This document shows, piece after piece, positions 1-64,000 of a stretch of DNA of 64,000 bases (its first letter is position 1; each line of letters begins with the position of its first letter). Below the pieces are notes generated by a model. The model did not search any database and had not been told where the DNA came from. It worked only from the letters and a program-made list of their open reading frames with translations. A program made the position numbers and the translations under genes. Location: positions 162,304 through 226,303 of the IMG/VR virus record IMGVR_UViG_3300042319_002138; one strand, 5' to 3'. This DNA is from a virus.

Positions 1-315
1 GATGGTTCTGGTTTAATTGGTGTTAGTGGTTCTTTTACTGGTGGTACTGTAACAGGACCTACTGAGTTTACAAGTGGTTTATCAGCTGACACAATTTACG
101 CCAATTATTTTATTGGGGACGGTTCTCAGTTAGCTGGGGTAGTTGGTCTTACTTATACCGATTTAGGGTTTACAGTAACATCACCGGCACCCTCAACTAT
201 AAATCAAAATGTAGTTTTACCTTATAATTCAACAGTAACTTATCCAACACCTTTAACAGTTGACCCAGGTTTTTCTGTTACAGTACCATCTGGAACAACA
301 TTATCAGTAATCTAA
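1..315 (+). CDS. Tail-fibre/structural protein, C-terminal end (partial)
   Basis: The reading frame is open from the first base and stops at TAA 313-315, so the gene starts before the window. The visible 104 residues are Gly/Ser/Thr-rich and contain FIGDGSQLAGV, the same kind of motif as YYGDGSGLSNI in the gene at 1131. Such motifs are typical of repetitive phage tail fibres. Two further fibre-like genes follow in the same direction. A role in host adsorption is inferred from composition and neighbours. Confidence 0.75.
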   Translation, partial: DGSGLIGVSGSFTGGTVTGPTEFTSGLSADTIYANYFIGDGSQLAGVVGLTYTDLGFTVTSPAPSTINQNVVLPYNSTVTYPTPLTVDPGFSVTVPSGTTLSVI

Positions 316-360
316 TATATAAAATAATAATAAAATAATAATAAAATAAAAAAAAACAAA

Positions 361-1107
361 ATGAGTCAAATTAATGTAAATACAATAAATTCAGCTGGAG
401 ACCCAAGTATATCAATAAGTGTTCCGTTTAGATATTCATCATCAGTAGCTACAGGTGGTAGTTCTTCAGCTATAGGAAGTTCTGTTACAGCAACAGGTTC
501 TGGTTCACATGCTGAAGGATGGCAAACTTTAGCTTCAGGAAATTTTGGTTCACATGCTGAGGGGTATCAAACTTCAGCAACAACACAATCATCACACACT
601 GAGGGTTCACAAACTTTAGCTTCAGGAAATAACGCACACGCTGAAGGGGAACAAACTATAGCTTCTGGTGCTTCTTCACACGCTGAAGGGGAGGATAGTG
701 TAGCTTCAGGTACTTCTTCACACGCTGAAGGTAAAACTACAATAGCATCGGGAAATTATTCACATTCACAAGGATACCAAACAACAGCGGGAGGTGATTA
801 CTCACACGCGAGTGGTTCTGCTACTATTGCTAGTAATACATCTTCATTTATTCATTGTAATTCTGGTACTGTTGATGCTATTGCTGGAGCCGTTTTGGGT
901 GGTACAAGTAATATTTTAACTAATACAGCTACAAATAGTGCTATTATAGGTGGTAATAATATTACAGGGTCAACATCAAACACAGTTTATGTACCAGAAC
1001 TAGAAGTGACATCAGTTGGTTTTGGTATAATATTACAATCTTCTAATGGTACTAGATATAGAGTAACAGTATCGAATGGTGGTGCATTGACTGTAACAGC
1101 AGCATAA
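361..1107 (+). CDS. Tail-fibre protein with YadA-head-like repeats
   Basis: The 248-residue protein carries about seven repeats of the form SHAEG-x-x-T-x-ASG-x-x between residues about 45 and 150. This is the hallmark of the left-handed beta-roll head of trimeric adhesins (YadA/Hia type), which phages reuse in tail fibres. A Gly/Asn-rich part follows, then a C-terminal segment (ILQSSNGTRYRVTVSNGG) also seen at the ends of phage fibres. There is no signal peptide, consistent with a virion protein rather than a secreted adhesin. The gene sits between two other fibre-like genes. The fold assignment is good; the receptor is unknown. Confidence 0.75.
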   Translation: MSQINVNTINSAGDPSISISVPFRYSSSVATGGSSSAIGSSVTATGSGSHAEGWQTLASGNFGSHAEGYQTSATTQSSHTEGSQTLASGNNAHAEGEQTIASGASSHAEGEDSVASGTSSHAEGKTTIASGNYSHSQGYQTTAGGDYSHASGSATIASNTSSFIHCNSGTVDAIAGAVLGGTSNILTNTATNSAIIGGNNITGSTSNTVYVPELEVTSVGFGIILQSSNGTRYRVTVSNGGALTVTAA

Positions 1108-1130
1108 AATTTATTAATAAAAAGAAAATT

Positions 1131-1622
1131 ATGTCTACACAATACATTATTAATAATAACGACGGTCTATTATCTGGACAAACAATTAGTGGAGATTTAA
1201 CGGTAACTAATTCTTTATCAGCCACAACATATTATGGTGATGGTTCTGGTTTAAGTAACATAGGAGTTAGCCAACCTTATAAAGTTTATACGGCTTTATT
1301 AAATCAGGGTGGTGTTGGTATTGCTCCGACAGCTAGGGTATTAGAGAATACTTTAGGTGTTATAACTTGGGAGTATATCGATGCAGGTATATATTATGGG
1401 ACATTAACTAGTGCTTTTACACCTTCTAGTAGTGCTTTTACTTATGACAAAACAGTTGTGTTTGTACAAAGGTATCTATCTCTTTCTGCCGCAGGAGGTG
1501 GTAAAGATGTTGTTGCGTATAGGGGCAGTGATGAGAGTATTACTGTTGTAACAATGGACAATGTTGATTACATTAATAATGTTTTATATGAACAAGGAAT
1601 AGAAATAAGGTTGTATGATTAA
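1131..1622 (+). CDS. Small tail-fibre-like protein
   Basis: The 163-residue product has an N-terminal low-complexity part with the fibre motif YYGDGSGLSNIG near residues 35-45, shared with the truncated gene at the window start, followed by a Gly/Tyr/Thr-rich beta-like domain. It is the last gene of the fibre run and is followed 10 nt later by a strong intrinsic terminator. I infer a fibre tip or chaperone-like fibre subunit from position; no enzymatic motif is visible. Confidence 0.6.
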   Translation: MSTQYIINNNDGLLSGQTISGDLTVTNSLSATTYYGDGSGLSNIGVSQPYKVYTALLNQGGVGIAPTARVLENTLGVITWEYIDAGIYYGTLTSAFTPSSSAFTYDKTVVFVQRYLSLSAAGGGKDVVAYRGSDESITVVTMDNVDYINNVLYEQGIEIRLYD

Positions 1623-1631
1623 AATATAAAA

Positions 1632-1660
1632 AAACCACAATTAATGTTGTGGTTTTTTTT
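1632..1660. terminator. Intrinsic terminator (bidirectional)
   Basis: ACCACAA pairs with TTGTGGT around a 6-nt loop, flanked by A and T runs on the two sides. It ends the fibre operon and, read the other way, the minus-strand gene at 1662. Confidence 0.85.
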
Positions 1661-1661
1661 A

Positions 1662-2057
1662 TTATGGAACAAATATTTGTAATTGTCCAGCACTTACAGT
1701 AAAATCAGGTTTTTTCATCACGGTGATTGTGACCAGATTCCAATGATTTGTTTCTAATTTTTCAGGATTAATAATAACATTTAAATTATCACCACCTTCT
1801 CTTGAAACTATAAATCTTCTATTAGGTCTTATTTCATTATCTATAATACTATAAATTATTTCATCTTTAGCATCCTCAAGTAGGTTAATAATGTCATAAT
1901 CATATATTTTTTCACCACTCCCGTGTCTCCATTTTCTTTGTGCTGTATGACCACCTGTATCATGATATAAGTCAAAAGTAAAAGTAATTTCACTACTTAA
2001 CTCATGAAATTTTTCTTCCCTTAAGATAGTTTCTTTTATTAAAGATTTAATATTCAT
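1662..2057 (-). CDS. Tagged protein of unknown function
   Basis: The 131-residue product begins MNIKSLIKETILREEKFHEL, a variant of the N-terminal tag MK-x-LIK-x-hLKEE seen in many genes here. The remainder is an alpha/beta domain that I do not recognise. The TATTTATA element lies only 4 nt before the start codon on the minus strand. I infer a virion-packaged cargo protein from the tag alone. Confidence 0.6.
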   Translation of the reverse strand: MNIKSLIKETILREEKFHELSSEITFTFDLYHDTGGHTAQRKWRHGSGEKIYDYDIINLLEDAKDEIIYSIIDNEIRPNRRFIVSREGGDNLNVIINPEKLETNHWNLVTITVMKKPDFTVSAGQLQIFVP

Positions 2058-2061
2058 ATTT

Positions 2062-2076
2062 TATAAATATTTATAT
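2062..2076. promoter_or_regulatory. Overlapping divergent TATTTATA elements
   Basis: TATTTATA reads rightward at 2068-2075 and leftward at 2069-2062, between the divergent genes at 1662 and 2135. It is a candidate bidirectional late promoter. The leftward copy is 4 nt from its ATG. Confidence 0.5.
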
Positions 2077-2134
2077 AAGTATTAAACGATATACTTTTAA
2101 AATAAAATTAATTAAAATTAAAAATAAAAAGGCT

Positions 2135-2464
2135 ATGAAAAAAATTATTGAGTTTGTAAAAAAATATAAAATCTACATTTTATCGGGATTATTATTTATC
2201 TTCTTTTTCCGTTCTTGTATTAAATCAGGTGAGGTAAGAAAGTTGGATAAAATTAAAACTAAAAATGAAAGAGTTATTGATAGTTTAACTTCTGTTGTTA
2301 ACGGACAAAAAGACACTATTAATAATATTTCTGAAGTAATTAGAATGGAAAAAATTAGAGTCCATAGAAATTATGATAATTATATTTCTTCTAAAGACAG
2401 GGGTGACCAATTAATGGAACTCCATATGGTTGTGAAAAAAAATATTAAAGAACTAGAAAAATGA
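2135..2464 (+). CDS. Small membrane-anchored coiled-coil protein
   Basis: The 109 residues comprise a short basic N-terminus, one membrane segment at about 12-28 (IYILSGLLFIFFF) and a charged heptad-rich coiled coil. This layout (N-in/C-out anchor plus periplasmic coiled coil) matches inner-membrane spanins (Rz type), and an amidase gene lies two genes downstream. Its end overlaps the next start (ATGA at 2461). Spanin-like function is an inference; no lipoprotein Rz1 partner is visible. Confidence 0.55.
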   Translation: MKKIIEFVKKYKIYILSGLLFIFFFRSCIKSGEVRKLDKIKTKNERVIDSLTSVVNGQKDTINNISEVIRMEKIRVHRNYDNYISSKDRGDQLMELHMVVKKNIKELEK

Positions 2465-3420
2465 GAAAAATAATTAATTGGGTTAAGGACAACCCAAACA
2501 GAAGTATGTTCTTGTTACCTATTATATTGGTAGCAGGAATTTCTATTTCACACGTTGTTTCTTGGTATGATATTACTAACCCATTTAGTTGGGCAGTTTA
2601 CTTATCAGTCGCTATTGAAATAGGTGCTATGACAGCTTTGGTCGCAGCAACAAATAAAATGAAAGGTGGGGTTTGGTTTATGTTTGGATTGATTACACTA
2701 ATCCAAATGATTGGTAACATATTCTTCTCATTTAAAGAAATTGACGCAAACGGTTCTTTATTTAAATCTTGGGTTGAACTTACGGGTCCACTTTGGGATA
2801 TGATTGGTTCAGATTCTACCGATGTTGTTTCCATGAAAAGATGGTTGGCATTTTTAGAGGGTGGATTACTACCTATTATATCACTAACCTCACTACATTT
2901 CTTTGTTAAGTATGAAAAATCTAATTCCCCAAAAAAGGAAGAGATTTCTCCAAATGAAGAGGTAATTACTGTAAATCAAGTACAAATTGAAGAAACCAAT
3001 TCCCCAAAAGAAGATGAAAACTTGTTTCAAGAAGAGGTTTATTTACCTACAAAGGAAGAGGCTTTAATCGAAATAAATGAGACTCTTAATAAAGAGGTTA
3101 AAAAAGTTTGGGCAAAAGTTGAGGAATTAAGAGAAGAAAGTAAATTACCTGAAACAACAGAAGAGGATGATTCATCTGAACCTACCACTTTAGCTAATTC
3201 TGAATATAGACTAGAAGAAATTAATGAGGAGGATGATGAACAACCATTGTTAGTTGAAGAAGAAAATCCTGAAGATGAAATAATTATTCCCATGACAGGA
3301 GACACTAGAGTAGTTGAAGTTGGAACAGATATTAAAGCTGGAAAAACTTTGGGTGATGAATTAACTAAAAGTTGGAATAGAATAATCAAAAAAAATAACA
3401 CTATCGATAGATTAGGTTAA
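2461..3420 (+). CDS. Multi-pass membrane protein with long acidic tail
   Basis: The first about 155 residues hold four hydrophobic segments (near 15-35, 43-63, 70-90 and 130-147). They are followed by about 160 residues very rich in Glu/Asp/Pro/Thr that look disordered and cytoplasmic. The start overlaps the preceding gene and the stop overlaps the amidase gene start, so the three are probably translationally coupled. I do not recognise the family. A role in lysis control or membrane remodelling is possible from context only. Confidence 0.55.
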   Translation: MRKIINWVKDNPNRSMFLLPIILVAGISISHVVSWYDITNPFSWAVYLSVAIEIGAMTALVAATNKMKGGVWFMFGLITLIQMIGNIFFSFKEIDANGSLFKSWVELTGPLWDMIGSDSTDVVSMKRWLAFLEGGLLPIISLTSLHFFVKYEKSNSPKKEEISPNEEVITVNQVQIEETNSPKEDENLFQEEVYLPTKEEALIEINETLNKEVKKVWAKVEELREESKLPETTEEDDSSEPTTLANSEYRLEEINEEDDEQPLLVEEENPEDEIIIPMTGDTRVVEVGTDIKAGKTLGDELTKSWNRIIKKNNTIDRLG

Positions 3421-4004
3421 TGATTAACGAAATATCATATCTTTTAGGTGAAAATAATTACTACAAACAAACCTACGAAAAAACTCAAATAGTAGTTGGT
3501 CATAATAGTAGAAAAGATATGCGTCACTACCATTCATGGATTAATAGGAGAAATGGTGGTTATAAAAAAACAGCCACCTTCTCAATAGATAAGGATGGTT
3601 CTATTTATAAACATTACGACCCAAAATACTATTCAGATTTTTTAGGTTGTGAACAAGATAAATGTAATATATCAATAGTATTAGTTAACGAAGGTTGGGT
3701 AAAATTAAACGATATGAACGTGTTTGTTGACTGGTTAGGGCATACTTATAGTAAAAATAGTGATTTATTAGAAAAGAATTGGAGGAACTATAAATATTGG
3801 ATAAAATACACCGAAAAACAGTTTGATTCCCTTAATTATTTAATAAATCATTTATGTGAAAACTATAATATTAAAAATAAATTTATTGGTCATAATGTTT
3901 ATGATGAAAATATAGATTTATTTAAAGGAATAACTTTTAGGAGTAATTACTTTAAGGATATAACGGATGTAAGTCCGGCTTTTGAATTTGAAAAAATAAA
4001 ATAA
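3420..4004 (+). CDS. N-acetylmuramoyl-L-alanine amidase (endolysin)
   Basis: The 194-residue protein fits the Amidase_2/PGRP fold. It has a zinc-ligand-like His28 in IVVGHNS, a core strand ATFSIDKDGSIYKHYDP, a NISIVLVNEG strand, and a second His at about 158 in FIGHNVY after a QFDSLNYLINHLC helix. The family cleaves the bond between N-acetylmuramic acid and the stem peptide. It has no signal peptide, as expected for a holin-dependent endolysin. Gene overlaps on both sides place it in one lysis-like operon with the membrane proteins. Confidence 0.75.
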   Translation: MINEISYLLGENNYYKQTYEKTQIVVGHNSRKDMRHYHSWINRRNGGYKKTATFSIDKDGSIYKHYDPKYYSDFLGCEQDKCNISIVLVNEGWVKLNDMNVFVDWLGHTYSKNSDLLEKNWRNYKYWIKYTEKQFDSLNYLINHLCENYNIKNKFIGHNVYDENIDLFKGITFRSNYFKDITDVSPAFEFEKIK

Positions 4005-4005
4005 A

Positions 4006-4557
4006 ATGGATGATAGAAAATTTTTAGACAAAATTAGAAAATTACAAGAAAGTGGTCAAAAAATTGGTCTAACAGAATCTACTGTAGGTAAATCTACATT
4101 AAAAGACTCTAGTTTTAGAAGACTTTTAAAAGAGTACGAGGAAAATACTAATATACAAACAGTTGAACCTGACGAACAAAGAGACGAAGAAAATAAGTTT
4201 AAAGATACTGTATCTAAATTGGTTAAATTTAACCCAATTAAGGTACATAAAGAAAACGTTGAGTGGTCAGGAAATCTTGTAAGAGAAAAGATTCAATGGA
4301 ACTACTCACTAGATGAAAAAATTGGTTGTTATATTCAATCAATGACAGATGGAGGTACTTCAGCACCAATTCAATTAACGGATGATACTTTAGAAGTTAT
4401 TAAAAAACTTAGAGGTTATTATGATGTATGGAGTGATGAATGGTCAGCAAGATTAACGGGTGGTTCAGCAGAAGAAACAACCGAAGAAACACCAGTAGAA
4501 ACTGCACCCACAGAAGCAGGTACAGAAGGTAAAGAAACAGGAGGATTTGGATTTTAA
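4006..4557 (+). CDS. Hypothetical protein
   Basis: The 183-residue product has a charged N-terminal half containing FRRLLKEYEE, a central domain and a Glu/Thr/Pro-rich tail ending GGFGF. The gene is 1 nt after the amidase gene and 2 nt before the next, so it is in the same operon. The internal LKE is reminiscent of the tag described for other proteins but is at residue about 45, not the N-terminus. Function unknown. Confidence 0.5.
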   Translation: MDDRKFLDKIRKLQESGQKIGLTESTVGKSTLKDSSFRRLLKEYEENTNIQTVEPDEQRDEENKFKDTVSKLVKFNPIKVHKENVEWSGNLVREKIQWNYSLDEKIGCYIQSMTDGGTSAPIQLTDDTLEVIKKLRGYYDVWSDEWSARLTGGSAEETTEETPVETAPTEAGTEGKETGGFGF

Positions 4558-4559
4558 TT

Positions 4560-5366
4560 ATGAAAGGTATTAATTTAAAAGACACCATTTTATTTGGTGG
4601 TATTATGTTTTTAATCATTTTACTTATGATGAGTAGATGTGAAAAAACTAAAATGGAAAAAGACTTGTATGAACAAGTTAGAGCAACAAATAAAGAAATT
4701 GTTAAAAACAGTAAACTAATAAAAGAAAAAGACGGGCAATACTCTAAGTTTGTCAATAATTTCAACGACCAAAAAGATTTACTTAAACAATTAAAGGAAG
4801 AAAATAAAGATTTATATAAAACAATCAAAAAAAGTGATGAAAAACTTTTAATGATTAATAATACATTGATTACACTAGAAGGACAAGTTTCGGAAGGTTT
4901 TGGTAAAATTAATCCTAGTGATAGTAATTTAATTGATTTAAAATTAAAATACCCTAACGACAAAGATTGGTTTATTTCTTGGGATGGTACAGTACATAAG
5001 AAGACAGCTTTCTATAAAGGTGACTGGACTTTTGGTAAATTACCTTTACAGATTATTTTAACTGAAACAGATAAAGGTATATGGAATAGTAGATTAATTG
5101 GACCAGAATGGTTAAAGGTTGATAAAATGGAGGTTAATGCTATTAAACCTGAAGACATTACATCACCATATGTACCACAACCACGTAATTTTGGACTTAT
5201 GTTAGGTGGTGGTTATGTAAAAGGATTTGCTAATCCAACAACTAACGCACTTTCAATAGGTATAGGTGGGTTCTTTAAAAATCATTCAGTAATAGTTAAT
5301 GGAACAACTAATAGTACGATAGGCTTTAATTATTATTACAGATTTGTTACTTTTAAGAAAAAATAA
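4560..5366 (+). CDS. Membrane-anchored coiled-coil protein, spanin-like candidate
   Basis: The 268 residues show a membrane anchor at about 10-23 (ILFGGIMFLIILLMM), a coiled coil at about 30-105, and a Gly-rich, alternating beta C-terminal part (FGLMLGGGYV, LSIGIGGFF, TIGFNYYYRF) that resembles outer-membrane beta segments. A protein anchored in the inner membrane whose far end resembles outer-membrane strands would suit a one-piece spanin. That idea is inference from topology and from the neighbouring amidase. Confidence 0.5.
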   Translation: MKGINLKDTILFGGIMFLIILLMMSRCEKTKMEKDLYEQVRATNKEIVKNSKLIKEKDGQYSKFVNNFNDQKDLLKQLKEENKDLYKTIKKSDEKLLMINNTLITLEGQVSEGFGKINPSDSNLIDLKLKYPNDKDWFISWDGTVHKKTAFYKGDWTFGKLPLQIILTETDKGIWNSRLIGPEWLKVDKMEVNAIKPEDITSPYVPQPRNFGLMLGGGYVKGFANPTTNALSIGIGGFFKNHSVIVNGTTNSTIGFNYYYRFVTFKKK

Positions 5367-5371
5367 TTGTC

Positions 5372-5698
5372 ATGAGTAGTAATTTACAGGTTAAAAGATT
5401 AATAGAAGAAATACAAGAAAACAGTCACAAAAAAGTTATTGTTTACGCATTAGATGGTTGTCCAGCGTGTGAAGAGTTTAAAAGTAAGATTGATAAAATA
5501 GGTCTTGTTTTTGAAAATATCGGTATGGATGGTAACGACGTTATGTGGAAAATGTTAAGTGAAAAAGGTGGTAGTGACTTTGTTCCACAAGTTGAAGTGG
5601 AGGGTTATTTGATTAAAGAGGAAGAATATGAAACTGTTAATGAGTTGGTTAGTAAGACCTTATCGAGACTCTTAGAACGAAAAATTATAATTAAATAA
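5372..5698 (+). CDS. Glutaredoxin-like protein
   Basis: The 108-residue protein has a thioredoxin-fold start (KKVIVYALDGC), the redox motif C30-P-A-C33 and a cis-Pro region (DFVPQVEVEG), all characteristic of glutaredoxins. Phage glutaredoxins commonly supply electrons to ribonucleotide reductase; no reductase gene is in this window, so the partner is not shown. It is the last gene before a terminator. Confidence 0.8.
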   Translation: MSSNLQVKRLIEEIQENSHKKVIVYALDGCPACEEFKSKIDKIGLVFENIGMDGNDVMWKMLSEKGGSDFVPQVEVEGYLIKEEEYETVNELVSKTLSRLLERKIIIK

Positions 5699-5708
5699 TT
5701 AAAAAATT

Positions 5709-5738
5709 AAAACCACTTAAAATTTAGGTGGTTTTTTT
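5709..5738 (+). terminator. Intrinsic terminator
   Basis: AACCAC and GTGGTT form a stem around an AT-rich loop, followed by seven T residues. It closes the operon that starts at 2135. Confidence 0.8.
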
Positions 5739-5750
5739 ATGCTCAGAAGA

Positions 5751-5758
5751 TATTTATC
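5751..5758 (+). promoter_or_regulatory. TATTTATC element
   Basis: A one-mismatch copy of the recurrent TATTTATA element, just after the terminator and 35 nt before the ATG at 5794. Confidence 0.4.
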
Positions 5759-5793
5759 TAATAAATAATAATCGATTATTAAAAAAACACAAA

Positions 5794-5958
5794 ATGGCAA
5801 AGGTATTAAGATACAATGAAGAAGAATTCGTAACTCTATTAGAGAACATCGTAAAAAGAGTTAAAAAAGAACAAATGTTAGAAGAGGCTAGAAAAAATAG
5901 AAAAGCTAACCTATCTGAAAATTTCAATAGACTTAGAGAAAGAAGAAGTCGTAATTAA
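5794..5958 (+). CDS. Small basic protein
   Basis: I start the gene at the ATG giving MAKVLRYNEEEF rather than 66 nt upstream, because the upstream stretch overlaps the terminator and promoter-like element. The 54 residues are charged, helical and end in an Arg-rich tail (RLRERRSRN). The gene directly precedes a tagged protein gene. Function unknown. Confidence 0.6.
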   Translation: MAKVLRYNEEEFVTLLENIVKRVKKEQMLEEARKNRKANLSENFNRLRERRSRN

Positions 5959-5960
5959 TA

Positions 5961-6230
5961 ATGAAAAGTCTTATTAAACAAGTCCTTAAGGAAGAACTAA
6001 CTCGTGCCGATAAAGCTGAAATTAAAAAAATAGCAAGGACCGAGTTTGAAGACATGCTTAAAAGTTCCAACATCAAATCAAAGATAGAGGATATTGTTAA
6101 AAAACAACTTAAAAACGATAAAGCAACCCAAAAAGAAGTTGCTGATATCACACAAAAAGTATTAGTACAATTCTATAAAACCCTTTGGACTAGAAGAAGT
6201 TTTTGGGCTAATAAATTAGATAACATATAA
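5961..6230 (+). CDS. Tagged small protein
   Basis: The 89-residue product begins MKSLIKQVLKEELTRADK, one of the clearest examples of the N-terminal tag with an L-K-E site. The rest is a Lys-rich helical protein of about 75 residues, resembling the small basic internal head proteins of T4 in size and charge. Its stop overlaps the next start. DNA association inside the capsid is an inference. Confidence 0.65.
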   Translation: MKSLIKQVLKEELTRADKAEIKKIARTEFEDMLKSSNIKSKIEDIVKKQLKNDKATQKEVADITQKVLVQFYKTLWTRRSFWANKLDNI

Positions 6231-7858
6231 TGTCATATAATTTAATTAATAGAGACCCAATAGCTAAAGTAGGGATGAGAATCCGTATGGGTGAATTTGA
6301 TGCCAACAATCCATCTAAAAAAAATTCTGAATGGAAACCTGATGTAAGTGCAGTAAAAAAAGATTTAGAAGGTACTATATATAAAATAGATGACATTGGT
6401 ACCTTACATGTTAAGTGGGACAACGGGAGTACAATGGGGATTATACCTAATATAGACACTTATACGTTATTACCATCTTTAAAAGACCAGGTAGATTTTA
6501 ATGTTTTTGAGGCTGAAGATAAACCTATTTTAAATAATAGTAAGGCAACTCCAGCAGGAAAAAATCTATCAAAAAAGTTTAAAGCACCAATGAAAAAACT
6601 TGGTGTAAAATCTGAATCTGAGGAAAAAAATCTATCAAAAGAGGTTGATTGTGAAATGTGTGACCATTCTTGGGACATAGAACCAAAAGAAAAACACCCA
6701 TACTTATGTCATGATTGTGGTTACGATAACAAATCTAAAAAATATAACTACAAAGAACTTGAAAACTTTCGGAAGAAACATAAAAAAGAGGGTGAGTTAG
6801 AAGAAACTATGACAGCCGGTGGAGGAAATGGTTTAGCTGGTGCATCAGGTTATGCATTTACAGGTTCATTAGGTGGTACCAAAAAAACAAACGAAAACAA
6901 AATCATTAAAGTAAAAGATTTAATGAAAGAAGAAACTACCACAAGTGCTATTTCAGCAACGGTAGATTTTGTGGTAGCTAATTTATTGGGTTGGGGTACA
7001 AAGGAGGATATGAGTCCACCTTGGCCTTCACCTAAAAGAAAAGCTGATAATAATGAAATAGAAGATTGGTGGTGGCAAAAAATACCAACATACAATGGTG
7101 GTGTTATAACAGACCCTTATGCCAAAACAAACGAAACTTGGGACGACGACCAATTAGAGGTTCATATTGACGGTGATATGACGCAATTTCAAAAAGACGT
7201 TTATAAAAACCCTAAAAAATATAAACAATCTGTTATTACAATTGACAAGGGGTTTGACCTTAACGTTAGTCCACCAAATAATGATTGGAAAACATCATTA
7301 CAAAAAGGGGTAACTTTAAAAAACCAAAAATCAGAAGAACCCGCTGAACATTTTCGTAATAGACACTATTCAAGAACCATCAAGAAAGAAGAGGTATCTA
7401 ATTTTGTAAATGATTTACTTTCAGAATCTAAGAAAAAAGAAAAGGAAAAAGAGGATTTAGAAGAAACAACAACATTTGGTTCTGTATTTGGTGGTGGTTT
7501 CCCTGTAGGTCCTGCTTTTGCAGCTAAGAAAGGGAAATGGACACCATCTAAAAAACCTATATGGAAAGGTGGTAAAATCATCCAAAGATTAGATAATACT
7601 GGTATTCTAGGTGAAAACACTTTATTTACTGAAATAAATAAAATTAAGTTTGTCCCAAAAGGAGGTAAATTTGTTAAGATTAAAGACAAATGTGCTAAAT
7701 ATAATAACCAACCATGGTGTAGTCAGGGAGCAATAGATAAACCTTTAGAACTTAGTAATAATACCTTTGAAAGTATTAAAAAAGTCTCTAAAGAAACTGG
7801 TTTACCTTTTAATATTATCTTAGATAAAATCAAATTAAAGATACTAAACAATAAATAA
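6230..7858 (+). CDS. Large hypothetical protein with a zinc-ribbon motif
   Basis: The 542-residue protein has an N-terminal beta domain, a four-Cys zinc-ribbon-like segment (CEMC followed after about 20 residues by CHDC), Gly-rich linkers, and an internal tag-like segment NKIIKVKDLMKEETTT near residue 225. A second Gly-rich linker precedes the C-terminal domain. It is co-directional with, and overlaps, the tagged gene upstream. The alternation of domains and Gly/Lys linkers suggests a virion protein assembled or cleaved in pieces. No enzymatic motif is visible. Confidence 0.6.
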   Translation: MSYNLINRDPIAKVGMRIRMGEFDANNPSKKNSEWKPDVSAVKKDLEGTIYKIDDIGTLHVKWDNGSTMGIIPNIDTYTLLPSLKDQVDFNVFEAEDKPILNNSKATPAGKNLSKKFKAPMKKLGVKSESEEKNLSKEVDCEMCDHSWDIEPKEKHPYLCHDCGYDNKSKKYNYKELENFRKKHKKEGELEETMTAGGGNGLAGASGYAFTGSLGGTKKTNENKIIKVKDLMKEETTTSAISATVDFVVANLLGWGTKEDMSPPWPSPKRKADNNEIEDWWWQKIPTYNGGVITDPYAKTNETWDDDQLEVHIDGDMTQFQKDVYKNPKKYKQSVITIDKGFDLNVSPPNNDWKTSLQKGVTLKNQKSEEPAEHFRNRHYSRTIKKEEVSNFVNDLLSESKKKEKEKEDLEETTTFGSVFGGGFPVGPAFAAKKGKWTPSKKPIWKGGKIIQRLDNTGILGENTLFTEINKIKFVPKGGKFVKIKDKCAKYNNQPWCSQGAIDKPLELSNNTFESIKKVSKETGLPFNIILDKIKLKILNNK

Positions 7859-7861
7859 AGA

Positions 7862-7869
7862 TATTTATA
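7862..7869 (+). promoter_or_regulatory. TATTTATA element
   Basis: Exact copy, 14 nt before the ATG at 7884. Confidence 0.5.
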
Positions 7870-7883
7870 ATAAAAACATAGAC

Positions 7884-8852
7884 ATGTCAAATAAGATTAA
7901 TAAACTAGTTAAAAAGAACTTAAATACTTTACTTGAAACTAAAGGATTTGAGGATATGGAAGTTGCTTTTGGTGTTAAACACAAAAGTGATAACCTTTCT
8001 GACGCTGAAAAAGGCCAATTTGGTTCAATGGAGTCAATCCAAGACAAAGAAAGTGGTGTTGTTAAATTAGGTACTTCTACTGTACAACCAGCATTAAATA
8101 AAGTACATAAAGAAGATGTGAAAGATGCTGAAGAGTATTACAAAATGGTTTTGGATAGAATGAGAAACTTCCAAAAGACAGATACTTCTGAACCATCACA
8201 AATTGGTGAGGCTTTTAAACCTAAAAAGGTTAATAGAGAAGATGACCAAACAAAAGATTATGATGTATATGATACTGAAGCTTTAGGACCTGGTATGTTA
8301 GCACTAAAATATGATAATGAAGGAACACCTGTTCACGATGAATTCGTGAAAAGACAAGATGAGTTAAACGGTAACGACTCTACATATCTAAAATTAAGAG
8401 GTTATTCAGAAAAGTATTTAAAACACAAATACGGAACACCTGATGAATACCACTACTCACCAAAAGTTAGAACAACTGATAAACCTATTGCTGAATCAGA
8501 TAAAAAATACTCTGACGTTATTGAAGAAAATATATTCAAAACAAAAAGTAAGATAACATCAAAAGAACAGGTTATTAGATTAACAGAAAAGTTACCTTCT
8601 AGAGTTAAGATTGATGAGACAGTATTTGCTGTTACTGACGGTAATAACTATTATAGATTGATTTGGGAAGGTGAAGAAGACGGTGAAGCGGTTATTACAC
8701 ACGAAAAAAATACTAAGGTAGTTAGTGAGTCGATTGATAAAATGAAACATTTGTGGGGTTATAAAGCATCGGATTCTATTTCCACTAAAAACATTGTTAA
8801 AGAAAACGAAGAAGATAAGTTTAAAACATTATTTAGACAAATGAAAAAATAA
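7884..8852 (+). CDS. Hypothetical virion-associated protein
   Basis: The 322-residue product begins MSNKINKLVKKNLNTLLETK, a weak relative of the N-terminal tag. Most of it is highly charged. A compact domain near 190-260 has several Tyr/Val strands (KIDETVFAVTDGNNYYRLIWEG) and resembles small phage domains that bind other structural proteins. The family is not recognised. It is followed 5 nt later by a membrane protein gene. Confidence 0.5.
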   Translation: MSNKINKLVKKNLNTLLETKGFEDMEVAFGVKHKSDNLSDAEKGQFGSMESIQDKESGVVKLGTSTVQPALNKVHKEDVKDAEEYYKMVLDRMRNFQKTDTSEPSQIGEAFKPKKVNREDDQTKDYDVYDTEALGPGMLALKYDNEGTPVHDEFVKRQDELNGNDSTYLKLRGYSEKYLKHKYGTPDEYHYSPKVRTTDKPIAESDKKYSDVIEENIFKTKSKITSKEQVIRLTEKLPSRVKIDETVFAVTDGNNYYRLIWEGEEDGEAVITHEKNTKVVSESIDKMKHLWGYKASDSISTKNIVKENEEDKFKTLFRQMKK

Positions 8853-8857
8853 TCACT

Positions 8858-9184
8858 ATGGCAAATGAAAAAAAAATAAACACGGAACCAACAAAAAAGA
8901 AGTGGTATTCAGTAGCAGCAGAAAAAATTAAATGGTTTTTTACTGAAGTTATGAATATGTATTCAGCTAGTGATTCTTATTTTTCTAAAAAAAGAATTGA
9001 ATCTGGTGTAGCTTTTGTTATAGCTCAATGGGGGATGATATTTTTTTTAATGGAAAAACATAGTAAACTAAGTATGGGTGAATTTCTATTATGGGCTTCA
9101 GCGGAATTTGCGGTCGCGGGATGGATGATTACTAAAATACAGAAAGAAAAAAATACAAATCATAACGAAGAAAACCCTCAGTAA
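8858..9184 (+). CDS. Two-helix membrane protein, holin candidate
   Basis: The 108 residues contain two membrane segments (FVIAQWGMIFFLM near 48-60 and FLLWASAEFAVAGWMI near 70-86) with charged ends, a size and topology usual for class II/III holins. It lies shortly upstream of the GH24 lysozyme gene and ends at a terminator. Holin function is inferred from topology and position. Confidence 0.5.
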   Translation: MANEKKINTEPTKKKWYSVAAEKIKWFFTEVMNMYSASDSYFSKKRIESGVAFVIAQWGMIFFLMEKHSKLSMGEFLLWASAEFAVAGWMITKIQKEKNTNHNEENPQ

Positions 9185-9197
9185 GAGGGTTTTTTTA
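9171..9197 (+). terminator. Intrinsic terminator
   Basis: ACCCTC and GAGGGT form a stem followed by seven T residues; it overlaps the 3' end of the preceding gene. Confidence 0.85.
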
Positions 9198-9215
9198 TTT
9201 ATAATCATATTTATG
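9196..9215 (+). promoter_or_regulatory. Two adjacent TATTTAT(A/G) elements
   Basis: TATTTATA at 9196-9203 and ATATTTATG at 9207-9215. The second ends 4 nt before the ATG at 9220, so any transcript starting from it would be leaderless. Confidence 0.5.
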
Positions 9216-9219
9216 TAAT

Positions 9220-9603
9220 ATGAAAAAAGTAATTAGACTTACAGAATTAGATTTAACAAGAATTGTCAAAAGAATTCTTAAAGAAGAGGCTGAAGAAAAA
9301 GTTGAGGTAACATATAGTACTTCACATGGTGATATAACTTATATTGGGCAATTAGGTAGAAACCCTAACGAAGATTTATATTATTTTAAACCAGAGGAAG
9401 GTGGGTTTGAATTTATGTCTAATAGTAGTATGAAACCTAATTGGGGTCTTGAAAAAGAATTTAATAGATTAGTCGGAAAAAAATTAACTGTTGATTATGA
9501 ATATGGTCCTTCTATTAAATTAGGTGGTCAAATAAATCATGGTAAAATGTTTATTAAAGGCCTCTTAAACGGTGAGGAGAATGTTAAAATAAAAAAAATT
9601 TAA
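9220..9603 (+). CDS. Tagged protein, single-gene unit
   Basis: The 127-residue product begins MKKVIRLTELDLTRIVKRIL followed by KEE, an extended form of the tag in which the ILKEE site is at residues 20-24. After the tag comes a small beta-rich domain of about 100 residues. It has its own TATTTATA element and terminator, so it behaves as a stand-alone cassette. Function unknown; virion cargo is inferred. Confidence 0.65.
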   Translation: MKKVIRLTELDLTRIVKRILKEEAEEKVEVTYSTSHGDITYIGQLGRNPNEDLYYFKPEEGGFEFMSNSSMKPNWGLEKEFNRLVGKKLTVDYEYGPSIKLGGQINHGKMFIKGLLNGEENVKIKKI

Positions 9604-9609
9604 TTTATT

Positions 9610-9642
9610 AAACCCCATCTTTATATAGTTAGGGTTTTTTTT
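9610..9642 (+). terminator. Weak intrinsic terminator
   Basis: AAACCC pairs with GGGTTT across a long AT-rich loop before a run of eight T residues. Confidence 0.55.
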
Positions 9643-9653
9643 ATGTCTAAGAA

Positions 9654-9661
9654 TATTTATA
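9654..9661 (+). promoter_or_regulatory. TATTTATA element
   Basis: Exact copy, 12 nt before the ATG of the lysozyme gene. Confidence 0.5.
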
Positions 9662-9673
9662 AATAAAAACATT

Positions 9674-10132
9674 ATGAAAATTACAAAAACAAGTGAGAAA
9701 GGTATTGATTTAATTAAATCTTTTGAAGGATTTATGTCAAAACCTTATTTATGTCCAGCTAAAATCCCAACAATTGGGTATGGAGCAACTTTTTACCCTG
9801 ACGGTAAAAAAGTAACCTTAAATGACAAAGCGATTACTGAAGCGGAAGGTGTTGCGTTATTAAAAAGTATGTTAGTAAAGTTTGAACAATACGTTGATTC
9901 TTACTGTGTGGATACAATTAATCAAGGTCAATTTGATGCATTAGTTTCTTTCGCCTATAACTTAGGTCCAGCTAACTTAAAATCTAGTACATTACTTAAA
10001 AAAGTTAATACTGACCCTAACGACCCAACTATTGAAGTTGAATTCTTAAAATGGACTAAAGCTGGTGGTAAAACACTTAAAGGTTTGGTAAGAAGAAGAG
10101 AGGCTGAAGTTAAATTATATTTTAATAAATAA
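9674..10132 (+). CDS. GH24 lysozyme (T4-lysozyme-like endolysin)
   Basis: The 152-residue protein has the phage-lysozyme pattern E18-8x-C27-5x-T33 (SFEGF ... PTIGYG), the variant of the catalytic E/D/T triad in which Cys replaces Asp. Further family motifs are QFDALVSFAYNLG and GLVRRREAE. It hydrolyses the glycan strand between N-acetylmuramic acid and N-acetylglucosamine. There is no signal peptide. With the amidase at 3420 the phage encodes two different lytic activities. The YkuD-like gene follows 6 nt later. Confidence 0.9.
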   Translation: MKITKTSEKGIDLIKSFEGFMSKPYLCPAKIPTIGYGATFYPDGKKVTLNDKAITEAEGVALLKSMLVKFEQYVDSYCVDTINQGQFDALVSFAYNLGPANLKSSTLLKKVNTDPNDPTIEVEFLKWTKAGGKTLKGLVRRREAEVKLYFNK

Positions 10133-10138
10133 AAAAAA

Positions 10139-10729
10139 ATGAGTTATACAAGAGAACAAATTGAAACAGCAGTTAAATCAAAAGGATACGTTTGGTTTGA
10201 AGGCACTAAAGATTACGATGTGAACATTGTAGGGGTAAGAAATTCCGCTACTGGAGATAAAGTTACTAATGTATTTGATGATACAATGACTATATCTTAT
10301 AAAGAAAATGGTGAATGGAAATTCCGCACTTGGTCATGTACAACAGACCCAGGTAAAAAAGGGGTTATGGAGTATCATAACGCAGCTGGTGTAGCTAGAT
10401 TAGTGGAAGGTCAGTACAGAGGTTCACACACAATTAGATTACACCAAGGTAAGTATGAGGCGTTAGGTCAAGCAAAGAATGTTAAAGTTTATCGTGATGC
10501 TAATCGTGATATGAAATATGATGAGACTAAAATTACTGAAGGTGTTTACGGTATCAATATTCATAAAGCAGGTGCTGATTCTACTTACGTAGAGAATTGG
10601 TCAGAAGGTTGTCAAGTATTTAAAAAATCAGCTGATTTTGAAGAATTTATGAAAATCTGTAGAAAAGCTAAAGATATTCATGGAAATTCATTTACCTACA
10701 CTCTTATTGAGTCAAAAGATATTGTTTAA
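10139..10729 (+). CDS. YkuD-like (L,D-transpeptidase-fold) protein
   Basis: In the 196 residues, the C-terminal half contains GINIHKAG followed by NWSEGCQVF, which matches the H-x(about 15)-S-x-G-C catalytic signature of the L,D-transpeptidase (YkuD) fold. Related stand-alone domains are common in Bacteroidota and their phages. The neighbouring lysozyme suggests action on peptidoglycan, either cleaving or exchanging crosslinks. Whether it is a transpeptidase or a hydrolase cannot be told from sequence. Confidence 0.65.
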   Translation: MSYTREQIETAVKSKGYVWFEGTKDYDVNIVGVRNSATGDKVTNVFDDTMTISYKENGEWKFRTWSCTTDPGKKGVMEYHNAAGVARLVEGQYRGSHTIRLHQGKYEALGQAKNVKVYRDANRDMKYDETKITEGVYGINIHKAGADSTYVENWSEGCQVFKKSADFEEFMKICRKAKDIHGNSFTYTLIESKDIV

Positions 10730-10783
10730 CAATATTTAAACAGTAAACCTATAAATCTAAGAAATAGTCATTAATATTAATAA

Positions 10784-11263
10784 ATGGGTAAAATTAATAA
10801 GATATCAAAGACTATAGATTTTATAGAGTACATATCAAAAAATATGGAAAAAGACGATTTAATGTTGTTATATAAAATTAATAATATAACACAAGAAAAA
10901 TTAGAGTTATTTTTCGATTTTATATACTCACTAAATGAGTTAGTTTTAACTACATATATGGGTGATGATGTTACTATCGGTGAAGAAAAGAATAATCATT
11001 TTAAATGGTGTTGGTCAAAAGTGATTAGTTCCTTTAAAGAAGAGAGAATCTACTTCATCGATGTAACAGAATTATTTAATTATTTTAAAGAGTTTTATAA
11101 AGAATCTTTTTATTACGAAGAAGATAAAGATATTGATAGTACAAAAAAGATAACCGAGTTTTGGGGACAGTTGTTTGATTTTAGTAAAGGTAAAACAATG
11201 TCTGAATATGAAACTCTTTTAGAACTCTACAAAATATTTAATAAAAGTTTTGTAGTAAATTAA
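10784..11263 (+). CDS. Hypothetical protein
   Basis: The 159-residue acidic protein is rich in Phe, Tyr and Lys and predicted helical throughout, with no recognisable motif. It is separated from the YkuD-like gene by 54 nt and from the next gene by 64 nt. Codon use is like the neighbours. Confidence 0.5.
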   Translation: MGKINKISKTIDFIEYISKNMEKDDLMLLYKINNITQEKLELFFDFIYSLNELVLTTYMGDDVTIGEEKNNHFKWCWSKVISSFKEERIYFIDVTELFNYFKEFYKESFYYEEDKDIDSTKKITEFWGQLFDFSKGKTMSEYETLLELYKIFNKSFVVN

Positions 11264-11327
11264 TATTATTTTAACCCAATACTGTTTAATTTTAAACAAA
11301 TTAGGTTAATTTAAATAAAAATGTTTT

Positions 11328-11567
11328 ATGAATTTTAAAGATTTAAATATTGTAAGTAACGAACTTATACAGGAAAAATTAAAAGCCGAATCCAATATCG
11401 AACACTTGATATTAGATAAAAATTTAAATCCAGAAGAAAAAATAAAAAGCATAATCAAGGAATTAGGTAGACTAAAAGACGCGTCATTAATGATTACGTA
11501 TTGGGAGTCTTTTATATCTAATAATTTAATAACCCCTAAAAACGAAGGGGAAAATAATAATGAATAA
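11328..11567 (+). CDS. Small helical protein
   Basis: The 79 residues form two predicted helices rich in Leu/Lys/Glu and end in an acidic Asn/Glu tail. It precedes the histone H1-like gene by 12 nt and is probably co-transcribed with it. Function unknown. Confidence 0.5.
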   Translation: MNFKDLNIVSNELIQEKLKAESNIEHLILDKNLNPEEKIKSIIKELGRLKDASLMITYWESFISNNLITPKNEGENNNE

Positions 11568-11579
11568 AAAATAATTAAA

Positions 11580-11765
11580 ATGGAAAAAATTATTGAACTA
11601 GAAAATCTTGTAAAATCTTTTAGAGATGATTACGAAAAATTTATTGAAAAAGGTAATAAAACTGCTGGTACTAGAGCAAGAAAAACTTTACAAGACATTC
11701 GTAATGTGGCTAAAGACACTAGAGATGAAATTAGTAACACTAAAAAACAAATGGTAACACCGTAA
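11580..11765 (+). CDS. Histone H1-like DNA-binding protein (Bacteroidota Hc1-type)
   Basis: The 61-residue protein matches the small Bacteroidota histone H1-like family in length and in the motif KGNKTAGTRARKTLQDIRNV, after an N-terminal helix. Those proteins are nucleoid-associated and bind DNA through the basic region. In a phage it may compact phage DNA or interfere with the host nucleoid. Its stop codon overlaps the next start by one base. Confidence 0.75.
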   Translation: MEKIIELENLVKSFRDDYEKFIEKGNKTAGTRARKTLQDIRNVAKDTRDEISNTKKQMVTP

Positions 11766-11968
11766 TGGGAGAATTTTTTTTAAATAAAGTTTTATTAGTT
11801 ATATTCATAATGGGTGTCTTTAATGTACTTAAACACTCTTGGAATATAATAAATGGGTTGAGGTCGGAAGTACCCACTAAATACGAAATCTCTACTTGGG
11901 ACAGGTTTTTATTGGGTCTTTCTATCTCATACATTATCACAGCATTACTCACAGGAATTCAATTATAA
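11765..11968 (+). CDS. Small two-helix membrane protein
   Basis: The 67 residues include two hydrophobic segments (VLLVIFIMGVF and LLGLSISYIITALLTG) separated by a short polar loop. Its start overlaps the histone-like gene stop and its stop overlaps the next start. Function unknown; a second holin-like protein is possible. Confidence 0.55.
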   Translation: MGEFFLNKVLLVIFIMGVFNVLKHSWNIINGLRSEVPTKYEISTWDRFLLGLSISYIITALLTGIQL

Positions 11969-12417
11969 TGATACAAAAAAGAATAGACAAACTACAACCT
12001 TTTTTTAAGGGGTTAAAAGTTGCTGAAGGTTATAGAATAGTTGAGGTTAACTTAAGAAAGACTTGGGAAATAGAGGAAACAGATGAAATTCAGGTTTCAC
12101 AAAAAGAAACCAAAGAACAAGGTTCTCTTTATAATATGTTTTATTCAGATACAAAAAGTTTTGATGAAATTTTAGATTATATTGAAGAAAAGGTAATTAA
12201 CTATAATCTAGAAATTGAGGAAAAAGAAAGATTACTTAAAGCTAAGGTTGAGGAACTTAAAAGAGTTTTTGAAACAAAAAGTTTAGATGAACTTAATCAC
12301 CTTAAATTCACTACAGAAGAGAATAATCTAAAGTTGAACGCAAAAAACATTATCGCTAATGTTACTACAACAAACGAACAACAAGATAATAACAAAACAA
12401 CAGAAAAAATTTCTTAA
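11968..12417 (+). CDS. Coiled-coil hypothetical protein
   Basis: I use the ATG that overlaps the previous stop (TAATG), giving 149 residues beginning MIQKRIDKLQPFF. A central Glu/Lys-rich coiled coil (about 60-105) is followed by an Asn/Thr/Gln-rich tail. The overlap suggests translational coupling. No known family. Confidence 0.55.
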   Translation: MIQKRIDKLQPFFKGLKVAEGYRIVEVNLRKTWEIEETDEIQVSQKETKEQGSLYNMFYSDTKSFDEILDYIEEKVINYNLEIEEKERLLKAKVEELKRVFETKSLDELNHLKFTTEENNLKLNAKNIIANVTTTNEQQDNNKTTEKIS

Positions 12418-12418
12418 A

Positions 12419-12817
12419 ATGGGGGTTCCTAAAAATTTTCACCAAACAGTTAATCTACCTAAAATGGCTGAGGCTTTAAATGAACTAAGTTTTTATGATT
12501 TTGAGTATTCAGTGGTTTTAACCGAAAATTATAATAAACAATTACGTGAAGCCGAAATCCTAGGTCACATCATTGAAACCGATTTAAATGTTATTGGTAG
12601 AGGTGGTGATTTAGAATTTAGATGTACAAAAAGTTTTAGTGCTTTAGATGACGAAACCGCTAATAATAAAATTACAGAATGGTTAGACACTAAAGTAGAT
12701 AAGGGTGAGATATCACACTACGAAATAAATGGGATGAATTCTAACACTTTTTATGAAGAACTAGAAGAAAGACATTTGGATAAATTATTTGTTAAAGAAG
12801 AAAAAGGGACTAATTAA
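12419..12817 (+). CDS. Hypothetical protein
   Basis: I start at the ATG 2 nt after the previous stop (MGVPKNFHQTVNL), giving 132 residues of mixed alpha/beta character with the motif GRGGDLEFRC. It is the last gene of the rightward operon; its 3' end lies inside the terminator stem. Confidence 0.5.
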   Translation: MGVPKNFHQTVNLPKMAEALNELSFYDFEYSVVLTENYNKQLREAEILGHIIETDLNVIGRGGDLEFRCTKSFSALDDETANNKITEWLDTKVDKGEISHYEINGMNSNTFYEELEERHLDKLFVKEEKGTN

Positions 12818-12829
12818 GTCCCTTTTTTT
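12801..12829. terminator. Bidirectional intrinsic terminator
   Basis: AGGGACT and AGTCCCT form a stem with A and T runs on either side, between convergent genes ending at 12817 and 12828. Confidence 0.85.
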
Positions 12830-13172
12830 ATTCCTCATTAAAGGCTCTTTCAGCCATTTCCTGAAATGTATGGATTAACCAAGTAGTACCTGAGGCTAAC
12901 ATACCGTCAAAAAATACGGAAGTAACTTCATTAGGTATTGTAAAAAATCCAAGATTTAAATCTCCTAAACCATAGTACAAACTAGGTGAGAAAAATGTTA
13001 ATGAAAGGAAGAATCCTGCCCATGTAGGAAAACACATCATACAAGAAACTAGTTTACCCCAAAAATTAGGGCTCTTCTTAGTCAAAAACTCTCTCATACT
13101 GCCAAATATTGTTCCATAAACAATGATATTTGACAATCCATAACAAACTAAAATAAATAATAATGTATTCAT
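12828..13172 (-). CDS. DUF1360-like membrane protein
   Basis: The 114-residue protein has three or four hydrophobic segments and a CMMCFPTWAG motif near residue 45, similar to the Cys-x-x-Cys-Phe/Leu-x-x-Trp signature of the DUF1360 membrane family found in phages and spores. Function is unknown. It stands alone on the minus strand between two rightward operons. Confidence 0.5.
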   Translation of the reverse strand: MNTLLFILVCYGLSNIIVYGTIFGSMREFLTKKSPNFWGKLVSCMMCFPTWAGFFLSLTFFSPSLYYGLGDLNLGFFTIPNEVTSVFFDGMLASGTTWLIHTFQEMAERAFNEE

Positions 13173-13187
13173 ACTGTATTGTTTTTA

Positions 13188-13195
13188 TATTTATA
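13188..13195 (+). promoter_or_regulatory. TATTTATA element
   Basis: Exact copy in the divergent gap, 23 nt before the Nudix gene start. Confidence 0.45.
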
Positions 13196-13218
13196 AGTAT
13201 AATGAATTTATATATATA

Positions 13219-13653
13219 ATGAAAGAGTCTGTAGGAATTTTAATAATAGCAAGAGATACAAATAACTTTCTTTTGTTACATAGGTCTGATAGGCCAATAG
13301 TATGGTCCATTTTAACGGGTACTATGGATGTTGAAGGTGAGACACCATTAGATTGTGTTAAAAGAGAGATTGAAGAGGAAATAAGGGTAGATTCTAGTCA
13401 AATACAAAACATTAAGTTATTAGATACAATAACAAATGATTACGGTCTTTTTCATGTCTTTGTTGGGTTTGTTGATGAAGAATTTAAACCTAATCTAAAA
13501 TTAGATGAAAATGATGATTATATGTGGTCTAATGAAAATAATTTACCAAAACCAATACATAAAGGTTGGAATAAAACTTTCCAATTAGTAGAACCCATAT
13601 TAAATTTAAGAGAATCAATTAACAGAAAATTAAACAAATTGTTATATGAATAG
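13219..13653 (+). CDS. Nudix hydrolase
   Basis: The 144-residue protein has a Nudix box (G-x5-E-x7-RE-x-x-EE) at about 38-60, seen as GETPLDCVKREIEEEI. The family hydrolyses nucleoside diphosphates linked to other groups, such as oxidised dNTPs, dinucleoside polyphosphates, ADP-ribose or RNA caps; the substrate is not evident. It overlaps the next gene by 8 nt. Confidence 0.85.
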   Translation: MKESVGILIIARDTNNFLLLHRSDRPIVWSILTGTMDVEGETPLDCVKREIEEEIRVDSSQIQNIKLLDTITNDYGLFHVFVGFVDEEFKPNLKLDENDDYMWSNENNLPKPIHKGWNKTFQLVEPILNLRESINRKLNKLLYE

Positions 13654-13843
13654 AGAAGAATGGGAAATAGAACAAGAAAGAAGAAAAATTGTACAAGACC
13701 AATTAGTAACTGAACATAAAAAAAATAAGTTCATTAATGAGATAATGGGTGGTTTGGGTGAAATCATTAAAAAAGAACCAAATACAGTTCAAAAAAAACT
13801 CACTAAATGGGAAAAATTTAAAAAATTAATAGGATGGAATTAA
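13646..13843 (+). CDS. Small basic helical protein
   Basis: The 65 residues are Lys/Glu-rich and helical with a C-terminal basic-aromatic stretch (KWEKFKKLIGWN). It overlaps genes at both ends. Function unknown. Confidence 0.5.
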   Translation: MNREEWEIEQERRKIVQDQLVTEHKKNKFINEIMGGLGEIIKKEPNTVQKKLTKWEKFKKLIGWN

Positions 13844-14070
13844 AAAGTTTTGTTGATTTTGCTTACTCCATGGTCAATATGGATGAAGTAAAAGCAGGTA
13901 AATTCCTTTTACCAAAAGAAATAGTATATGATTTACGTGATGATTTACATAGAGAAATCCATAGAGAAATCCAAAGAGAAATTAAAAAAGATAACAACAC
14001 TAATTTAGACCAAGAGTTTGAGGTAGAAATTTATAACATAAATTTTAAATTCTTAAAAAACACTATATAA
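13834..14070 (+). CDS. Small hypothetical protein
   Basis: The 78 residues contain a repeated helical segment (HREIHREIQREI) from about 43 to 54. It overlaps the preceding gene by 10 nt, and its stop overlaps the RNase HII start by one base. Function unknown. Confidence 0.5.
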   Translation: MELKSFVDFAYSMVNMDEVKAGKFLLPKEIVYDLRDDLHREIHREIQREIKKDNNTNLDQEFEVEIYNINFKFLKNTI

Positions 14071-14672
14071 TGGGTTTAAAATCATATTTACACACAGATT
14101 TAGTAGAATGTGGTGTTGATGAGGTCGGTAGAGGTTCGTTAGCTGGACCTGTTTTTGCGGCAGCAGTAATCCTACCCAAATATTTTACATCTGAACAAAT
14201 TAAAGACTCAAAAAAACTAACAGAAAAAGGTAGACAAAGAGCTCTTAAAGAAATTGAAGAAAATGCGATAGCTATTTCAGTTGAGATGGTTGATGTGGAA
14301 GGTATCGACACCTACAACATCCAAAACGCAACATTTGGTGCAATGAATAAAGCTATTACTTCTTTATCAGTTAAACCTGAACATATCTTGGTTGATGGTA
14401 ATATTTTTGATTCTTTTGAAGAGATACCTTATACTTGTGTTATTAAAGGTGATAATGAATATCTTTCTATTGCTGCTGCTTCAATTGTAGCTAAAGTTTA
14501 TCGTGATGAATACATGAACTTTCTCCACGAAAAATTTCCTTCATATAAGTGGGATAAAAATAAGGGGTATGGAAGTAGTCACCACATTCAAACTATAAAA
14601 GAAGAAGGTATAACTAGTCACCATAGAAAAAGTTTTTTAAAGAAAATTTTAACGACTACTACTTCTATATAG
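14070..14672 (+). CDS. rnhB: Ribonuclease HII
   Basis: The 200-residue protein carries the RNase HII signature GVDEVGRGSLAGP, giving active-site residues D17 and E18 and the GRG tip, plus LVDGN with the third acid and a YLSIAAASIVAKVYRD helix with the fourth. It cleaves RNA in RNA-DNA hybrids, including single ribonucleotides, and would serve primer removal during phage replication. Full length for the family. It ends convergent with a minus-strand gene, overlapping it by 24 nt. Confidence 0.93.
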   Translation: MGLKSYLHTDLVECGVDEVGRGSLAGPVFAAAVILPKYFTSEQIKDSKKLTEKGRQRALKEIEENAIAISVEMVDVEGIDTYNIQNATFGAMNKAITSLSVKPEHILVDGNIFDSFEEIPYTCVIKGDNEYLSIAAASIVAKVYRDEYMNFLHEKFPSYKWDKNKGYGSSHHIQTIKEEGITSHHRKSFLKKILTTTTSI

Positions 14673-15290
14673 TCTATTGTAACCTACACCAGTTACTGAA
14701 TTCAATTTTTTGTACCATTCTTTTTTATTTTCTTTAGGTACAGAACCAAAGAAAATAATGTGTTTAACTCTGTTGTCATAGCAATGGATACGTAATCTAT
14801 TGTACAATCTAGTGGCCTCACTAACATCCTTACAAGTAACCATATTTAAAGCTAAACCTTCTATAACAATTTTATTATTTAAAATAACAACCTGTTTAGG
14901 GTTTTTATCACTTAATTTACTCAACAAAACGTAACTAATAATCTCTTGGGTGTTTAATTTTCTATTTGCACCCGTTACCGAAAATTGTTCCTCTATTTGA
15001 TATTCAGAACGGCCTAAAACAACCCAATCAGGGTCCTCCATAAATGATTCTAATAATTTACCATATTTATCCCGTAGAATAATACTTTTATCACCCTCAC
15101 CTCTTTTCTTTAAGAGTAAGACATGATAAACTACCTCCGTTAAAACTTTGTTTTTATAAACTTGTTTTTTCGGATATTGTATTTGTTTATTACTTACGTT
15201 TGTAAAACGATAAAGAGCATCATATTCCCGACTATATTTGTATAGTGTTTTGACTTTCTTATCATTTTCTGTTAATATTATTTCGTACAT
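14649..15290 (-). CDS. Hypothetical protein
   Basis: The 213-residue basic protein has alternating strands and Lys/Arg-rich segments, and its last 20 residues overlap the end of the RNase HII gene on the other strand. It has no known motif. The upstream region at 15291-15348 carries no clear promoter box, so the assigned start is by length. Confidence 0.5.
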   Translation of the reverse strand: MYEIILTENDKKVKTLYKYSREYDALYRFTNVSNKQIQYPKKQVYKNKVLTEVVYHVLLLKKRGEGDKSIILRDKYGKLLESFMEDPDWVVLGRSEYQIEEQFSVTGANRKLNTQEIISYVLLSKLSDKNPKQVVILNNKIVIEGLALNMVTCKDVSEATRLYNRLRIHCYDNRVKHIIFFGSVPKENKKEWYKKLNSVTGVGYNRLYRSSSR

Positions 15291-15348
15291 ATTACTTTTT
15301 AATATTACATACGTTTACAAAAAATGTCCACACTATTATTATTAACAA

Positions 15349-16281
15349 ATGAAAGAATATTATGATATTTTAGGTTTAAATGAAGGAGCTAAAGAAGAAG
15401 ATATAAAAAAGGCATATAGAAAAATGTCTAAAAAATATCACCCAGATTTAAACCCAAACAACAAAGAGGCTGAAGAAAACTTTAAAAAGGTTGTTGAAGC
15501 TTACGAAATATTAACAGGGAAACAAAAACCAAAAAACCAAGGAAATCCTTTTGGTGGTTTTAACCCTTTCCAAGGAGGTCCACAAAAAGCTAGACCTTTA
15601 AAATTAGTTATAGAATTAACCCTTGAGGAATCTTATTATGGTTGTGATAAGATTATTAATTTCCATTCTACCGAAGCTTGTGACAAATGTCATGGGGAAG
15701 GAGGTTTTGAACCACAACAGTGTAACCAATGTGGTGGGAATGGTCATATACAACAAGGCCCATTTTTATTTATGTGTAATAATTGTGGTGGTAACGGTAA
15801 ATTATTTAAATCTGTTTGTTATCACTGTAATGGTAATGGTGCTGTTAAAACGATTAGAAGTGTTGAGGTTAAAGTACCTAGTGGAACAGTTGATGATTCT
15901 TTCTTTACCTACCCTGGTTTAGGTGATTGGGTTAAGAATGCCCAAAGGGGGGATTTGTATTTTATTACCAAGTTAAAACCACATGATGTTTATACTTTAG
16001 AAGGTTTAAATCTTAAAAGAAAATTAGACATTCCAATCCTAGACATTTTATTAGGTATTGAAAGTGAGTTTAGTACTTTAGATGGTAGTGTTAAAGTAAA
16101 GATACCTAAGTTATCTGAGACAAATAAAACGTTTAGATTACGTGGTAAGGGTTTTGTGGATGGTTCTACTGGTATAACCGGTGATTTATACGTTACATTA
16201 AACCCAATAATACCAAAAGAATTATCTGATATTGAAGAATATAAGATAAGGGAGTTAAAAAATATGCCCAACTTTAGTTAA
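15349..16281 (+). CDS. dnaJ: DnaJ/Hsp40 co-chaperone
   Basis: The 310-residue protein has an N-terminal J domain with H31-P-D, a Gly/Phe-rich linker (NPFGGFNPFQGG), a zinc-finger region with four C-x-x-C-x-G-type repeats (CDKCHGEG, CNQCGGNG, CNNCGGNG, CYHCNGNG) at about 110-165, and the two C-terminal substrate-binding domains. It is somewhat shorter than cellular DnaJ but complete. It stimulates DnaK; no DnaK is in this window, so it may recruit the host chaperone to phage proteins. Confidence 0.93.
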   Translation: MKEYYDILGLNEGAKEEDIKKAYRKMSKKYHPDLNPNNKEAEENFKKVVEAYEILTGKQKPKNQGNPFGGFNPFQGGPQKARPLKLVIELTLEESYYGCDKIINFHSTEACDKCHGEGGFEPQQCNQCGGNGHIQQGPFLFMCNNCGGNGKLFKSVCYHCNGNGAVKTIRSVEVKVPSGTVDDSFFTYPGLGDWVKNAQRGDLYFITKLKPHDVYTLEGLNLKRKLDIPILDILLGIESEFSTLDGSVKVKIPKLSETNKTFRLRGKGFVDGSTGITGDLYVTLNPIIPKELSDIEEYKIRELKNMPNFS

Positions 16282-16285
16282 AGGA

Positions 16286-16293
16286 TATTTATA
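16286..16293 (+). promoter_or_regulatory. TATTTATA element
   Basis: Exact copy, 11 nt before the start of the metallopeptidase gene. Confidence 0.5.
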
Positions 16294-16304
16294 ATAAAAC
16301 TTTA

Positions 16305-17504
16305 ATGAAAAAAGTAGAATTACTTAACGAGATAATGGGTGTCCCTAAAGATTTGGACCCATGGGTTGAATCTTTAACAAAATTACTATTGGATGAGATT
16401 AAATCTGAAATAAGAGGTGGTTGGGCCGAAGAAGGTAGATTTAACTACACAGACCCAAACACAGGAGAAGAAATAGAAGATTTTGCTAATAAATCAAATG
16501 ATGTTGAAATATCTGGTGGTGAGGTAATGGATTTTGTTATGAAAGACAATGGTTTTAGTGATATGAAAGATTTCCTAAATTCAAAAATGTTTCAATCATT
16601 GCCAATATGGAAACCTAGGATAACTTTTAATGTTGTAGGAATACCTTCGATAGTGTTAAAACAAGAGGATGGGACAATACAAGCCTCTGTAGGTGGTGAG
16701 ATAACCCAAAAACTAAGTAAACTAGGTAAACATATGGTTTTATCAAAACTATACCTAGATTTTAATGTAATTATTGAAAAAGAAGGTATGTCTACTAAAG
16801 ATGTTAATGAATTAAGAGAAACTATAGCTCACGAACTTTTACACGTTTATCAAAAATGTAAACAATTAAAGGCTGGTAAAGATGTACATTTTGGTAAAGA
16901 AACCGCTCTAAATGCTGTGGCTAATAACCATTATTTTAGGGAAATAGGTATTGATTGGTGGCGTGATTTTCTTAATTTAGTATACCTACACTTATCTTTT
17001 GAGATTAACGCTAGAATTGAACAGTTATATTATAAATTAAAAAATAAGGACATTAAAACAACTGATGATTTTGTAAGAGAATTACATAAATCAGAGGTTT
17101 GGCGTCAAATGAAGATGTTGGAAGATTTTAACGCTGAAGAATATTTAAAAAGTTTCCAATTACCGTCAGCTGGTAGTAAACGTAATCCATTATATATGTT
17201 ACATAAATTAATGAGAGATACACAACTTAAGTCTATGGGAGTAGACACAAGTTCCAAGGATAGTGCTATAAAATCTTTAATAAACCTTTGGGATACTGTA
17301 TTAGAGAACGGTGTAAAAGGAATTCAATCTGTTGGGGTAAATATTAGTATGGATAAAGTTCCACAAAAAGCTAAAGAAGACCCTTACGTATTTTTTAAAT
17401 TCTTTGAAAAACGTTTTCATAAAAAAGCTGAAACATGGAAGAAAAAAATGTACCGAGTTGGTGCATTAATTTTACAAGAAAACAATGAAGGTACTTTACA
17501 ATAA
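16305..17504 (+). CDS. Zinc metallopeptidase-like protein
   Basis: The 399-residue protein contains IAHELLHVYQ, in which H176-E-x-x-H180 is the gluzincin/metzincin-type zinc motif. A downstream Glu in FEINARIEQ is a possible third ligand. The N-terminus MKKVELLNEIMG is a loose variant of the tag found on other proteins, and a TATTTATA element precedes it. No signal peptide is present. I infer an intracellular or virion-carried protease; the substrate is unknown. Confidence 0.65.
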   Translation: MKKVELLNEIMGVPKDLDPWVESLTKLLLDEIKSEIRGGWAEEGRFNYTDPNTGEEIEDFANKSNDVEISGGEVMDFVMKDNGFSDMKDFLNSKMFQSLPIWKPRITFNVVGIPSIVLKQEDGTIQASVGGEITQKLSKLGKHMVLSKLYLDFNVIIEKEGMSTKDVNELRETIAHELLHVYQKCKQLKAGKDVHFGKETALNAVANNHYFREIGIDWWRDFLNLVYLHLSFEINARIEQLYYKLKNKDIKTTDDFVRELHKSEVWRQMKMLEDFNAEEYLKSFQLPSAGSKRNPLYMLHKLMRDTQLKSMGVDTSSKDSAIKSLINLWDTVLENGVKGIQSVGVNISMDKVPQKAKEDPYVFFKFFEKRFHKKAETWKKKMYRVGALILQENNEGTLQ

Positions 17505-17554
17505 GTTTTTTTAATAGTAGATTTAATATATAATAAAAATAAAATATTGTTAAA

Positions 17555-17968
17555 ATGATTAAAGAAGGAAGTAAAGTAAAAGTACATTACACAGGTAAAT
17601 TTGAAGATAATAATGTTTTCGATTCATCTACAGGTAAAGACCCAATCGAATTCGTTGTTGGTGAGGGTAATTTGATTCTTGGTTTTGAACAAGGTGTTAT
17701 GGGGTTGTCGGCAGGTGATAAAAAAACTGTTGAATTAGAACCAGAGCAAGCTTATGGACCATATAACGAAGAACTAGTTAACCAAGTACCTCTTGATAGA
17801 GTACCTGAAGGAGTACAAGCAGGTCAAATGTTGGAAGCACAAACAGAAGCGGGGCCAATTCCTGTTGTTGTTACTGATGTAAACGAAGAAACTGTTACCA
17901 TCGATGCTAATCACCCATTGGCTGGTAGAAAATTGATTTTTGAATTGGAAATTGTTGAAGTAGCGTAA
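17555..17968 (+). CDS. slyD: FKBP-type peptidyl-prolyl isomerase, SlyD-like
   Basis: The 137-residue protein starts with VKVHYTGKFEDNNVFDSS, the FKBP core strand, followed by an IF (insert-in-flap) domain at about 65-120 and the return strand HPLAGRKLIFELEI, as in SlyD. It lacks the metal-binding His-rich tail of E. coli SlyD. It accelerates proline isomerisation and acts as a chaperone. With DnaJ it forms a folding-related pair in this region. Confidence 0.9.
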   Translation: MIKEGSKVKVHYTGKFEDNNVFDSSTGKDPIEFVVGEGNLILGFEQGVMGLSAGDKKTVELEPEQAYGPYNEELVNQVPLDRVPEGVQAGQMLEAQTEAGPIPVVVTDVNEETVTIDANHPLAGRKLIFELEIVEVA

Positions 17969-17988
17969 TTTTTAAAAAAATCATAAAA

Positions 17989-18027
17989 AAAATAATCCTA
18001 TATGTTAATCATGTGGGATTTTTTTTT
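17989..18027 (+). terminator. Intrinsic terminator
   Basis: AATCCTATATG pairs with CATGTGGGATT, followed by nine T residues. It separates the PPIase gene from the next promoter. Confidence 0.8.
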
Positions 18028-18034
18028 ATCTTTG
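18027..18034 (+). promoter_or_regulatory. Host-type promoter box TATCTTTG
   Basis: Matches the Bacteroidota -7 consensus TAnnTTTG and ends 4 nt before the ATG at 18039. Confidence 0.65.
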
Positions 18035-18038
18035 TGTT

Positions 18039-18212
18039 ATGAAAAAACCCTGTAAAGAATGTCCTCACTTTATCCGTAATCGTCATAATGATATGATTGT
18101 GGAGTTCGGTGAAAAAACGGGAAAGAAACACAATTGTCACATGACGGAAGGAAAAAAAGATTTGTGGAATGTGACGGATAAAAAACTTGAATGTTATGGA
18201 AGTAAAAACTAA
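18039..18212 (+). CDS. Small four-cysteine protein (DUF6283-like)
   Basis: The 57-residue product begins MKKPCKECPHFIRNRHND and contains C-x-x-C, a central NCHM and a late CYGS, a probable zinc site resembling small phage proteins of the DUF6283 type. It starts just after a host-type promoter box and ends overlapping the next gene. Function unknown. Confidence 0.6.
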   Translation: MKKPCKECPHFIRNRHNDMIVEFGEKTGKKHNCHMTEGKKDLWNVTDKKLECYGSKN

Positions 18213-18525
18213 ATTTGGAACATATATAGAAATGGAAACAGAAACTAGTACAAAAATAAGTACAGATAAACTCGGAGTGTTTGTTGAACGACTTAAAAAA
18301 ATAGGAATTGATGTAAAACTATCAGGAAATTTTCCTTGGGTTTATCTTGGTAAAATCAATGGTGTTAGAGTTACTGAAACATTTTATGCTAATCACGGGT
18401 TTACTGTGATGTTTCTTCCTAGTAGAATGGATAGTCCACCATCCGAGTTTACAGACATTACGGAGATTTTTAAATTAATTAGAAAATATACAAAAAAACC
18501 TATTGACAAATCAGAAAATAAATAG
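18196..18525 (+). CDS. Hypothetical protein
   Basis: I start at ATG 18196 (MEVKTKFGTYIEMET), inside the end of the previous gene, rather than at an upstream TTG. The 109-residue alpha/beta protein has no recognised motif. Its coupling to the small four-Cys gene suggests joint expression. Confidence 0.5.
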   Translation: MEVKTKFGTYIEMETETSTKISTDKLGVFVERLKKIGIDVKLSGNFPWVYLGKINGVRVTETFYANHGFTVMFLPSRMDSPPSEFTDITEIFKLIRKYTKKPIDKSENK

Positions 18526-18533
18526 TATAATTT
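18503..18533 (+). promoter_or_regulatory. Promoter candidate for the vWA gene
   Basis: TTGACA at 18503-18508 and TATAAT at 18526-18531 are 17 nt apart, upstream of the ATG at 18574. Confidence 0.5.
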
Positions 18534-18573
18534 ATAACTGTTTTAAAGAAACCTAATTAAAAAAATAGAAATT

Positions 18574-20016
18574 ATGTCAAGATTAACTGAAGCATTACAA
18601 ACTGAAAACACAACCACTAAGAACGGGATGGAAACTAATTCATCTTCTCTTAATGAGTGTGTTAACCTTTTCTTCTCCATTGGAGCAATGAGAGGTAAAA
18701 GTTCTGAGAGTGTTGTAAAACTTTTCTCAAAGGCTTTCAGTGAAGAACCAACTACAGCATTAAGAATCCTTTTTTGGGCAAGAGATGTTAGAGGTGGTGC
18801 TGGTGAGAGAAAAATCTTTAGAGATATTTTATCTTACCTAGTTGATAACTACTCAAAAGTAGTTAAAGTTAATCTTAACTTAATTCCTGAATACGGGAGA
18901 TGGGATGACGTTCATATCCTTTTCGGAACTGAATTGGAAAATGACGCCATCACACTTCTTGTAGAAGGTTTAAAAAGTGGTAATGGTTTATGTGCTAAAT
19001 GGATGCCCCGTAAAGGTTTGGTATTTAATAAAGTACGTAAAGCACTTAAGTTGGACCCAAAATCCCTTAGAAAATTACTTGTGTCTTTGTCAAACACGGT
19101 AGAACAAAAAATGTGTTCGAAAAGTTGGGCAGAGATTGAGTATTCAAAGACACCATCTTTGGCTATGTCAAGGTATACAAAAGCTTTTGGCAGAAACGAC
19201 CAAGAAAGATTTGGTCAATTTATTGAAGCCCTTCAAAAAGGTGAAACTAAAGTTAACGCCGGAGCTTTGTATCCTTACGATGTTACCAAGAATCTTAGAT
19301 TCGGTAATAAAGATTTGGCTAATGAACAATGGAAAGCCCTACCAAATTATATGGAAGGTTCAACAGAACTTGTCCTACCTTTGGTTGACGTTTCAGGTTC
19401 AATGGATTGTTCGGTAGGAGGTAATCCAAACCTTACATGTATGGAGGTGGCTATTTCTTTGGGTATGTACATCTCTGAAAGAAATGAGGGAGCATTTAAA
19501 GATATGTTTATGACATTTTCTTCAAATCCCGAAATTCAAAAATTGATGGGTCCACTTAGTGACCGTTACAATCAATTAGCTAGAGCTAAATGGGGTATGT
19601 CAACTAATTTAGAAGCAGCGTTCAAGACTATCTTGAATCAAGCAGTTAAATTTGGTGTTCCACAGGAAGAGATGCCAACAAAGATTCTTATCCTATCCGA
19701 TATGGAGTTTGATTCCGCTACTAGTAGTGGTTGGGGAAATGAATCTGATTGGAATCCCTCGGCTATGTCGATGATTGATGAAATGTACACTAACGCTGGT
19801 TATGTAAAACCTGGAATTATTTTCTGGAACCTACATTCCAACGGGGGTAATTTCCCAGCAAGATTTGATGAGGTTGGAACTGCTTTAATTAGTGGTTTCA
19901 GTCCATCAATCTTGAAATCGGTTCTGAATAATCCTAACAGTTTAACACCTGTTAATATTATGAATGAAACCGTACATTCAGAAAGATATGAACCTGTAAA
20001 GGTTTGGATTCTTTAA
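18574..20016 (+). CDS. Ro60/TROVE-related DUF2828-like protein with vWA domain
   Basis: The 480-residue protein has an N-terminal helical-repeat part containing FWARDVRGGAGERKIFRDI at about 66-84, typical of the DUF2828/TROVE-type ring scaffold. From about 270 there is a von Willebrand A domain with the MIDAS motif DVSGSMD, a later Thr-type ligand loop and ILILSDMEFD. In Ro60 the same two-part layout forms a ring that binds small structured Y RNAs and misfolded RNAs. The gene is followed directly by a large structured RNA with its own terminator, which supports an RNA-binding role by analogy. The function in this phage is inferred. Confidence 0.75.
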   Translation: MSRLTEALQTENTTTKNGMETNSSSLNECVNLFFSIGAMRGKSSESVVKLFSKAFSEEPTTALRILFWARDVRGGAGERKIFRDILSYLVDNYSKVVKVNLNLIPEYGRWDDVHILFGTELENDAITLLVEGLKSGNGLCAKWMPRKGLVFNKVRKALKLDPKSLRKLLVSLSNTVEQKMCSKSWAEIEYSKTPSLAMSRYTKAFGRNDQERFGQFIEALQKGETKVNAGALYPYDVTKNLRFGNKDLANEQWKALPNYMEGSTELVLPLVDVSGSMDCSVGGNPNLTCMEVAISLGMYISERNEGAFKDMFMTFSSNPEIQKLMGPLSDRYNQLARAKWGMSTNLEAAFKTILNQAVKFGVPQEEMPTKILILSDMEFDSATSSGWGNESDWNPSAMSMIDEMYTNAGYVKPGIIFWNLHSNGGNFPARFDEVGTALISGFSPSILKSVLNNPNSLTPVNIMNETVHSERYEPVKVWIL

Positions 20017-20547
20017 AATATTGTGGTATTGAGGAATAATTGCAGCAAAATTAAAATCTTAAATTTATAGCTACATAAGAGAGGGCTTTGATAACCCGTC
20101 TAACCACAAGGGTGTAAAGGTGAAAGCCGGGGACCACTCAGAGTTAGACAAAAGAGTCAAACGATTCTGTTACCACAAAATTATTAAAAAGGTGTAATGG
20201 GTACGTCAAACGAGACTATAAGACCCAATAAACGAATGGTTTCTGCAAATTCTTCTAGAAACTTGTAAGAACGACGAGGGGTTTTACCGATTTACCCCAA
20301 ATTAAATTATAAATTGGCGACCATAGGAGAGTTTAAACGTGGGAAAATCTCACACTTGAGGTCGTAAAACATACCTCTTGATTATCACAAGTAAAAATGG
20401 TAGTTGGATTTGTCTCAATCAAATAAAAGACACCCGAACCAAAATGGGTTAATAATATTGGGGTGGTTACTCAGCCACCGAAAATAACAAAAGGACCACC
20501 ATTCCGACACCTAATTTTTTAAAGGGAGCTTGTCTCCCTTTTTTTAT
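20017..20547 (+). ncRNA. Large structured non-coding RNA next to the Ro-like gene
   Basis: This stretch of about 500 nt has no ORF but many self-complementary segments. TTGTGGTA 20021-20028 pairs with TACCACAA 20171-20178, closing a domain that contains GTCTAAC 20098-20104 paired with GTTAGAC 20143-20149. Further helices are TGGGT/ACCCA in the 20200s, GTTTCT/AGAAAC near 20240-20265, GCGACC 20317-20322 with GGTCGT 20360-20365, and GGTGG/CCACC near 20463-20480. It ends in an intrinsic terminator. No promoter is evident, so it is probably transcribed with the vWA gene and processed. It does not look like RNase P, 6S or a group II intron. It could be a Y-RNA-like partner or one of the large ornate phage RNAs; the identity is open. 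Confidence 0.7.
20521..20547 (+). terminator. Intrinsic terminator of the large RNA
   Basis: AAGGGAG, a CTTG loop and TCTCCCTT, then seven T residues. Confidence 0.85.
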
Positions 20548-20606
20548 TTTACTATACTTAATAATTAACGGTTTTATTATATTTATTTAATATTAAATTA
20601 TTGGAA

Positions 20607-20825
20607 ATGACTAGAATAGAAGAGATATTTTTTGAGGCTTTTGAATTGGGTATTCAAAATAAAATGTACGACACAGTATCTAAAATGGTTGGTAGTGGCG
20701 ATTATAAATACGTGGAACTCCGCCAAATTTATGAAATTGCTTTTGAAAAAGAAAAAAAGGTTTTAATTAATAATAATTTATATGAACAAACAAACAGTTC
20801 AGAAGTTTATCAACCGAGAGCTTAA
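20607..20825 (+). CDS. Small hypothetical protein
   Basis: Starting at ATG 20607 gives 72 residues (MTRIEEIFFEAFELG). It is acidic and helical with no known motif. Its last 44 nt overlap the first Mom-like gene, so the two are probably coupled. Confidence 0.5.
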   Translation: MTRIEEIFFEAFELGIQNKMYDTVSKMVGSGDYKYVELRQIYEIAFEKEKKVLINNNLYEQTNSSEVYQPRA

Positions 20826-21513
20826 GGCTAAAGATATTTTCTATTTAAAAGAAGTTACCAAAAAAGAGGCTTACGATTTTGTTAAAACTTATCACTACTT
20901 GGGTGAAGCTAAATTTTTTGCTAAATTTTCTTATGCTGTAATTGATAGGGAGACTGAAGATATCATTGGTGTTGCTACTTTCTCTAATCCACAAGGTAAT
21001 GTAGCTTTAAAGGGTTGGTTTGGTTTATCCAATGATAACCAAACGGTTTTAGAACTTAGTAGACTTTGTGTTTTACCTGAATTAAATGGTACAAACCTAA
21101 CTTCATACCTATTAGGTGGTAGTATTAGATTACTAAAAAAAGAAGGTGTTAAGGCAGTTATAACATTAGCGGATGATAGTAGACATAGCGGTAGTATATA
21201 TCAGGTCTGTAACTTCACCTATTACGGCTTAACAGATAAGAAATCAGATTTTTTTAGATGGGATGGTAAGGTTAACCCTAGAGGTTCAACAAAAGAAGTC
21301 CAAGGTGTTTGGATTCCTAGAACAAGGAAACATAGATATGCTTATATTATTGATAAATCTTTAAAGTGCTTATATATTGAAGAAATGAGACCACAAAAAG
21401 GTGATACAAATGAATATGATTGTTGTGCCGGTAAAAAACAAATTTACGACAATAGATTTAAAAAATGGTATTCTTGCCCCAAATGTGATGAAATAACTGA
21501 ATTAGCTTTTTAA
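20782..21513 (+). CDS. Mom-like DNA-modification protein (GNAT fold), copy 1
   Basis: The 243-residue protein has the features of the phage Mu Mom family: a GNAT-like core with VLELSRLCVLPELNG, ITLADDSRHSGSIYQVCNF and a C-terminal YSCPKCDE cysteine pair. Mom converts adenine to N6-carbamoylmethyl-adenine and protects phage DNA from restriction. The order of motifs matches full-length Mom-like proteins. A second, divergent Mom-like gene follows 1 nt later. I infer DNA hypermodification as anti-restriction. Confidence 0.75.
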   Translation: MNKQTVQKFINRELKAKDIFYLKEVTKKEAYDFVKTYHYLGEAKFFAKFSYAVIDRETEDIIGVATFSNPQGNVALKGWFGLSNDNQTVLELSRLCVLPELNGTNLTSYLLGGSIRLLKKEGVKAVITLADDSRHSGSIYQVCNFTYYGLTDKKSDFFRWDGKVNPRGSTKEVQGVWIPRTRKHRYAYIIDKSLKCLYIEEMRPQKGDTNEYDCCAGKKQIYDNRFKKWYSCPKCDEITELAF

Positions 21514-21514
21514 A

Positions 21515-22309
21515 ATGAAATATTTTTTTGAAATTAAAGAGATAGATAAAACTCTTGCTATAGAATTTGTACAAGAAAGACACTATTCAAAAGTAATGCC
21601 TAAATTAACCAAACATTGGTTAGGTTGTTTTTTAAACAATGAGTTAGTTGGTGTTGTTACATTGGGGTGGGGGACACAACCCTTACAAACAATTAAAAAG
21701 TTATTCCCGAACTTAAAATCAGAGGATTATTACGAAATTGGTAAGATGTGTATGGATGATTCTATGCCTAGAAATTCAGAGTCACAGATGTTAGCTCAAG
21801 TAGTTAGATGGATGAAAACTAATTTACCTGAAAAGAAATTTCTTTATACATGGGCAGATGGAATTGTGGGTAAAGTTGGGTATGTGTACCAAGGGTCTAA
21901 TTTTTATTATGGTAATTTTATTTGGACCGATATCTACATATCACCTTTAGGGGAGAAAATACACCCAAGAAGTTCAAAAGCTTTATTGAAAGAAAATGCT
22001 GAATTTTCGGGTAAAGAAAAATTATTTTGGATGACCCCTGATTTTATAAAAATAAAAGGTATTCGTAGAATTAGAGGAAAACAATTTAGATATATATACC
22101 CCCTGAATAAAAAATCAAAAGAACTTTTAAGAAGAGAATCTACGGTAGTATGGAACAAAATATACCCAAAAGAAGTTGACCTGTTATGGAAAGAACAAAA
22201 AGGTAAAGGTGATTATGTTTTATTAACGAGTAAACCTGAAATGAATTTAAGTGTTGTTGAATATAATCAAAACAATGTTAATGCACATAAAAAGTTAAAG
22301 AAATCTTAG
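21515..22309 (+). CDS. Mom-like GNAT protein, copy 2
   Basis: The 264-residue product shares the Mom layout with copy 1: an early RHYSKVMP segment, LGCFLNNELVGVVTLGWG, an EIGKMCMDDSMPRNSESQM acetyl-CoA-region-like segment, and TWADGIVGKVGYVYQGSNF. Identity to copy 1 is low. It may be a second modification enzyme with other specificity or a partner subunit. The tandem arrangement and near-zero spacing suggest that the two act together. Confidence 0.65.
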   Translation: MKYFFEIKEIDKTLAIEFVQERHYSKVMPKLTKHWLGCFLNNELVGVVTLGWGTQPLQTIKKLFPNLKSEDYYEIGKMCMDDSMPRNSESQMLAQVVRWMKTNLPEKKFLYTWADGIVGKVGYVYQGSNFYYGNFIWTDIYISPLGEKIHPRSSKALLKENAEFSGKEKLFWMTPDFIKIKGIRRIRGKQFRYIYPLNKKSKELLRRESTVVWNKIYPKEVDLLWKEQKGKGDYVLLTSKPEMNLSVVEYNQNNVNAHKKLKKS

Positions 22310-22311
22310 GA

Positions 22312-22319
22312 TATTTATT
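22312..22319 (+). promoter_or_regulatory. TATTTATT element
   Basis: One-mismatch copy, 4 nt before ATG 22324; the same sequence GATATTTATTATTGATGAAA recurs before the tagged gene at 47995. Confidence 0.5.
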
Positions 22320-22323
22320 ATTG

Positions 22324-23226
22324 ATGAAAAAAACTATTAGAAAAGTATTAAGAGAAGAACAATTATCATTGTTCGATGATTACGAAGACACCAGTTATAA
22401 AATATGTTCCCATTTTAAAGATGAGGACCAGCAGAACCTATGTTCAAATTTAAATTCTCTTGGTAAATTTTTATATTCAGAGGATGGTTTAGGTTTACAA
22501 AGAATCATTGATTTTAAAACCAACCAAATGAAAAAACTTGTTGATTTAAACAATCAATACCAAGAACCACTAGCTATTTTATGGGAAACAGGTAAATACA
22601 ATCAATCAGGTAGATATGATTATATCTCAAAAGAAAATGACTACTATCAAAATGAGGCCATGAAATCTGTTAATAGAGTTTATGATGATAATGGTAAATG
22701 GGATTCTATTAATAAATTAAACACAAATTATTCTGATTTAGCTGAACTATTAACAGAATTATTTATCAGAGGTAATATGGTAGGTACCCTAAAAGATAAA
22801 AACGCTTTAGGATTAAGGAAGTATCTTATATCTATTAAAGATAAGTTAGAAAGAGTTATAGATAAGTATATAAAATTAGATGAGTTTAAATCTTTCGTAA
22901 GAAATACAAAACACTTATCAAAAATAGGTGAAAAAGCTGAAAACGATGTTAAAAACATTTTAACAAAGGCTCAAATAGATACAGTGTATCAGGGGGGTGA
23001 TGGGGACTTTGTTGATATGATTTTTGGTGTAGACCTTATAGTGAATTCTGGTGGTGAGGTTTATACGATACAAGTTAAGAGTAATGAGATTCAGGCAAAA
23101 GAATCTAGAGGATTAAAAAAATATGGAAAGATTGACTTTACTGCTTCACCTACCGATTATGGTATTATTATGTTTGATATAGATAATAACGAATTAAAAT
23201 TCGATAAAAATGGTGATGAAATCTAA
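22324..23226 (+). CDS. Tagged PD-(D/E)XK-like nuclease
   Basis: I start at ATG 22324, giving 300 residues beginning MKKTIRKVLREEQLSLFDD, a clear tag with an L-R-E site. The C-terminal part has IGEKAENDVKNIL, then GGDGDFVDMIFGVDLIV and YTIQVKSNE, matching the E...D...(Q/E)-x-K pattern of the PD-(D/E)XK nuclease fold used by restriction enzymes and DNA repair nucleases. I infer a DNA nuclease that may be packaged and injected, for example to attack host or competitor DNA. Metal-site residues are seen, but activity is untested. Confidence 0.65.
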   Translation: MKKTIRKVLREEQLSLFDDYEDTSYKICSHFKDEDQQNLCSNLNSLGKFLYSEDGLGLQRIIDFKTNQMKKLVDLNNQYQEPLAILWETGKYNQSGRYDYISKENDYYQNEAMKSVNRVYDDNGKWDSINKLNTNYSDLAELLTELFIRGNMVGTLKDKNALGLRKYLISIKDKLERVIDKYIKLDEFKSFVRNTKHLSKIGEKAENDVKNILTKAQIDTVYQGGDGDFVDMIFGVDLIVNSGGEVYTIQVKSNEIQAKESRGLKKYGKIDFTASPTDYGIIMFDIDNNELKFDKNGDEI

Positions 23227-23229
23227 TAA

Positions 23230-23466
23230 ATGGAACCAAAAAAACTTTTAAAAATACATAGTTTTTTATATGGTATAAATGAAATCTTAGGATATAAGGG
23301 TAATACTATTATAGAGACTGATTATATCTACGCACCATATTTACCTATGTTTATAGAAGAAGATTTTAGACCTAGGCAAGGGATTGCTTCAAGGTATGCA
23401 CGAAAAATCGTGAATAACAATTTTTATGGGAGAGTTACACTTGGAGCCGATACGCAAAATACCTAA
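23230..23466 (+). CDS. Capsid-protein (gp23) C-terminus-like fragment
   Basis: The 78-residue product contains IYAPYLPMFIEEDFRPRQGI followed by a SRYARK/NNNFYG stretch. This resembles the C-terminal end of T4 gp23-type major capsid proteins, where an APYxP motif, a short loop and a GxxTRYG-like segment occur. It is far too short for a capsid protein. It overlaps the next fragment by 41 nt in another frame. It may be a remnant or a small accessory protein derived from the capsid gene. Confidence 0.45.
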   Translation: MEPKKLLKIHSFLYGINEILGYKGNTIIETDYIYAPYLPMFIEEDFRPRQGIASRYARKIVNNNFYGRVTLGADTQNT

Positions 23467-23851
23467 ATTTAATTTTGACAATTCAATAAATTTTAATTTT
23501 AATTCTTACACTGTTAATGCGGGTGCAAGAACAATACGTGCAACATGGTCACCCGAATTAGCACAAGATTTACAAGCATACCACGGGATAGACGCTGAGG
23601 CTGAATTAACGAGGTTATTATCTGAGGAATGGGCTAGAAGTATTGATAGAGAAATTATTAATACTCTTCTTGCTCAAGATTTAATAACCGTACAACCATT
23701 AGGCCGACCAATCGGTCATCTTTTTTATTTCGATTCCCAATACGAAACATTCGAACCTAAAGTTTATGACGATGGTTCTTGGAGTCTAAAAAATATTTTT
23801 GAAAGTTCCATTGGTTTTAAAATAGAAATATCCCCACATAAGTTTATTTAA
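23426..23851 (+). CDS. Capsid-protein (gp23) middle-region-like fragment
   Basis: Residues about 30-75 of this 141-residue product (ARTIRATWSPELAQDLQAYH, then GIDAEAEL, a LLSEE helix and IDREIINTL) match the highly conserved middle segment of T4 gp23-like major capsid proteins. The remaining sequence is not gp23-like. In a normal gp23 this part precedes the APYxP end, so here the order of the two pieces is permuted and the frame differs. It may be a rearranged duplicate or a capsid-binding mimic. Confidence 0.5.
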   Translation: MGELHLEPIRKIPKFNFDNSINFNFNSYTVNAGARTIRATWSPELAQDLQAYHGIDAEAELTRLLSEEWARSIDREIINTLLAQDLITVQPLGRPIGHLFYFDSQYETFEPKVYDDGSWSLKNIFESSIGFKIEISPHKFI

Positions 23852-23888
23852 TTAATTTTGCCGATATTTATTGTTAAATGAATTTAAC

Positions 23889-24209
23889 GTGCAAAATAAC
23901 CTTTTCAATAGATTTTTATTGTTATTGGGATTTTTTAAATTTAAAAAAACTGAATCAAAAGATGAGGCTTTTAATAGATTAAAAAAATTAGTTCTTTCTG
24001 TTAAAAATAGGGAGGATTTAATTAATGCTGTTAAACTAATAAACCACTTTAATAAAACTTATGAAATAAATCCTGAATCAGCGGAATTTATTTATTTTAA
24101 CAAAATAGTTAATTTAATGAGATTGATTATTCGTAAAAAACATAAGAAAAGTGGTGACAAAAATGACGAGGGTCAGTGGAAATGCGAAATAGAATTAGAA
24201 AGATATTAA
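23889..24209 (+). CDS. Hypothetical protein, uncertain start
   Basis: No ATG exists in frame at the start. GTG 23889 gives MQNNLFNRFLLLLGFF (106 residues), and TTG 23871 is an alternative just after a GATATTTATTG element. An ATG at 23878 is in another frame that ends within about 60 codons, so a frameshift or sequence error is possible. The protein has a hydrophobic N-terminus and a basic helical body. It overlaps the next gene by 28 nt. Confidence 0.4.
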   Translation: MQNNLFNRFLLLLGFFKFKKTESKDEAFNRLKKLVLSVKNREDLINAVKLINHFNKTYEINPESAEFIYFNKIVNLMRLIIRKKHKKSGDKNDEGQWKCEIELERY

Positions 24210-25552
24210 AAGAAAATTCTGATGAGTTAGGTAATTGGTTTAATGAAATCGAACCGACCTTTAAAAATTGGAATTTTGAGTTTGATGGTAAACACGAATA
24301 TTGGGTCGATTTAACTAAAATGACTAAAGATGAAATTAGTGTTGTTGCTGATTACATTTTAAAATGTTTACCAAACATTAGTGGGTTACGAAAAACTAAG
24401 TTTAAAAATTTAGGAGATTATGATGGTGTTGTCATTCATTGCGGTAGTGAAGATAATGATTATTATCCCACAGAAAATTATGTATGTTTTATGGAGTTTT
24501 CTTTTGATGATGACGAAGAAAAAAATAATAGTATTTATATTGACGGTAGAGAAGTGTATGAGTACATCAAAATCAAAGAAGAACAAAATTTAAAAGAAAG
24601 TTTAAATTGGTCTGATAAAGACACAATTAATTGGGATAAAGACCCTAATTGGGGTACTGATAACTATTATGGCCCTGACACTAACAATTGGACAACCGAT
24701 ACAGCAAAAAGCCAATGGGTACAAGGTGATGGAGGTGGTGTCTCAAAATCATCAGAAGATACAATGTCAGAAGAAGATGAAATAGAATTTGGTGACGATT
24801 TTGATTGGGCTAAAAATACTGGGGTACAACCAAATTATAATGGACATCCACAAGGTGTGGTTTATCTTCGTGACCATGATGAAATTGATGAATTTTGTGA
24901 TATTATAGAAACTTATAATGGTGGTGAATTACCTAGAGGTAATGTAAGAGAAAATTTACATAGTGGTTTAGAAAATAGTAGGGATGAATTAGAGGGTAGT
25001 GACTATAACCCTTCTAATGCTGTAATATCAGTCTCATTTTTTGTAGAAAAAAACAAACCCAGTTTATTGTCCGTTGGTTATTGGGGTTATGATGTAGCTG
25101 ACAGGTCAATTTTTGAATGGTTAGAAGATGGTGACACATTTAACAATGAATATGAATTATATACCAATTTAAATCAAGTTAAAAAGGTTTTTGAAGATTA
25201 TCAAAATCCTGAATTAGTGAAAGAATCTACTGACCCAGAATGGGAGTGGCTAAATGATGTACCTGTTACAATCCCATTTGAAATGGTTGAATTACATAAA
25301 AAATATAAAATAGAAGTAAAAGAAGATTTACGAGACGCTATTGAGTCATGTGGTGATAATTCAAGAATATTTGTACAAGGGTATTACGGTGTTGTCACCA
25401 AAACTGATACAATATCTTATAATCGAATACATTGTGATTCAGAAATAGAAGATGAAGTTTTTACTTTACAATTATATTTTTATGATATAGATGATAATAA
25501 AATTAGTTACTTTTGGGTATCCTCTAATATGGTAGATTTTTACGAAATATAA
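24182..25552 (+). CDS. Multi-module tagged protein
   Basis: Starting at ATG 24182 gives 456 residues beginning MRNRIRKILKENSDELGNWF. Internal copies of the post-tag signature occur: NLKESLNWSDK near 138 and LVKESTDPEWEWLNDVP near 345, the latter almost identical to the N-terminus of the next gene. The protein therefore looks like several cargo modules fused head to tail, each introduced by a K-E-S site. An acidic region rich in Asp/Trp lies between. The last base of its stop is the first base of the next start. Function of the modules unknown. Confidence 0.6.
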   Translation: MRNRIRKILKENSDELGNWFNEIEPTFKNWNFEFDGKHEYWVDLTKMTKDEISVVADYILKCLPNISGLRKTKFKNLGDYDGVVIHCGSEDNDYYPTENYVCFMEFSFDDDEEKNNSIYIDGREVYEYIKIKEEQNLKESLNWSDKDTINWDKDPNWGTDNYYGPDTNNWTTDTAKSQWVQGDGGGVSKSSEDTMSEEDEIEFGDDFDWAKNTGVQPNYNGHPQGVVYLRDHDEIDEFCDIIETYNGGELPRGNVRENLHSGLENSRDELEGSDYNPSNAVISVSFFVEKNKPSLLSVGYWGYDVADRSIFEWLEDGDTFNNEYELYTNLNQVKKVFEDYQNPELVKESTDPEWEWLNDVPVTIPFEMVELHKKYKIEVKEDLRDAIESCGDNSRIFVQGYYGVVTKTDTISYNRIHCDSEIEDEVFTLQLYFYDIDDNKISYFWVSSNMVDFYEI

Positions 25553-25980
25553 TGAGAAATTTAATTAAAAAAATATTAAAAGAATCTACTGACCCAGATT
25601 GGGCATGGCTAGATGAGATACCACCAATTATAGATGGTTGGGATTTATATCATAACAAATTAAAAGGTGAATCTTTTACAATAAATCTTAAATCTGAAGT
25701 TATGACTGATGATTGTGTTGATGAATACTTCCCAGATGATGTTGATTATGAATCTGAAGTAAAAGTAATATTAGTAGAAGTGGTACCAAAAATGAGGGTA
25801 AAAACAAATGGTTGTTATACTAAAGAGGTAGAAGTATTATTATTAAAATTTTATGAAAGTACTAATGGACATGATGGGATTAGTGACAATTTTAGTGGTG
25901 AAAAAAATGGGGAGATTGCTAATATGTGTGATAATAGATGTTGGTGGGTTTACCCTGGGTTAATAAACGTAAATTATTAA
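25552..25980 (+). CDS. Tagged protein related to the last module upstream
   Basis: The 142-residue product begins MRNLIKKILKESTDPDWAWL, a perfect tag followed by the same STDPxWxWLxxxP signature as the internal module of the preceding gene. The rest is a small acidic beta-rich domain ending in a CDNRCWWVYPG segment. Start and stop of the two genes overlap (TAATG). This pair shows how the modules may move between being free and fused. Confidence 0.6.
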   Translation: MRNLIKKILKESTDPDWAWLDEIPPIIDGWDLYHNKLKGESFTINLKSEVMTDDCVDEYFPDDVDYESEVKVILVEVVPKMRVKTNGCYTKEVEVLLLKFYESTNGHDGISDNFSGEKNGEIANMCDNRCWWVYPGLINVNY

Positions 25981-26037
25981 AGATTTCTTAACATTAGATA
26001 TTTGTCCTTTTTACTTTTATGACCTATATATTGTTAT

Positions 26038-26142
26038 ATGAAAATAATATTATTAACACTAATAATAACAACAATCACATTTTTATTACTGACAGTCTCA
26101 AAAGACAGAAAAGAGTATTTTGATTATTACGGAAAAAAGTAA
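26038..26142 (+). CDS. 34-residue single-span membrane peptide
   Basis: The product MKIILLTLIITTITFLLLTV followed by SKDRKEYFDYYGKK has one membrane helix and a charged tail. Its stop lies inside the spacer just before a host-type promoter. Too short for family assignment. Confidence 0.45.
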   Translation: MKIILLTLIITTITFLLLTVSKDRKEYFDYYGKK

Positions 26143-26150
26143 TATCTTTG
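26143..26150 (+). promoter_or_regulatory. Host-type promoter box TATCTTTG
   Basis: Ends 4 nt before ATG 26155. Confidence 0.6.
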
Positions 26151-26154
26151 TCTT

Positions 26155-26364
26155 ATGGAAATAATTGATTATACTTGGTTCACAACATCCCAAACAGTTG
26201 GTATTGTTTTAGTTAAAGACCCCTATGATGGGTATAAAGCATATATTGGTGTGGCGAAGGGTGGTAACGAACTTGACGATGTTACCCATATTACAAAATG
26301 GGGGAGTAGTTTCCCTATCGAAGCGGCAAAAAAATTATTTACACACATAAATTTTACAAATTAA
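26155..26364 (+). CDS. Small hypothetical protein
   Basis: The 69-residue alpha/beta protein contains VGIVLVKDPYDGYKAYIGVA and a short C-terminal helix. Similar-sized phage and Bacteroidota proteins of unknown function share this look. It starts right after a host-type promoter box and is immediately followed by the promoter of tRNA array 1. Confidence 0.6.
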   Translation: MEIIDYTWFTTSQTVGIVLVKDPYDGYKAYIGVAKGGNELDDVTHITKWGSSFPIEAAKKLFTHINFTN

Positions 26365-26394
26365 TTGACAATTTAAAAACTTTTATTATCTTTG
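26365..26394 (+). promoter_or_regulatory. Promoter of tRNA array 1
   Basis: TTGACA 26365-26370, 16-nt spacer, TATCTTTG 26387-26394. The 35 nt after it (ending TTTAATTAATAAGAATAAAA) are nearly the same as after the array 2 promoter at 36543. Confidence 0.75.
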
Positions 26395-26423
26395 TAACAT
26401 ATTTAATTAATAAGAATAAAAAA

Positions 26424-26534
26424 ATGATAACAAATAACATACATATCAGCAATCGTAATCAGTGGTATCAGCCGTGTTTTATTAACAATGGTAAGGGTAT
26501 GTTATGTGTAAATGGAAGTGAGGAAATAATTTAA
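26424..26534 (+). CDS. Leader peptide ORF of tRNA array 1
   Basis: A 36-codon ORF (MITNNIHISNRNQWYQPCF...) lies between the promoter and the terminator that precedes the first tRNA. It contains adjacent Trp-Tyr and a Cys codon. Position and size match a transcription-attenuation leader, and a similar arrangement precedes arrays 2 and 3. Coding is not proven. Confidence 0.5.
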   Translation: MITNNIHISNRNQWYQPCFINNGKGMLCVNGSEEII

Positions 26535-26560
26535 TCACAGAAGTAAATAAAAATATAACA

Positions 26561-26589
26561 AACCCAATTCCAAAAGAGTTGGGTTTTTT
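26561..26589 (+). terminator. Terminator/attenuator before tRNA array 1
   Basis: AACCCAA..TTGGGTT stem with six T residues, placed between the leader ORF and tRNA-Ile. Confidence 0.75.
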
Positions 26590-26604
26590 GTTTATAAAAA
26601 AAAA

Positions 26605-26678
26605 CGATGTGTATATCAGTTGGTTAGATAGACACTCTGATAAGGTGTAGGTCGGAGGTTCGAGCCCTCCCACATCGA
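26605..26678 (+). tRNA. tRNA-Ile(GAT)
   Basis: Acceptor CGATGTG/CACATCG, anticodon stem ACACT/GGTGT with loop CTGATAA and T arm GGAGG/CCTCC. No CCA is encoded. Confidence 0.93.
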
Positions 26679-26691
26679 CAAAAAAGAAAAA

Positions 26692-26700
26692 GTTCTTTGA
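26692..26700 (+). promoter_or_regulatory. boxA-like element GTTCTTTGA
   Basis: Same sequence as the boxA upstream of Bacteroidota rRNA operons; located between tRNA-Ile and tRNA-Asn. Confidence 0.55.
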
Positions 26701-26718
26701 TGTATTGGTATTAGTAAT

Positions 26719-26791
26719 GACTCAGTAGCTCAATTGGTAGAGCTCCACACTGTTAATGTGGCCGTTACAGGTTCAAGTCCTGTCTGAGTCG
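26719..26791 (+). tRNA. tRNA-Asn(GTT)
   Basis: Acceptor GACTCAG/CTGAGTC, anticodon stem CCACA/TGTGG with loop CTGTTAA, T arm ACAGG/CCTGT. Confidence 0.93.
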
Positions 26792-26794
26792 CTG

Positions 26795-26912
26795 AGGTTG
26801 ATTGGGGAATGATATAACGTTAACGTGTCAGTAGTCGTGGTTATATCGGAGTTGTAACTGTCCGAGTAAAGCCAATCGTAAAAGGGGATGTCCACACAAC
26901 CATCTTCCCCTT
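26795..26912 (+). ncRNA. Structured RNA spacer between tRNA-Asn and tRNA-Tyr
   Basis: Complementary pairs are GATTGG 26800-26805 with CCAATC 26872-26877, GATATAAC 26811-26818 with GTTATATC 26840-26847, a CGGA/TCCG hairpin and AAGGGGA/TCCCCTT. GGTTG 26796-26800 can also pair with CAACC 26897-26901, which would make a pseudoknot. No ORF. Identity unknown; it may be excised from the tRNA precursor. Confidence 0.45.
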
Positions 26913-26921
26913 TCCTAACTT

Positions 26922-27002
26922 GGGAACTGAAAGTCGTTTGGATACGGCAGCGAAACTGTAAATTTCGTCCTCGCGGGAGTGGTTCGAGTCCACCAGGTCC
27001 CA
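26922..27002 (+). tRNA. tRNA-Tyr(GTA)
   Basis: Anticodon stem CGAAA/TTTCG with loop CTGTAAA, a long variable arm (type II) and T arm GTGG/CCAC. The acceptor GGGAACT/AGGTCCC has one A-G mismatch at the fifth pair. Confidence 0.85.
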
Positions 27003-27049
27003 CAAAAAAAAATAAATGTAATATAAGTGGATTTTAACTCTGTTTGTTA

Positions 27050-27057
27050 TATTTATA
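27050..27057 (+). promoter_or_regulatory. TATTTATA element
   Basis: Exact copy, 13 nt before the HNH gene inside tRNA array 1. Confidence 0.5.
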
Positions 27058-27070
27058 ATAAAAGAATATT

Positions 27071-27520
27071 ATGAAACAGAGAGAAGTTAAAATTACTGAT
27101 GAAGAAATAAAGTTGGCATATGACAAATACGACACACTACATCAGGCATCCGCAGAATTAAAAATGACTACTGTGTCATTATGGAGAAGGGCAAAAAAAA
27201 TTGGTTTAGCCTGGAAAGATAAAAACTTTAAACCTGAACAACAAAAAATACCTTTAAACGAGATTATAGAAGGTAAACATCCGTACTACCAAACCTTAAA
27301 ATTAAAAAAAAGGTTATTGAAAGAAGGGGTTAAAGAAAATAAGTGTGATATTTGCGGTATAATAGATTGGAATAATATAGAGTTATCAATGCAATTAGAC
27401 CATATTGATGGTGACTCACACAACCACAAATTGGATAATTTAAGGATGGTTTGCCCTAACTGCCATTCACAAACAAACACTTATTGTGGTAAAAATAAAA
27501 AAATCAAAGCGGAAATTTGA
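27071..27520 (+). CDS. HNH endonuclease inside tRNA array 1
   Basis: The 149-residue protein has an N-terminal helix-turn-helix-like part (YDTLHQASAELKMTTVSLWR), then an HNH domain with CDIC, LDHIDGDSHNHKLDNL and CPNCH; the two Cys pairs bind zinc and LDHIDG holds the catalytic His. The layout matches homing-type nucleases of phages. The gene at 44357 in array 3 is a related copy. Insertion into tRNA arrays and its own TATTTATA element suggest a mobile gene. Confidence 0.85.
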   Translation: MKQREVKITDEEIKLAYDKYDTLHQASAELKMTTVSLWRRAKKIGLAWKDKNFKPEQQKIPLNEIIEGKHPYYQTLKLKKRLLKEGVKENKCDICGIIDWNNIELSMQLDHIDGDSHNHKLDNLRMVCPNCHSQTNTYCGKNKKIKAEI

Positions 27521-27550
27521 AAACAACATGTCTTCCTGTATATTTTATAC

Positions 27551-27622
27551 GCGTCTTTGGTGTAATTGGTAGCACGGCTGGTTCCAACCCAGTCGGTCAG
27601 GGTTCGAGGCCTTGGGGATGTG
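27551..27622 (+). tRNA. tRNA-Trp(CCA)
   Basis: Anticodon stem GCTGG/CCAGT with loop TTCCAAC and T arm CAGGG/CCTTG. The acceptor GCGTCTT/GGGATGT has several G-U pairs, so the exact ends are less certain. Confidence 0.8.
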
Positions 27623-27627
27623 CAAAT

Positions 27628-27703
27628 GGTGATGTAGCTCAGTTGGTAGAGCAAAGGACTGAAAATCCTTGTGTCGAAGGTTCAATTCCTTCCATCACCA
27701 CCA
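27628..27703 (+). tRNA. tRNA-Phe(GAA)
   Basis: Acceptor GGTGATG/CATCACC, loop CTGAAAA, and an encoded CCA tail, which most other tRNAs here lack. Confidence 0.95.
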
Positions 27704-27707
27704 TTAT

Positions 27708-27782
27708 AGGGTAATGGACTAATTGGCAAGTCACCACGTTTGGGACGTGGGCATCGTGAGAGTTCGAGTCTCTCTTACCCTA
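27708..27782 (+). tRNA. tRNA-Pro(TGG)
   Basis: Acceptor AGGGTAA/TTACCCT, anticodon stem CCACG/CGTGG with loop TTTGGGA. Confidence 0.92.
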
Positions 27783-27790
27783 CTATACAA

Positions 27791-27863
27791 TGTCCTATGG
27801 TGTAATTGGCAACACGTCGGTTTTTGGTACCGAAGAGTCGAGGTTCGAACCCTTGTGGGACAA
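27791..27863 (+). tRNA. tRNA-Gln(TTG)
   Basis: Acceptor TGTCCTA/TGGGACA, anticodon stem TCGGT/ACCGA with loop TTTTGGT. Confidence 0.92.
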
Positions 27864-27869
27864 CAATAT

Positions 27870-27941
27870 GGTGTTTGAAGCATTAAGGTGATGTACTAGT
27901 TTGTGGGACTAGGAAAGACGGGTCGGTACCGTCCTTACACC
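27870..27941 (+). tRNA. tRNA-His(GTG)
   Basis: Anticodon stem CTAGT/ACTAG with loop TTGTGGG. The extra G at position -1 opposite C73, the His identity pair, is encoded. The acceptor has two U-U mismatches. Confidence 0.88.
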
Positions 27942-27947
27942 CAAAAA

Positions 27948-28037
27948 GGAAAGGTGGGTGAGTGGCTAAAACCAACAATCTGCTAAGTTGTCGTACCTGT
28001 AAGGGTACCGAGGGTTCGAATCCCTCCCTTTCCTCCA
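27948..28037 (+). tRNA. tRNA-Ser(GCT)
   Basis: Acceptor GGAAAGG/CCTTTCC, loop CTGCTAA, long variable arm, encoded CCA. Confidence 0.93.
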
Positions 28038-28112
28038 TATGTGGATGTGATGTAACGGTTAACATGAGACTCTTATACAGTCTTCTCGGTGGTTCAACTC
28101 CACCCATCCATA
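28031..28112 (+). tRNA. tRNA-Ile(TAT)
   Basis: Acceptor GTGGATG/CATCCAT, anticodon stem AGACT/AGTCT with loop CTTATAC. It reads AUA directly, unlike the usual bacterial lysidine-modified CAT tRNA, which suits the ATA-rich codon use here. The 5' end overlaps the region just after tRNA-Ser. Confidence 0.88.
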
Positions 28113-28117
28113 CTATT

Positions 28118-28191
28118 ACACTCTTAGCTCAATGGATTAGAGCACAACGTTACGGACGTTGGGGTTGGTGGTTCGAGTCCATCAGAGTGTA
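28118..28191 (+). tRNA. tRNA-Arg(ACG)
   Basis: Acceptor ACACTCT/AGAGTGT, anticodon stem CAACG/CGTTG with loop TTACGGA. Confidence 0.93.
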
Positions 28192-28200
28192 CAATAATAA

Positions 28201-28271
28201 GGCACCATGCCCGAGTGGTTAGGGGTCGGTCTGCAAAACCGCTTACATTGGTTCGAACCCAATTGGTGCCT
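28201..28271 (+). tRNA. tRNA-Cys(GCA)
   Basis: Acceptor GGCACCA/TGGTGCC, loop CTGCAAA, discriminator T as usual for Cys. Last gene of array 1. Confidence 0.93.
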
Positions 28272-28277
28272 CTATCT

Positions 28278-28358
28278 TTAATTTCTTTTATATTCAATAT
28301 AGGCCCAAACACCAACAAATATTGGGGTTAGTATAGCAATAACTATTTCTGTATTCAT
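28278..28358 (-). CDS. 26-residue membrane microprotein coupled to the type IX protein
   Basis: The reading frame MNTEIVIAILTPIFVGVWAY followed by IEYKRN is one membrane helix with a short basic tail. Its ATG overlaps the stop of the 735-residue gene as ATGA, the usual sign of translational coupling. It may anchor or help export its partner. Too short to classify. Confidence 0.5.
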   Translation of the reverse strand: MNTEIVIAILTPIFVGVWAYIEYKRN

Positions 28359-30562
28359 CGCATAATTGTTAAATGTCCTGTTATCATTTTACGTGAGTCA
28401 TCATACTCAGACCCATACATTATTCTCCAAACATAAATCCCATCAAAACACATTTTATTATTATAAGTACCATCCCAACCAACGGTATGATTGTATGATT
28501 CAAAAATTGTTTCACCCCATCTATTGAATACCAATAAATTATAATCATAGACATCAAACCCATCAGTAAATATTGGTAACCAAATATTGTTGAAAGCATC
28601 ACCATCGGGGGTAAATGTATTAGGTATATAAATTAATTCTTGTGGACATTCTTGTATTGCTATATTAGCTTGTTCTTCATTAGAAACACAACCATTAACC
28701 GTTTGGGAAACGCTAATTGTATAAAAACCAACATTATTCCAAACATAAGGTAAACTATTATCTTGTATTGTATCACCTTCAACAACCCAATCAAACAACC
28801 CAGATAAAGATGAATAAGCTGTATAGATTCTAAAAATACTATCACCTTCACAAAGTTGGTTAAATTCATATGAAGGTGTTACAGATGTTATGATTGGTTG
28901 TGGGTTTACAATAACGTTGATTGTTGTATCAAATGGGCAATTACTTTGTGTATATGTATAAGTTACATCATTGTTTGTTATGATACCTTGTTGTGGGCAA
29001 AATTCATCAGTCTGAACCCCATTGACTAAGAAAGTACCATTTAAAGGTGAACCCACTAAATCTACACAACCATCATAATCACAAAAAGGACCAATAGGGT
29101 CTATTGTAGGGTTTATGTTTAAAATAAATGTAGTGAAGTAAGAGGTATCACTATTACAACCAATAGGACTAGTAGAATAAACACTTATAGAGTCTTGATA
29201 TAAACCACTAGGTTCTAATGACCAATCCGTTGTTATATTATCAGTACCTTGACCATTTATTATTTGTGGTGTTGTAGACCATATGTAGTTGTAACCAACA
29301 CCCATAGAAGGTACACTATAACTTTCTGATGTTGATAAATAACATACCGTATCAGGACCACTAATAGGTGTCATTATTATTTGTGCTGGGTTAGTGAGTG
29401 TTGCATTACCTGTTACGGTACAACCTATACCGTCTGTAATTAAAAAACTATAATTACCATAACAAAGGTTAGTGGGGTTAAAAGTTGTTTGTAGAGTATT
29501 CCAAGAAATAGTAGTGACACCATTGGTTCCGTTAGGGATTACATTAATACTACCATCACAATAGTTATAACAAGTTGGGTCAATAAAAGTAATTGTAGGT
29601 TGTGGTAAGTTAGGTGGACCAGGTTGTACAAACACCGTATCAGGTCCTGGACCGGCAATACTATTACAAGTATTCCATCCAACATTACAAGAAGGATATA
29701 CTAGTTGACAAGTATAATTAGCTCCTTGTACAGGTGGTGTAACCGTAATGGACGCACCAACCCCAATTGGATTTGGGTTACCTACAATATACCATGTTGG
29801 TACAGGTAAAACAGTTGGTCCACTTGGAGTGTATCGGTACGCATCATTATTTGCTGTCCATTGTGTGGAATTCCTACCTGGTACAGTTATCGCCACGGTT
29901 CCTGTGGTATTATGTAATCCTTGAACCGCGGTACCTCCCGCCCAAGCTAGACAGTTTGGTTTTGATTGAATATAATTTTCTATTACGTTTGTTGATTCAT
30001 AAATCACTGTATGAAATGTCCCCAGTAAATTTGTACATGAAAACATAGGGACACCAACCCAACTAACAACTAATTTTCTACAAGGTGCTGTACCTTGAAC
30101 TTGGTACCTAATTTGCCCACCTAAACCTGGGTGCCAATCTTGCCAAGGACCCATGACACAATTTTTTGGTACTGTACCCGCACCATTAGGTATTGTTGCT
30201 GAAGTAAATGTTGTTGGTTGTGCCGGTGAAAAAGAAATCCAACCGTTAGAACCAACCCAAAATTGATTGTATGTTTGTCCAAAGAAACAAAATGTAAACC
30301 CAATATTAAAAGGACCTTGTTGTGAATCATCCGACATAAATAATTGTGTACCAGTATTTGTTTGTGTTACATAAGGAATATTTGTAACACCGTAGTTTGT
30401 TGTTTGATTTGGATTTGAACCTGGTCCACATTGACTAAAATCGGCAGTTAATGTTGTTGACCCAACACCACAAGGTAGTATTTGGTCTGGTCCTAAATAA
30501 GGACAGTATTGTGAATAGGTCACAAAAGAAATTAGTATAAAAAGGTATTTAATTAAGTTCAT
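28355..30562 (-). CDS. Secreted protein with type IX secretion (type B) C-terminal domain
   Basis: The 735-residue protein begins with a signal peptide (MNLIKYLFILISFVTYSQ). Its body is Gly/Pro/Thr/Asn-rich beta domains, including a region like the nidogen/MAM-type or PKD-like domains of Bacteroidota surface proteins. The last about 90 residues (IPNTFTPDGDAFNNIW, FNRWGETIFES, WDGTYNNK, YVWRI) are the gliding-motility-associated C-terminal domain, which is the signal for type IX secretion to the surface. Such a protein would use the host machinery to reach the cell exterior. Surface alteration, such as superinfection exclusion, is a guess. A TATTTATA element precedes it. Confidence 0.8.
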   Translation of the reverse strand: MNLIKYLFILISFVTYSQYCPYLGPDQILPCGVGSTTLTADFSQCGPGSNPNQTTNYGVTNIPYVTQTNTGTQLFMSDDSQQGPFNIGFTFCFFGQTYNQFWVGSNGWISFSPAQPTTFTSATIPNGAGTVPKNCVMGPWQDWHPGLGGQIRYQVQGTAPCRKLVVSWVGVPMFSCTNLLGTFHTVIYESTNVIENYIQSKPNCLAWAGGTAVQGLHNTTGTVAITVPGRNSTQWTANNDAYRYTPSGPTVLPVPTWYIVGNPNPIGVGASITVTPPVQGANYTCQLVYPSCNVGWNTCNSIAGPGPDTVFVQPGPPNLPQPTITFIDPTCYNYCDGSINVIPNGTNGVTTISWNTLQTTFNPTNLCYGNYSFLITDGIGCTVTGNATLTNPAQIIMTPISGPDTVCYLSTSESYSVPSMGVGYNYIWSTTPQIINGQGTDNITTDWSLEPSGLYQDSISVYSTSPIGCNSDTSYFTTFILNINPTIDPIGPFCDYDGCVDLVGSPLNGTFLVNGVQTDEFCPQQGIITNNDVTYTYTQSNCPFDTTINVIVNPQPIITSVTPSYEFNQLCEGDSIFRIYTAYSSLSGLFDWVVEGDTIQDNSLPYVWNNVGFYTISVSQTVNGCVSNEEQANIAIQECPQELIYIPNTFTPDGDAFNNIWLPIFTDGFDVYDYNLLVFNRWGETIFESYNHTVGWDGTYNNKMCFDGIYVWRIMYGSEYDDSRKMITGHLTIMR

Positions 30563-30570
30563 TTTTTTTT

Positions 30571-30582
30571 TATTTATAAATA
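30571..30582 (-). promoter_or_regulatory. TATTTATA element (minus strand)
   Basis: The minus-strand copy spans 30582-30575, 12 nt before the start of the type IX protein. A plus-strand copy overlaps it (30571-30578). Confidence 0.5.
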
Positions 30583-30693
30583 TAATATTAAGACGTATTT
30601 AAATGTAAATAGAAGGAACACTTATCCCAAAAGGTGGGATTGGAGAATATCTAGTACTTTTGGCTTATTTTTTAAATTTACGATTAAATAGAA

Positions 30694-30701
30694 TATTTAT
30701 A
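30694..30701 (+). promoter_or_regulatory. TATTTATA element
   Basis: Exact copy, 4 nt before ATG 30706. Confidence 0.5.
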
Positions 30702-30705
30702 TTAT

Positions 30706-31455
30706 ATGAAGTTAATTAGAGAATTCGATGATTTTAGTTGGACTAATATGGGTACACTTAATCCGTTTATGAGTGATGACCCACTTGTTGTTGTATGGTT
30801 AGATAAATCTGCCACTGAATCAGAGATTAATAAATTATATGATATGCTTTTGGAAGTTAATATAGAAATTAGTACATCAAAGTCAGATTTTGTAAAAAGT
30901 TTATTAACATATTCTAGAAATGGGTCTGCATATGTTAAATCTTACATAGCTCAAAATGGTGAAAAAAGAGCTGGGTATGGTGATACAAAAGCTTTATTTG
31001 ATGAACATAAATATTGGAAAGCTATGGAAGATTTAGACGGTAAACCATATATAGAATATAAATTAGGTGATATCTTTAAAGATAGATTAAATGAGTCTGA
31101 AGAGTTAAATTGGATTATAGAAAGTAACCCATCATTTAGAAACAAGATAATTATTTTTGAACCACTGATTATTGAGGATGAGTATAATATTGTTATAGAT
31201 GGTTTATTAGAATTTGATGAGGACCTTTATACCTATAGTGGTAATTTAGAAGAATTAAGACCTTTCACTTCTTATGATTATTTACACCATTTAGTTATAG
31301 GTTTAAATGGTGTAGTAGCTTATGGTGGGGCCAATGAACATAACAACGAAGACTGGGGTGGTTTTATGGATAACGTAGAAAATTACATAGGTAATTATTA
31401 TAAAAATTTTAACAACCCAGAAGTTATTGATGGAAGAAAATATTTTAATCTTTAA
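30706..31455 (+). CDS. Tag-like two-module hypothetical protein
   Basis: The 249-residue protein begins MKLIREFDDFSW, a short tag variant, and has an internal LNESEELNWIIE near residue 127 that matches the module-linker signature seen in other tagged proteins. The two halves therefore look like separate modules. The C-terminal module has HHLVIGLNGVVAYGG. Function unknown. Confidence 0.5.
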   Translation: MKLIREFDDFSWTNMGTLNPFMSDDPLVVVWLDKSATESEINKLYDMLLEVNIEISTSKSDFVKSLLTYSRNGSAYVKSYIAQNGEKRAGYGDTKALFDEHKYWKAMEDLDGKPYIEYKLGDIFKDRLNESEELNWIIESNPSFRNKIIIFEPLIIEDEYNIVIDGLLEFDEDLYTYSGNLEELRPFTSYDYLHHLVIGLNGVVAYGGANEHNNEDWGGFMDNVENYIGNYYKNFNNPEVIDGRKYFNL

Positions 31456-31479
31456 TAACTCCAATTAATACTTATTGAT

Positions 31480-33405
31480 ATGGATAAAAATTTTTACATT
31501 AATAAATTAAATAAAACTTTAATTTCACAAACACATAACCCTCTTTTTTATAAAGGGGATATAGTAGAAGGTTCTAAAATTCTAACTAAAGAAGTTGTAG
31601 ACTCAATTAATGTTGATAGATGTTCTATATGGTTATACAACAAAAATAAAACATCTATTGTTTGCCAACAATTATATGTTAAATCTGAAAATATGTGGTA
31701 TGATGGTTTAGAAATCTTTGAAAAGGATTTTGGACCGTATTTCGAAGAATTAATAAAGAACCCAATAATAATAGCTAATGATGCTGAAAAACATCCAGCA
31801 ACATCTTGTTTTACTGATGGTTATTTAAAACCACTGGGTATTAAATCTATGTTAGATGTACCTATCATTTATTTTGGGGAAACTATTGGTGTTATATGTA
31901 TTGAAAGTTTTACATTACGTGAATGGGATTCTTTTGAGGTTGATTTTACTCAATTATTATCTTCTTTATACACTTTTGCTTATTCAATAAAAGAAACAAA
32001 CAATTTAAATAAAAAAATAGAAGAAACAGAAAAATTTATTGACGTATCGACAATTATATCTACTGCTGATAAAAGAGGTAAAATTACATATGTTAATAAA
32101 AAATTTGAGGATGTTTCTGGGTGGTCTTTGGATGAGGTAGTTGGTAAAGACCATGTTATTGTTAATTCGGGATTACAACCTGATGGATATTGGGGTAAAA
32201 TGTATGAAACGGTAATGAAAGGTGATGTATGGAATGACGTTGTTACCAATAAAGGAAAATCAGGAGAATTATATTACGTTGATACTTTTATTAGAGCAAT
32301 TTTTGATACCGATGGTAAATTGGATGGATTTGCTTCAATAAGACAAGATGTTACAGAACTTAAAAAAAAGGAAGTTGAAATTCGCAATAGAATGAACGCG
32401 ATAAATAAATCTAACGCAGTTATTGAGTTTGATTTAGAAGGAAACATCATTTTTGCTAATAATTTGTTTTTAGAAACTATGGGATATTCTTTACAGGATG
32501 AAGTAGTTGGAAAACACCATAGAATTTTTATAGATGAGGAATACTCAAAAAGTGAAGAATACTCTCTTTTTTGGGAAAAATTAAATGAAGGGGTGTTATT
32601 TACCGGTGAAATTACTAGAATTAAAAAAGACGGTTCTTTAGTGTATCTACAAGCAACATACAATCCAGTTATCGGTTTAGATGGTAAGGTTTATCGTGTT
32701 ATGAAAATCGCGACAGATATCACCAATTCCTACGAACAAAAGAAAGAAATTGAAAAGAAAAACACTTACCTAGAACATGCGGCTAAAATATTAAGACACG
32801 ATATGCATTCAGGTATTAATACTTATATGCCAAGAGGATTAAGTTCTTTAGAAAGAAGATTAACCCCCGAAGATATTAAAACTTTAAAAATTGAGGCCCC
32901 AATTAAAATGATTAAAGAGGGTTTAAAACATTCCCAAAAAGTATATAAAGGGGTTTACGAATTTACAAATCTTGTAAAGAAAGATGTTGTTTTAAATAAA
33001 ACGGAATGTAATTTAAAAGATATACTTGAGGATTATTTATCAGCGACAGCATATAGTAGTCAAGTTATTATTGATGAGTTACCAACGATAGAAGTTAATG
33101 AACCATTATTCTGTACCGCAGTCGATAATTTAATTCGTAATGGGTTAAAGTATAATGATAGTAATACAAAATTTGTTAAAATATATATGGAAGATGGTAA
33201 TCTAATTATACAAGACAACGGTAGAGGGATTACACAAAAAGATTTTATTCATTTATCCCAACCATATACCAGAAAAGAAGGCCAAAAAGAATCTGGAACT
33301 GGTCTAGGGCTTAATATATGTGTAGCTATTTTAGAAGAACATAAATTTAATATTTCGTGTGAGAAAAATGACATAGGGACAAAAATGAAAATTGAACTAA
33401 AATGA
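31480..33405 (+). CDS. Cytoplasmic GAF-PAS-PAS histidine kinase
   Basis: The 641-residue protein has a GAF domain (about 20-165), a PAS domain (about 185-300) and a second PAS (about 305-420), each PAS followed by a PAC-like end (FASIRQDVTELKK, MKIATDITNSYEQ). A histidine phospho-acceptor region with H440 in ILRHDMHSG and a HATPase domain (DNLIRNGLKYN, IIQDNGRGI, GTGLGLNICVAILEEH) complete it. No membrane segment is seen, so it senses an internal signal. The kinase core closely resembles that of the second kinase at 34013, a likely duplication. Its stop overlaps the next start as ATGA. Host-encoded kinases look like this; presence in a phage is unusual. Confidence 0.88.
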   Translation: MDKNFYINKLNKTLISQTHNPLFYKGDIVEGSKILTKEVVDSINVDRCSIWLYNKNKTSIVCQQLYVKSENMWYDGLEIFEKDFGPYFEELIKNPIIIANDAEKHPATSCFTDGYLKPLGIKSMLDVPIIYFGETIGVICIESFTLREWDSFEVDFTQLLSSLYTFAYSIKETNNLNKKIEETEKFIDVSTIISTADKRGKITYVNKKFEDVSGWSLDEVVGKDHVIVNSGLQPDGYWGKMYETVMKGDVWNDVVTNKGKSGELYYVDTFIRAIFDTDGKLDGFASIRQDVTELKKKEVEIRNRMNAINKSNAVIEFDLEGNIIFANNLFLETMGYSLQDEVVGKHHRIFIDEEYSKSEEYSLFWEKLNEGVLFTGEITRIKKDGSLVYLQATYNPVIGLDGKVYRVMKIATDITNSYEQKKEIEKKNTYLEHAAKILRHDMHSGINTYMPRGLSSLERRLTPEDIKTLKIEAPIKMIKEGLKHSQKVYKGVYEFTNLVKKDVVLNKTECNLKDILEDYLSATAYSSQVIIDELPTIEVNEPLFCTAVDNLIRNGLKYNDSNTKFVKIYMEDGNLIIQDNGRGITQKDFIHLSQPYTRKEGQKESGTGLGLNICVAILEEHKFNISCEKNDIGTKMKIELK

Positions 33406-34016
33406 TAAAACTAAAAAATTTATTAACCATATTTTTCATAAGTATGGTAAGTATAGTGTATTCACAACCAACCTACCCTATCCAGACACAATTAAAAGGT
33501 GATTCTGTGGTTATTCTTACAAAAAAACAATCTGATGATATTAATTCACTAATTGAGAATCAAAAAATTAGAATACAAAAATATAAAACAGAAATAAAAT
33601 TAGTTAATGATACTAACACGTTATTAAATAACGATATTAAAATAAAAGATAGTGTTATTAACCAATTGGATAGTTTGTTAACCGTCCAAAACAATTATTA
33701 CGATAGTTTAATTTCTAAAATAGATACGTTAGAGAATTGGATTTTATCGTCGTCGATAGATAATGGGTACCTATATTATTCTTGGCAAGACTCAACAGTT
33801 AAAGTTATTGATTTAAGTTTGTATATGTTAGTATCGCATAGAGGAAGTGGTAATTATAGTTTAATTACAAGAGGTGATGTTACTAATATATATTATTGGA
33901 AACAAATAAATCTACTTAAAGAAGAAAGTCCTGAGATTGGTTGGGAATTAAATATATCCCCAAAATATAAACCAAGAATAGTATTATTCCCATATAAATT
34001 AACCCCAAAATTATGA
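33402..34016 (+). CDS. Exported coiled-coil protein between the kinases
   Basis: The 204 residues have an N-terminal signal peptide (LLTIFFISMVSIVYSQ), a coiled coil at about 45-115 and a small C-terminal domain. Overlapping start and stop codons on both sides (ATGA) tie it to the two kinase genes. I infer a periplasmic accessory or sensor protein for the membrane kinase that follows. Confidence 0.6.
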   Translation: MIKLKNLLTIFFISMVSIVYSQPTYPIQTQLKGDSVVILTKKQSDDINSLIENQKIRIQKYKTEIKLVNDTNTLLNNDIKIKDSVINQLDSLLTVQNNYYDSLISKIDTLENWILSSSIDNGYLYYSWQDSTVKVIDLSLYMLVSHRGSGNYSLITRGDVTNIYYWKQINLLKEESPEIGWELNISPKYKPRIVLFPYKLTPKL

Positions 34017-35416
34017 TAAAAAATATTTTAATAACAATAATGTTTTTGGGTTTTTTTACTTCTTTAAATGTAAATTCACAGACTGATAATAACCCCAAAA
34101 AAACAGAGATTGAACCTACATGTCCTAGTGATAGTCGTATAACTAGTTTAATTAAAAAATTAAATTACGAACCAAATAAAAAATTAACTAAATACCAATC
34201 AAGCTTATGTCAAGAAATTGGTATCTCTTTTTATAATAAAGGTATGTATGATGAGTCAGATTGGTATTTAGATAAGGTTAGTACCTATATTGATGTTGTT
34301 GATTTAAAACCTGAAAAAGTTTTTGACACACCTAAAGAAGAACCCGTACAAGAGTTAAGTGACTCAGAATTATCTAGTATTAAAGCCGACCAAAAATTTT
34401 TAGATGACCTACCAAAATCATACGATAATTTATCTAAAAAAGATATAAAAAAAATTGCTGATGAGATAGAGTCAAAACTCCAAAAACTATTAAAAGAAAA
34501 AAAAGAATTATTAAAAAATAAAGCTAGTCAAGAAGTTATCAGTTCTAAAACAAGTACTATACAAATATTAGGTAAAGAAAAAAATATCATTAATCTTAGT
34601 GTTAAAAATGATGATTTAGTTACCGATAAAAAAACCTTAAAAAAATATTTATGGTGGTCCACAATTGTTCTTTCTGTTTTGGTTTTAGGTATTATTGTTT
34701 TATTACAAAGAAAAACAATTAAAGTCCAAGACATAGAAATCGAAAACCAATTAAAAGACATTAACAAGAAAAACACTTACCTTGAATATGCGGCTAGAAT
34801 AATTAGACACGACATGCATTCAGGTATTAACACCTATATACCAAGAGGGTTATCGTCATTAGAAAAAAGAATTTCAATTGAGGAAATGAATAACTTAAAA
34901 ATTACACCCTCAATTAAAATGATAAAAGATGGTTTGGCACACACACAAAAAGTATATAAAAGTGTTTATGAGTTTACAAACCTTGTGAAAAATACTGTAG
35001 TTTTAGATAGAAATATGGTTGATATAAAAGAATCTTTATTAAAATACTTAACAAATACATCATATAAAAATCAGGTAGAAATTAGTGAATTAGTTACACT
35101 AAATGTAAATGAAACTCTTTTTTGGAACGCTATTGATAATTTAATTAAAAATGGGTTAAAATATAATAGTAGTGAAAATAAAGAAATTAAAATTTACATG
35201 GATAATAATGATTTAATTATTGAAGATAATGGTGTTGGATTTTCACAAAAAGAGTTCGAAAGAACAACAGGTGAATATTTAAATAAAAAGAGTAATTCCG
35301 AAGTTGGTTTAGGTTTAGGTATAACCAAAACAATTTTAGAAGAACATGGTTTTAGTATGATGTGTGAAAAAATTAACACTGGTACAAAAATAACGGTTAA
35401 ATTAAATAAAAATTAA
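34013..35416 (+). CDS. Membrane-bound histidine kinase
   Basis: The 467-residue protein has a signal peptide/anchor (ILITIMFLGFFTSLNVNSQ), an exported helical region with TPR-like character (about 30-200), a membrane segment near 213-232 (LWWSTIVLSVLVLGIIVLL), the phospho-acceptor H266 in IIRHDMHSG, and a HATPase domain (DNLIKNGLKYN, DNGVGF, GLGLGITKTILEEH). The catalytic core is about as similar to the first kinase as a recent duplicate would be, while the sensor parts differ. It would report an outside signal. The receiver gene starts 7 nt downstream. Confidence 0.85.
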   Translation: MIKNILITIMFLGFFTSLNVNSQTDNNPKKTEIEPTCPSDSRITSLIKKLNYEPNKKLTKYQSSLCQEIGISFYNKGMYDESDWYLDKVSTYIDVVDLKPEKVFDTPKEEPVQELSDSELSSIKADQKFLDDLPKSYDNLSKKDIKKIADEIESKLQKLLKEKKELLKNKASQEVISSKTSTIQILGKEKNIINLSVKNDDLVTDKKTLKKYLWWSTIVLSVLVLGIIVLLQRKTIKVQDIEIENQLKDINKKNTYLEYAARIIRHDMHSGINTYIPRGLSSLEKRISIEEMNNLKITPSIKMIKDGLAHTQKVYKSVYEFTNLVKNTVVLDRNMVDIKESLLKYLTNTSYKNQVEISELVTLNVNETLFWNAIDNLIKNGLKYNSSENKEIKIYMDNNDLIIEDNGVGFSQKEFERTTGEYLNKKSNSEVGLGLGITKTILEEHGFSMMCEKINTGTKITVKLNKN

Positions 35417-35423
35417 AAAAAAA

Positions 35424-35861
35424 ATGATTGATTCTATATTATTAGTTGATGACGAGGATTTATTCCATTTAGTATTTGAGGATGCGTGTTCCTTATTAGA
35501 TATAAGTTTGTCTTTAAACGCGTTAAACAGTTCTGACGAAGCAGCAAAACTATTCCAAAAATGGTTCCAAAGTGGTAATGAAGACAATAAACCAGAATGT
35601 GTTTTTGTTGACTTAAATATTATTGGTAGTTCTTTTGATGGTATTGAGTTAATTAGAAAAATAAACTTTGAATATGGTAACCATGTGGTTATTGGTATAA
35701 TTTCATCGTCTAATGAACCAGATGAACAAGCTAAAGCATTACAAGCTGGAGCACAGTTTTGGATTATTAAATCAGACGATATAGAACCAAGACTAGAAGA
35801 ATTTAGAAAAGATTACGAAGGTTATAAAAATAGAACCGCACCATTTAAAGTTTACAAATGA
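35424..35861 (+). CDS. Stand-alone response-regulator receiver
   Basis: The 145-residue protein is a full receiver domain: acidic pocket D9-D10, phospho-acceptor D63 in VFVDLN, S94/S95 switch region in IISSSN and K116 in WIIKSDD. There is no DNA-binding output domain, so it signals by protein contact or passes phosphate on. It lies directly after the second kinase and overlaps the next gene by 4 nt. Phosphorylation by the adjacent kinases is inferred. Confidence 0.88.
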   Translation: MIDSILLVDDEDLFHLVFEDACSLLDISLSLNALNSSDEAAKLFQKWFQSGNEDNKPECVFVDLNIIGSSFDGIELIRKINFEYGNHVVIGIISSSNEPDEQAKALQAGAQFWIIKSDDIEPRLEEFRKDYEGYKNRTAPFKVYK

Positions 35862-36535
35862 TTAAAATAGAAAGTTTTACTAAAAAAAGTTTAATAGATT
35901 TATATAAAGAAAAAAATGTAGGTCTTGAGGGTAATATCACAAAATTAATTGATTCTGAGGATGATGAAGAATTTAAAGATTATTTAAAAGATTGTGAATT
36001 AAGAGATACCGAAAAAAGGAAGAAGCGTCTTGATATGACAAAAAAAATACAAAAACAAAATCAAGAACTATCTAATTTAAATAATGAAAACGAAAGAATT
36101 CTAGAAGAATTACAGGAAACTTTAAAAGACGTTGAGGATTCCAAGTTGACGTATGAGGTTCAGAATAAGGAACTTAATGAGTGGAAAGAAGATAACCTTA
36201 GATTAACTGAAGAGTTAAAAAATGAAATGGCTAAATCTGAAAAGGCTAGAATAGATGCGGAAAAAGCTAAAGATATGGCCGAAAACGATTTAGATTTATT
36301 ACAAAAAAGAACTCAAAATGAACTAATCTCCACCATTGTTAGAGTTGCTCTATGGATAATCATGGGTGTGGGTTTTGTAACAACTGGTGTTTATGTCTTC
36401 ACATTATTAATGGGCAAAGACACTCAAGTTATTAGTGCTACTTGGTCTAACATATTTGGTATTCTATTAACAAATGCATTTTCTATTGTAGGTACCATTA
36501 TGGGTATAAAATACGCAACAGAAAAAAAAGAATAA
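35858..36535 (+). CDS. Coiled-coil protein with C-terminal membrane helices
   Basis: The 225 residues comprise a charged helical N-terminus, a long coiled coil (about 60-145) and two membrane segments at about 163-183 and 195-215. It is the last gene of the kinase operon, coupled through ATGA to the receiver. By position it may be the output or target of the phosphorelay at the inner membrane. No family recognised. Confidence 0.6.
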   Translation: MIKIESFTKKSLIDLYKEKNVGLEGNITKLIDSEDDEEFKDYLKDCELRDTEKRKKRLDMTKKIQKQNQELSNLNNENERILEELQETLKDVEDSKLTYEVQNKELNEWKEDNLRLTEELKNEMAKSEKARIDAEKAKDMAENDLDLLQKRTQNELISTIVRVALWIIMGVGFVTTGVYVFTLLMGKDTQVISATWSNIFGILLTNAFSIVGTIMGIKYATEKKE

Positions 36536-36542
36536 AAATAGT

Positions 36543-36572
36543 TTGACAATTAATAAACTTTTACTATATTTG
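36543..36572 (+). promoter_or_regulatory. Promoter of tRNA array 2
   Basis: TTGACA 36543-36548, 16-nt spacer, TATATTTG 36565-36572; strongly similar in sequence to the array 1 promoter. Confidence 0.75.
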
Positions 36573-36614
36573 TACCATATTTAATTAATACGAACAAAAA
36601 TTTTTATAAATTCA

Positions 36615-36716
36615 ATGAAAACAACAATGACATACAAACAAGGGACCGTTAAAACGGTTGATGGGAAAGTGGATTCACTTTTCTACGGACATGGGTTGTC
36701 ATACTGGAGTTGTTGA
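36615..36716 (+). CDS. Leader peptide ORF of tRNA array 2
   Basis: A 33-codon ORF (MKTTMTYKQGTVKTVDGKVD then SLFYGHGLSYWSC) between promoter and terminator, ending in Tyr-Trp-Ser-Cys. It parallels the leader ORF of array 1. Coding not proven. Confidence 0.5.
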   Translation: MKTTMTYKQGTVKTVDGKVDSLFYGHGLSYWSC

Positions 36717-36741
36717 TTTGAATTTACTCTATATATAGAAT

Positions 36742-36781
36742 AACCCTGGGTCCAAAAGATTCAGGGTTTTTTGTTCTTTGA
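36742..36781 (+). promoter_or_regulatory. Terminator/attenuator with overlapping boxA before array 2
   Basis: An AACCCTG..CAGGGTT stem with a T run ends at 36772, and the boxA sequence GTTCTTTGA (36773-36781) begins at once after it. The touching sites suggest that antitermination decides whether the array is transcribed. Confidence 0.6.
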
Positions 36782-36799
36782 TATATCGGTTTAAAAAAA

Positions 36800-36889
36800 G
36801 GAAGGGTGGCAGAGTTGGTCTATTGCATCTGATTTGAAATCAGAAGTACCTTTGAAAGGGTACCGTGGGTTCGAATCCTACCTCTTCCT
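36800..36889 (+). tRNA. tRNA-Ser(TGA)
   Basis: Acceptor GGAAGGG/CTCTTCC, anticodon stem TCTGA/TCAGA with loop TTTGAAA, long variable arm. Confidence 0.93.
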
Positions 36890-36896
36890 CATAAAT

Positions 36897-36968
36897 GGTC
36901 CATTGGTGTAGTGGCCAACATACATCCCTGTCACGGATGTGCCGCGAGTTCGATTCTCGCATGGACCG
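36897..36968 (+). tRNA. tRNA-Asp(GTC)
   Basis: Acceptor GGTCCAT/ATGGACC, loop CTGTCAC, T arm GCGAG/CTCGC. A CCTAG/CTAGG hairpin within TAACCA/TGGTTA fills the spacer to the next tRNA. Confidence 0.93.
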
Positions 36969-37009
36969 CAACTAACCATAAATCCTAGTAACCCCTAGGT
37001 TGGTTAAAC

Positions 37010-37082
37010 AGTTCCTTAGCTCAGCTGGGAGAGCAACTCGCTTACATCGAGAAGGTCACAGGTTCGAACCCTGTAGGAACTA
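37010..37082 (+). tRNA. tRNA-Val(TAC)
   Basis: Acceptor AGTTCCT/AGGAACT, anticodon stem CTCG/CGAG with loop CTTACAT, T arm ACAGG/CCTGT. Confidence 0.93.
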
Positions 37083-37091
37083 CAATAAATT

Positions 37092-37166
37092 GCCTCATTA
37101 GCTCAGCTGGCTTAGAGCGTCTGATTTGTACTCAGAAGGCCGTGGGTTCGATTCCTACATGAGGCT
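37092..37166 (+). tRNA. tRNA-Thr(TGT)
   Basis: Acceptor GCCTCAT/ATGAGGC, anticodon stem TCTGA/TCAGA with loop TTTGTAC. Confidence 0.93.
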
Positions 37167-37228
37167 CAATTAATAACAAACAAATAAAAACGTCAGATTA
37201 TGGAAAGTGGCAAGTATGGCAAACACAA

Positions 37229-37300
37229 TCCCTCGTAGCAAACAAGTGTAGGCAACGGACTTTTAATCCGTGGGGCTGGGAGCGTTACCCGGCGGGGGAA
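37229..37300 (+). tRNA. tRNA-Lys(TTT) with atypical T loop
   Basis: Acceptor TCCCTCG/CGGGGGA, anticodon stem ACGGA/TCCGT with loop CTTTTAA and T stem CTGGG/CCCGG fit, but the T loop reads AGCGTTA instead of TTCRANY, and the D stem is short. It may be non-functional or specialised. Confidence 0.6.
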
Positions 37301-37308
37301 CAAAACAC

Positions 37309-37378
37309 ACCGAGGCTTAGTGGTAAAGAACTATCTCTCATAAGGATGGTCAAGTGGGTTCAATTCCCATACTCGGTA
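37309..37378 (+). tRNA. tRNA-Met(CAT) or CAT-anticodon tRNA
   Basis: Acceptor ACCGAGG/ACTCGGT with one mismatch, anticodon stem TATCT/GGATG with loop CTCATAA, T arm GTGGG/CCCAT. It could be Met or a lysidine-type Ile tRNA. Confidence 0.75.
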
Positions 37379-37386
37379 CATTATAT

Positions 37387-37457
37387 TGCGGCAAGGTGTA
37401 ATTGGTTGCATGGGAGTCTCATAAACTTCAGGGGTGGTTCGAGTCCACAGCACGCTA
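37387..37457 (+). tRNA. CAT-anticodon tRNA with degenerate acceptor stem
   Basis: Anticodon stem GGAGT/ACTTC with loop CTCATAA, a D arm and TTCGAGT T loop are present, but only three acceptor pairs can form. Probably a decayed Met/initiator tRNA, or one needing editing. Confidence 0.5.
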
Positions 37458-37462
37458 CTAAT

Positions 37463-37537
37463 GGGGATATAGTTTAATTGGCTAAAACATCTGATTTGCA
37501 TTCAGAAGATGTCTCGGTTCGATTCCGAGTATCTCCA
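37463..37537 (+). tRNA. tRNA-Ala(TGC)
   Basis: Acceptor GGGGATA/TATCTCC contains the G3-U70 pair that defines Ala identity; anticodon loop TTTGCAT. Confidence 0.94.
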
Positions 37538-37570
37538 CAATAAAATAACAAAAGAAAAAGAAAGAAATTA

Positions 37571-37690
37571 ATGAAGATAGTGTTAACAGGTAAATTAGAA
37601 TCACATAGAGAAATTTTTAGAGGAGAAAGAGAAAAAAATAAATTGATTAAAAGAATAAAAAAATTTATTTTTAAAAGAAAAAACGCTTAA
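37571..37690 (+). CDS. 39-residue basic peptide inside tRNA array 2
   Basis: MKIVLTGKLESHREIFRGER followed by a Lys/Arg-rich helix (KRIKKFIFKRKNA). The strong positive charge suggests RNA or membrane binding. It lies between tRNA-Ala and tRNA-Gly. Coding is plausible but not proven. Confidence 0.45.
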   Translation: MKIVLTGKLESHREIFRGEREKNKLIKRIKKFIFKRKNA

Positions 37691-37734
37691 TAGAACAAAG
37701 TACAAGTTCAGGGTGGGGTGCGGTTCCCACAAAT

Positions 37735-37811
37735 GCGGGTGTAGCTCAATTGACTAGAGTACTAGCCTTCCAAGCTGGGAGTTGCGGGTTTGAATCCCGC
37801 CACCCGCTCCA
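37735..37811 (+). tRNA. tRNA-Gly(TCC)
   Basis: Acceptor GCGGGTG/CACCCGC, anticodon stem CTAGC/GCTGG with loop CTTCCAA, encoded CCA. Confidence 0.93.
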
Positions 37812-37812
37812 T

Positions 37813-37895
37813 ACGTCAGTGGCGGAATTGGTAGACGCGTTGGTTTTAGGAACCAATATCGTTAAGATGTGGGGGTTCGACTCCCCCCTGACGTA
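37813..37895 (+). tRNA. tRNA-Leu(TAG)
   Basis: Acceptor ACGTCAG/CTGACGT, anticodon stem TTGGT/ACCAA with loop TTTAGGA, long variable arm. Confidence 0.94.
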
Positions 37896-37925
37896 CTTTT
37901 ATTTTGCCAATTAAACAATAACCCT

Positions 37926-37933
37926 TATATTTG
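37926..37933 (+). promoter_or_regulatory. Host-type promoter box TATATTTG
   Basis: Five nt before ATG 37939, with TTTTGCC about 20 nt upstream. Confidence 0.65.
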
Positions 37934-37938
37934 TAATT

Positions 37939-38634
37939 ATGAAAAAATTAACCTTTATTAGTGACACACACACCAAACACGAGAAACTTAACGGTTTTCT
38001 TCCTGGTGGTGATATGTTAATCTGTGCTGGTGATATCACTAGTAGAGGTTATAAAACTGAAATTGAAAATTTTCTTAAGTGGTTTGATAAAATTGATAAC
38101 TATGACCACAAAATTTTCATAGCAGGTAATCACGACTTTGGTTTCCAAGACCAACCTAATGAAACTAAAGGTTTGTTAACTGGTTATAAAACAGTTGAAT
38201 ATTTACAAGACGAACTTTTATTGGTTGGTGATGAGGATTATGACGATATGGTTAAAGTTTGGGGTACTCCTTGGCAACCTGAATTTCATAATTGGGCATT
38301 TAACTTACCAAGAGGACAAGCTTTAAAAGAGAAGTGGGATATGATAACAGTTGGTACTGACATTCTTATCACTCACGGACCACCATTTGGCAAATTGGAT
38401 TACGTAAAATACCCAAATCAAAATGTTGGTTGTGAAGAACTAATGAAACGAGTTGAAGTAATCAAACCAAAAATTCACGTATTTGGACACATCCACGAAG
38501 GTTATGGTTATGTGTTTGATGGAAATACTCACTACATTAACGCAGCTGTGTTAAATGGACGATATGAGTTCCGCAATAAACCTGTGAATGTTTTATGGGA
38601 TAAAAACACAAATCATTTGGAATTTGTTGATTAA
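37939..38634 (+). CDS. Calcineurin-like metallophosphoesterase
   Basis: The 231-residue protein has the five metallophosphoesterase motifs in order: FISDTHTKH, CAGDITSRG, IAGNHD, LITHGPP and FGHIHEG. The family hydrolyses phosphomono- or diesters with a two-metal site. It opens a run with a cREC protein and two HAD proteins, right after tRNA array 2. In RNA-repair operons such enzymes clean 2',3'-phosphate ends, so a tRNA-repair role is plausible by context. Confidence 0.88.
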   Translation: MKKLTFISDTHTKHEKLNGFLPGGDMLICAGDITSRGYKTEIENFLKWFDKIDNYDHKIFIAGNHDFGFQDQPNETKGLLTGYKTVEYLQDELLLVGDEDYDDMVKVWGTPWQPEFHNWAFNLPRGQALKEKWDMITVGTDILITHGPPFGKLDYVKYPNQNVGCEELMKRVEVIKPKIHVFGHIHEGYGYVFDGNTHYINAAVLNGRYEFRNKPVNVLWDKNTNHLEFVD

Positions 38635-38639
38635 TAGGT

Positions 38640-38647
38640 TATCTTTG
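38640..38647 (+). promoter_or_regulatory. Host-type promoter box TATCTTTG
   Basis: Four nt before ATG 38652. Confidence 0.6.
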
Positions 38648-38651
38648 TGGT

Positions 38652-39113
38652 ATGAATAAAGTAAAAATATATTTGGATGACATAAGAACTCCTAATGACA
38701 AAGATTGGTTGGTTGTTAGGAGTTTTTATGAATTTGTAGACTTAATAAATAAAGTTGGTTTGAATAACATCGAATTAATTTCATTAGACCATGACTTGGG
38801 TGATACTGCTATGAATGAGTATTATAACAATGTTTCACCTAACTACAAATTAGATTATGAGAACATAGAAGAAAAAACTGGTTACGACGCGGTTAAATGG
38901 TTAGTTAATTTGTTTTATTCTTTGAATGAACATAGAATCAACATGAGTAGGTCTGAGAAAAAAAGGGATAAAAATTTTTATTTCCCTAAAGTTGTGGTTC
39001 ATTCAGCTAACCCAATAGGTTCAGCTAATATCATGGGTTATATCAATAACTTTTTAATGAATGAAGGTAAATCACAAGATTGTATAAGAGTTAAAATTGA
39101 GTATTATGTATGA
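38652..39113 (+). CDS. Cyclic-phosphate-processing receiver-like (cREC) protein
   Basis: The 153-residue protein has a receiver-like fold with KIYLDDIRTP at the start, ISLDHDLGDT in the middle, GYDAVKWL and VVVHSANPIGSANIMGYI near the end. This Asp-Asp / DHDLG / HSxNPxG set is the signature of cREC domains, which are predicted to act on cyclic phosphate ends of RNA in repair systems. It does not carry kinase-receiver features. Neighbouring phosphatases fit the same pathway. Confidence 0.75.
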   Translation: MNKVKIYLDDIRTPNDKDWLVVRSFYEFVDLINKVGLNNIELISLDHDLGDTAMNEYYNNVSPNYKLDYENIEEKTGYDAVKWLVNLFYSLNEHRINMSRSEKKRDKNFYFPKVVVHSANPIGSANIMGYINNFLMNEGKSQDCIRVKIEYYV

Positions 39114-39234
39114 TACTGAGGGACCAGAATTAACAAAACAACAAAAAAAAGATATTAAAAAAGTTGTTGACCGTTATCTTAGAATTAGATTCAAGAGAAG
39201 GGTTAGATTATTAATAGGATTAAAATTAAAATAA
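39106..39234 (+). CDS. Small basic peptide
   Basis: Forty-two residues ending in an Arg/Lys-rich tail (RYLRIRFKRRVRLLIGLKLK), overlapping the genes on both sides (ATGTATGA and TAATG). Probably expressed by coupling. Function unknown. Confidence 0.5.
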   Translation: MYDTEGPELTKQQKKDIKKVVDRYLRIRFKRRVRLLIGLKLK

Positions 39235-39623
39235 TGAAAGTTTCATTTGATTTTGATGGTACGCTTTCTCTTAAGAGTGTCCAAGAATACGCCAAAGATT
39301 TGGTGAGTAGGGGTTTAGATGTCCACATTGTTACTAGTAGACATAGTGATAAAGCAGCCAAAGAAGCTGGTTGGTGGTGGATATTGGACCAAAATAAAAA
39401 TCTATTTAATGTTGCTCAAGAATGTGGTATTGATGAAAAAAATATTACCTTCACAAACGGAAGGGACAAGATAGAATATTTGAAAGGTAAAGACTTCAAA
39501 TTTCATTTGGACGATGACGAAATTGAATTAATGTTAATTTTTGAATCTGATGAAAAGTGTATGCCTTTGAACGTTGGTCATAGTGATTGGCGTGATAATT
39601 GTGAAACAGAAATTAAAAGTTAA
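39234..39623 (+). CDS. HAD-superfamily phosphatase
   Basis: The 129-residue protein starts with the HAD nucleophile motif VSFDFDGTLS, has the Thr motif IVTSRHSDKA and ends with the acidic motif LDDDEIEL. It lacks a large cap domain, so it acts on large or exposed substrates such as nucleic acid ends or protein. It is coupled to the preceding peptide gene. Confidence 0.8.
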   Translation: MKVSFDFDGTLSLKSVQEYAKDLVSRGLDVHIVTSRHSDKAAKEAGWWWILDQNKNLFNVAQECGIDEKNITFTNGRDKIEYLKGKDFKFHLDDDEIELMLIFESDEKCMPLNVGHSDWRDNCETEIKS

Positions 39624-39624
39624 T

Positions 39625-40200
39625 ATGAAAGTAATTTTTCTTGATAATGATGGTGTAATCTGTTTGGCAGATAATTGGGGTAGTAGAATGAAAAAATTTA
39701 AAAAATATCATTCTAAAAATCCTGATGTTAAATTTGATGATAGACCAATTGATTGTAGATTAGATAACTTTGATGTGAAAGCAATTAAAGTTTTAAATAC
39801 CATCCTTGAACAAACAGGAGCTGAGATTGTGGTATCTTCTGATTGGAGATACCAAGCTTCTCTTGAGGAACTTGGGGACTACTATCAAAGTCAAGGAATT
39901 ATCAAAAGACCTATTGGGGTTACTGACATGTTTAAAGATATCTACCCAAGAGAATGGCAAAGATTGAGAAACTACGCCAAACTTGAGTATGAGAGACAAG
40001 CAGAAATCAAACATTGGTTATCGCAACATCCTGAAGTAACTCATTGGGTTGCAGTTGATGATTTAGATATGTCAGAAAAGTTTGGGTCAATCTCTGGTAA
40101 TCCTAATAGTGGGTTAACTAACTTTGTCCTAACACCAAAATCAACACAGGGAATTAAACAATCAGGGATTAAAGAAAAAATCTTAAAATTTTTAATGTAA
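39625..40200 (+). CDS. HAD-like protein of the RNA-repair (SAK-HAD) type
   Basis: I start at ATG 39625, giving 191 residues beginning MKVIFLDNDGVICLAD. The D-x-D-G-V nucleophile motif, IVVSSDWRYQAS Thr/Ser motif and WVAVDDLDMS acidic motif match the HAD domains found in multi-domain RNA-repair proteins. It follows another HAD gene and the cREC gene, supporting RNA end healing as a shared job. Substrate unproven. Confidence 0.75.
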   Translation: MKVIFLDNDGVICLADNWGSRMKKFKKYHSKNPDVKFDDRPIDCRLDNFDVKAIKVLNTILEQTGAEIVVSSDWRYQASLEELGDYYQSQGIIKRPIGVTDMFKDIYPREWQRLRNYAKLEYERQAEIKHWLSQHPEVTHWVAVDDLDMSEKFGSISGNPNSGLTNFVLTPKSTQGIKQSGIKEKILKFLM

Positions 40201-40201
40201 T

Positions 40202-40489
40202 ATGGCTAGATTAAGTAGAGAAGAAAAAATGAACAAAGCTGTTGTCGACATTATTAATGAAATGTTTAAGATAGCAGGTCATGAGGTAACTTATGACGAT
40301 ATCAAGGACCGTAAGGATAATTGGTACGCCCAATGGACCATGACTGAAGCTCAATACGACGAATGGAAAAAATGGGGTAAAAAATATCTCCAAAAGAACC
40401 TTCGTATGTATGCAAAACAAGCAGAAAAAGAAATGTTATGGGTAGGTATGATGTGGGGATTAAAATTTTCTGACCTACAACTTGGTTAA
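40202..40489 (+). CDS. Small hypothetical protein
   Basis: The 95 residues are charged and helical with several Trp residues (DNWYAQWTMTEAQYDEWKKW). It begins 1 nt after the HAD gene, so it is in the same operon. Function unknown. Confidence 0.55.
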   Translation: MARLSREEKMNKAVVDIINEMFKIAGHEVTYDDIKDRKDNWYAQWTMTEAQYDEWKKWGKKYLQKNLRMYAKQAEKEMLWVGMMWGLKFSDLQLG

Positions 40490-40515
40490 TTAGTGTTTTT
40501 ATTTCTTTTATAGGA

Positions 40516-40523
40516 TATTTATA
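40516..40523 (+). promoter_or_regulatory. TATTTATA element
   Basis: Exact copy, 19 nt before the ferritin-like gene. Confidence 0.5.
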
Positions 40524-40542
40524 ATTAACAAATTAATTAGTT

Positions 40543-41163
40543 ATGAGTAGAAATATTAATAGAAGTACTTCAGCTATTGTTGATGAAATTCTTAGAAAGA
40601 GTAGAATTCGTGAACAAGAAGAGGAAGAAGAAAACAAAGATACTGAAGAAAAGAAAACTGAAACAAAAGGTGAACCTGAACTTTATAAATTAAGTAGTAA
40701 GGTTATAGAAATTCTTAATAATAGAATTAAAGATGAGTATACAGCTCATTACTATTATAGAGCGGCTACTAACTGGTGTCAGGATATGAATTATAAGAAA
40801 GCTGCTGAGTTCTTTAAAAATGAGGCTGACGATGAGTTAGAACACGCTCAAAAACTACAAGAGTATATGACAGGTTTTAATATTTTACCTGAAATAGAAA
40901 AAACAGAAACAAAACACACTTTTGGTAATTTACTTGATGTTGTTTATGGAGCTTACACTATGGAGTTGGCTTTAATGAAAGATTATAATAAAGATTCTCA
41001 GGATGTTTTTTCTGATGATATCACAACATTTGATTTTTTAACTGAATTTAGAGAAATCCAAAAAGGAGCTGTAATTGAATACAATGATTTGATTAACGCA
41101 TCCAATTTGATTGATAAAGGGGATAAATTCCAAATACTTTATTTTGAACAAACTTATTTTTAA
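40543..41163 (+). CDS. Ferritin-like protein
   Basis: The 206-residue protein has an acidic N-terminal extension, then a ferritin four-helix core: IKDEYTAHYYYRAATNWCQD with the first iron-binding Glu and EADDELEHAQKLQEYM with the E-x-x-H ligand pair, and later YTMELALMKDYN and VIEYNDLINASNLI. Ferritins store or detoxify iron. The extension with IVDEILRKSRIREQ resembles a degenerate tag, so packaging in the virion is possible. It has its own TATTTATA element and terminator. Confidence 0.75.
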   Translation: MSRNINRSTSAIVDEILRKSRIREQEEEEENKDTEEKKTETKGEPELYKLSSKVIEILNNRIKDEYTAHYYYRAATNWCQDMNYKKAAEFFKNEADDELEHAQKLQEYMTGFNILPEIEKTETKHTFGNLLDVVYGAYTMELALMKDYNKDSQDVFSDDITTFDFLTEFREIQKGAVIEYNDLINASNLIDKGDKFQILYFEQTYF

Positions 41164-41186
41164 GTAATTGTATCATCGAATAAGGA

Positions 41187-41214
41187 CCCCTTTCAGAAAT
41201 GTTAGGGGTTTTTT
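41187..41214 (+). terminator. Intrinsic terminator
   Basis: ACCCCT and AGGGGT stem followed by six T residues. Confidence 0.75.
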
Positions 41215-41246
41215 GTTTTTATATTGTTTAATTAAAAAAATAACTA

Positions 41247-41254
41247 TATATTTG
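41247..41254 (+). promoter_or_regulatory. Host-type promoter box TATATTTG
   Basis: Four nt before ATG 41259. Confidence 0.65.
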
Positions 41255-41258
41255 TGTT

Positions 41259-41450
41259 ATGGAATATTTTAAATTGTTTTTAATGTGGTTAGCATTTATT
41301 GTTATCACAACTTATTACGGGGATTACCTTGTAAGTAGAGAAGTAAACGGGTTCATCCAACTTTTAGGTTTCGTTGGAATGGTTGCACTCGTAGGATTAG
41401 TAGGAAACGAAACCATCAAAGTTTTAAATAATAAAAAAGAAGAAAAATGA
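41259..41450 (+). CDS. Small two-helix membrane protein
   Basis: The 63 residues hold two membrane helices (FLMWLAFIVITTYY and LLGFVGMVALVGLVG) and a Lys-rich tail. The stop overlaps the start of the SPFH gene as ATGA, so it is probably a partner of that membrane protein. Confidence 0.6.
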   Translation: MEYFKLFLMWLAFIVITTYYGDYLVSREVNGFIQLLGFVGMVALVGLVGNETIKVLNNKKEEK

Positions 41451-42397
41451 TTAGTACAGTAATTTTTGTAGTATGTTTAATTGCGGTTATCCTTACCGTT
41501 CTAAAAACAAGAGGTAGTATGTTTACGGTAACCCAAAACCATTACGGTCATGATAGTAAACGATTCAACCCATCTTGGCTCATTAAACCGATTGGTATTT
41601 TTGTTGTAGGTATCGTTATTTCAATGACCCAACCGTTTGCGATTGAAAAAGTTGACGCAGGTCACAAAGGATTAAAGATTAATTTGGTCGGAGACCAACG
41701 AGGTGTATCAAGTTATCAGTATAAAACTGGTTGGGTACTTTATAACACTTGGACAGAACAAGTATTGGAGTTTCCAACATACCAACAACACATTGAGTAT
41801 GAAGACCAAGGTGTAATCCTTAAAGGTGGATTCTCAGCAACCATTAAACCAACATTTAACTATTCTCTACGTGAGGATGCTATTGGTGATATGTTTGTTA
41901 ATTTAAGATTATCTATTAGTGAAATTGAAAAGGGTTGGTTGAAAAACGCTATTATTGGGGCAGTAAATGACGTAGCTAACACATGGGAGGTAGATAGTAT
42001 TTTTAATCACCGACAAGCATTTGAATCAGCAATTGTTGCAGAATGTAATGTTAGGTTATCTAAATGGTTTAACGTATCTCAGTTGAGAACTAATATCACA
42101 CCACCTGAGGCATTACAAGAGTCAATTATCGCTAAAACAAAGGCTATCCAACAAGCTGAAGCCTCTGAACAACAAGCTATCGCAGCAATCTCTGAAGGAA
42201 GACGTAAAGTAGCCGTAGCAAGAGCGGATTCTGCTGAAACTATAATCAACGCAAATGCGTCAGCACTTTCAATTAAGATTAAACAAACTCAATTAACACC
42301 TATGTATATTGAGTACTTAAAGGCGTCTGCTTGGGATGGAAAATTACCAACAACGGTAGCAGGTGGTTCAGGATTGTTTTTAAACCTAAACAAATAA
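41447..42397 (+). CDS. SPFH/prohibitin (band 7) family protein
   Basis: The 316-residue protein has membrane segments at about 4-22 and 50-65, then the SPFH domain (EKVDAGHKGLKINL at its start) and a long Ala/Glu-rich coiled coil (QAEASEQQAIAAISEGRRKV). Prohibitins form large rings around membrane proteases or define membrane microdomains. The protein is full length. In a phage it might stabilise the host membrane or protect phage proteins. It is coupled to a small membrane protein before it and a lipoprotein after it. Confidence 0.85.
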   Translation: MISTVIFVVCLIAVILTVLKTRGSMFTVTQNHYGHDSKRFNPSWLIKPIGIFVVGIVISMTQPFAIEKVDAGHKGLKINLVGDQRGVSSYQYKTGWVLYNTWTEQVLEFPTYQQHIEYEDQGVILKGGFSATIKPTFNYSLREDAIGDMFVNLRLSISEIEKGWLKNAIIGAVNDVANTWEVDSIFNHRQAFESAIVAECNVRLSKWFNVSQLRTNITPPEALQESIIAKTKAIQQAEASEQQAIAAISEGRRKVAVARADSAETIINANASALSIKIKQTQLTPMYIEYLKASAWDGKLPTTVAGGSGLFLNLNK

Positions 42398-42666
42398 TGA
42401 AGAATGGATTTATTGGGATGGTGACAGTACTTGTTACCATCCTATTTCTAACAGGATGTGGTTGTAGTGACGAAGAATATTACAAACAAAAGTTTAAATT
42501 CAAAAACGGTGATTTTGTAACACATAAGGTTAGTGGTAGTAAAATTTTAATTATTGATACACTAAGATTTAATAATGATTGTGGGTGTGAAGTTGAGTTA
42601 GAATATCTTGGAGTAAACTCAAAAGAACTTAATGAACGTTATAAAGAAATTGAATTAACTAAATAA
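42397..42666 (+). CDS. Small lipoprotein
   Basis: I start at ATG 42397, which overlaps the previous stop. The 89 residues have a signal peptide with lipobox LTGC (Cys at about 18), then a small beta domain with a second Cys pair (NDCGCEVELEYLG). It is probably anchored in the periplasm or outer membrane together with the SPFH complex. Confidence 0.65.
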   Translation: MKNGFIGMVTVLVTILFLTGCGCSDEEYYKQKFKFKNGDFVTHKVSGSKILIIDTLRFNNDCGCEVELEYLGVNSKELNERYKEIELTK

Positions 42667-42672
42667 ATTTAT

Positions 42673-42680
42673 TATATTTG
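42673..42680 (+). promoter_or_regulatory. Host-type promoter box TATATTTG
   Basis: Four nt before ATG 42685. Confidence 0.65.
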
Positions 42681-42684
42681 TGTT

Positions 42685-42924
42685 ATGGAAAAAAGAAGCA
42701 CACATTACGGAGACGTATCAAAATGGATTGAAAAGGTAATTGATTCTTGCGAGACATACCAACAGACATTTACTGTTAAAAAATTGATTAGTAATTTTGC
42801 AAAACAATTAAGAAATAGTGCCCCTGATAAATATTGGAACAGTTATCAATACACAGTTATTTGGCCACTTGAACATAAATTAAAATATAAAAGACAATCA
42901 TTCATAGATAAGATTGGGGAATAA
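42685..42924 (+). CDS. Small hypothetical protein
   Basis: The 79-residue basic helical protein has no known motif. Its stop shares a base with the next start (TAATG). Confidence 0.55.
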   Translation: MEKRSTHYGDVSKWIEKVIDSCETYQQTFTVKKLISNFAKQLRNSAPDKYWNSYQYTVIWPLEHKLKYKRQSFIDKIGE

Positions 42925-43082
42925 TGGGGAATAATGAAATTGAACTAGAAAAAAATTATCTACCCGAATTTATTGACCAATTTGGTGATGGTCCTCTCGG
43001 TGAATTAGACCCTGAAGAATGGGGAGCATTAGAGTTTCTCAGATGGTTAGAAATTAATAATTATAAAATTATAAAAAAATAA
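42924..43082 (+). CDS. Small acidic protein
   Basis: Fifty-two residues beginning MGNNEIELEKNYLPEFIDQF with an acidic centre (ELDPEEWGALEFLRWLE) and a short Lys tail. Coupled to the preceding gene. Function unknown. Confidence 0.5.
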   Translation: MGNNEIELEKNYLPEFIDQFGDGPLGELDPEEWGALEFLRWLEINNYKIIKK

Positions 43083-43089
43083 TAAATTT

Positions 43090-43236
43090 ATGGAAAATAT
43101 GAAAAGAGTTGATTGGTTTTTGTTAATAATATTTGTAGCAAACTTATGTGCTAGCATTCCATTAGGGTCTTTACCAAACATTCTTGGTTGGTCTTGTGCG
43201 GCAATGGTACAATTAAGAATTTGTTTAACCAAATAA
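43090..43236 (+). CDS. Small membrane protein
   Basis: Forty-eight residues with a hydrophobic hairpin-like stretch (WFLLIIFVANLCASIPLG and NILGWSCAAMVQL). Seven nt after the previous gene. Function unknown. Confidence 0.5.
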   Translation: MENMKRVDWFLLIIFVANLCASIPLGSLPNILGWSCAAMVQLRICLTK

Positions 43237-43291
43237 TATAAAAGGTAATAATTGTTAATTACAAAATTTGACTTTTTAAGAAATACAACTA

Positions 43292-43299
43292 TATTTATA
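43292..43299 (+). promoter_or_regulatory. TATTTATA element before leader ORF 3
   Basis: Exact copy, 7 nt before the leader ORF of tRNA array 3. Confidence 0.5.
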
Positions 43300-43306
43300 A
43301 TATAAA

Positions 43307-43375
43307 ATGAAAAATACGAACATCATATCATTATTAGAAAGATTAGAGAGATTTAGTCTAATGGAGATGGTATGA
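43307..43375 (+). CDS. Leader peptide ORF of tRNA array 3
   Basis: A 22-codon ORF (MKNTNIISLLERLERFSLME then MV) is followed by a terminator, as in arrays 1 and 2. Its Leu/Arg-rich content differs from the other leaders. Coding not proven. Confidence 0.45.
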   Translation: MKNTNIISLLERLERFSLMEMV

Positions 43376-43396
43376 TTATTTTTTAAATAATATTTT

Positions 43397-43432
43397 AAAA
43401 CCCGTCTCTTAAAACAGATGGGTTTTTTTTTT
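43397..43432 (+). terminator. Terminator/attenuator before array 3
   Basis: AAACCCGTCT pairs with AGATGGGTTT (one G-U), then a run of T. Confidence 0.75.
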
Positions 43433-43464
43433 GAAAAAGATTTGGTAGATTAAAAAAGATTACT

Positions 43465-43472
43465 TACATTTG
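43465..43472 (+). promoter_or_regulatory. Host-type promoter box TACATTTG
   Basis: Lies just before the structured RNA of array 3, with TTGGTA about 17 nt upstream. Confidence 0.55.
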
Positions 43473-43483
43473 TAAGACAAACA

Positions 43484-43645
43484 ACGGGGGTAGGAAGTTA
43501 GAGATGAGTGTCCTACTCCCGTGACAAAAAGAAAAAGTTCTTTGACATATTAAAACGGGGACAAGGTAACCACAAACCCACTGGTAATAGGCAGTTCTTG
43601 AGATGGAATGCAAGACAGAACGTAACCCCTACCTTGTTCTTTTTT
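43484..43645 (+). ncRNA. Structured leader RNA of array 3 with boxA
   Basis: A perfect 12-bp hairpin (ACGGGGGTAGGA with TCCTACTCCCGT, one G-U) spans 43484-43522. boxA GTTCTTTGA is at 43537-43545. ACAAGGTA then pairs with TACCTTGT (about 43556 and 43631) around a CTTG/CAAG and GTTCT/AGAAC hairpin, followed by TTTTTT. No ORF. It may be a processed RNA or an rRNA-operon-like leader. Confidence 0.5.
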
Positions 43646-43659
43646 AAAATATATTGTGG

Positions 43660-43912
43660 TGGTAAGAAAAGGTGAACTCGTTAAGTTCATAGGCCTGTTG
43701 ACAAAAGATGGTGAAACGAGTGTGGTTGTCGACTACTGCATCACATATATAATACATTGTGTTGTTCCCTTGAGAAAGGAATCAAGAATAAGAGTGGACA
43801 GACTTTAAGCACTACAACACAGAGGACTCAACCTCAAAGAACCTGTACCCTTGAAAAACTCGTTTAAGTAAAGCAGGTTTGCTCCGAAATAAAAGGGTAT
43901 GAGAATAAGGAG
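43660..43912 (+). ncRNA. Three consecutive pseudoknot-capable RNA modules
   Basis: In each segment two complementary pairs interleave as A-B-A'-B'. First: ACTCGTT 43676 and GTTGACA 43697 with AACGAGT 43715 and TGTCGAC 43727. Second: TTCC and CTTGA with GGAA and TCAAG, inside TGTGTTGT 43758/ACAACACA 43814. Third: AACCTG 43840 and TACCCTT 43846 with CAGGTT 43874 and AAGGGTA 43893. CTCC/GGAG closes the end. No ORF is present. The identity is unknown, and some pairings may be chance. Confidence 0.4.
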
Positions 43913-43917
43913 TATTT

Positions 43918-44000
43918 GCTCGGGTGGTGAAATAGGTATACACGTTTGACTTAAAATCAAATTCCCATTGGGAGTGAGGGTTCAAGTCCCTCTCCGAGTA
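43918..44000 (+). tRNA. tRNA-Leu(TAA)
   Basis: Acceptor GCTCGGG/TCCGAGT, anticodon stem TTTGA/TCAAA with loop CTTAAAA, long variable arm. Confidence 0.92.
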
Positions 44001-44061
44001 CTGTGAAATGAACAACGTCACCACAAGAGTTGTACCTTTATGGTTTTATAATGTGGTATTT

Positions 44062-44133
44062 GGTCCTATCGACTATCGGTTAGGTCGTCAGGTTTTCATC
44101 CTGGAAAGCGGGGTTCGATTCCCCGTAGGACTA
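44062..44133 (+). tRNA. tRNA-Glu(TTC)
   Basis: Acceptor GGTCCTA/TAGGACT, anticodon stem TCAGG/CCTGG with loop TTTTCAT, T arm GCGGG/CCCCG. Confidence 0.92.
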
Positions 44134-44134
44134 C

Positions 44135-44211
44135 AAAAGAGGTGGATACTTTGTACGTAGATAATTTAGTAATATCTTGTCGTAGTGCACCGTTGACGAA
44201 ACCTCTTTTAT
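44135..44211 (+). ncRNA. Structured spacer RNA between tRNA-Glu and tRNA-Arg
   Basis: AAAAGAGGT pairs with ACCTCTTTT and encloses a GATA/TATC and a TCGT/ACGA hairpin, a three-way-junction-like shape followed by T residues. Identity unknown. Confidence 0.45.
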
Positions 44212-44216
44212 TTTTG

Positions 44217-44289
44217 GGTCCCGTAGTGTAATGGATTAACATAAGGAGCTTCTACCTCTTTGATTCAGGTTCGAATCCTGACGGGACTA
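44217..44289 (+). tRNA. tRNA-Arg(TCT)
   Basis: Acceptor GGTCCCG/CGGGACT, anticodon stem AGGAG/CTCTT with loop CTTCTAC. Confidence 0.92.
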
Positions 44290-44356
44290 CTAAAAAAATA
44301 TTAACTACTAGGTTCGATTTTTAATAAACCTTAAATATTTATTAATAAAATATATT

Positions 44357-44962
44357 ATGAATTTTGAGGAAAAATATAATAAAGAAGAACTTGAGAAGTT
44401 AATTTTTGTTGAGAGTAAGAGTTATCGTGAAATTGGTAAAATTTATGGTGTTAGTGACGCATACATAAAAAAAGTGTGTGGCAGATTAGGGATTAAACTT
44501 AGAAAAAGAAAAAATTTTCCTGAAAATTTTATACCACACAATAAAGGTATGGGTAAAAAAGTTATATGTAAAAATTGTGGTAAAGAAACAAAAAGTTCAC
44601 ACGATAAACAAATATATTGTTCATTTGATTGTAATGTGGAACATAAAAATAAAAATAAATACAAAGATTACTTAGACAATCAAGAAAAATATTGTAATAC
44701 CACATCAGGTTTGCGATGGTTAAAAAAATATTTTTTAATAGACCAAGATAATAAGTGTAATATTTGTGGAATAGATAATTTTTGGAACGGTAAACCATTA
44801 GTTTTTGTTATGGACCATATAAACGGTGATGCTAGTAATAACAAAAGAGATAATCTAAGATTAATATGTCATAATTGTGATTCACAGTTAGACACATACA
44901 AATCTAAAAATAAGAATTCAGCAAGGAAAGAAAGATATTTGTTAAACTACAAAAATATTTAA
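44357..44962 (+). CDS. HNH endonuclease inside tRNA array 3
   Basis: The 201-residue protein has an N-terminal helix-turn-helix (KSYREIGKIYGVSDAYIKKV), a Cys4 zinc finger (CKNC ... CSFDC) and an HNH domain (CNICG, VMDHINGDASNNKRDNLRLI, CHNCDSQ). The HNH part is clearly related to the nuclease in array 1. A TATTTATT element lies about 20 nt upstream. It is probably a homing-type mobile gene that targets tRNA arrays. Confidence 0.85.
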   Translation: MNFEEKYNKEELEKLIFVESKSYREIGKIYGVSDAYIKKVCGRLGIKLRKRKNFPENFIPHNKGMGKKVICKNCGKETKSSHDKQIYCSFDCNVEHKNKNKYKDYLDNQEKYCNTTSGLRWLKKYFLIDQDNKCNICGIDNFWNGKPLVFVMDHINGDASNNKRDNLRLICHNCDSQLDTYKSKNKNSARKERYLLNYKNI

Positions 44963-44965
44963 AAT

Positions 44966-45170
44966 AAACGAGAAAGAGATACTCGTAGGGTTTTTAAGTA
45001 TCCCTCAAAACTTAACGGAGCTGGTACCACCACGTCAAGGGGTACTCGTTGGGAATCGGAAGGAAGACTCTCCTATCCCCCAAGTAAGAGTTGACTTTTA
45101 AGTGGTAAGACACGTTGGGTTTTGAAATAGAAAAACTGTGAATATCTACTCACCATTAATCTCAGGTGGG
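44966..45170 (+). ncRNA. Structured RNA region of unknown type
   Basis: Hairpins include ACGAG/CTCGT, AGGG/CCCT, GTACC/GGTAC and GGGA/TCCC, with a second CTCGT that can compete for the first ACGAG. No ORF longer than a few codons. It continues into a tRNA-like gene at 45178. Confidence 0.4.
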
Positions 45171-45177
45171 GAAACAT

Positions 45178-45283
45178 AGTCAGGTGGCGGAATTGGTTAG
45201 ACGCTAAATTAACGAGTGGATAGTGTGCCATTGGGGAAGGGCCAAGAAAGTTACACATACAGGTTCAAGTCCTGTCCTGACTA
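45178..45283 (+). ncRNA. tRNA-like RNA without a normal anticodon arm (106 nt)
   Basis: Acceptor AGTCAGG/CCTGACT, D arm GCG..CGC of the Leu type and T arm ACAGG-TTCAAGT-CCTGT are all intact. The 60 nt between D and T arms do not form an anticodon arm; instead TGTG/CACA closes a loop with GGCC-containing pairs. A shorter relative with identical acceptor follows at 45555. Could be an intron-containing or non-decoding tRNA-like RNA. Confidence 0.6.
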
Positions 45284-45300
45284 CAAAAAAATAAAAAATT

Positions 45301-45549
45301 ATGGAAAATAAAGAAACATACCAAATGGTGAATTATGATGGTGATAGTTACGACAGTAAGATCCCTGTGGAATTAGTTGAGTCGTTCCTTAAAATGAAAG
45401 AACTAATGGAACAGGTGTCTAATGGGAAATATTATTGTACACCAAGTATGTATTATACAGATGAATTGGAAGGTGTTTCAGTAGGTATAGTTGAGGTTAA
45501 TGGTGACGGGACACATATTAAAACACCATTTAGTTTAATTATCAAATAA
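45301..45549 (+). CDS. Small hypothetical protein
   Basis: The 82-residue acidic alpha/beta protein (MENKETYQMVNYDGDSYDSK) lies between two tRNA-like RNAs with the same acceptor sequence. No known motif. Confidence 0.6.
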   Translation: MENKETYQMVNYDGDSYDSKIPVELVESFLKMKELMEQVSNGKYYCTPSMYYTDELEGVSVGIVEVNGDGTHIKTPFSLIIK

Positions 45550-45554
45550 AAAAT

Positions 45555-45635
45555 AGTCAGGTGGCGAAATGGTGACGCCTAAATGAGACCCGTGGGGCGA
45601 AAAGACTCTCGTAGGTTCAAATCCTGTCCTGACTA
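45555..45635 (+). ncRNA. tRNA-like RNA without a normal anticodon arm (81 nt)
   Basis: Acceptor AGTCAGG/CCTGACT and T arm GTAGG-TTCAAAT-CCTGT are the same as, or close to, those at 45178, and the D stem GCG/CGC is present. The middle CCTAAAT is followed by GAGA/TCTC enclosing CCC/GGG, so no standard anticodon loop exists. Probably a paralogue of the 45178 RNA. Confidence 0.6.
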
Positions 45636-45640
45636 ATTTA

Positions 45641-45714
45641 GGTCCTTTAGCTCAGTCGGTTAGAGCAACAGACTCATAATCTGTGGGTCCACGGTTCGAG
45701 CCCGTGAAGGACCA
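45641..45714 (+). tRNA. tRNA-Met(CAT), elongator type
   Basis: Acceptor GGTCCTT/AAGGACC, anticodon stem CAGA/TCTG with loop CTCATAA, T arm CACGG/CCGTG; normal 1-72 pair. Confidence 0.93.
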
Positions 45715-45715
45715 C

Positions 45716-45747
45716 AATCCCTTTGTATTGACAAGGGGATTTTTATT
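45716..45747 (+). terminator. Intrinsic terminator of array 3
   Basis: AATCCCTTTG pairs with CAAGGGGATT, then T-rich sequence. Confidence 0.8.
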
Positions 45748-45769
45748 TTGATATTTAAAAATAATTCCT

Positions 45770-45777
45770 TATCTTTG
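45770..45777 (+). promoter_or_regulatory. Host-type promoter box TATCTTTG
   Basis: TTTGAT lies about 20 nt upstream; ATG 45798 is 20 nt downstream. Confidence 0.6.
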
Positions 45778-45797
45778 TAGAAATAAAATAAGGGACT

Positions 45798-46199
45798 ATG
45801 ATTTTTGAGTATACACAACCAAAGGGAATTGAGGATATCAGATGTAATAAAGACTGTATGGTCAGGGCTGTAGCAAATATCACAAAAGAAAATTATTCTA
45901 AGGTTCATAAACTTATGTATGGTCATGGTTGGAGAGCCTCTAGAAAATCATCTAAAGGTAATTGGGAAGACCAAGTAACAAAGACTTTGGACGACTTGGG
46001 TGTTAAGTGGGAAAGAATTTCGTTCCCTGGAGTTAAGGGTCAAAAAAGAATGACAGCTAAGGAATTGGTGGAAATGGACCCTAACGGTAAATATATCATC
46101 AGAATTACCAAACATGTTGCCGCATTGGATGGTGGTAAGTTATTGGATACTTGGGATTGTTCTGATAAGTGTGTTTATTTTGTATGGAAAATTAAATAA
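45798..46199 (+). CDS. Papain-like cysteine peptidase-fold protein
   Basis: The 133-residue protein has a candidate catalytic Cys in NKDCMVRAVANIT, a His in ITKHVAALDGG and an Asp in DTWDCSDKCVYFVW, in the order expected for C39/papain-like folds. Similar small proteins are common in phages and may cut or bind peptides. Function beyond the fold is not known. First gene after array 3 with a host-type promoter. Confidence 0.6.
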   Translation: MIFEYTQPKGIEDIRCNKDCMVRAVANITKENYSKVHKLMYGHGWRASRKSSKGNWEDQVTKTLDDLGVKWERISFPGVKGQKRMTAKELVEMDPNGKYIIRITKHVAALDGGKLLDTWDCSDKCVYFVWKIK

Positions 46200-46202
46200 G
46201 GT

Positions 46203-46478
46203 ATGTATTATAGAATTGGTACTAAGGTTAGAATTGAGAAGGGTAAAAGAAGTTCCGTTTGGGATGGTATGACTGGCACTTTTGCTCATATATCGATGCC
46301 TGATAGATTTGGTTTTTGGATGTACGGTATTGATTTGGATGAACCTGATGTTAATGGGAAAACAAAGGTTATTATGGTTTCTACTAAACCAAATGAGGCA
46401 CATAAAAGATTAACCAAATTGGATACCTCTGAACTACACCCAAAATTTATTAACTATAAAAAATTTAAATTTAAATAA
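46203..46478 (+). CDS. Small beta-rich protein
   Basis: The 91 residues start with a KOW/SH3-like strand pattern (IGTKVRIEKGKRSSVWDGMT) and end with a Lys/Phe-rich tail. Three nt after the previous gene. Function unknown. Confidence 0.5.
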   Translation: MYYRIGTKVRIEKGKRSSVWDGMTGTFAHISMPDRFGFWMYGIDLDEPDVNGKTKVIMVSTKPNEAHKRLTKLDTSELHPKFINYKKFKFK

Positions 46479-46479
46479 A

Positions 46480-47268
46480 ATGAAAAACATACATTTAATA
46501 CCAACGGATAAGGAACAACATTCCATTGTTCAAAAACATACAGGATTACTTTTAATTCAAACGCCACGTAAAGAGTATAGTGGAACAAAATTAAACATCT
46601 ACATCACTTCTAACGAAGAAATTAAAGAAGGAGATTGGTTTTATTCTGTAAGAGAATTAATTGAAAAAGCAATAATTAATTATCCTAAAGGAGAAAATTT
46701 TGGTAAAATAATCCTAACAACAGACCAATTTTTAATAGATAACGGTGTTCAAGCTATTGATGATGAGTTCTTAGAATGGTTTGTTAAGAATCCAAGTTGT
46801 GAGAGTGTTGATATTGACTATAAAATAAAGTCATTTATTGAAATTAGTCATCCATCTGATAAAAAATCAACTCAATATATAGAAAAACTACATAAAATCA
46901 TCGTTCCACAAGAAGAACCTAAAACGAATTTAGAAAAGCATTTAGACACTTTACCTGATTCACATTTCATTAGAAGAAGTGCTGTCATTCCACAAGAAGA
47001 ACCTAAACAAGAATGTACTTGTGGTGTATGTGATAACTGTGAAGAAAAAGAATCTATTCAAATTCTAAAGGAAGCAAAAGAAAATGCTTTAAAACAAGAA
47101 ACACTAGAAGAAGCGGCAACTAAAGTATTAGATAGGAAATACCCTTACCATCGACCATCAGATGCAGGTTATTGGAAAGATATGTTTATATCAGGAGCTA
47201 AATGGATGGAAGAAGAGATGGAGAAGTTAAAAGATTTTGATACTTGGAAAGAATGGAAAAATAAATAG
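46480..47268 (+). CDS. Flavobacterial-phage hypothetical protein
   Basis: The 262-residue protein has a beta-rich N-terminal domain (HLIPTDKEQHSIV, GDWFYSV, KIILTTDQFLIDNGVQAIDD, EFLEWFVKNP) of a kind frequent in flavobacterial phages and prophages, a repeated VPQEEPK linker, a Cys cluster (CTCGVCDNC) and a C-terminal helical domain (GYWKDMFISGAKWMEEEM). No activity is known. Confidence 0.65.
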   Translation: MKNIHLIPTDKEQHSIVQKHTGLLLIQTPRKEYSGTKLNIYITSNEEIKEGDWFYSVRELIEKAIINYPKGENFGKIILTTDQFLIDNGVQAIDDEFLEWFVKNPSCESVDIDYKIKSFIEISHPSDKKSTQYIEKLHKIIVPQEEPKTNLEKHLDTLPDSHFIRRSAVIPQEEPKQECTCGVCDNCEEKESIQILKEAKENALKQETLEEAATKVLDRKYPYHRPSDAGYWKDMFISGAKWMEEEMEKLKDFDTWKEWKNK

Positions 47269-47286
47269 TTATAAATAAAAGGCCTT

Positions 47287-47796
47287 ATGAAAGTGTTAGT
47301 ATTAAACATGGACTACAGCCCAATAAACATTACCACACTACAAAAGGGTTTTAAATTAGTGTTTAAAGGTAAGGCTGAAGTCGTGACTCACGAGTCAGAA
47401 AACCCAATTGTGACAGATAAAAAAGATTATATTAGACCAACGGTAATTCGGTTACTGAAGTATATTGTTTTGCCTTTTAAGAAAGTTCATCTATCTAGAC
47501 AGAATATTTTTAAAAGAGATGATAATGAATGTATTTATTGTGGTGCTACAACTGATTTAACCATTGACCATGTTATCCCTAGGTCTAAAGGTGGTTCTAA
47601 TACTTGGGAAAATTTGGTTACTTGTTGTGGTATTTGTAATGTTAGAAAGTGTAGTAAGGATGTTGATGAGTTTTTATCAGAGTATAATTTAACCATGAGA
47701 CATAAACCTTTCAGACCTTCTTATTTATATTTTGTTGAAAAAATAAATAGAATTAGTAATGATTGGAAACAATATTTAGGATTTAAAAATGGATAA
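47287..47796 (+). CDS. HNH endonuclease (stand-alone type)
   Basis: The 169-residue protein matches the widespread small HNH family that begins VLVLNMDYSPINI and has CIYCG, LTIDHVIPRSKGGSNTWENL and CCGICN. H in IDHVIPR is catalytic and the Cys pairs bind zinc. It is a different subfamily from the two nucleases in the tRNA arrays. It overlaps the next gene by 8 nt. Confidence 0.88.
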   Translation: MKVLVLNMDYSPINITTLQKGFKLVFKGKAEVVTHESENPIVTDKKDYIRPTVIRLLKYIVLPFKKVHLSRQNIFKRDDNECIYCGATTDLTIDHVIPRSKGGSNTWENLVTCCGICNVRKCSKDVDEFLSEYNLTMRHKPFRPSYLYFVEKINRISNDWKQYLGFKNG

Positions 47797-47980
47797 AGAT
47801 TTTATATTTGAAGAAGGTAAGGATTATTACCTAGAGAATGGGGCTATTGTTTTAACTGAACGATACCATAAAAAACGTGGTACTTGTTGTGGCAGCGGTT
47901 GTAGACACTGTTGTTTTGACCCAATACACCAAAAGGGTAATAAAAATCTTAAAGAATATCTGAAGACTAAAGAAAAGTAA
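47789..47980 (+). CDS. DUF5522-like Cys-rich protein
   Basis: The 63-residue protein has YYLENGAIVLTERYHKKRG then TCCGSGCRHCCF, the signature of the DUF5522 family, probably a metal-binding site. The family occurs in many Bacteroidota. Function unknown. Confidence 0.7.
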   Translation: MDKDFIFEEGKDYYLENGAIVLTERYHKKRGTCCGSGCRHCCFDPIHQKGNKNLKEYLKTKEK

Positions 47981-47982
47981 GA

Positions 47983-47990
47983 TATTTATT
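47983..47990 (+). promoter_or_regulatory. TATTTATT element
   Basis: Four nt before ATG 47995, in the same context as at 22312. Confidence 0.5.
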
Positions 47991-47994
47991 ATTG

Positions 47995-48456
47995 ATGAAA
48001 CGATTGATTAAGAAAATTTTAAAAGAGTCTTTTTTGGATGATTTTGGTATGTCATCCAATTATAAATATGATCCTTTAAATTGGGAACAAGATGCTCAAG
48101 ATGTGGGTGGTGCTAAAAAATTAGCAGATGAAATTTATGGTGGTGACTATAATAATTTCTTAGATAGAATTCCACAATTAGAAGAGGAACAACTTAAAAC
48201 TGATACTATAAAGGTAATGACTGTTAACGGTAAAAGCGTTGAGAGGGATTATAGATATGTAATGTATAAAGATGGTGAAAGAGATATTATGGCTTACGAC
48301 CATGACACTAACCAAATGTTTGTAGATGATTCTATTTGGACGTTTTTGAGACAGGGATTTGATCTGAATTCTTCAGAAATATCAGATATATTCCGAGATT
48401 GGATAAAAGAAAATTATGGATTAGACGTTCCTTATATCCATTCACAAAAACTTTAA
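47995..48456 (+). CDS. Tagged protein
   Basis: Starting at ATG 47995, the 153-residue product begins MKRLIKKILKESFLDDFGMS, a perfect tag. The remainder has an acidic N-terminal linker and a compact domain with RDYRYVMYKDGERDIMAYD. Function unknown; virion cargo inferred. The next gene starts 4 nt later. Confidence 0.65.
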   Translation: MKRLIKKILKESFLDDFGMSSNYKYDPLNWEQDAQDVGGAKKLADEIYGGDYNNFLDRIPQLEEEQLKTDTIKVMTVNGKSVERDYRYVMYKDGERDIMAYDHDTNQMFVDDSIWTFLRQGFDLNSSEISDIFRDWIKENYGLDVPYIHSQKL

Positions 48457-48460
48457 TTAT

Positions 48461-49249
48461 ATGAAATTAGTTGAGGTATATAATGATTTAATGGTTGAAA
48501 AGGCCTGGAAAAAATTAGATGAGATATTATTAAATGCTGATATTTTACAAGAAGCTGACCCAACTAAATTAAATGACCTATTAAAAAAATCAAAGGTATT
48601 AATATTTGATGCATTTGGTATTAATCCTTCTCAACGTGAATACTTTATCGCTGGTTCTGCTAGATTATTTAAAAATCCCATGTTATTGAAGGCTTTAAAC
48701 CAAATGGATAGTAGAACTTGGTCCATGGATATTGGTGATTTGGATATTGTTGTACCTGATGAAAGTAATTGGAAAACATTATATACAAATTATACCACTG
48801 ATTCAGAGTTTTTAAAAAAAATAGGTAATGTTATAGGTGAAGAAAACGTACCAAAGATTGTTGAACGTTTTAAAAAACAATGGGAAGATTTTGGTGGTAA
48901 GGTTTACAGACCAGGTTTAGGTAAAAATGGTTTAGGTCTTATTAAAGAAGATATGGAAGCTTTTACTACATGGGACCCCAAAAGGGCTAAAGTTCAAGGA
49001 GCAAATGATTTTGATGTTAGGGACGAACAATCAATATTAAAAGATTCTGTTAACATGGGTGGTTTTTATTTTATGAGTATCTATGATGTTATGGATTATA
49101 AATCAAAATTAAACAGAGAAAAAGAAACAGAATTAGTTAAGTTTGTTAACCAATTTATAGAACAGGGTGAGACACCACAAGCTAAAGAAGTACTATTCAA
49201 AAACATATACACACTTTTTAAAGCTGAACAACAACAAAAATCAAAATAA
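48461..49249 (+). CDS. Nucleotidyltransferase-like protein
   Basis: The 262-residue protein has FIAGSARLF followed about 25 residues later by IGDLDIVVPD, the G-S ... D-x-D pattern of the polymerase-beta nucleotidyltransferase fold. A helical C-terminal half follows (YFMSIYDVMDYKSKLNREKE). The N-terminus MKLVEVYNDLMVEKAW may be a weak tag. It directly follows a tagged gene. Transfer of a nucleotide to RNA, protein or small molecule is possible; the substrate is unknown. Confidence 0.55.
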   Translation: MKLVEVYNDLMVEKAWKKLDEILLNADILQEADPTKLNDLLKKSKVLIFDAFGINPSQREYFIAGSARLFKNPMLLKALNQMDSRTWSMDIGDLDIVVPDESNWKTLYTNYTTDSEFLKKIGNVIGEENVPKIVERFKKQWEDFGGKVYRPGLGKNGLGLIKEDMEAFTTWDPKRAKVQGANDFDVRDEQSILKDSVNMGGFYFMSIYDVMDYKSKLNREKETELVKFVNQFIEQGETPQAKEVLFKNIYTLFKAEQQQKSK

Positions 49250-49255
49250 TTTTAT

Positions 49256-49263
49256 TATATTTG
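49256..49263 (+). promoter_or_regulatory. Host-type promoter box TATATTTG
   Basis: Four nt before ATG 49268. Confidence 0.65.
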
Positions 49264-49267
49264 CCTT

Positions 49268-49546
49268 ATGAAAGGTAAAGACTACTTTAATTGGTTGAAT
49301 GAGGAAGAACAATCCAAATGGATTGCCAATTTTAACTCATTGAATAAATTTAACTATTCTGTAGAGGAATTTTTAGATTTAGAATTTATCAGCTGGATGG
49401 GGTTTATTGGTGTTTCTTTTGAATTTAGAAAAACACTCGAAGGTGTTAATTATTGGGCTGACGTTTATTCTAAATACAGAAAGTATGATAATCTAAAAGT
49501 TAAACCAGGTTTTAATAATTTTAAAACACCACCTAAAATTTTGTAA
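49268..49546 (+). CDS. Small hypothetical protein
   Basis: The 92-residue protein is aromatic-rich (WLNEEEQSKWIANFNSLNKF). Helical, no known motif. It has its own host-type promoter. Confidence 0.55.
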   Translation: MKGKDYFNWLNEEEQSKWIANFNSLNKFNYSVEEFLDLEFISWMGFIGVSFEFRKTLEGVNYWADVYSKYRKYDNLKVKPGFNNFKTPPKIL

Positions 49547-49554
49547 AAAATTGT

Positions 49555-49562
49555 TATATTTG
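49555..49562 (+). promoter_or_regulatory. Host-type promoter box TATATTTG
   Basis: Fifteen nt before ATG 49578. Confidence 0.6.
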
Positions 49563-49577
49563 TAAAAAATAAAAATT

Positions 49578-49742
49578 ATGGAAAGATTTTCGATGAAACA
49601 GGTTATTGCCAACAAGTATGGTGAAACAGAGAAGAACACAAAAACAGCAAAGTCCACAAAACGTTCCCAAGGTAAAACAAAGGACCAAGGGAAATATATG
49701 GTTAAGATTGTTGATGGGGTAAAATACATGGTCTTAAAATAA
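49578..49742 (+). CDS. Small basic protein
   Basis: Fifty-four residues beginning MERFSMKQVIANKYGETEKN with a Lys/Thr/Ser-rich centre and a short beta end (YMVKIVDGVKYMVLK). A preceding host-type promoter supports it. Function unknown. Confidence 0.55.
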   Translation: MERFSMKQVIANKYGETEKNTKTAKSTKRSQGKTKDQGKYMVKIVDGVKYMVLK

Positions 49743-49754
49743 TTAAAAAAAAAA

Positions 49755-49785
49755 TTGACAGATTAAAAAAAAGTTATTATCTTTG
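49755..49785 (+). promoter_or_regulatory. Promoter of the fourth tRNA/tRNA-like block
   Basis: TTGACA 49755-49760, 17-nt spacer, TATCTTTG 49778-49785; 19 nt before the tRNA-like RNA at 49805. Confidence 0.75.
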
Positions 49786-49804
49786 TTAAACAAATAAAAA
49801 ACAT

Positions 49805-49913
49805 ACACAAGTGGTGAAATTGGTAAACACGGGGTGTAACAACTCTGACCGAAAATAATCTACCTTCGGGTCGATAAAAGTAGGTTTTGGAGGTTCGAAT
49901 CCTTCTTTGTGTA
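49805..49913 (+). ncRNA. tRNA-like RNA with a pseudoknot-capable middle (109 nt)
   Basis: Acceptor ACACAAG/TTTGTGT, D stem GTG/CAC and T arm GGAGG-TTCGAAT-CCTTC are present. Between them GACCGAA 49847 pairs with TTCGGGTC 49865 (one bulge), and CTAC in its loop (49860) can pair with GTAG 49880. A GGGG/CTCT hairpin sits where the anticodon arm should be but lacks U33. It is the first RNA after a strong promoter. Confidence 0.55.
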
Positions 49914-49985
49914 CACTAATCACATAGTATCACTATCATTATCTAGTGAGTAAATAGTAGAGTAAATCTACAGCTATGTGATAAA

Positions 49986-49994
49986 GTTCTTTGA
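49986..49994 (+). promoter_or_regulatory. boxA-like element GTTCTTTGA
   Basis: Nine nt before the 287-nt tRNA-like RNA. Confidence 0.55.
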
Positions 49995-50002
49995 AATAAT
50001 AC

Positions 50003-50289
50003 ATATAAGTGGCGGAATTGGTAGACGCTTACGTTTGAAAAGAGAGTAAGGTTAGATTGGGAGTTCTGTAAAAGCCTAAAAGACCTTAGATTTAGCTAAT
50101 CTTGGTGGTCTATAATCAGACTGGTCAAGAGGTTTGGTTACGGTACTCTTTAAAAACCAACTGTAACAAGTTATATAGATAGATTTAATAATATGATAGA
50201 ATTAAATCCTTAGACTCTTGTAAAATGTATGGACTGAAAGAAACCTAGTTTTGAATAAGTTCGTGGAGGTTCGAATCCTCCCTTATATA
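50003..50289 (+). ncRNA. Leu-type tRNA-like RNA with about 215-nt insertion
   Basis: Acceptor ATATAAG/CTTATAT, D arm GCGGAATTGGTAGACGC (Leu type) and T arm GGAGG-TTCGAAT-CCTCC are intact, but they enclose about 230 nt. CTTA 50028-50031 before and TAAG 50256-50259 after the insertion could rebuild an anticodon stem, as in tRNA-Leu group I introns. The insertion has internal helices such as AGACC/GGTCT around AGATT/AATCT. I do not see unambiguous group I core sequences. Either an intron-bearing tRNA or a new tRNA-like RNA. Confidence 0.6.
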
Positions 50290-50297
50290 CCATATAT

Positions 50298-50370
50298 TGT
50301 GGGATGGAGAAGTTGGTATCTCAGCAGGCTCATAACCTGAAGGCCGCTGGTTCGAGTCCAGCTCCCGCTA
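50298..50370 (+). tRNA. tRNA-fMet(CAT), initiator-like
   Basis: Acceptor TGTGGGA/TCCCGCT lacks a Watson-Crick 1-72 pair, as initiators do. D arm GAGA/TCTC, anticodon stem CAGG/CCTG with loop CTCATAA, T arm GCTGG/CCAGC. Confidence 0.8.
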
Positions 50371-50371
50371 C

Positions 50372-50516
50372 TAATAGTACCTATCACGCTACCCATAAGA
50401 ACAGCGTCCCAGGATAGGTCTTTTAACCCCACCGTTGGAAACAACGGGACCCTCTAGTTCTCAGGTTCTAGAGTTTTACGCCCCACACCGATTTCGAATA
50501 AGTGTGGGGTTTTTTA
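50372..50516 (+). ncRNA. Four-hairpin RNA with terminator
   Basis: Successive stems are ACCTATC/GATAGGT, CCGTTG/CAACGG with a GAAA loop, CTCTAG/CTAGAG, and CCCCACAC/GTGTGGGG followed by T residues. No ORF. It may be a small stable RNA or the processed 3' end of the tRNA transcript. Confidence 0.5.
50481..50516 (+). terminator. Intrinsic terminator
   Basis: Eight-bp GC-rich stem CCCCACAC/GTGTGGGG and six T residues. Confidence 0.9.
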
Positions 50517-50540
50517 TTGACAAAATTTAAATCTGTATTA

Positions 50541-50548
50541 TATTTATA
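50541..50548 (+). promoter_or_regulatory. TATTTATA element
   Basis: Exact copy, 15 nt before ATG 50564. Confidence 0.5.
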
Positions 50549-50563
50549 ATAAAAAAATAAAAT

Positions 50564-51043
50564 ATGAGTGATTTTGGATTTAATGGTATGAGTGATGAAG
50601 AGTTTAATAAAGAATTTTTAAGATTTTTGAATATGTATCAGTCAGGTCTTGAAAGTTTTATGAAAAAAAATTTAGGTTCACAAAATAATAGTTTTTTTGG
50701 TTCACATCCAATGAACATAGAGCCTTTTGATATGGATTCTTTAAGAAAAATATTATCACAACTTAATGATGATATGGGACTTGAAAAGGGTAATGATGAA
50801 AACGGTGAATGGGAAAAAAGAAATTGGTTGTCACCCGATGGTTCTACTAGTTTTAGTTCTTTTAGTAGAAACCAATATTTCAATCCATTTGAAGGTAGAG
50901 TATCTAAATATAGAAAAGAACCTGAGATTGATACAATAAAACTTTTAACTAAAAAACTAAATCAGGCAATTTCTGATGAAAAATACGAAGAAGCGGCAAA
51001 AATTAGAGATTTAATTAAATCTTTAGGAGATGATAATAAATAA
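50564..51043 (+). CDS. Protein with C-terminal UVR motif
   Basis: The 159-residue protein has a Phe/Met/Ser-rich N-terminal part and ends with a UvrB/UvrC (UVR) motif: LLTKKLNQAISDEKYEEAAK then IRDLIKSL. The motif mediates UvrB-UvrC contact and also occurs in Clp adaptors. The protein could recruit or block host UvrC or Clp. The context gives no further hint. Confidence 0.6.
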   Translation: MSDFGFNGMSDEEFNKEFLRFLNMYQSGLESFMKKNLGSQNNSFFGSHPMNIEPFDMDSLRKILSQLNDDMGLEKGNDENGEWEKRNWLSPDGSTSFSSFSRNQYFNPFEGRVSKYRKEPEIDTIKLLTKKLNQAISDEKYEEAAKIRDLIKSLGDDNK

Positions 51044-51045
51044 AA

Positions 51046-51073
51046 AAAACCCACTACTAAGTGGGTTTTTTAT
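51046..51073 (+). terminator. Intrinsic terminator
   Basis: AACCCACT and AGTGGGTT stem with a T run. Confidence 0.85.
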
Positions 51074-51141
51074 TTTACAAAGATTGGTCAGGGTGCCAAT
51101 CATAGTCATCTAGCAAATCTTCCATGATTATTAATTTAAAA

Positions 51142-51735
51142 CTATTGGGTTATTAAAAATTTTTTATAGTCTGTTGTTAGTGGTTTTTCATTTTTAAAAT
51201 AATAAGTTTCTTTCTTACCATCATAATTTATTATTTTATAAAATCCGTCTGGTATTGTAGCTCCCGAAGGTAGTACAACAGATTTTTTTGAAAATACACA
51301 TCTTATTTCAACAGTTACTTCATATTTTAAAGCCAAAGTCCTTTCATGTTCTTCTAATAATCTCCATGTAGTTCTATTTAAATCTTGATTTTGTAAAACA
51401 CAATTTAAATAACTAAAAGTCATTTTTAACATTTCTTTGGTACAATTAAAATCGGCTGCTGGAGCCATATGACCTTTATCCCAAATGTTGTTAATATAAT
51501 CTTGATTGTCTGATGTCTTAATTGAATCATTACTATAAAAATCCATACCCTTTCTTGAGGCATTTCCTGTAGGGCATTCTACAACATATTCAATCCATTT
51601 TGGTTGTTCTAATTTCTCTGAATAAACCAAAGTAAAAATTTGGGTTTCTATATAGATACTATCACGAAGTTTACTTTGTGAAAACGTTTTAAGTATTATA
51701 AATAAAAACAGTGTGATGGTTAATATTTTTCTCAT
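51142..51735 (-). CDS. Secreted DNA/RNA non-specific endonuclease (NUC1 family)
   Basis: I start at 51735 (MRKILTITLFLFIILKTFSQ), which gives a signal peptide and a TATTTATA element 5 nt upstream. The 197 residues include WDKGHMAPAADF, the D-(R/K)-G-H motif with the catalytic His, and a downstream Asn/Glu-rich metal site (SYLNCVLQNQDLNRTTWRLLE). The family degrades DNA and RNA. An exported phage nuclease could digest periplasmic or extracellular DNA, including incoming phage DNA. Confidence 0.85.
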   Translation of the reverse strand: MRKILTITLFLFIILKTFSQSKLRDSIYIETQIFTLVYSEKLEQPKWIEYVVECPTGNASRKGMDFYSNDSIKTSDNQDYINNIWDKGHMAPAADFNCTKEMLKMTFSYLNCVLQNQDLNRTTWRLLEEHERTLALKYEVTVEIRCVFSKKSVVLPSGATIPDGFYKIINYDGKKETYYFKNEKPLTTDYKKFLITQ

Positions 51736-51740
51736 TAATA

Positions 51741-51748
51741 TATAAATA
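51741..51748 (-). promoter_or_regulatory. TATTTATA element (minus strand)
   Basis: Five nt before the trimmed start of the endonuclease gene. Confidence 0.5.
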
Positions 51749-51785
51749 TGATTTATTTTAATAAAAAACCAATTAGGTTTATTAA

Positions 51786-52295
51786 ATGGAACCAAAAAAG
51801 AAATTAAAAAAATTTAACGAATTTAAAGCCAAAAAAAAGAGTGAATTTGTATCACTTGGTATTAATTACGTTGCTTATGAACCGATGAGACAAAATAGGT
51901 ATCTGATGGAATTTCCTCTTGGTGACACTATGTTTAATTGTCTTGTTAATTGTGAATTGCCATCAGTTTCTATAACAAGAGGACACCGAGAATTTGATAT
52001 GTACCGACCACAATGGCAACCCGTACAGGTTGTGATTAGAGATGTTATTGGTGATGAAACTCATAGAAATTTATTTTACAGTAGAATTCGTGATTGGTTT
52101 AATGATTATAATATTACTGGAAGAAAAATTAATTCAACCATATCAAGGTTAGACCCAACAGGTGTTGTTATTAGTAGATGGGATTTAAGAGGTTGTTTTT
52201 GTAGTTCTTTACACTATAGTAATACTTACTTAGATTTTGAGCAACCCGAATTAGAAATAACTTTACATTACGATTATTGTACTATTGTTATGTAG
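51786..52295 (+). CDS. Tail-tube-like protein (T4 gp19 family)
   Basis: In the 169 residues, NRYLMEFP, FNCLVNCELPSVSITRG, a FDMYRPQWQPVQVVIRD strand pair and the C-terminal RWDLRGCF ... LEITLHYDY follow the strand order of gp19-like tube proteins. These form the inner tail tube or related baseplate rings. It stands apart from other structural genes, suggesting a baseplate or tube-terminator paralogue. It starts within the divergent promoter region of the endonuclease gene. Confidence 0.65.
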   Translation: MEPKKKLKKFNEFKAKKKSEFVSLGINYVAYEPMRQNRYLMEFPLGDTMFNCLVNCELPSVSITRGHREFDMYRPQWQPVQVVIRDVIGDETHRNLFYSRIRDWFNDYNITGRKINSTISRLDPTGVVISRWDLRGCFCSSLHYSNTYLDFEQPELEITLHYDYCTIVM

Positions 52296-52330
52296 ATTAA
52301 TTATTTATTATTACTTTTGTAAAAAAAAAT

Positions 52331-53092
52331 ATGCCAGAATTAGCTGAGGTAAAAATAATGTCTGAATATATAAATTATGTTTCAGATAAAAGAACTTTCA
52401 ACAAAGTTAAAAAATCACCACAAAACAAAAATCCTGAATTAATAATTGGGGGTGAGTTCAAAATAAAGGCTCACAACCGTGGTAAAGAATTGATATTACA
52501 AATTAATAATAAAAAGTTATTGTGTAATATGGGGATGTCGGGTAATTGGGTTTTTGTTAAAACAGGAGAAGAACCCAAACACGCTCATCTAATGTTTGAT
52601 ACCACAGATGGTTATACACTTGCCTTAGTTGATTTTAGGCGTTTTTCTAGATGGAAATGGGTCGAAGGTTGGTCTGATAACCGTGGTCCTTGTATGTTAA
52701 CCGAATGGGATGATTTTGTTACCAATCTAAAAAACAATTCACACAAAAAAATATTCGATAAATCAATCTATGAATTGATGTTAGACCAAAAATATTTTAA
52801 CGGTTTGGGCAACTATCTACGTGCCGAAATATTAGACCGCTCTAACCAAAACCCTTTTGTATCTTCTAGGGAGTCAATCAACAACCAATTAATGTTAGAA
52901 CTTTGTAGAGATATTGTAATGGAGGCATACCAATTAGGCGGTGGACAACTTTTACAATGGACTAACCCTTACTTTGATGACAAGGTTACTTTTAGAGAAT
53001 GGTTACAATGTTATGGGAAAAAAGAAAAAATTGTTGATTCAAAAGGACGTACATTTTGGTTTGATAGAAAATATAAAACCTCTCTTACTTAA
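52331..53092 (+). CDS. mutM: Formamidopyrimidine-DNA glycosylase (Fpg/Nei family)
   Basis: The 253-residue protein begins MPELAEV, with P2/E3 as the catalytic N-terminus, has the NMGMSG segment, a DQKYFNGLGNYLRAEIL helix-two-turn-helix and a C-terminal finger ending RTFWFDRKYK. The C-terminal Cys4 zinc finger is reduced (one Cys), so it is of the zinc-less type. The family excises oxidised bases by beta/delta elimination. It would protect phage DNA, or remove modified bases from host DNA. Confidence 0.88.
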   Translation: MPELAEVKIMSEYINYVSDKRTFNKVKKSPQNKNPELIIGGEFKIKAHNRGKELILQINNKKLLCNMGMSGNWVFVKTGEEPKHAHLMFDTTDGYTLALVDFRRFSRWKWVEGWSDNRGPCMLTEWDDFVTNLKNNSHKKIFDKSIYELMLDQKYFNGLGNYLRAEILDRSNQNPFVSSRESINNQLMLELCRDIVMEAYQLGGGQLLQWTNPYFDDKVTFREWLQCYGKKEKIVDSKGRTFWFDRKYKTSLT

Positions 53093-53140
53093 AAAAATTA
53101 AAATAATCAAACCTTTTTTAAAAAAAATATTAACAAAATA

Positions 53141-53170
53141 TTGATTATTTAAAAATTTAACATATCTTTG
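53141..53170 (+). promoter_or_regulatory. Promoter of the free-standing tRNA-like RNA
   Basis: TTGATT 53141-53146, 16-nt spacer, TATCTTTG 53163-53170, seven nt before the RNA. Confidence 0.7.
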
Positions 53171-53176
53171 TATTAA

Positions 53177-53299
53177 AGTGAGTGGTGGAGAGCATACACG
53201 GTCCCATGACGGTGGGATTGGTTTCCCTAAATAAGGTTGTCGGATGAAAAACCGAAACACGAAAAGATTCATCGGAGGGTTTAATTCCCTCCCTCACTG
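53177..53299 (+). ncRNA. Free-standing tRNA-like RNA (123 nt)
   Basis: The ends form a six-bp acceptor-like helix (AGTGAG/CTCACT), a D-like arm (GTG/CAC) and a T arm GAGGG-TTTAATT-CCCTC. The middle has TCCCA/TGGGA with a six-nt loop and GATGAA 53243/TTCATC 53268 with GGTT/AACC. It has its own host-type promoter and a terminator at 53311, so it is a complete transcription unit. It does not read as a decoding tRNA. Confidence 0.6.
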
Positions 53300-53310
53300 T
53301 TCAAAAACAA

Positions 53311-53337
53311 AAAAGGGACCTTCGGGTCCCCTTTTTT
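53311..53337. terminator. Intrinsic terminator with TTCG loop
   Basis: AGGGACC-TTCG-GGTCCC followed by T residues; also ends the minus-strand gene at 53336. Confidence 0.9.
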
Positions 53338-55231
53338 ATATTCTACTATAAAGGTCTTCTAAAAAATATTCTTTCATATCTGAATTGGTGGCGTAATCAC
53401 TGTAATGTGGGCTTAAATCTTCATTTTCTTCGTCCAAGACATCAGCATAGAAATCATTAAAATAAGACCAATGACCAAATGGTTCATCTATACATTCTTC
53501 ACAAAAACTTTCAAAAGCTTCTATTTCATCTGCATGTTCTGTAGTGTCATAATGTCTTTCAGGGTCATAATATTTTTTACAACTGTCCCAACATCCAGAT
53601 ATTTTGTTTTTTATTACATCTAAAATTAAATCTGTAGATTCAAAAACAAGATTATTATTTTCCCATATAGGTTGACCTAATAAATCTTTAATACTATCTA
53701 CAGCTGTAGTGTAAATACCACTAGATACAGCATTGTTATATGAACTTGCATAAGCCCAACCTAATTCCATTTTTAAATCATCAAACATTTCGTCTTCATT
53801 TATCAGGTCACCCATTAAATCATCATCTAATAACATGTCTTCCCTAAATGGTTCACCGTTTTCCAATTCTCCGTCTATAAAACCACCTTTCCTAATATAT
53901 TTTTTTATATACTCTAAAGCTTTTTGGTCATCTGTAACCAAATCCCACACATTACTTTTCCATTCACGACCAATAAGGTCACTGGCTGAGTAAGGTTCCC
54001 AATAATCTTCATCACAAAAAACAGCTTTGGCTAGATACCTATTCATATAACTGTAACCACCATCATTATCTTCAAATAATCGTATAAGGTCACACCAATC
54101 ACCAGCAATAAAATATAATTTACCACTTCGATATTCTATATCTATAAATTGACCAGCAATATAAGGACCAACTATTTCTATAGGGAATGTTTGGTATCTA
54201 TTATAAATTTGTGCCGGAGTTAAATCAGTTTTTACTTCAATTTCTTTAGCCCAACCCCAATCATCTTCTTCAGATTCATTTAATTTATTTCCTTGGCTGA
54301 CAACTATTAAATCCTCCCAACTGTAACTATTTGTACGACCAATCCATTTAACTTGTATGGGTAAACTATCACCAAAAGTCGTGTAAACGTCATTAATGAT
54401 ACCCACTTCTTCTATTGGATTATCTTCATCGTCGGCATTATAAAATCTTGAATTTTCAGATATTCTAACGTTAAAACCAAGAACATCTGTCAATTCATAA
54501 CCTAAATCTTTAAAATCTTTAAGTGGTGTTTCAATATCACCCCTCATCCAATCAATGTCATCTAATTCTTTAGATTCATTCATTGTTTTTGGTTCTAATG
54601 GTGGACTTAATAAGAACTTTTGATTAATCCAATTTCTCAATTCATTCTCAACAAAATATTCTGGAACTGGTTCTGAATCTGGTTTTGATGCTGCTAATTC
54701 AGATATATATCTAGCAAATTTAATTTTGAATTTTCTATCCATCATATGTAACAAACCATCTGAGATAAAAAATATTTTTGATATGGGGTCTTCGTGAGGG
54801 ATATCACCCTCAACAGCATCCATAACATGAATTAAAGTTCTACCCCACCATTTTTTATAACCTCTAGTATCTTCTAATCCTGGTTTTATTATTTTATTGA
54901 AAGCCCTAATAGAACTACCAACAAAACCGGCCACAGCTATTTGTGGAAAAAACCACGGTATCAATCTTATTAAGGCTTTATAAACCCCCTCACCGATATC
55001 GTATGTTAAATTTTTATTTTGAGCAGTTTCAACTAAAGTTCTTAATTGACCAAAAGTGATTGGGCCCTGTTTTTTACAAAACTGTTCTTTTTCACAAACA
55101 TCTGAAATAACTTTTTGAGATGGAGCAACAACACCCTTAGATGGTTCAGTATGTTTTGGTAAATCTATTAGGTTTGAGTTGTCTAACTCTTCCTCAGTTT
55201 CCTTTAATATTTTTCTAATGATTTCTTTCAT
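53336..55231 (-). CDS. Large multi-module tagged protein
   Basis: The 631-residue product begins MKEIIRKILKETEEELDNSN. It has a hydrophobic/helical domain (about 60-205) and then two internal module starts, MNESKELDDIDWMRGDIE near 220 and LNESEEDDWGWAKEIE near 315. A long acidic C-terminal region is rich in Asp/Tyr/Trp. The module-start pattern (L/M)-(K/N)-E-S...DW is shared with the tagged genes at 24182, 25552 and 60012. I infer a polyprotein-like virion cargo that may be cut at the K/N-E-S sites. Confidence 0.6.
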   Translation of the reverse strand: MKEIIRKILKETEEELDNSNLIDLPKHTEPSKGVVAPSQKVISDVCEKEQFCKKQGPITFGQLRTLVETAQNKNLTYDIGEGVYKALIRLIPWFFPQIAVAGFVGSSIRAFNKIIKPGLEDTRGYKKWWGRTLIHVMDAVEGDIPHEDPISKIFFISDGLLHMMDRKFKIKFARYISELAASKPDSEPVPEYFVENELRNWINQKFLLSPPLEPKTMNESKELDDIDWMRGDIETPLKDFKDLGYELTDVLGFNVRISENSRFYNADDEDNPIEEVGIINDVYTTFGDSLPIQVKWIGRTNSYSWEDLIVVSQGNKLNESEEDDWGWAKEIEVKTDLTPAQIYNRYQTFPIEIVGPYIAGQFIDIEYRSGKLYFIAGDWCDLIRLFEDNDGGYSYMNRYLAKAVFCDEDYWEPYSASDLIGREWKSNVWDLVTDDQKALEYIKKYIRKGGFIDGELENGEPFREDMLLDDDLMGDLINEDEMFDDLKMELGWAYASSYNNAVSSGIYTTAVDSIKDLLGQPIWENNNLVFESTDLILDVIKNKISGCWDSCKKYYDPERHYDTTEHADEIEAFESFCEECIDEPFGHWSYFNDFYADVLDEENEDLSPHYSDYATNSDMKEYFLEDLYSRI

Positions 55232-55236
55232 TCTTA

Positions 55237-55244
55237 TATAAATA
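55237..55244 (-). promoter_or_regulatory. TATTTATA element (minus strand)
   Basis: Five nt before the start of the 631-residue gene. Confidence 0.5.
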
Positions 55245-55268
55245 TTTTGCCAAACAAAAAAGTATGCT

Positions 55269-55276
55269 TATATTTG
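55269..55276 (+). promoter_or_regulatory. Host-type promoter box TATATTTG
   Basis: Fifteen nt before the lipoprotein gene. Confidence 0.6.
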
Positions 55277-55291
55277 TATAAATAATAAGTT

Positions 55292-55750
55292 ATGGTAAAG
55301 AATTTTATATATTTCATCGTTTTTGTTTTTACTTTTGTCCTTACTTCATGTAAGAAAGAACCTAATAACCACAAAATAAAGTATGAGATTGAGTTTATTG
55401 AGGGTTGTCAATCAGGTAGTTCAAATGCTATTGATGTAAACTGTACACCACATTATAATGATGTACCATCAGATTTACCTTATATTAATAAAACTCAAAT
55501 ACAACATGGGTTTATATGGAAGTATGAGTATTGGCAATTGCATGATGGTGACAAAGTATTTTTCAATGTTATGCCACAACAAGGATATCATTTTATTATG
55601 AGAGTTTATGTAGATGGTACATTGGTCTCGTATCGAGAAATATTAACAAGTTATGGTTCTTATTATGTTACCACTACTTTAGATATTTGGGGTATCAATA
55701 ACAAAGCTGATGTTGATAGTGGTGTTATAGAATTTATTTATTCAGAATAA
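55292..55750 (+). CDS. Lipoprotein of unknown function
   Basis: The 152-residue protein has a signal peptide ending in the lipobox LTSC (Cys at about 20), then a beta-rich domain containing GYHFIMRVYVDGTLVSYREI. Exported phage lipoproteins often block superinfection, which is a possible but unproven role. Own host-type promoter; a terminator lies about 90 nt downstream. Confidence 0.65.
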   Translation: MVKNFIYFIVFVFTFVLTSCKKEPNNHKIKYEIEFIEGCQSGSSNAIDVNCTPHYNDVPSDLPYINKTQIQHGFIWKYEYWQLHDGDKVFFNVMPQQGYHFIMRVYVDGTLVSYREILTSYGSYYVTTTLDIWGINNKADVDSGVIEFIYSE

Positions 55751-55840
55751 CTTTTACTGTTTTAGTATATATTTAATAATGTTGACAACGTAATTTCGCC
55801 CCTCGTTAGTTTATTTAGATGGTAAGAGGTTGTTGGTGAC

Positions 55841-55874
55841 AAAAAAGGGGACTTAATGTCCCCCTTTTTTTTTT
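55841..55874. terminator. Bidirectional intrinsic terminator
   Basis: AAGGGGAC and GTCCCCC stem with A and T runs, between the lipoprotein gene and the convergent tagged gene. Confidence 0.8.
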
Positions 55875-55875
55875 A

Positions 55876-57300
55876 TTAAATTTTTGTTGATTTTTCTTTT
55901 ATAGTTTCTAAAACAGAAGTAGGTATATCTGATGTAGATTTACCAATGTAATCATCAAGGAAACCAGATTCAGTTTTAATACCATACATTGAAGTATCAG
56001 GTTGTACTTGTTTTCTTAGTTTCATCATGTTGATTGTTCTATATGATTCTGGGTCTAATGGGTCAACTTTAACTATCTTCTCAACTAAGTCTTCTGGATT
56101 AGATAAGAATACATAGAAAGAAGTTTGACCGTGTTTTGCTCTTTCTTCAGCACTCATAGACCATTTTCTAAACAATACTTTACTATCTGTATTGTTTATT
56201 TGTTTTGCGTCAACTACTTTAGATAATTCATATTTTTGGTCATCTGTCAATTCCTTATTCAAGTCATTCATAACATCAATATTATTAAGAATAGATGGAT
56301 TGAATTTAACTAAAGTCATTTTTTGTAACTCTGTTAAATGTTCTTGCATTTGTTTATAATCATTAGCGTTAACTGTACCTTTGACGTAGTTAGTGATAAA
56401 GTCCATTTTTTGTTTATCATTAAGGTCAGACGCTAAAATACTAAAAGCTTTAGAGTTAAGTCCACCTTTTTTAATAATTTTACTAATCACGTTAGTTTTT
56501 TGTTCAGGTGTAATATAATCTTTAAATTTAGCGTACTCATCAAATTTAGGGTCATCAAGGAAAGAAGCTATTTTTATAGCTAATTTTTTCTTAGTGTGTG
56601 AAGGATTAAAAGCTTCCACAACCGCCATCATATCAGGAGTCACCCAATAAGGTGCGTTACTGTGTGAATCATCTCGTGCATCCCACCAAGTTAAATCTCT
56701 ACCATTACCATCAAATCTCCATTGTAAAGCGTATTTGTAATGTGTACTATCACTATTAACTAAATTATTGTTAATAAAAAAGTAGAAATTTGAGTGTTCA
56801 CTATAGGAGTCAAAATAAGTATTTAAATTATTATCACCACTTTTACCAGCTATACACCACTTAGACCCAGCACCATATTTACATGAAGCTTCAACTGTGA
56901 ATGGTACGTAAATCACAACACCATCTTTGTCATAAATTTTTGTCGCTTCTTTAGAAATTCTTTTGTCTTTTTCATCTTTTAAAGCTTGAGCAACAACATC
57001 ATTTAATTCAGATAAAGATTTATAAGTATTAATATCTTTTTGTTTAATTCTAGGTAATAGTCTATGATAGTCCACTACAGCTTTAGCTATTTGGTCAGCC
57101 ATTGGTATACTGTCATCTTGATTTTTACCTAAAGCGGTTTTAATCATCCAGTCAAGATATTTGTTATTTCCTGATGGGTCAACCTCAACAAACATATCAA
57201 CAAGTTCGGTATGGTCTTCACCATATTTTTTAATTACATCTTCTCTTCTACCTTCTAATAATATAGTAGATTCTAAAATTTGAGATAAGTTAAATTTCAT
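55876..57300 (-). CDS. KYGxGSKWC-family protein, tagged copy A
   Basis: I start at 57300 (MKFNLSQILESTILLEGRRE), after a TATTTATA element. The 474-residue protein has a tag-like N-terminus, a KYGEDHTE...DPSGNNKYLDWM segment, then ASCKYGAGSKWCIAGK near residue 163. FYFFINN and YALQW strands and a long helical C-terminal region follow. Two other proteins in the window (58649, 61900) share the KYGxGSKWC and DPxxNxKYxxW segments. The family is frequent in large phages; I do not know its activity. Confidence 0.6.
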   Translation of the reverse strand: MKFNLSQILESTILLEGRREDVIKKYGEDHTELVDMFVEVDPSGNNKYLDWMIKTALGKNQDDSIPMADQIAKAVVDYHRLLPRIKQKDINTYKSLSELNDVVAQALKDEKDKRISKEATKIYDKDGVVIYVPFTVEASCKYGAGSKWCIAGKSGDNNLNTYFDSYSEHSNFYFFINNNLVNSDSTHYKYALQWRFDGNGRDLTWWDARDDSHSNAPYWVTPDMMAVVEAFNPSHTKKKLAIKIASFLDDPKFDEYAKFKDYITPEQKTNVISKIIKKGGLNSKAFSILASDLNDKQKMDFITNYVKGTVNANDYKQMQEHLTELQKMTLVKFNPSILNNIDVMNDLNKELTDDQKYELSKVVDAKQINNTDSKVLFRKWSMSAEERAKHGQTSFYVFLSNPEDLVEKIVKVDPLDPESYRTINMMKLRKQVQPDTSMYGIKTESGFLDDYIGKSTSDIPTSVLETIKEKSTKI

Positions 57301-57301
57301 T

Positions 57302-57712
57302 TTATTTCTTTTTTTTATAAATATCACCTTTCCGCTTAAATTTCCTTAAAACTTTATGTGATTCTTCAGTTATTTTATATCCTTTCCTTATGTTATCCTC
57401 TGAAGGTATAAATCTTAGGTTAGAAATACCCCCTATTTTTTCGGGTGGGATGTTATTATTGTAACCGTAAATTATTGGTACCGTGTGGTCCAAATGATAA
57501 CAGGAAGGTCCCCTAAAACACCGTTTGTCATAGTTTATTAATTTAAAAAGTGGTTGTGATTCAGTTATAACCCATACTTTTATATAATAAAGTCTTTTTT
57601 CTAAATCTTTTATAGCATTTAATTTACGTTTTTTGAGGTGTGGGTTTTTTCTAACCAAGACTCTACATTCCTGAATTAACTCAAGGTCCTTTTTACTTTT
57701 AGGTATAGCCAT
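57302..57712 (-). CDS. HNH-type endonuclease-like protein
   Basis: The 136-residue basic protein has CFRGPSCYHLDHTVPIIYGY followed by a G-x-x-NLRFIPSEDN segment, which fits the H-N-N arrangement of HNH nucleases with one Cys pair upstream. The body is Lys/Arg-rich. It lies upstream of copy A, on the same strand, within 1 nt of that gene's TATTTATA region. Probably another homing-type gene. Confidence 0.6.
   Translation of the reverse strand: MAIPKSKKDLELIQECRVLVRKNPHLKKRKLNAIKDLEKRLYYIKVWVITESQPLFKLINYDKRCFRGPSCYHLDHTVPIIYGYNNNIPPEKIGGISNLRFIPSEDNIRKGYKITEESHKVLRKFKRKGDIYKKKK
57316..57323 (-). promoter_or_regulatory. TATTTATA element (minus strand)
   Basis: Fifteen nt before the start of copy A; it lies inside the 3' end of the HNH-type gene. 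Confidence 0.45.
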
Positions 57713-57758
57713 TTACTTATTTTAATGTATACATATAATTATATAAAAATTGTATATT

Positions 57759-57944
57759 ATGAATAATGAACAAAAGGCAAAAATTTACGACCAAATACTT
57801 AGAGAACATGATGAAATGGCTAGACAAGTATCGGCTATAAAAAATAAATTTGATTTAACTAGAGAAGATGAAAAACAAATGGAATCTTTAAAAAAAGAAA
57901 TGGATTTATTACAAAGAAAAGCAATGTCTTTAGGTAGTCTTTAA
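57759..57944 (+). CDS. Small coiled-coil protein
   Basis: Starting at ATG 57759 gives 61 residues (MNNEQKAKIYDQILREHDEM) forming one long charged helix. Function unknown. The tmRNA follows 50 nt later. Confidence 0.55.
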   Translation: MNNEQKAKIYDQILREHDEMARQVSAIKNKFDLTREDEKQMESLKKEMDLLQRKAMSLGSL

Positions 57945-57967
57945 TTTGATTATTTAATATTTATTCT

Positions 57968-57975
57968 TATATTTG
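57968..57975 (+). promoter_or_regulatory. tmRNA promoter box TATATTTG
   Basis: Ends 20 nt before the tmRNA 5' end; a boxA GTTCTTTGA lies between them at 57981-57989. Confidence 0.65.
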
Positions 57976-57995
57976 TAAGAGTTCTTTGAATTATT

Positions 57996-58388
57996 GGGGG
58001 TGTTTTTGGATTTGACTGGTTAACGATTGGTAATGGGTAAGCATGTCGTGAAATAATACTATCACGTTAATACACGTATTGAAACTTCAAACGGCGACGT
58101 ATTCGCAAACGCAACTGTAGGTCACTTTGTGACTGAAGGTGCAACAGTAGCTGCCTAATCATATTAGGTGTTACTACGGGGTCGGCAGACATATAACCTA
58201 GCAACAGAAGTCGTAGTTGTGGTGGATTATCATTGAACCCAAAATCGAATGATACCCATTGTTTGTTGATTTACAATGGTAAATAATAAATCAAATATTT
58301 TGTCCATTTAGATTAAAATGGAATAAGCATGTAGAAGACGTTAGTAATGTAACGCAGGACGAGGGTTCGAAACCCTCCACCTCCACCA
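57996..58388 (+). ncRNA. ssrA: tmRNA (transfer-messenger RNA)
   Basis: The 5' GGGGGTG pairs with 3' CACCTCC, including a G3-U pair like tRNA-Ala; T arm GAGGG-TTCGAAA-CCCTC; discriminator A and an encoded CCA. The tag reading frame probably resumes at GCA 58105 (after GTATTC) and encodes ANATVGHFVTEGATVAA with stop TAA 58156-58158; the AA end suits ClpXP recognition. tmRNA rescues stalled ribosomes and tags incomplete proteins. Full length, with a host-type promoter and boxA. Confidence 0.95.
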
Positions 58389-58396
58389 AAATTAAT

Positions 58397-58422
58397 CCTC
58401 AGTAAAATGGGGGTTTTTTATT
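58397..58422 (+). terminator. Weak terminator after tmRNA
   Basis: CCTC and GGGG stem followed by six T residues. Confidence 0.5.
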
Positions 58423-58441
58423 TTAAATAAATTTATTACAC

Positions 58442-58472
58442 TTGAAAAATGATAATTAAATAATTATATTTA
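58442..58472 (+). promoter_or_regulatory. Promoter candidate of the RNA at 58480
   Basis: TTGAAA 58442-58447, 17-nt spacer, TATATTTA 58465-58472. Confidence 0.5.
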
Positions 58473-58479
58473 AATAAAA

Positions 58480-58632
58480 GTGGGATAACTTGTGTAGGTG
58501 CCACAGAGTTCTGCAGACTCACTACACTCTAACTGTTTCCTTGTTTAGAAAAACAAGGTGGTGGAATCCGAAAGATATTATATCCATTCGGCCCTATTAA
58601 GACTCACAGAAATGTGGGTCTTTTTTTTTGTA
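58480..58632 (+). ncRNA. Small structured RNA after the tmRNA
   Basis: GTGTAG/CTACAC encloses CAGA/TCTG; CCTTGTTT-AGAA-AAACAAGG is a perfect 8-bp hairpin (58539-58558); CCGAA/TTCGG follows; the transcript ends in the AGACTCACA/TGTGGGTCT terminator. No ORF. Identity unknown; a promoter and terminator make it a complete unit. Confidence 0.6.
58600..58629 (+). terminator. Intrinsic terminator
   Basis: AGACTCACA-GAAA-TGTGGGTCT followed by nine T residues. Confidence 0.9.
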
Positions 58633-58637
58633 CAGTA

Positions 58638-58645
58638 TATTTATT
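58638..58645 (+). promoter_or_regulatory. TATTTATT element
   Basis: Three nt before ATG 58649. Confidence 0.45.
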
Positions 58646-58648
58646 AAT

Positions 58649-59824
58649 ATGAATATTAAAAAAATTATTTTAGAAGAAATTAAACGTTCACTTTTTGAGG
58701 GTATTGAACATATACAAAATCTTTATAAATCTTGGGCTAATAAGAAAAGTGGTAACCCTGAGGCTGCCATGAAAATAATGGATGATGTAATTGATAATAG
58801 AAGAAGTCTACCAAAAAAAGATTTTGCTAATTACAATTCTTATGAAGAATTATTAAAAGATTTAAATCAAATTAAAAAGGCTAAAGCCCCTGATGATGTT
58901 ACTAAGTTTTATGAAGATAAAGACTTGTTGGTAGTGGCAGCTAATACGTGGGAAGCGTCTTGTAAATATGGTGCGGGTTCTAAATGGTGTACAACTGCTA
59001 AAGATACTAGTTCATACTGGGATAGACATAATACTACTGGAACTGAATTCTTTTGGATTTTTAAAAACAAACCACAGGACGACCCAAATCATAAATTTTC
59101 TTACCATATTAAAGCAGGGGGTGGAACCGATTGGTGTAATGCAGTTAATAATTGTAAAACAAATCCTCAAATTATAATTCATCTACATCCAAAATACGAA
59201 CAAATTATTGAAAAATTAATGGAGTACCACAACTCAAGAAAAATGACGGCATCACCAGAACAAATTGGTCGTATTAATTATAACTATATTAATGATTGGT
59301 TAACTAATAATGGACATGATTTTATTACAACATTTGAGGATTTAATAAATTTTAAGAGTTTTATTGAAAGTCACTCATATTTTATAATAAATAATGAAGT
59401 TATGGATGGATTATTTGACTCACCTGGTTTTGATCTGGAAGAGTTATTACACCTCGGTATGGATAAGGAAGAGTTATATGATATGTTATTACAAGATTTG
59501 AATAATTCACCATTTAATGATTATTATATTGATAGAGATATGTTATTACGAGAATTAACCTATACGGTTAAATTAATATTAGGACAGAAGTATAATATTA
59601 ACCCAGACCTACCCATTGGGGAAGAAATAGAGAGAGTGTTTGGCAGACCTTTAGAAATCTCAGATGTTTTAACTGAAGAAATAGTTGATGAATATGAAGA
59701 AGAATTTAATGAAATATTAGATGAAGTAGTAGGGTTTGAAATGAGTAACCATTATTATAAAGAAGCAGAATTATTTATTGGAGATTATTTAGAAGAATAC
59801 AAAATAAAAAATAATCTTGATTAA
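58649..59824 (+). CDS. KYGxGSKWC-family protein, tagged copy B
   Basis: I start at ATG 58649, giving 391 residues beginning MNIKKIILEEIKRSLFEGIE, a tag variant. ASCKYGAGSKWCTTAKDTSS at about 111-130 is nearly identical to copy A, followed by FFWIFKN, KFSYHI and DWCNAVNN strands. The C-terminal half is acidic and helical. Function unknown; shares the domain with copies A and C. Confidence 0.6.
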   Translation: MNIKKIILEEIKRSLFEGIEHIQNLYKSWANKKSGNPEAAMKIMDDVIDNRRSLPKKDFANYNSYEELLKDLNQIKKAKAPDDVTKFYEDKDLLVVAANTWEASCKYGAGSKWCTTAKDTSSYWDRHNTTGTEFFWIFKNKPQDDPNHKFSYHIKAGGGTDWCNAVNNCKTNPQIIIHLHPKYEQIIEKLMEYHNSRKMTASPEQIGRINYNYINDWLTNNGHDFITTFEDLINFKSFIESHSYFIINNEVMDGLFDSPGFDLEELLHLGMDKEELYDMLLQDLNNSPFNDYYIDRDMLLRELTYTVKLILGQKYNINPDLPIGEEIERVFGRPLEISDVLTEEIVDEYEEEFNEILDEVVGFEMSNHYYKEAELFIGDYLEEYKIKNNLD

Positions 59825-59847
59825 TTAAAAAAAAGATATTATATTTG
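59817..59847 (+). promoter_or_regulatory. Promoter of the RNA at 59855
   Basis: TTGATT 59817-59822, 17-nt spacer, TATATTTG 59840-59847. Confidence 0.65.
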
Positions 59848-59854
59848 TACTGTT

Positions 59855-59985
59855 GAGTGATTAAACGGTCTCCCCAGGGTAACTAAAATGGGTTGAAGAT
59901 AGTAGTAGAATTAGTTACATCCACTTTTCACCACAAAGTAGCTACGACCCCCTTGATGATAGTACGTAATCATGGGGGTTTTTTT
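59855..59985 (+). ncRNA. Small structured RNA with promoter and terminator
   Basis: Between the promoter and the ACCCCC..GGGGGT terminator lies about 90 nt without an ORF, with AACTAA/TTAGTT and GTAGCTAC-type pairings. A complete small transcription unit of unknown identity. Confidence 0.55.
59947..59985 (+). terminator. Intrinsic terminator
   Basis: ACCCCCTTGATGAT/GTAATCATGGGGGT stem followed by T residues. Confidence 0.85.
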
Positions 59986-59997
59986 ATGCCTATTATA

Positions 59998-60005
59998 TAT
60001 TTATA
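59998..60005 (+). promoter_or_regulatory. TATTTATA element
   Basis: Exact copy, 6 nt before ATG 60012. Confidence 0.5.
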
Positions 60006-60011
60006 ATAAAA

Positions 60012-60548
60012 ATGAAAAATATAATTAAAAAAATATTAAAGGAATCTGATTTAGATTGGATTAAAGATATTTCTGATGAAGTACCTTCTTGGAGTAATAG
60101 AGTTAAATTACCTATCGAAGATTTAGTGTTTGATTACATGTTAGAAAATACTAATTTATTCAACGAATTATACAGAGAAGGGTATTATTCACCAACGGAA
60201 GAGTATAAATTAAGATTTACACCTGAAGAATGGGATGACTATGGGTTTGACCAATGGGAAAGTGGTGATTGGAAAGAAAATGGTGAATGGGATAATACAC
60301 CTAACCTTACTGATTGGAGTATAATGGAACCACTTTTAAAGGATTGTTCTAAATGGGAACATATGTCACAAGAAAATGTAGATTGGGATTTAGATGCCCA
60401 ATCTTTTACAGATAGACTTATTTGGCAAAGAAAAAGTGATGGTAGATATTTTGGTGCAACTATTTATGGTACATCTTACGATGGTTGGGAAGGTAATGAC
60501 GAATTTTTGAGGGAGATATTCCAAAAGAAAGTAACAATTTTTGTATAG
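60012..60548 (+). CDS. Tagged acidic protein
   Basis: The 178-residue product begins MKNIIKKILKESDLDWIKDI, a perfect tag plus the LKES..DW module start. The rest is very rich in Trp/Asp/Glu (WDDYGFDQWESGDW), like parts of the large tagged proteins. The next tagged gene follows after 4 nt. Function unknown. Confidence 0.65.
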   Translation: MKNIIKKILKESDLDWIKDISDEVPSWSNRVKLPIEDLVFDYMLENTNLFNELYREGYYSPTEEYKLRFTPEEWDDYGFDQWESGDWKENGEWDNTPNLTDWSIMEPLLKDCSKWEHMSQENVDWDLDAQSFTDRLIWQRKSDGRYFGATIYGTSYDGWEGNDEFLREIFQKKVTIFV

Positions 60549-60552
60549 TATT

Positions 60553-60975
60553 ATGGATAAATTTTTAAGAAAAATAATCAAAGAAGAACTTGACGATTCA
60601 ATGGATTGGATTAAACAACATGCTTTCCATTTGGATTTAATGTCACAAAATAAAAGAAAGATAGAATCATTATCAGAAGTTAAAAAAATATTATTTAATC
60701 CGGCTGTACAAACATTTAGTGAAAAGTTTAAGACTGTGGCATATTATTTAGAGGACATGAATTACATGCCTGAAAATCTTATCTTTGATGAATATCTTTC
60801 TTATATAGAAATAAAAAGACACCCACAAGGTAAAGGTCTTTTTATTAAAAAGGGTAGATATTTTGTTGGACCAACAGTAAGTGATGATGAACTTATTGAA
60901 ATGAGTAAAGAAGTAGGTTCTTTTTGGTTTGAGGAATTTGTTGGCAGTTTTTTACCAAATAGATTATATAGGTAA
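60553..60975 (+). CDS. Tagged protein
   Basis: Starting at ATG 60553 gives 140 residues beginning MDKFLRKIIKEELDDSMDWI, a tag with an I-K-E site followed by the DW signature. The remaining domain is helical with a beta hairpin near RHPQGKGLFIKKGRYF. Its end overlaps a minus-strand gene by 12 nt. Function unknown. Confidence 0.65.
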   Translation: MDKFLRKIIKEELDDSMDWIKQHAFHLDLMSQNKRKIESLSEVKKILFNPAVQTFSEKFKTVAYYLEDMNYMPENLIFDEYLSYIEIKRHPQGKGLFIKKGRYFVGPTVSDDELIEMSKEVGSFWFEEFVGSFLPNRLYR

Positions 60976-61278
60976 TTTATTTTCACGAATCATTTTTTGA
61001 ATGTAAGTTTTTAAATTACCGACTATTTCTTTGTAGTTAACTTCAGGAAATTCATTAGGGTATCTCTCGTTTAACGTTTCTTGTTCCCTTATATCATTAC
61101 AACTATTATAGATATCACGAATCATTTCTAGATAAATTAATTCTTTATCATATACGTCTTCAACTTTTCTTTCCAATACTTGTCCTTCAAGTTCTTGACA
61201 ATACTCAATTAGTTCTTCAACAGGCCCAAAACCCGTTAGATGTTCATTACCTTTGAATATTTGTCTTATATTTTTCAT
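60964..61278 (-). CDS. Hypothetical protein
   Basis: The 104-residue acidic helical protein begins MKNIRQIFKGNEHLTGFGPV. The first residues recall the tag, but no L-x-E site follows. Antisense overlap with the gene at 60553. Function unknown. Confidence 0.5.
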   Translation of the reverse strand: MKNIRQIFKGNEHLTGFGPVEELIEYCQELEGQVLERKVEDVYDKELIYLEMIRDIYNSCNDIREQETLNERYPNEFPEVNYKEIVGNLKTYIQKMIRENKLPI

Positions 61279-61326
61279 CCTAAATAATTTTTATTGATTT
61301 TATACTACAAATATACAAAAATTTAT

Positions 61327-61334
61327 TATATTTG
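61327..61334 (+). promoter_or_regulatory. Host-type promoter box TATATTTG
   Basis: Twenty-three nt before ATG 61358. Confidence 0.65.
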
Positions 61335-61357
61335 TAAGAACAATAAAAACAAAAGAT

Positions 61358-61834
61358 ATGGACTTCGTAAAAATACCTACAACATCAAAACCAACATTTC
61401 AATTTGTACCTGAAGCACAACTACGTGGACAACAACTACGTGATTTTGTTTTCGCTGGTAACGCCCTATTCACTATCTTAAATAAAGACAGTGGTAACTA
61501 CTTTACTTACAAGGTTAAAAAACATAAGGAGGATGATGTTTGGTTTGTACAGGTACTTAGTGGTCATGATTATGTTTTTATTGGGACTTGTTTTGAGGAC
61601 AAAAAATTTAAGTACAGTGAAAAATCTGTATTAGGTTTGGACAATCAAAAAGTTAAAACATTTGATTGGTTCTTGGAAAAATTCTTTAATGACCAAAACA
61701 AATTTTCACAAGTAGAGGTTTATCATCATGGTCGTTGTGGGCATTGTTATAAAACCTTGACAACACCTGAGTCAATCAAGACAGGTATTGGACCTGTATG
61801 TAGTGGTAAAAAGTATAAGAAAGTGACTAGATAG
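61358..61834 (+). CDS. DUF6011-like zinc-binding protein
   Basis: The 158-residue protein ends with HHGRCGHCYKTLTTPESIKT then GIGPVCSGK, the C-x-x-C ... C zinc site of DUF6011 domains common in phage and bacterial proteins. The N-terminal about 110 residues form a beta-rich domain (GNYFTYKVKKHKEDDVWFVQ). The function is unknown, possibly nucleic-acid binding. Confidence 0.7.
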   Translation: MDFVKIPTTSKPTFQFVPEAQLRGQQLRDFVFAGNALFTILNKDSGNYFTYKVKKHKEDDVWFVQVLSGHDYVFIGTCFEDKKFKYSEKSVLGLDNQKVKTFDWFLEKFFNDQNKFSQVEVYHHGRCGHCYKTLTTPESIKTGIGPVCSGKKYKKVTR

Positions 61835-61845
61835 TCACTTTTTTT
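61821..61845 (+). terminator. Intrinsic terminator
   Basis: AAGTGACTA/TAGTCACTT stem with seven T residues; overlaps the stop of the preceding gene. Confidence 0.85.
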
Positions 61846-61866
61846 GTTTATTTAAAAAATTATACC

Positions 61867-61874
61867 TATATTTG
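61867..61874 (+). promoter_or_regulatory. Host-type promoter box TATATTTG
   Basis: Twenty-five nt before ATG 61900. Confidence 0.6.
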
Positions 61875-61899
61875 TACCGTAATTTAAAAATAAAAGGTC

Positions 61900-62727
61900 A
61901 TGTCTAGGAAATTAGAAGAATTAAAAACTAAATACGGTGTATCTGAAAGGTCTGTTGCGTTAATTGGTAGAATGGACCCAACCACTAACCAAAAATATAT
62001 TGAATGGTTATTCAAAGTTAGATATATTAGTCTTACTAATGGTAAGTATAGACTTAACCCTGATTTTCCAGCATCATTGGAAAACCCTGTTAAAGAATCT
62101 TTAATTTGGTTTGAAAGAAACTTAAATGGCAAAATCCCAACTGATTTTAGAGATATAAACAAATTTAAAACTGTCAATGAATTTCTTTTAAAGGTACAAG
62201 AATTAAATATACCTTCTAGGTCTGAGGTTAAGAATGATGTAAGAGTTGTTTTTGAAGATGATAATTGGAAAATTCTTGTTCCACTTAGTTTCGATTCTTC
62301 TAAACTATATGGTATGGGTACTAAGTGGTGTACAACTCAAAAAGGTTATTACGATAGCTATATGAGGGAAGGTTTCTTATACTACATCATAGATAAAAGA
62401 ATTAATAGAAAGTTTGGAGTTCCTATTAATAGCAATAAAGGTTTAACTGTTAATGTTAATAGTTTTACATTTTATAACAATGAAGATGCTGGTTTAAATC
62501 TAGGTCAAATTAAACTTATCTATGGTGACAATTTTAACTTTGCCGCAGAAAAAGTTAAAGACGACTTTGTTCAACAACTTAAGTTGAAGTTAAAAACAAG
62601 ATTCATGACAGAATCAAAAGTATCTGTACAACGTGCAGTAGAAACTTTAAGGTCTGTAGACTTAACTAACGATGAGGTTAATGAAGTATTAACCTCTGTA
62701 TTAAAAACAATGGGTGTTATCAAATAA
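61900..62727 (+). CDS. KYGxGSKWC-family protein, untagged copy C
   Basis: The 275-residue protein begins MSRKLEELKTKYGVSERSVA without a tag. It has MDPTTNQKYIEWLFK near 26-40 and KLYGMGTKWCTTQKGYYDSY near 140, the two segments shared with copy A, followed by LYYIIDKR and KFGVPIN strands. It has a host-type promoter rather than TATTTATA. An untagged, probably early-expressed relative of two tagged proteins is notable. Function unknown. Confidence 0.6.
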   Translation: MSRKLEELKTKYGVSERSVALIGRMDPTTNQKYIEWLFKVRYISLTNGKYRLNPDFPASLENPVKESLIWFERNLNGKIPTDFRDINKFKTVNEFLLKVQELNIPSRSEVKNDVRVVFEDDNWKILVPLSFDSSKLYGMGTKWCTTQKGYYDSYMREGFLYYIIDKRINRKFGVPINSNKGLTVNVNSFTFYNNEDAGLNLGQIKLIYGDNFNFAAEKVKDDFVQQLKLKLKTRFMTESKVSVQRAVETLRSVDLTNDEVNEVLTSVLKTMGVIK

Positions 62728-62759
62728 AAAAAAGGTGGGATATCCCACCTTTTTTTTAT
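62727..62759. terminator. Bidirectional intrinsic terminator
   Basis: AAAGGTGGGATATCCCACCTTT palindrome with A and T runs, between convergent genes. Confidence 0.9.
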
Positions 62760-63835
62760 CTATAAATCTTCTTATTTGTTCCATCAGAGTACACCTCAAA
62801 AAAGAACCCTCGGTAATCTTTATCTACCACTTGACCTAACAAATTAACGTATTTAATAACCACTTTCTTTGTTGTTCTGTTATCGATTGATATTGGTCCA
62901 TATATTTTATATTCACCATTAAAATCTACTTGGGTGATTCTATAGTAATTTATTGTTTCTCTAAAATTGTTATCTAAAAAACTATACTCCATTACTTGGT
63001 TACTATTACCAGCTGCGGTTTTATTACCTATAACCGTACTTTCATTAAACTCACCTGTGGTAGAACATTCAATTAAATAATAATCTGAATTATGTTCGGA
63101 AGCGGTTTTCCATACTAGTAGGTTACCCTCCTCATGGTTTGTACCTTCAAAAGAAATCATTTCTACTGGTAGTGGGAATATTTCTATCAATTCAATATTA
63201 TCAATCCACCATTCCTCACCAGCTGAATTTACTCTACAAAAAATATCGATTGCTATTTGAGAAATTCCAGATGGGAGATTCAAAGTAACCGTAGACGGTC
63301 CCGTTGTAGTTGAACCTGCAGGAGCTTGATATATGTCACCTGTTGGAGCCAAAGAATTTGTATATGAACCATTTGCATTATGACTGATTACACCTGTTGC
63401 AGTGTATGGCCAAATTGCATTTGCATTTCCTGTAATTCTAAGCTCAGAAACATATGCGCCTCCATTTCTTGAAACTTGAACTTCAACTAAATCTGTAGCA
63501 TCCAATCCACGTGTTAATGCCGTTGGACCTGTAAATGTTTGTGACGCTAAACGGAATTTTAATTGGTATGGATGTGATGTATTTAACCCTGTAATATTTG
63601 GTAATACATACCAAGCTTGTTCAACTCCAGAAGTTCCACTTCCAGCTCCATATATTACAGCACTCTGAGTAGGAGAAACTGATATATTTGTTGCCCACGT
63701 TGCTGTTGGTGCTCCAAACCAACCAGAAGTTGCGTAACCTGTTGACCATGTTTCCATGTAGTCATATTGAATAACAGTTTGACCATATGACAATGTACTT
63801 AATAATAAAAATAACGATAATAATAATTTTTTCAT
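62756..63835 (-). CDS. Secreted protein with type IX secretion (type A) C-terminal signal
   Basis: I start at 63835 (MKKLLLSLFLLLSTLSYGQ), which gives a signal peptide. The 359 residues comprise a lectin/MAM-like beta-sandwich (about 20-235), a fibronectin-like segment (VWKTASEHNSDYYLIECS, NYYRITQVDFNGEY) and a C-terminal KYVNLLGQVVDKDYRGFFFE segment ending in KKIYR, as in type A sorting domains. Such proteins are exported by the host type IX system and attached outside. Together with the 28355 protein this is a second surface-directed phage product. Confidence 0.75.
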   Translation of the reverse strand: MKKLLLSLFLLLSTLSYGQTVIQYDYMETWSTGYATSGWFGAPTATWATNISVSPTQSAVIYGAGSGTSGVEQAWYVLPNITGLNTSHPYQLKFRLASQTFTGPTALTRGLDATDLVEVQVSRNGGAYVSELRITGNANAIWPYTATGVISHNANGSYTNSLAPTGDIYQAPAGSTTTGPSTVTLNLPSGISQIAIDIFCRVNSAGEEWWIDNIELIEIFPLPVEMISFEGTNHEEGNLLVWKTASEHNSDYYLIECSTTGEFNESTVIGNKTAAGNSNQVMEYSFLDNNFRETINYYRITQVDFNGEYKIYGPISIDNRTTKKVVIKYVNLLGQVVDKDYRGFFFEVYSDGTNKKIYR

Positions 63836-63943
63836 AATGTATTTATTTATAATTATCTTAATATAAGAATTGCGTTTATTATTGTACATAAATTTTTAAT
63901 AAAAAATAAATGATGAATGCTTTTTTAATTAGAAATAAGTTAT

Positions 63944-63951
63944 TATATTTG
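63944..63951 (+). promoter_or_regulatory. Host-type promoter box TATATTTG
   Basis: Thirty-two nt before ATG 63984. Confidence 0.55.
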
Positions 63952-63983
63952 TATCATTAATCATTTAAAAAACAAAAAACATT

Positions 63984-64000
63984 ATGGCAAAATCAGGAGG
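63984..64000 (+). CDS. Start of a gene cut by the window end
   Basis: ATG GCA AAA TCA GGA GG (MAKSG...) follows a host-type promoter box. Too short to identify. Confidence 0.5.

Follow-up and report, generated by a model that had tools for sequence, protein, structure and literature searches.

A phage family of predicted type IX secretion cargo with a shortened, PNP-less putative sorting tail

In this study, we analysed the final 64 kb (hereafter the window, 64,000 nucleotides in all) of a 226,303-bp virus record from a giant phage, whose host is probably a member of the Bacteroidota, and found near its end a gene whose product, in our judgement, is probably exported as a cargo by the type IX secretion system (T9SS) of that host. 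The predicted protein belongs to a protein family found in large phages and joins a signal peptide, a MAM-like jelly-roll, a fibronectin-type-III-like (Fn3) domain and a short tail that appears to be related to the type A C-terminal domain (CTD) of T9SS cargo. The gene and its parts are as follows.

62756-63835, minus strand: predicted type IX cargo gene, start ATG at 63835, stop TAA at 62756-62758
63782-63835, minus strand: predicted Sec signal peptide, residues 1-18 (MKKLLLSLFLLLSTLSYG), followed by Q19 (hydropathy scan, alignment)
63188-63781, minus strand: MAM-like jelly-roll, residues 19-216 (VIA-align fold match)
62882-63187, minus strand: fibronectin-type-III-like domain, residues 217-318 (FNIII fold match)
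62759-62881, minus strand: short tail, residues 319-359, a PNP-less half-CTD with the LGQ glycine and a DG motif (alignment, profile-profile match, model)

The open reading frame (ORF), present in the ORF listing of the window at 62756-63835 on the minus strand and 359 aa long, has the coordinates and the strand given for it in the original prediction. Its product begins with MKKLLLSLFLLLSTLSYGQ and ends with KIYR. A longer frame from an ATG at 63889 is possible; we took ATG 63835 as the start because the signal peptide that begins there aligns with those of relatives, and the gene call is backed by alignment with 26 of these. Since no more than 165 nt separate the start of the gene from the end of the record, the question arises whether host contamination or mis-assembly at a contig end could have placed it there. 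This explanation is effectively refuted: an identical protein occurs in two other viral contigs, each of which also carries an identical copy of the type B cargo described below, and a scan of IMG/VR, in which 44 candidate stretches yielded 41 relatives, placed the family at 40 distinct viral loci, four of them with a capsid-gene neighbourhood (the capsid gene being confirmed in one). Homologues are thus not restricted to bacterial chromosomes, in which, within the genomes searched, few relatives of the N-terminal domain were found. The same 40 loci and capsid-gene neighbourhood, together with the record's own Gp23 gene (206 bits) and a whole-gene dN/dS of 0.09-0.20 in eight pairs, bear out the earlier suggestion that the gene is no chance acquisition, and the family is under purifying selection. 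The closest major capsid proteins in named phages are those of Microcystis and Flavobacterium phages (42-44%). Far from the main capsid gene, two fragmentary Gp23 matches (65 and 26 bits; G000:C1:185587-185974, window 23284-23671) possibly mark a second, split capsid-like gene.

The window also encodes a tmRNA (57996-58388, plus strand; tag ANATVGHFVTEGATVAA) and 24 tRNAs. Two histidine-kinase-like proteins are encoded on the plus strand, one of 641 aa with a GAF-PAS-PAS-HATPase arrangement (31480-33405) and one of 467 aa with a Q-rule signal peptide, a later hydrophobic segment and a HATPase domain (34013-35416), and an exported protein of 204 aa lies between their genes. A minus-strand gene at 51142-51735 combines a signal peptide with an Endonuclease_NS domain (2.6e-24), so that its product is predicted to be an exported DNA/RNA non-specific endonuclease, and the gene at 18574-20016 (plus strand) matches the RNA-binding protein phrog_850 with 498 bits; its product is presumably TROVE/Ro-like.

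Export of the cargo protein by Sec is well supported at the level of sequence. The signal peptide is predicted from a hydrophobic N-terminus and from Q19, the predicted +1 residue, which is invariant in all 27 aligned family rows; in row L040 the start used lies too late, and the DNA upstream of it encodes a signal peptide. The underlying family alignment (A1) omits 14 of the 40 loci as near-duplicates and includes the truncated L027 and L028, which are left out of alignments A2 and A5 and of the domain-incongruence test. According to the accessible text of PMC5837995, most substrates of signal peptidase I in Bacteroidetes have a glutamine as their new N-terminus after cleavage (the Q-rule). 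In a first step that we regard as strongly supported, host Sec would export the cargo and signal peptidase I would expose its glutamine.

Behind the signal peptide, the predicted model of residues ~18-219 matches the MAM domain 8a28_A (VIA-align, Z 10.3, rmsd 3.3, 141 residues aligned) and human meprins (Z 9.6), most of residues 16-69 being modelled at a pLDDT below 50. The original prediction of a lectin-like sandwich is supported by fold as regards the sandwich, which is MAM-like, whereas "lectin-like" describes a resemblance of fold only. The same applies to the likeness to the MAM jelly-rolls of meprins, LAST-MAM and receptor phosphatases, which is one of fold only; Pfam MAM gives no sequence match in the cargo protein or its family. 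A fibronectin-like segment had also been proposed, and the fold supports it: residues 221-321 match the FNIII domain 2ic2_A of Ihog (Z 10.2, rmsd 2.8, 95 aligned; Z 10.4 in a second fold search), with Pel3 as the top fold row (Z 11.6), and Pfam fn3 gives no sequence match despite the FN3 sandwich fold. The module can be recognised by the pattern LPVE...W.TASEHN...YYR..Q.D..G. Most of the residues that are invariant in the 27-row alignment fall in the MAM-like domain, which we refer to as the binding domain.

The C-terminal tail had been called a type A sorting signal, and this is half right. None of the 27 family members, the window protein included, matches TIGR04183 or PF18962 at E<=0.1, and the PNP motif of type A CTDs, which we take to be motif A, is absent from the aligned family tails. 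As a positive control, all 20 PNP-bearing bacterial tails that follow the same Fn3 module match TIGR04183, a control that is favourable to itself in being limited to PNP-bearing tails. These 20 tails, which make up alignment A3, were drawn from 26 extracted bacterial C-termini (23 distinct) by leaving out the duplicates L066, L067 and L068, the PNP-less L044 and L069 (the only two such tails among the 23) and L048, which has the motif. The part of the prediction that holds concerns the LGQ glycine and the C-terminal end, both of which are kept. When profiles are compared with each other, the family tail aligns with the second half of bacterial type A CTDs at a probability of 55.5 (E 1.2e-4), which is a match of moderate strength. 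The LGQ glycine (G20), which is aligned with a CTD glycine, is one of only two residues, both glycines, that are invariant across the 23 tails of alignment A2 (from which L024 and L031 are omitted in addition to the truncated rows), and in the distant phage tail L109 it is replaced. The C-terminus is basic in most rows of A2, its lysine (motif C-t) not being invariant.

A model of the Fn3 domain and tail (mean pLDDT 91.4) shows four strands within the final ~35 residues, of which one spans just two residues; these strands may correspond to beta3, beta4, beta6 and beta7. We tentatively equate the first invariant glycine of the tail with the glycine of the L-beta3-beta4 loop (motif B), G699 of RgpB; secretion of RgpB is blocked when arginine takes the place of this glycine (PMC11285876, section 2.3). 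Elsewhere in the accessible part of that article, the signal of HBP35 is mapped to the last 22 residues and type A CTDs are described as having seven strands, and the portion of PMC10202324 open to us names CTD types A, B and C and suggests that motifs B, D and E contact PorV. A PDB sequence search with the tail returned HBP35 at E 0.98 and one other entry at E 9.7, neither of them significant. Compared with type A CTDs, then, the window protein is alike in its signal peptide, in the Fn3 module upstream, in the glycine of the LGQ loop and in a similar C-terminal end, and different in a tail of ~40 residues that lacks PNP, has four predicted strands instead of seven and matches no curated model. 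As two defining features, the curated match and the PNP motif, were looked for and not found, we file the protein as T9SS-cargo-like and not as a member of the type A CTD class, and regard its tail, as far as sequence goes, as a probable shorter, PNP-less relative of that domain.

The C-terminal module also occurs in bacteria. The family profile matches at least 130 of 296 Bacteroidota genomes, mostly within the Fn3 module among the matches listed, and in the bacterial proteins fetched, some of them from the Bacteroidota order considered below, this module is usually followed by a PNP-bearing CTD. Ten of 17 weak phylum-wide matches of a tail profile likewise coincide with the LGQ segment of PNP-type CTDs; the other seven comprise the short tails L090-L092, the unrelated L095, L100 and L103, and L105, which was not recovered. 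L090, L091 and L092, three of the top phylum matches, have a C-terminal short tail without PNP and signal-peptide-like N-termini; L090 is PHA-depolymerase-like and L092 beta-glucanase-like, both below curated cut-offs, and L091 is CotH. In one Bacteroidota order, a profile built from short tails, these three included, matches at least 166 of the 249 genomes; phylum-wide it matches at least eight of 296. We inspected 31 ORFs at the 30 best-scoring loci of the order, that is, the best-scoring ones among the matches in the 166 genomes: the tail lies within 8 aa of the C-terminus in all of them, the Fn3 module is present in 26, and PNP occurs in the last 150 aa of none. By a crude pattern, at least 12 of the 31 have a signal peptide with glutamine, and a number of the remaining ORFs are truncated at the limits of the DNA retrieved.

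These data bear on a different reading of the tail, in which the protein is exported by Sec, stays in the periplasm or associated with the outer membrane, and carries the tail as a structural remnant and not as a T9SS signal. The failure of curated T9SS models to detect the tail would fit such a remnant, as would its four modelled strands against the seven of solved type A CTDs in the accessible part of PMC11285876. However, the tail shows a dN/dS indicative of selection (0.14-0.29 in six of eight pairs, undefined in two), forms the C-terminus of every one of the 31 bacterial ORFs, and is borne by L090 and L092, which resemble extracellular enzymes, so that we think the remnant reading unlikely. 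We consider it instead quite likely, as a second step, that the Fn3 domain and short tail would be read by the host T9SS, with SprA as translocon and probably PorV as shuttle, and would thereby take the cargo across the outer membrane.

The distribution of SprA is consistent with such a role for the module at the level of the phylum. Among the matches listed, SprA is found at E<=0.001 in all 130 genomes positive for the family profile (in 129 above the cut-off, with G270 marginal), and the family profile matches none of 67 SprA-negative genomes (Fisher 1e-20, relatedness ignored, up to six candidates per genome being scored). Within the order, where SprA occurs in 245 of 249 genomes and, among the matches listed, in 164 of 166 tail-positive ones, the gene is so nearly universal that its co-occurrence with the tail says little. 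The phylum sample has SprA in eight of eight tail-positive genomes among the matches listed (p=0.21).

Few bacterial relatives of the binding domain were found in the sets searched: scanning genome contigs with the single protein gave none, a profile scan gave one (L042, on a bacterial contig), and the 296 Bacteroidota genomes added, among the matches listed, two more. One of these, L111, has a signal peptide and an N-terminal domain of the same kind, with a canonical type A CTD (TIGR04183, 51.8 bits) following at once; the other, L112, is a large, multidomain exported protein. Enzyme-like users of the tail such as L090-L092, and L112 as a user of the N-terminal domain, lend some colour to the idea of an auxiliary cargo that alters the behaviour of the infected host, for example its adhesion to particles or polysaccharide. 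Domain-model searches recognised no catalytic domain in the cargo family, which argues against an auxiliary role of this kind, and we hold it to be quite improbable.

Binding domain and sorting module have separate histories. In 25 phage members, the trees of the two differ to the point that each alignment rejects the tree of the other (AU p 1e-56 and 6e-4), as illustrated by L003 and L039, with 87% and 47% identity in the two parts, and by L014 and L035, with 37% and 64%. The sorting module resembles bacterial versions and intermixes with them: in the tree of Fn3 domain plus tail, phage and bacterial sequences are interspersed, the best split grouping 18 phage and 2 bacterial sequences out of 25 of each. 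In the tree of the N-terminal domain, L042 falls among phage members, the nearest split having a local support of 0.19. An uncultured 462-kb phage (L108, LR756500.1) joins the Fn3 module to a full type A CTD (32.7 bits). Given this combination, and that of the N-terminal domain with a type A CTD in L111, the parts of the cargo appear to be modules of bacterial surface proteins that have been recombined in phages. L108 and L109 (LR756502.1), both from very large uncultured phages, are exported Fn3 proteins with different N-terminal domains, and the tail of L109 is short. Tentatively, and at a little less than even confidence, we propose that the Fn3 domain and the ~40-residue PNP-less tail form an unclassified T9SS half-CTD signal, corresponding to the part with motifs B and E, that is widespread in the order, and that large Gp23-encoding phages infecting this order have acquired and exchanged the module many times beneath a conserved surface-binding domain, which would keep a late secreted effector readable by the T9SS of the current host.

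The genomic neighbourhood of the family varies. In four of the 29 loci compared, the cargo gene stands at the end of a shared block of head genes: it is the immediate neighbour of the capsid cluster in L014 and L037, and is separated from it by a single ORF in L008 and L012; in L014, the locus in which capsid identity was tested, the cluster is the Gp23 major capsid gene, preceded by portal and head-protease genes. Ten loci have the same upstream gene (cluster c2, a DUF5872 gene in L023), with a small opposite ORF intervening in L011 and L013, and mostly a MoxR-like ATPase gene downstream; a GroEL gene is present in some of those with a long enough contig. A third neighbourhood is common to L031, L032 and L039, and a fourth to L029, L030 and L038. 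Ten phage records were also searched with the tail profile, which matched once in nine of them, at the family gene itself, and not at all in G308 (L031); no other protein in the ten records gave a match to the tail.

A position at the end of the head genes could also suit a virion-associated surface protein, that is, a Hoc-like decoration or adhesin of Ig-type domains on the capsid or tail, whose signal-like N-terminus serves some other use. Ig-like domains are common on virions, and the fold matches of the cargo include FN3 domains from the tail tip of T1 and the baseplate of DT57C. Yet a protein that is built into virions in the cytoplasm should have no use for an export signal, and all 27 rows keep one with its invariant glutamine; no head gene was found among the nine L023 and three L031 neighbours tested; and the same C-module ends bacterial proteins, of which at least 12 of 31 have signal peptides. 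A place on the virion therefore seems rather unlikely to us, and we return to secretion by the host as the preferred reading.

The third step of this reading, that the cargo would be made late, alongside structural and lysis genes, we hold in even balance. Two elements flank the cargo gene.

63844-63851, minus strand: TATAAATA box, beginning 16 nt before the cargo ATG
62728-62755, no strand: palindrome AGGTGGGATATCCCACCT with A- and T-run flanks between two convergent genes (read in the sequence)

Two observations suggest late expression: the head-gene neighbourhood seen in four of 29 loci, and the TATAAATA box, presumably similar to a T4 late promoter, which the cargo gene has in common with the endolysin and type B cargo genes, at -16 of both; the lack of a head-gene neighbourhood in the other 25 loci counts against it. 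In the window, the box occurs at 9658, 30578, 47270, 55277 and 63851, which is 15-17 nt before the ATG of the endolysin, the type B cargo, an HNH nuclease, a putative lipoprotein and the predicted type IX cargo, and these five sites compare with 1.87 expected, a weak excess since 8 of 100 shuffles reach five. As a late promoter of the whole family the box is not supported: it is exact in only two of 30 other loci, both from strains of the same phage as the window; it is found within one mismatch in 80 nt in 13 of the 30. In the 20-kb stretch around the capsid gene, no such box precedes the capsid, and one lies 30 nt before a 138-aa ORF. The palindrome, which the scan did not list, is likely a bidirectional terminator.

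The original prediction had set the gene beside a first type IX protein in the same phage, and this companion is real.

28355-30562, minus strand: 735-aa protein, predicted to be a type B cargo of the T9SS, in which a Q-rule signal peptide is combined with PKD-like and CHU_C domains (curated models)

Situated 32 kb away on the same strand, it scores above curated cut-offs, with CHU_C (PF13585) at 2.5e-12 and 47.2 bits (cut-off 27) and TIGR04131 at 43.2 bits (cut-off 35). The claim that one phage encodes two type IX cargos holds in that two are predicted; the labels "A and B" do not, the tail of the second being no standard type A. Homologues of the type B companion are present in five of 20 family-bearing records, three of these five being one phage. 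In an uncultured 635-kb phage, a relative of the type B protein (54.8% identical over 98%) occurs together with an ORF that has the Fn3 domain and short tail.

Phage-encoded T9SS cargo is already in print, judging from the accessible parts of two articles (PMC7468147, PMC6949934). In the first, the 76-kb Cryophage is described as encoding type A cargos (endoglucanase, GH39 and PA14 proteins) that vary between phage variants and for which a takeover of host secretion, serving competition or superinfection exclusion, is proposed. The window family resembles them in coming from phages that probably infect Bacteroidetes and in having a predicted sorting region for the T9SS, and differs from what is described there in its Gp23-encoding large phages, its MAM-like domain and a short tail that the models miss. 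The second, on crAss-BACON phages, describes T9SS sorting domains on phage proteins near head genes, a likeness to the present family; those proteins have BACON repeats, and the text accessible to us shows no domain common to both. The accessible text of three further articles (PMC10013915, PMC7113391, PMC12618676) holds nothing on phage T9SS cargo. What appears to be new here is the cargo family, the tail type and the module shuffling, for none of which a paper was found in a literature search whose scope mostly excluded subscription journals.

As to function, we favour binding to, or masking of, surface structures, both because T9SS-secreted gliding adhesins such as SprB and RemA may be phage receptors, as stated in the accessible part of PMC13288928, and because most invariant residues of the family fall in the binding domain. 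In this fourth step, which is speculative and in our view doubtful, the conserved MAM-like domain, held on the cell surface or released, would bind surface structures. The effect, speculative to the same degree, might be that receptors are masked on the infected cell or on debris, with superinfection exclusion or protection of progeny as the result. Competition between phage cargo and receptors of the SprB/RemA type is accordingly an idea for how superinfection exclusion might work (PMC13288928, from the text accessible).

If export holds true, the Fn3 domain and short tail would offer a compact model substrate for finding out which half of the CTD is read by the T9SS, and would draw attention to a group of secreted bacterial proteins missed by the curated models used here. 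For the phages, type IX export is a route found in print for two phage groups, as far as the accessible texts go (PMC7468147, PMC6949934), and the family described here would mean that a conserved protein of large phages acts outside the infected cell by way of the type IX system of its host.
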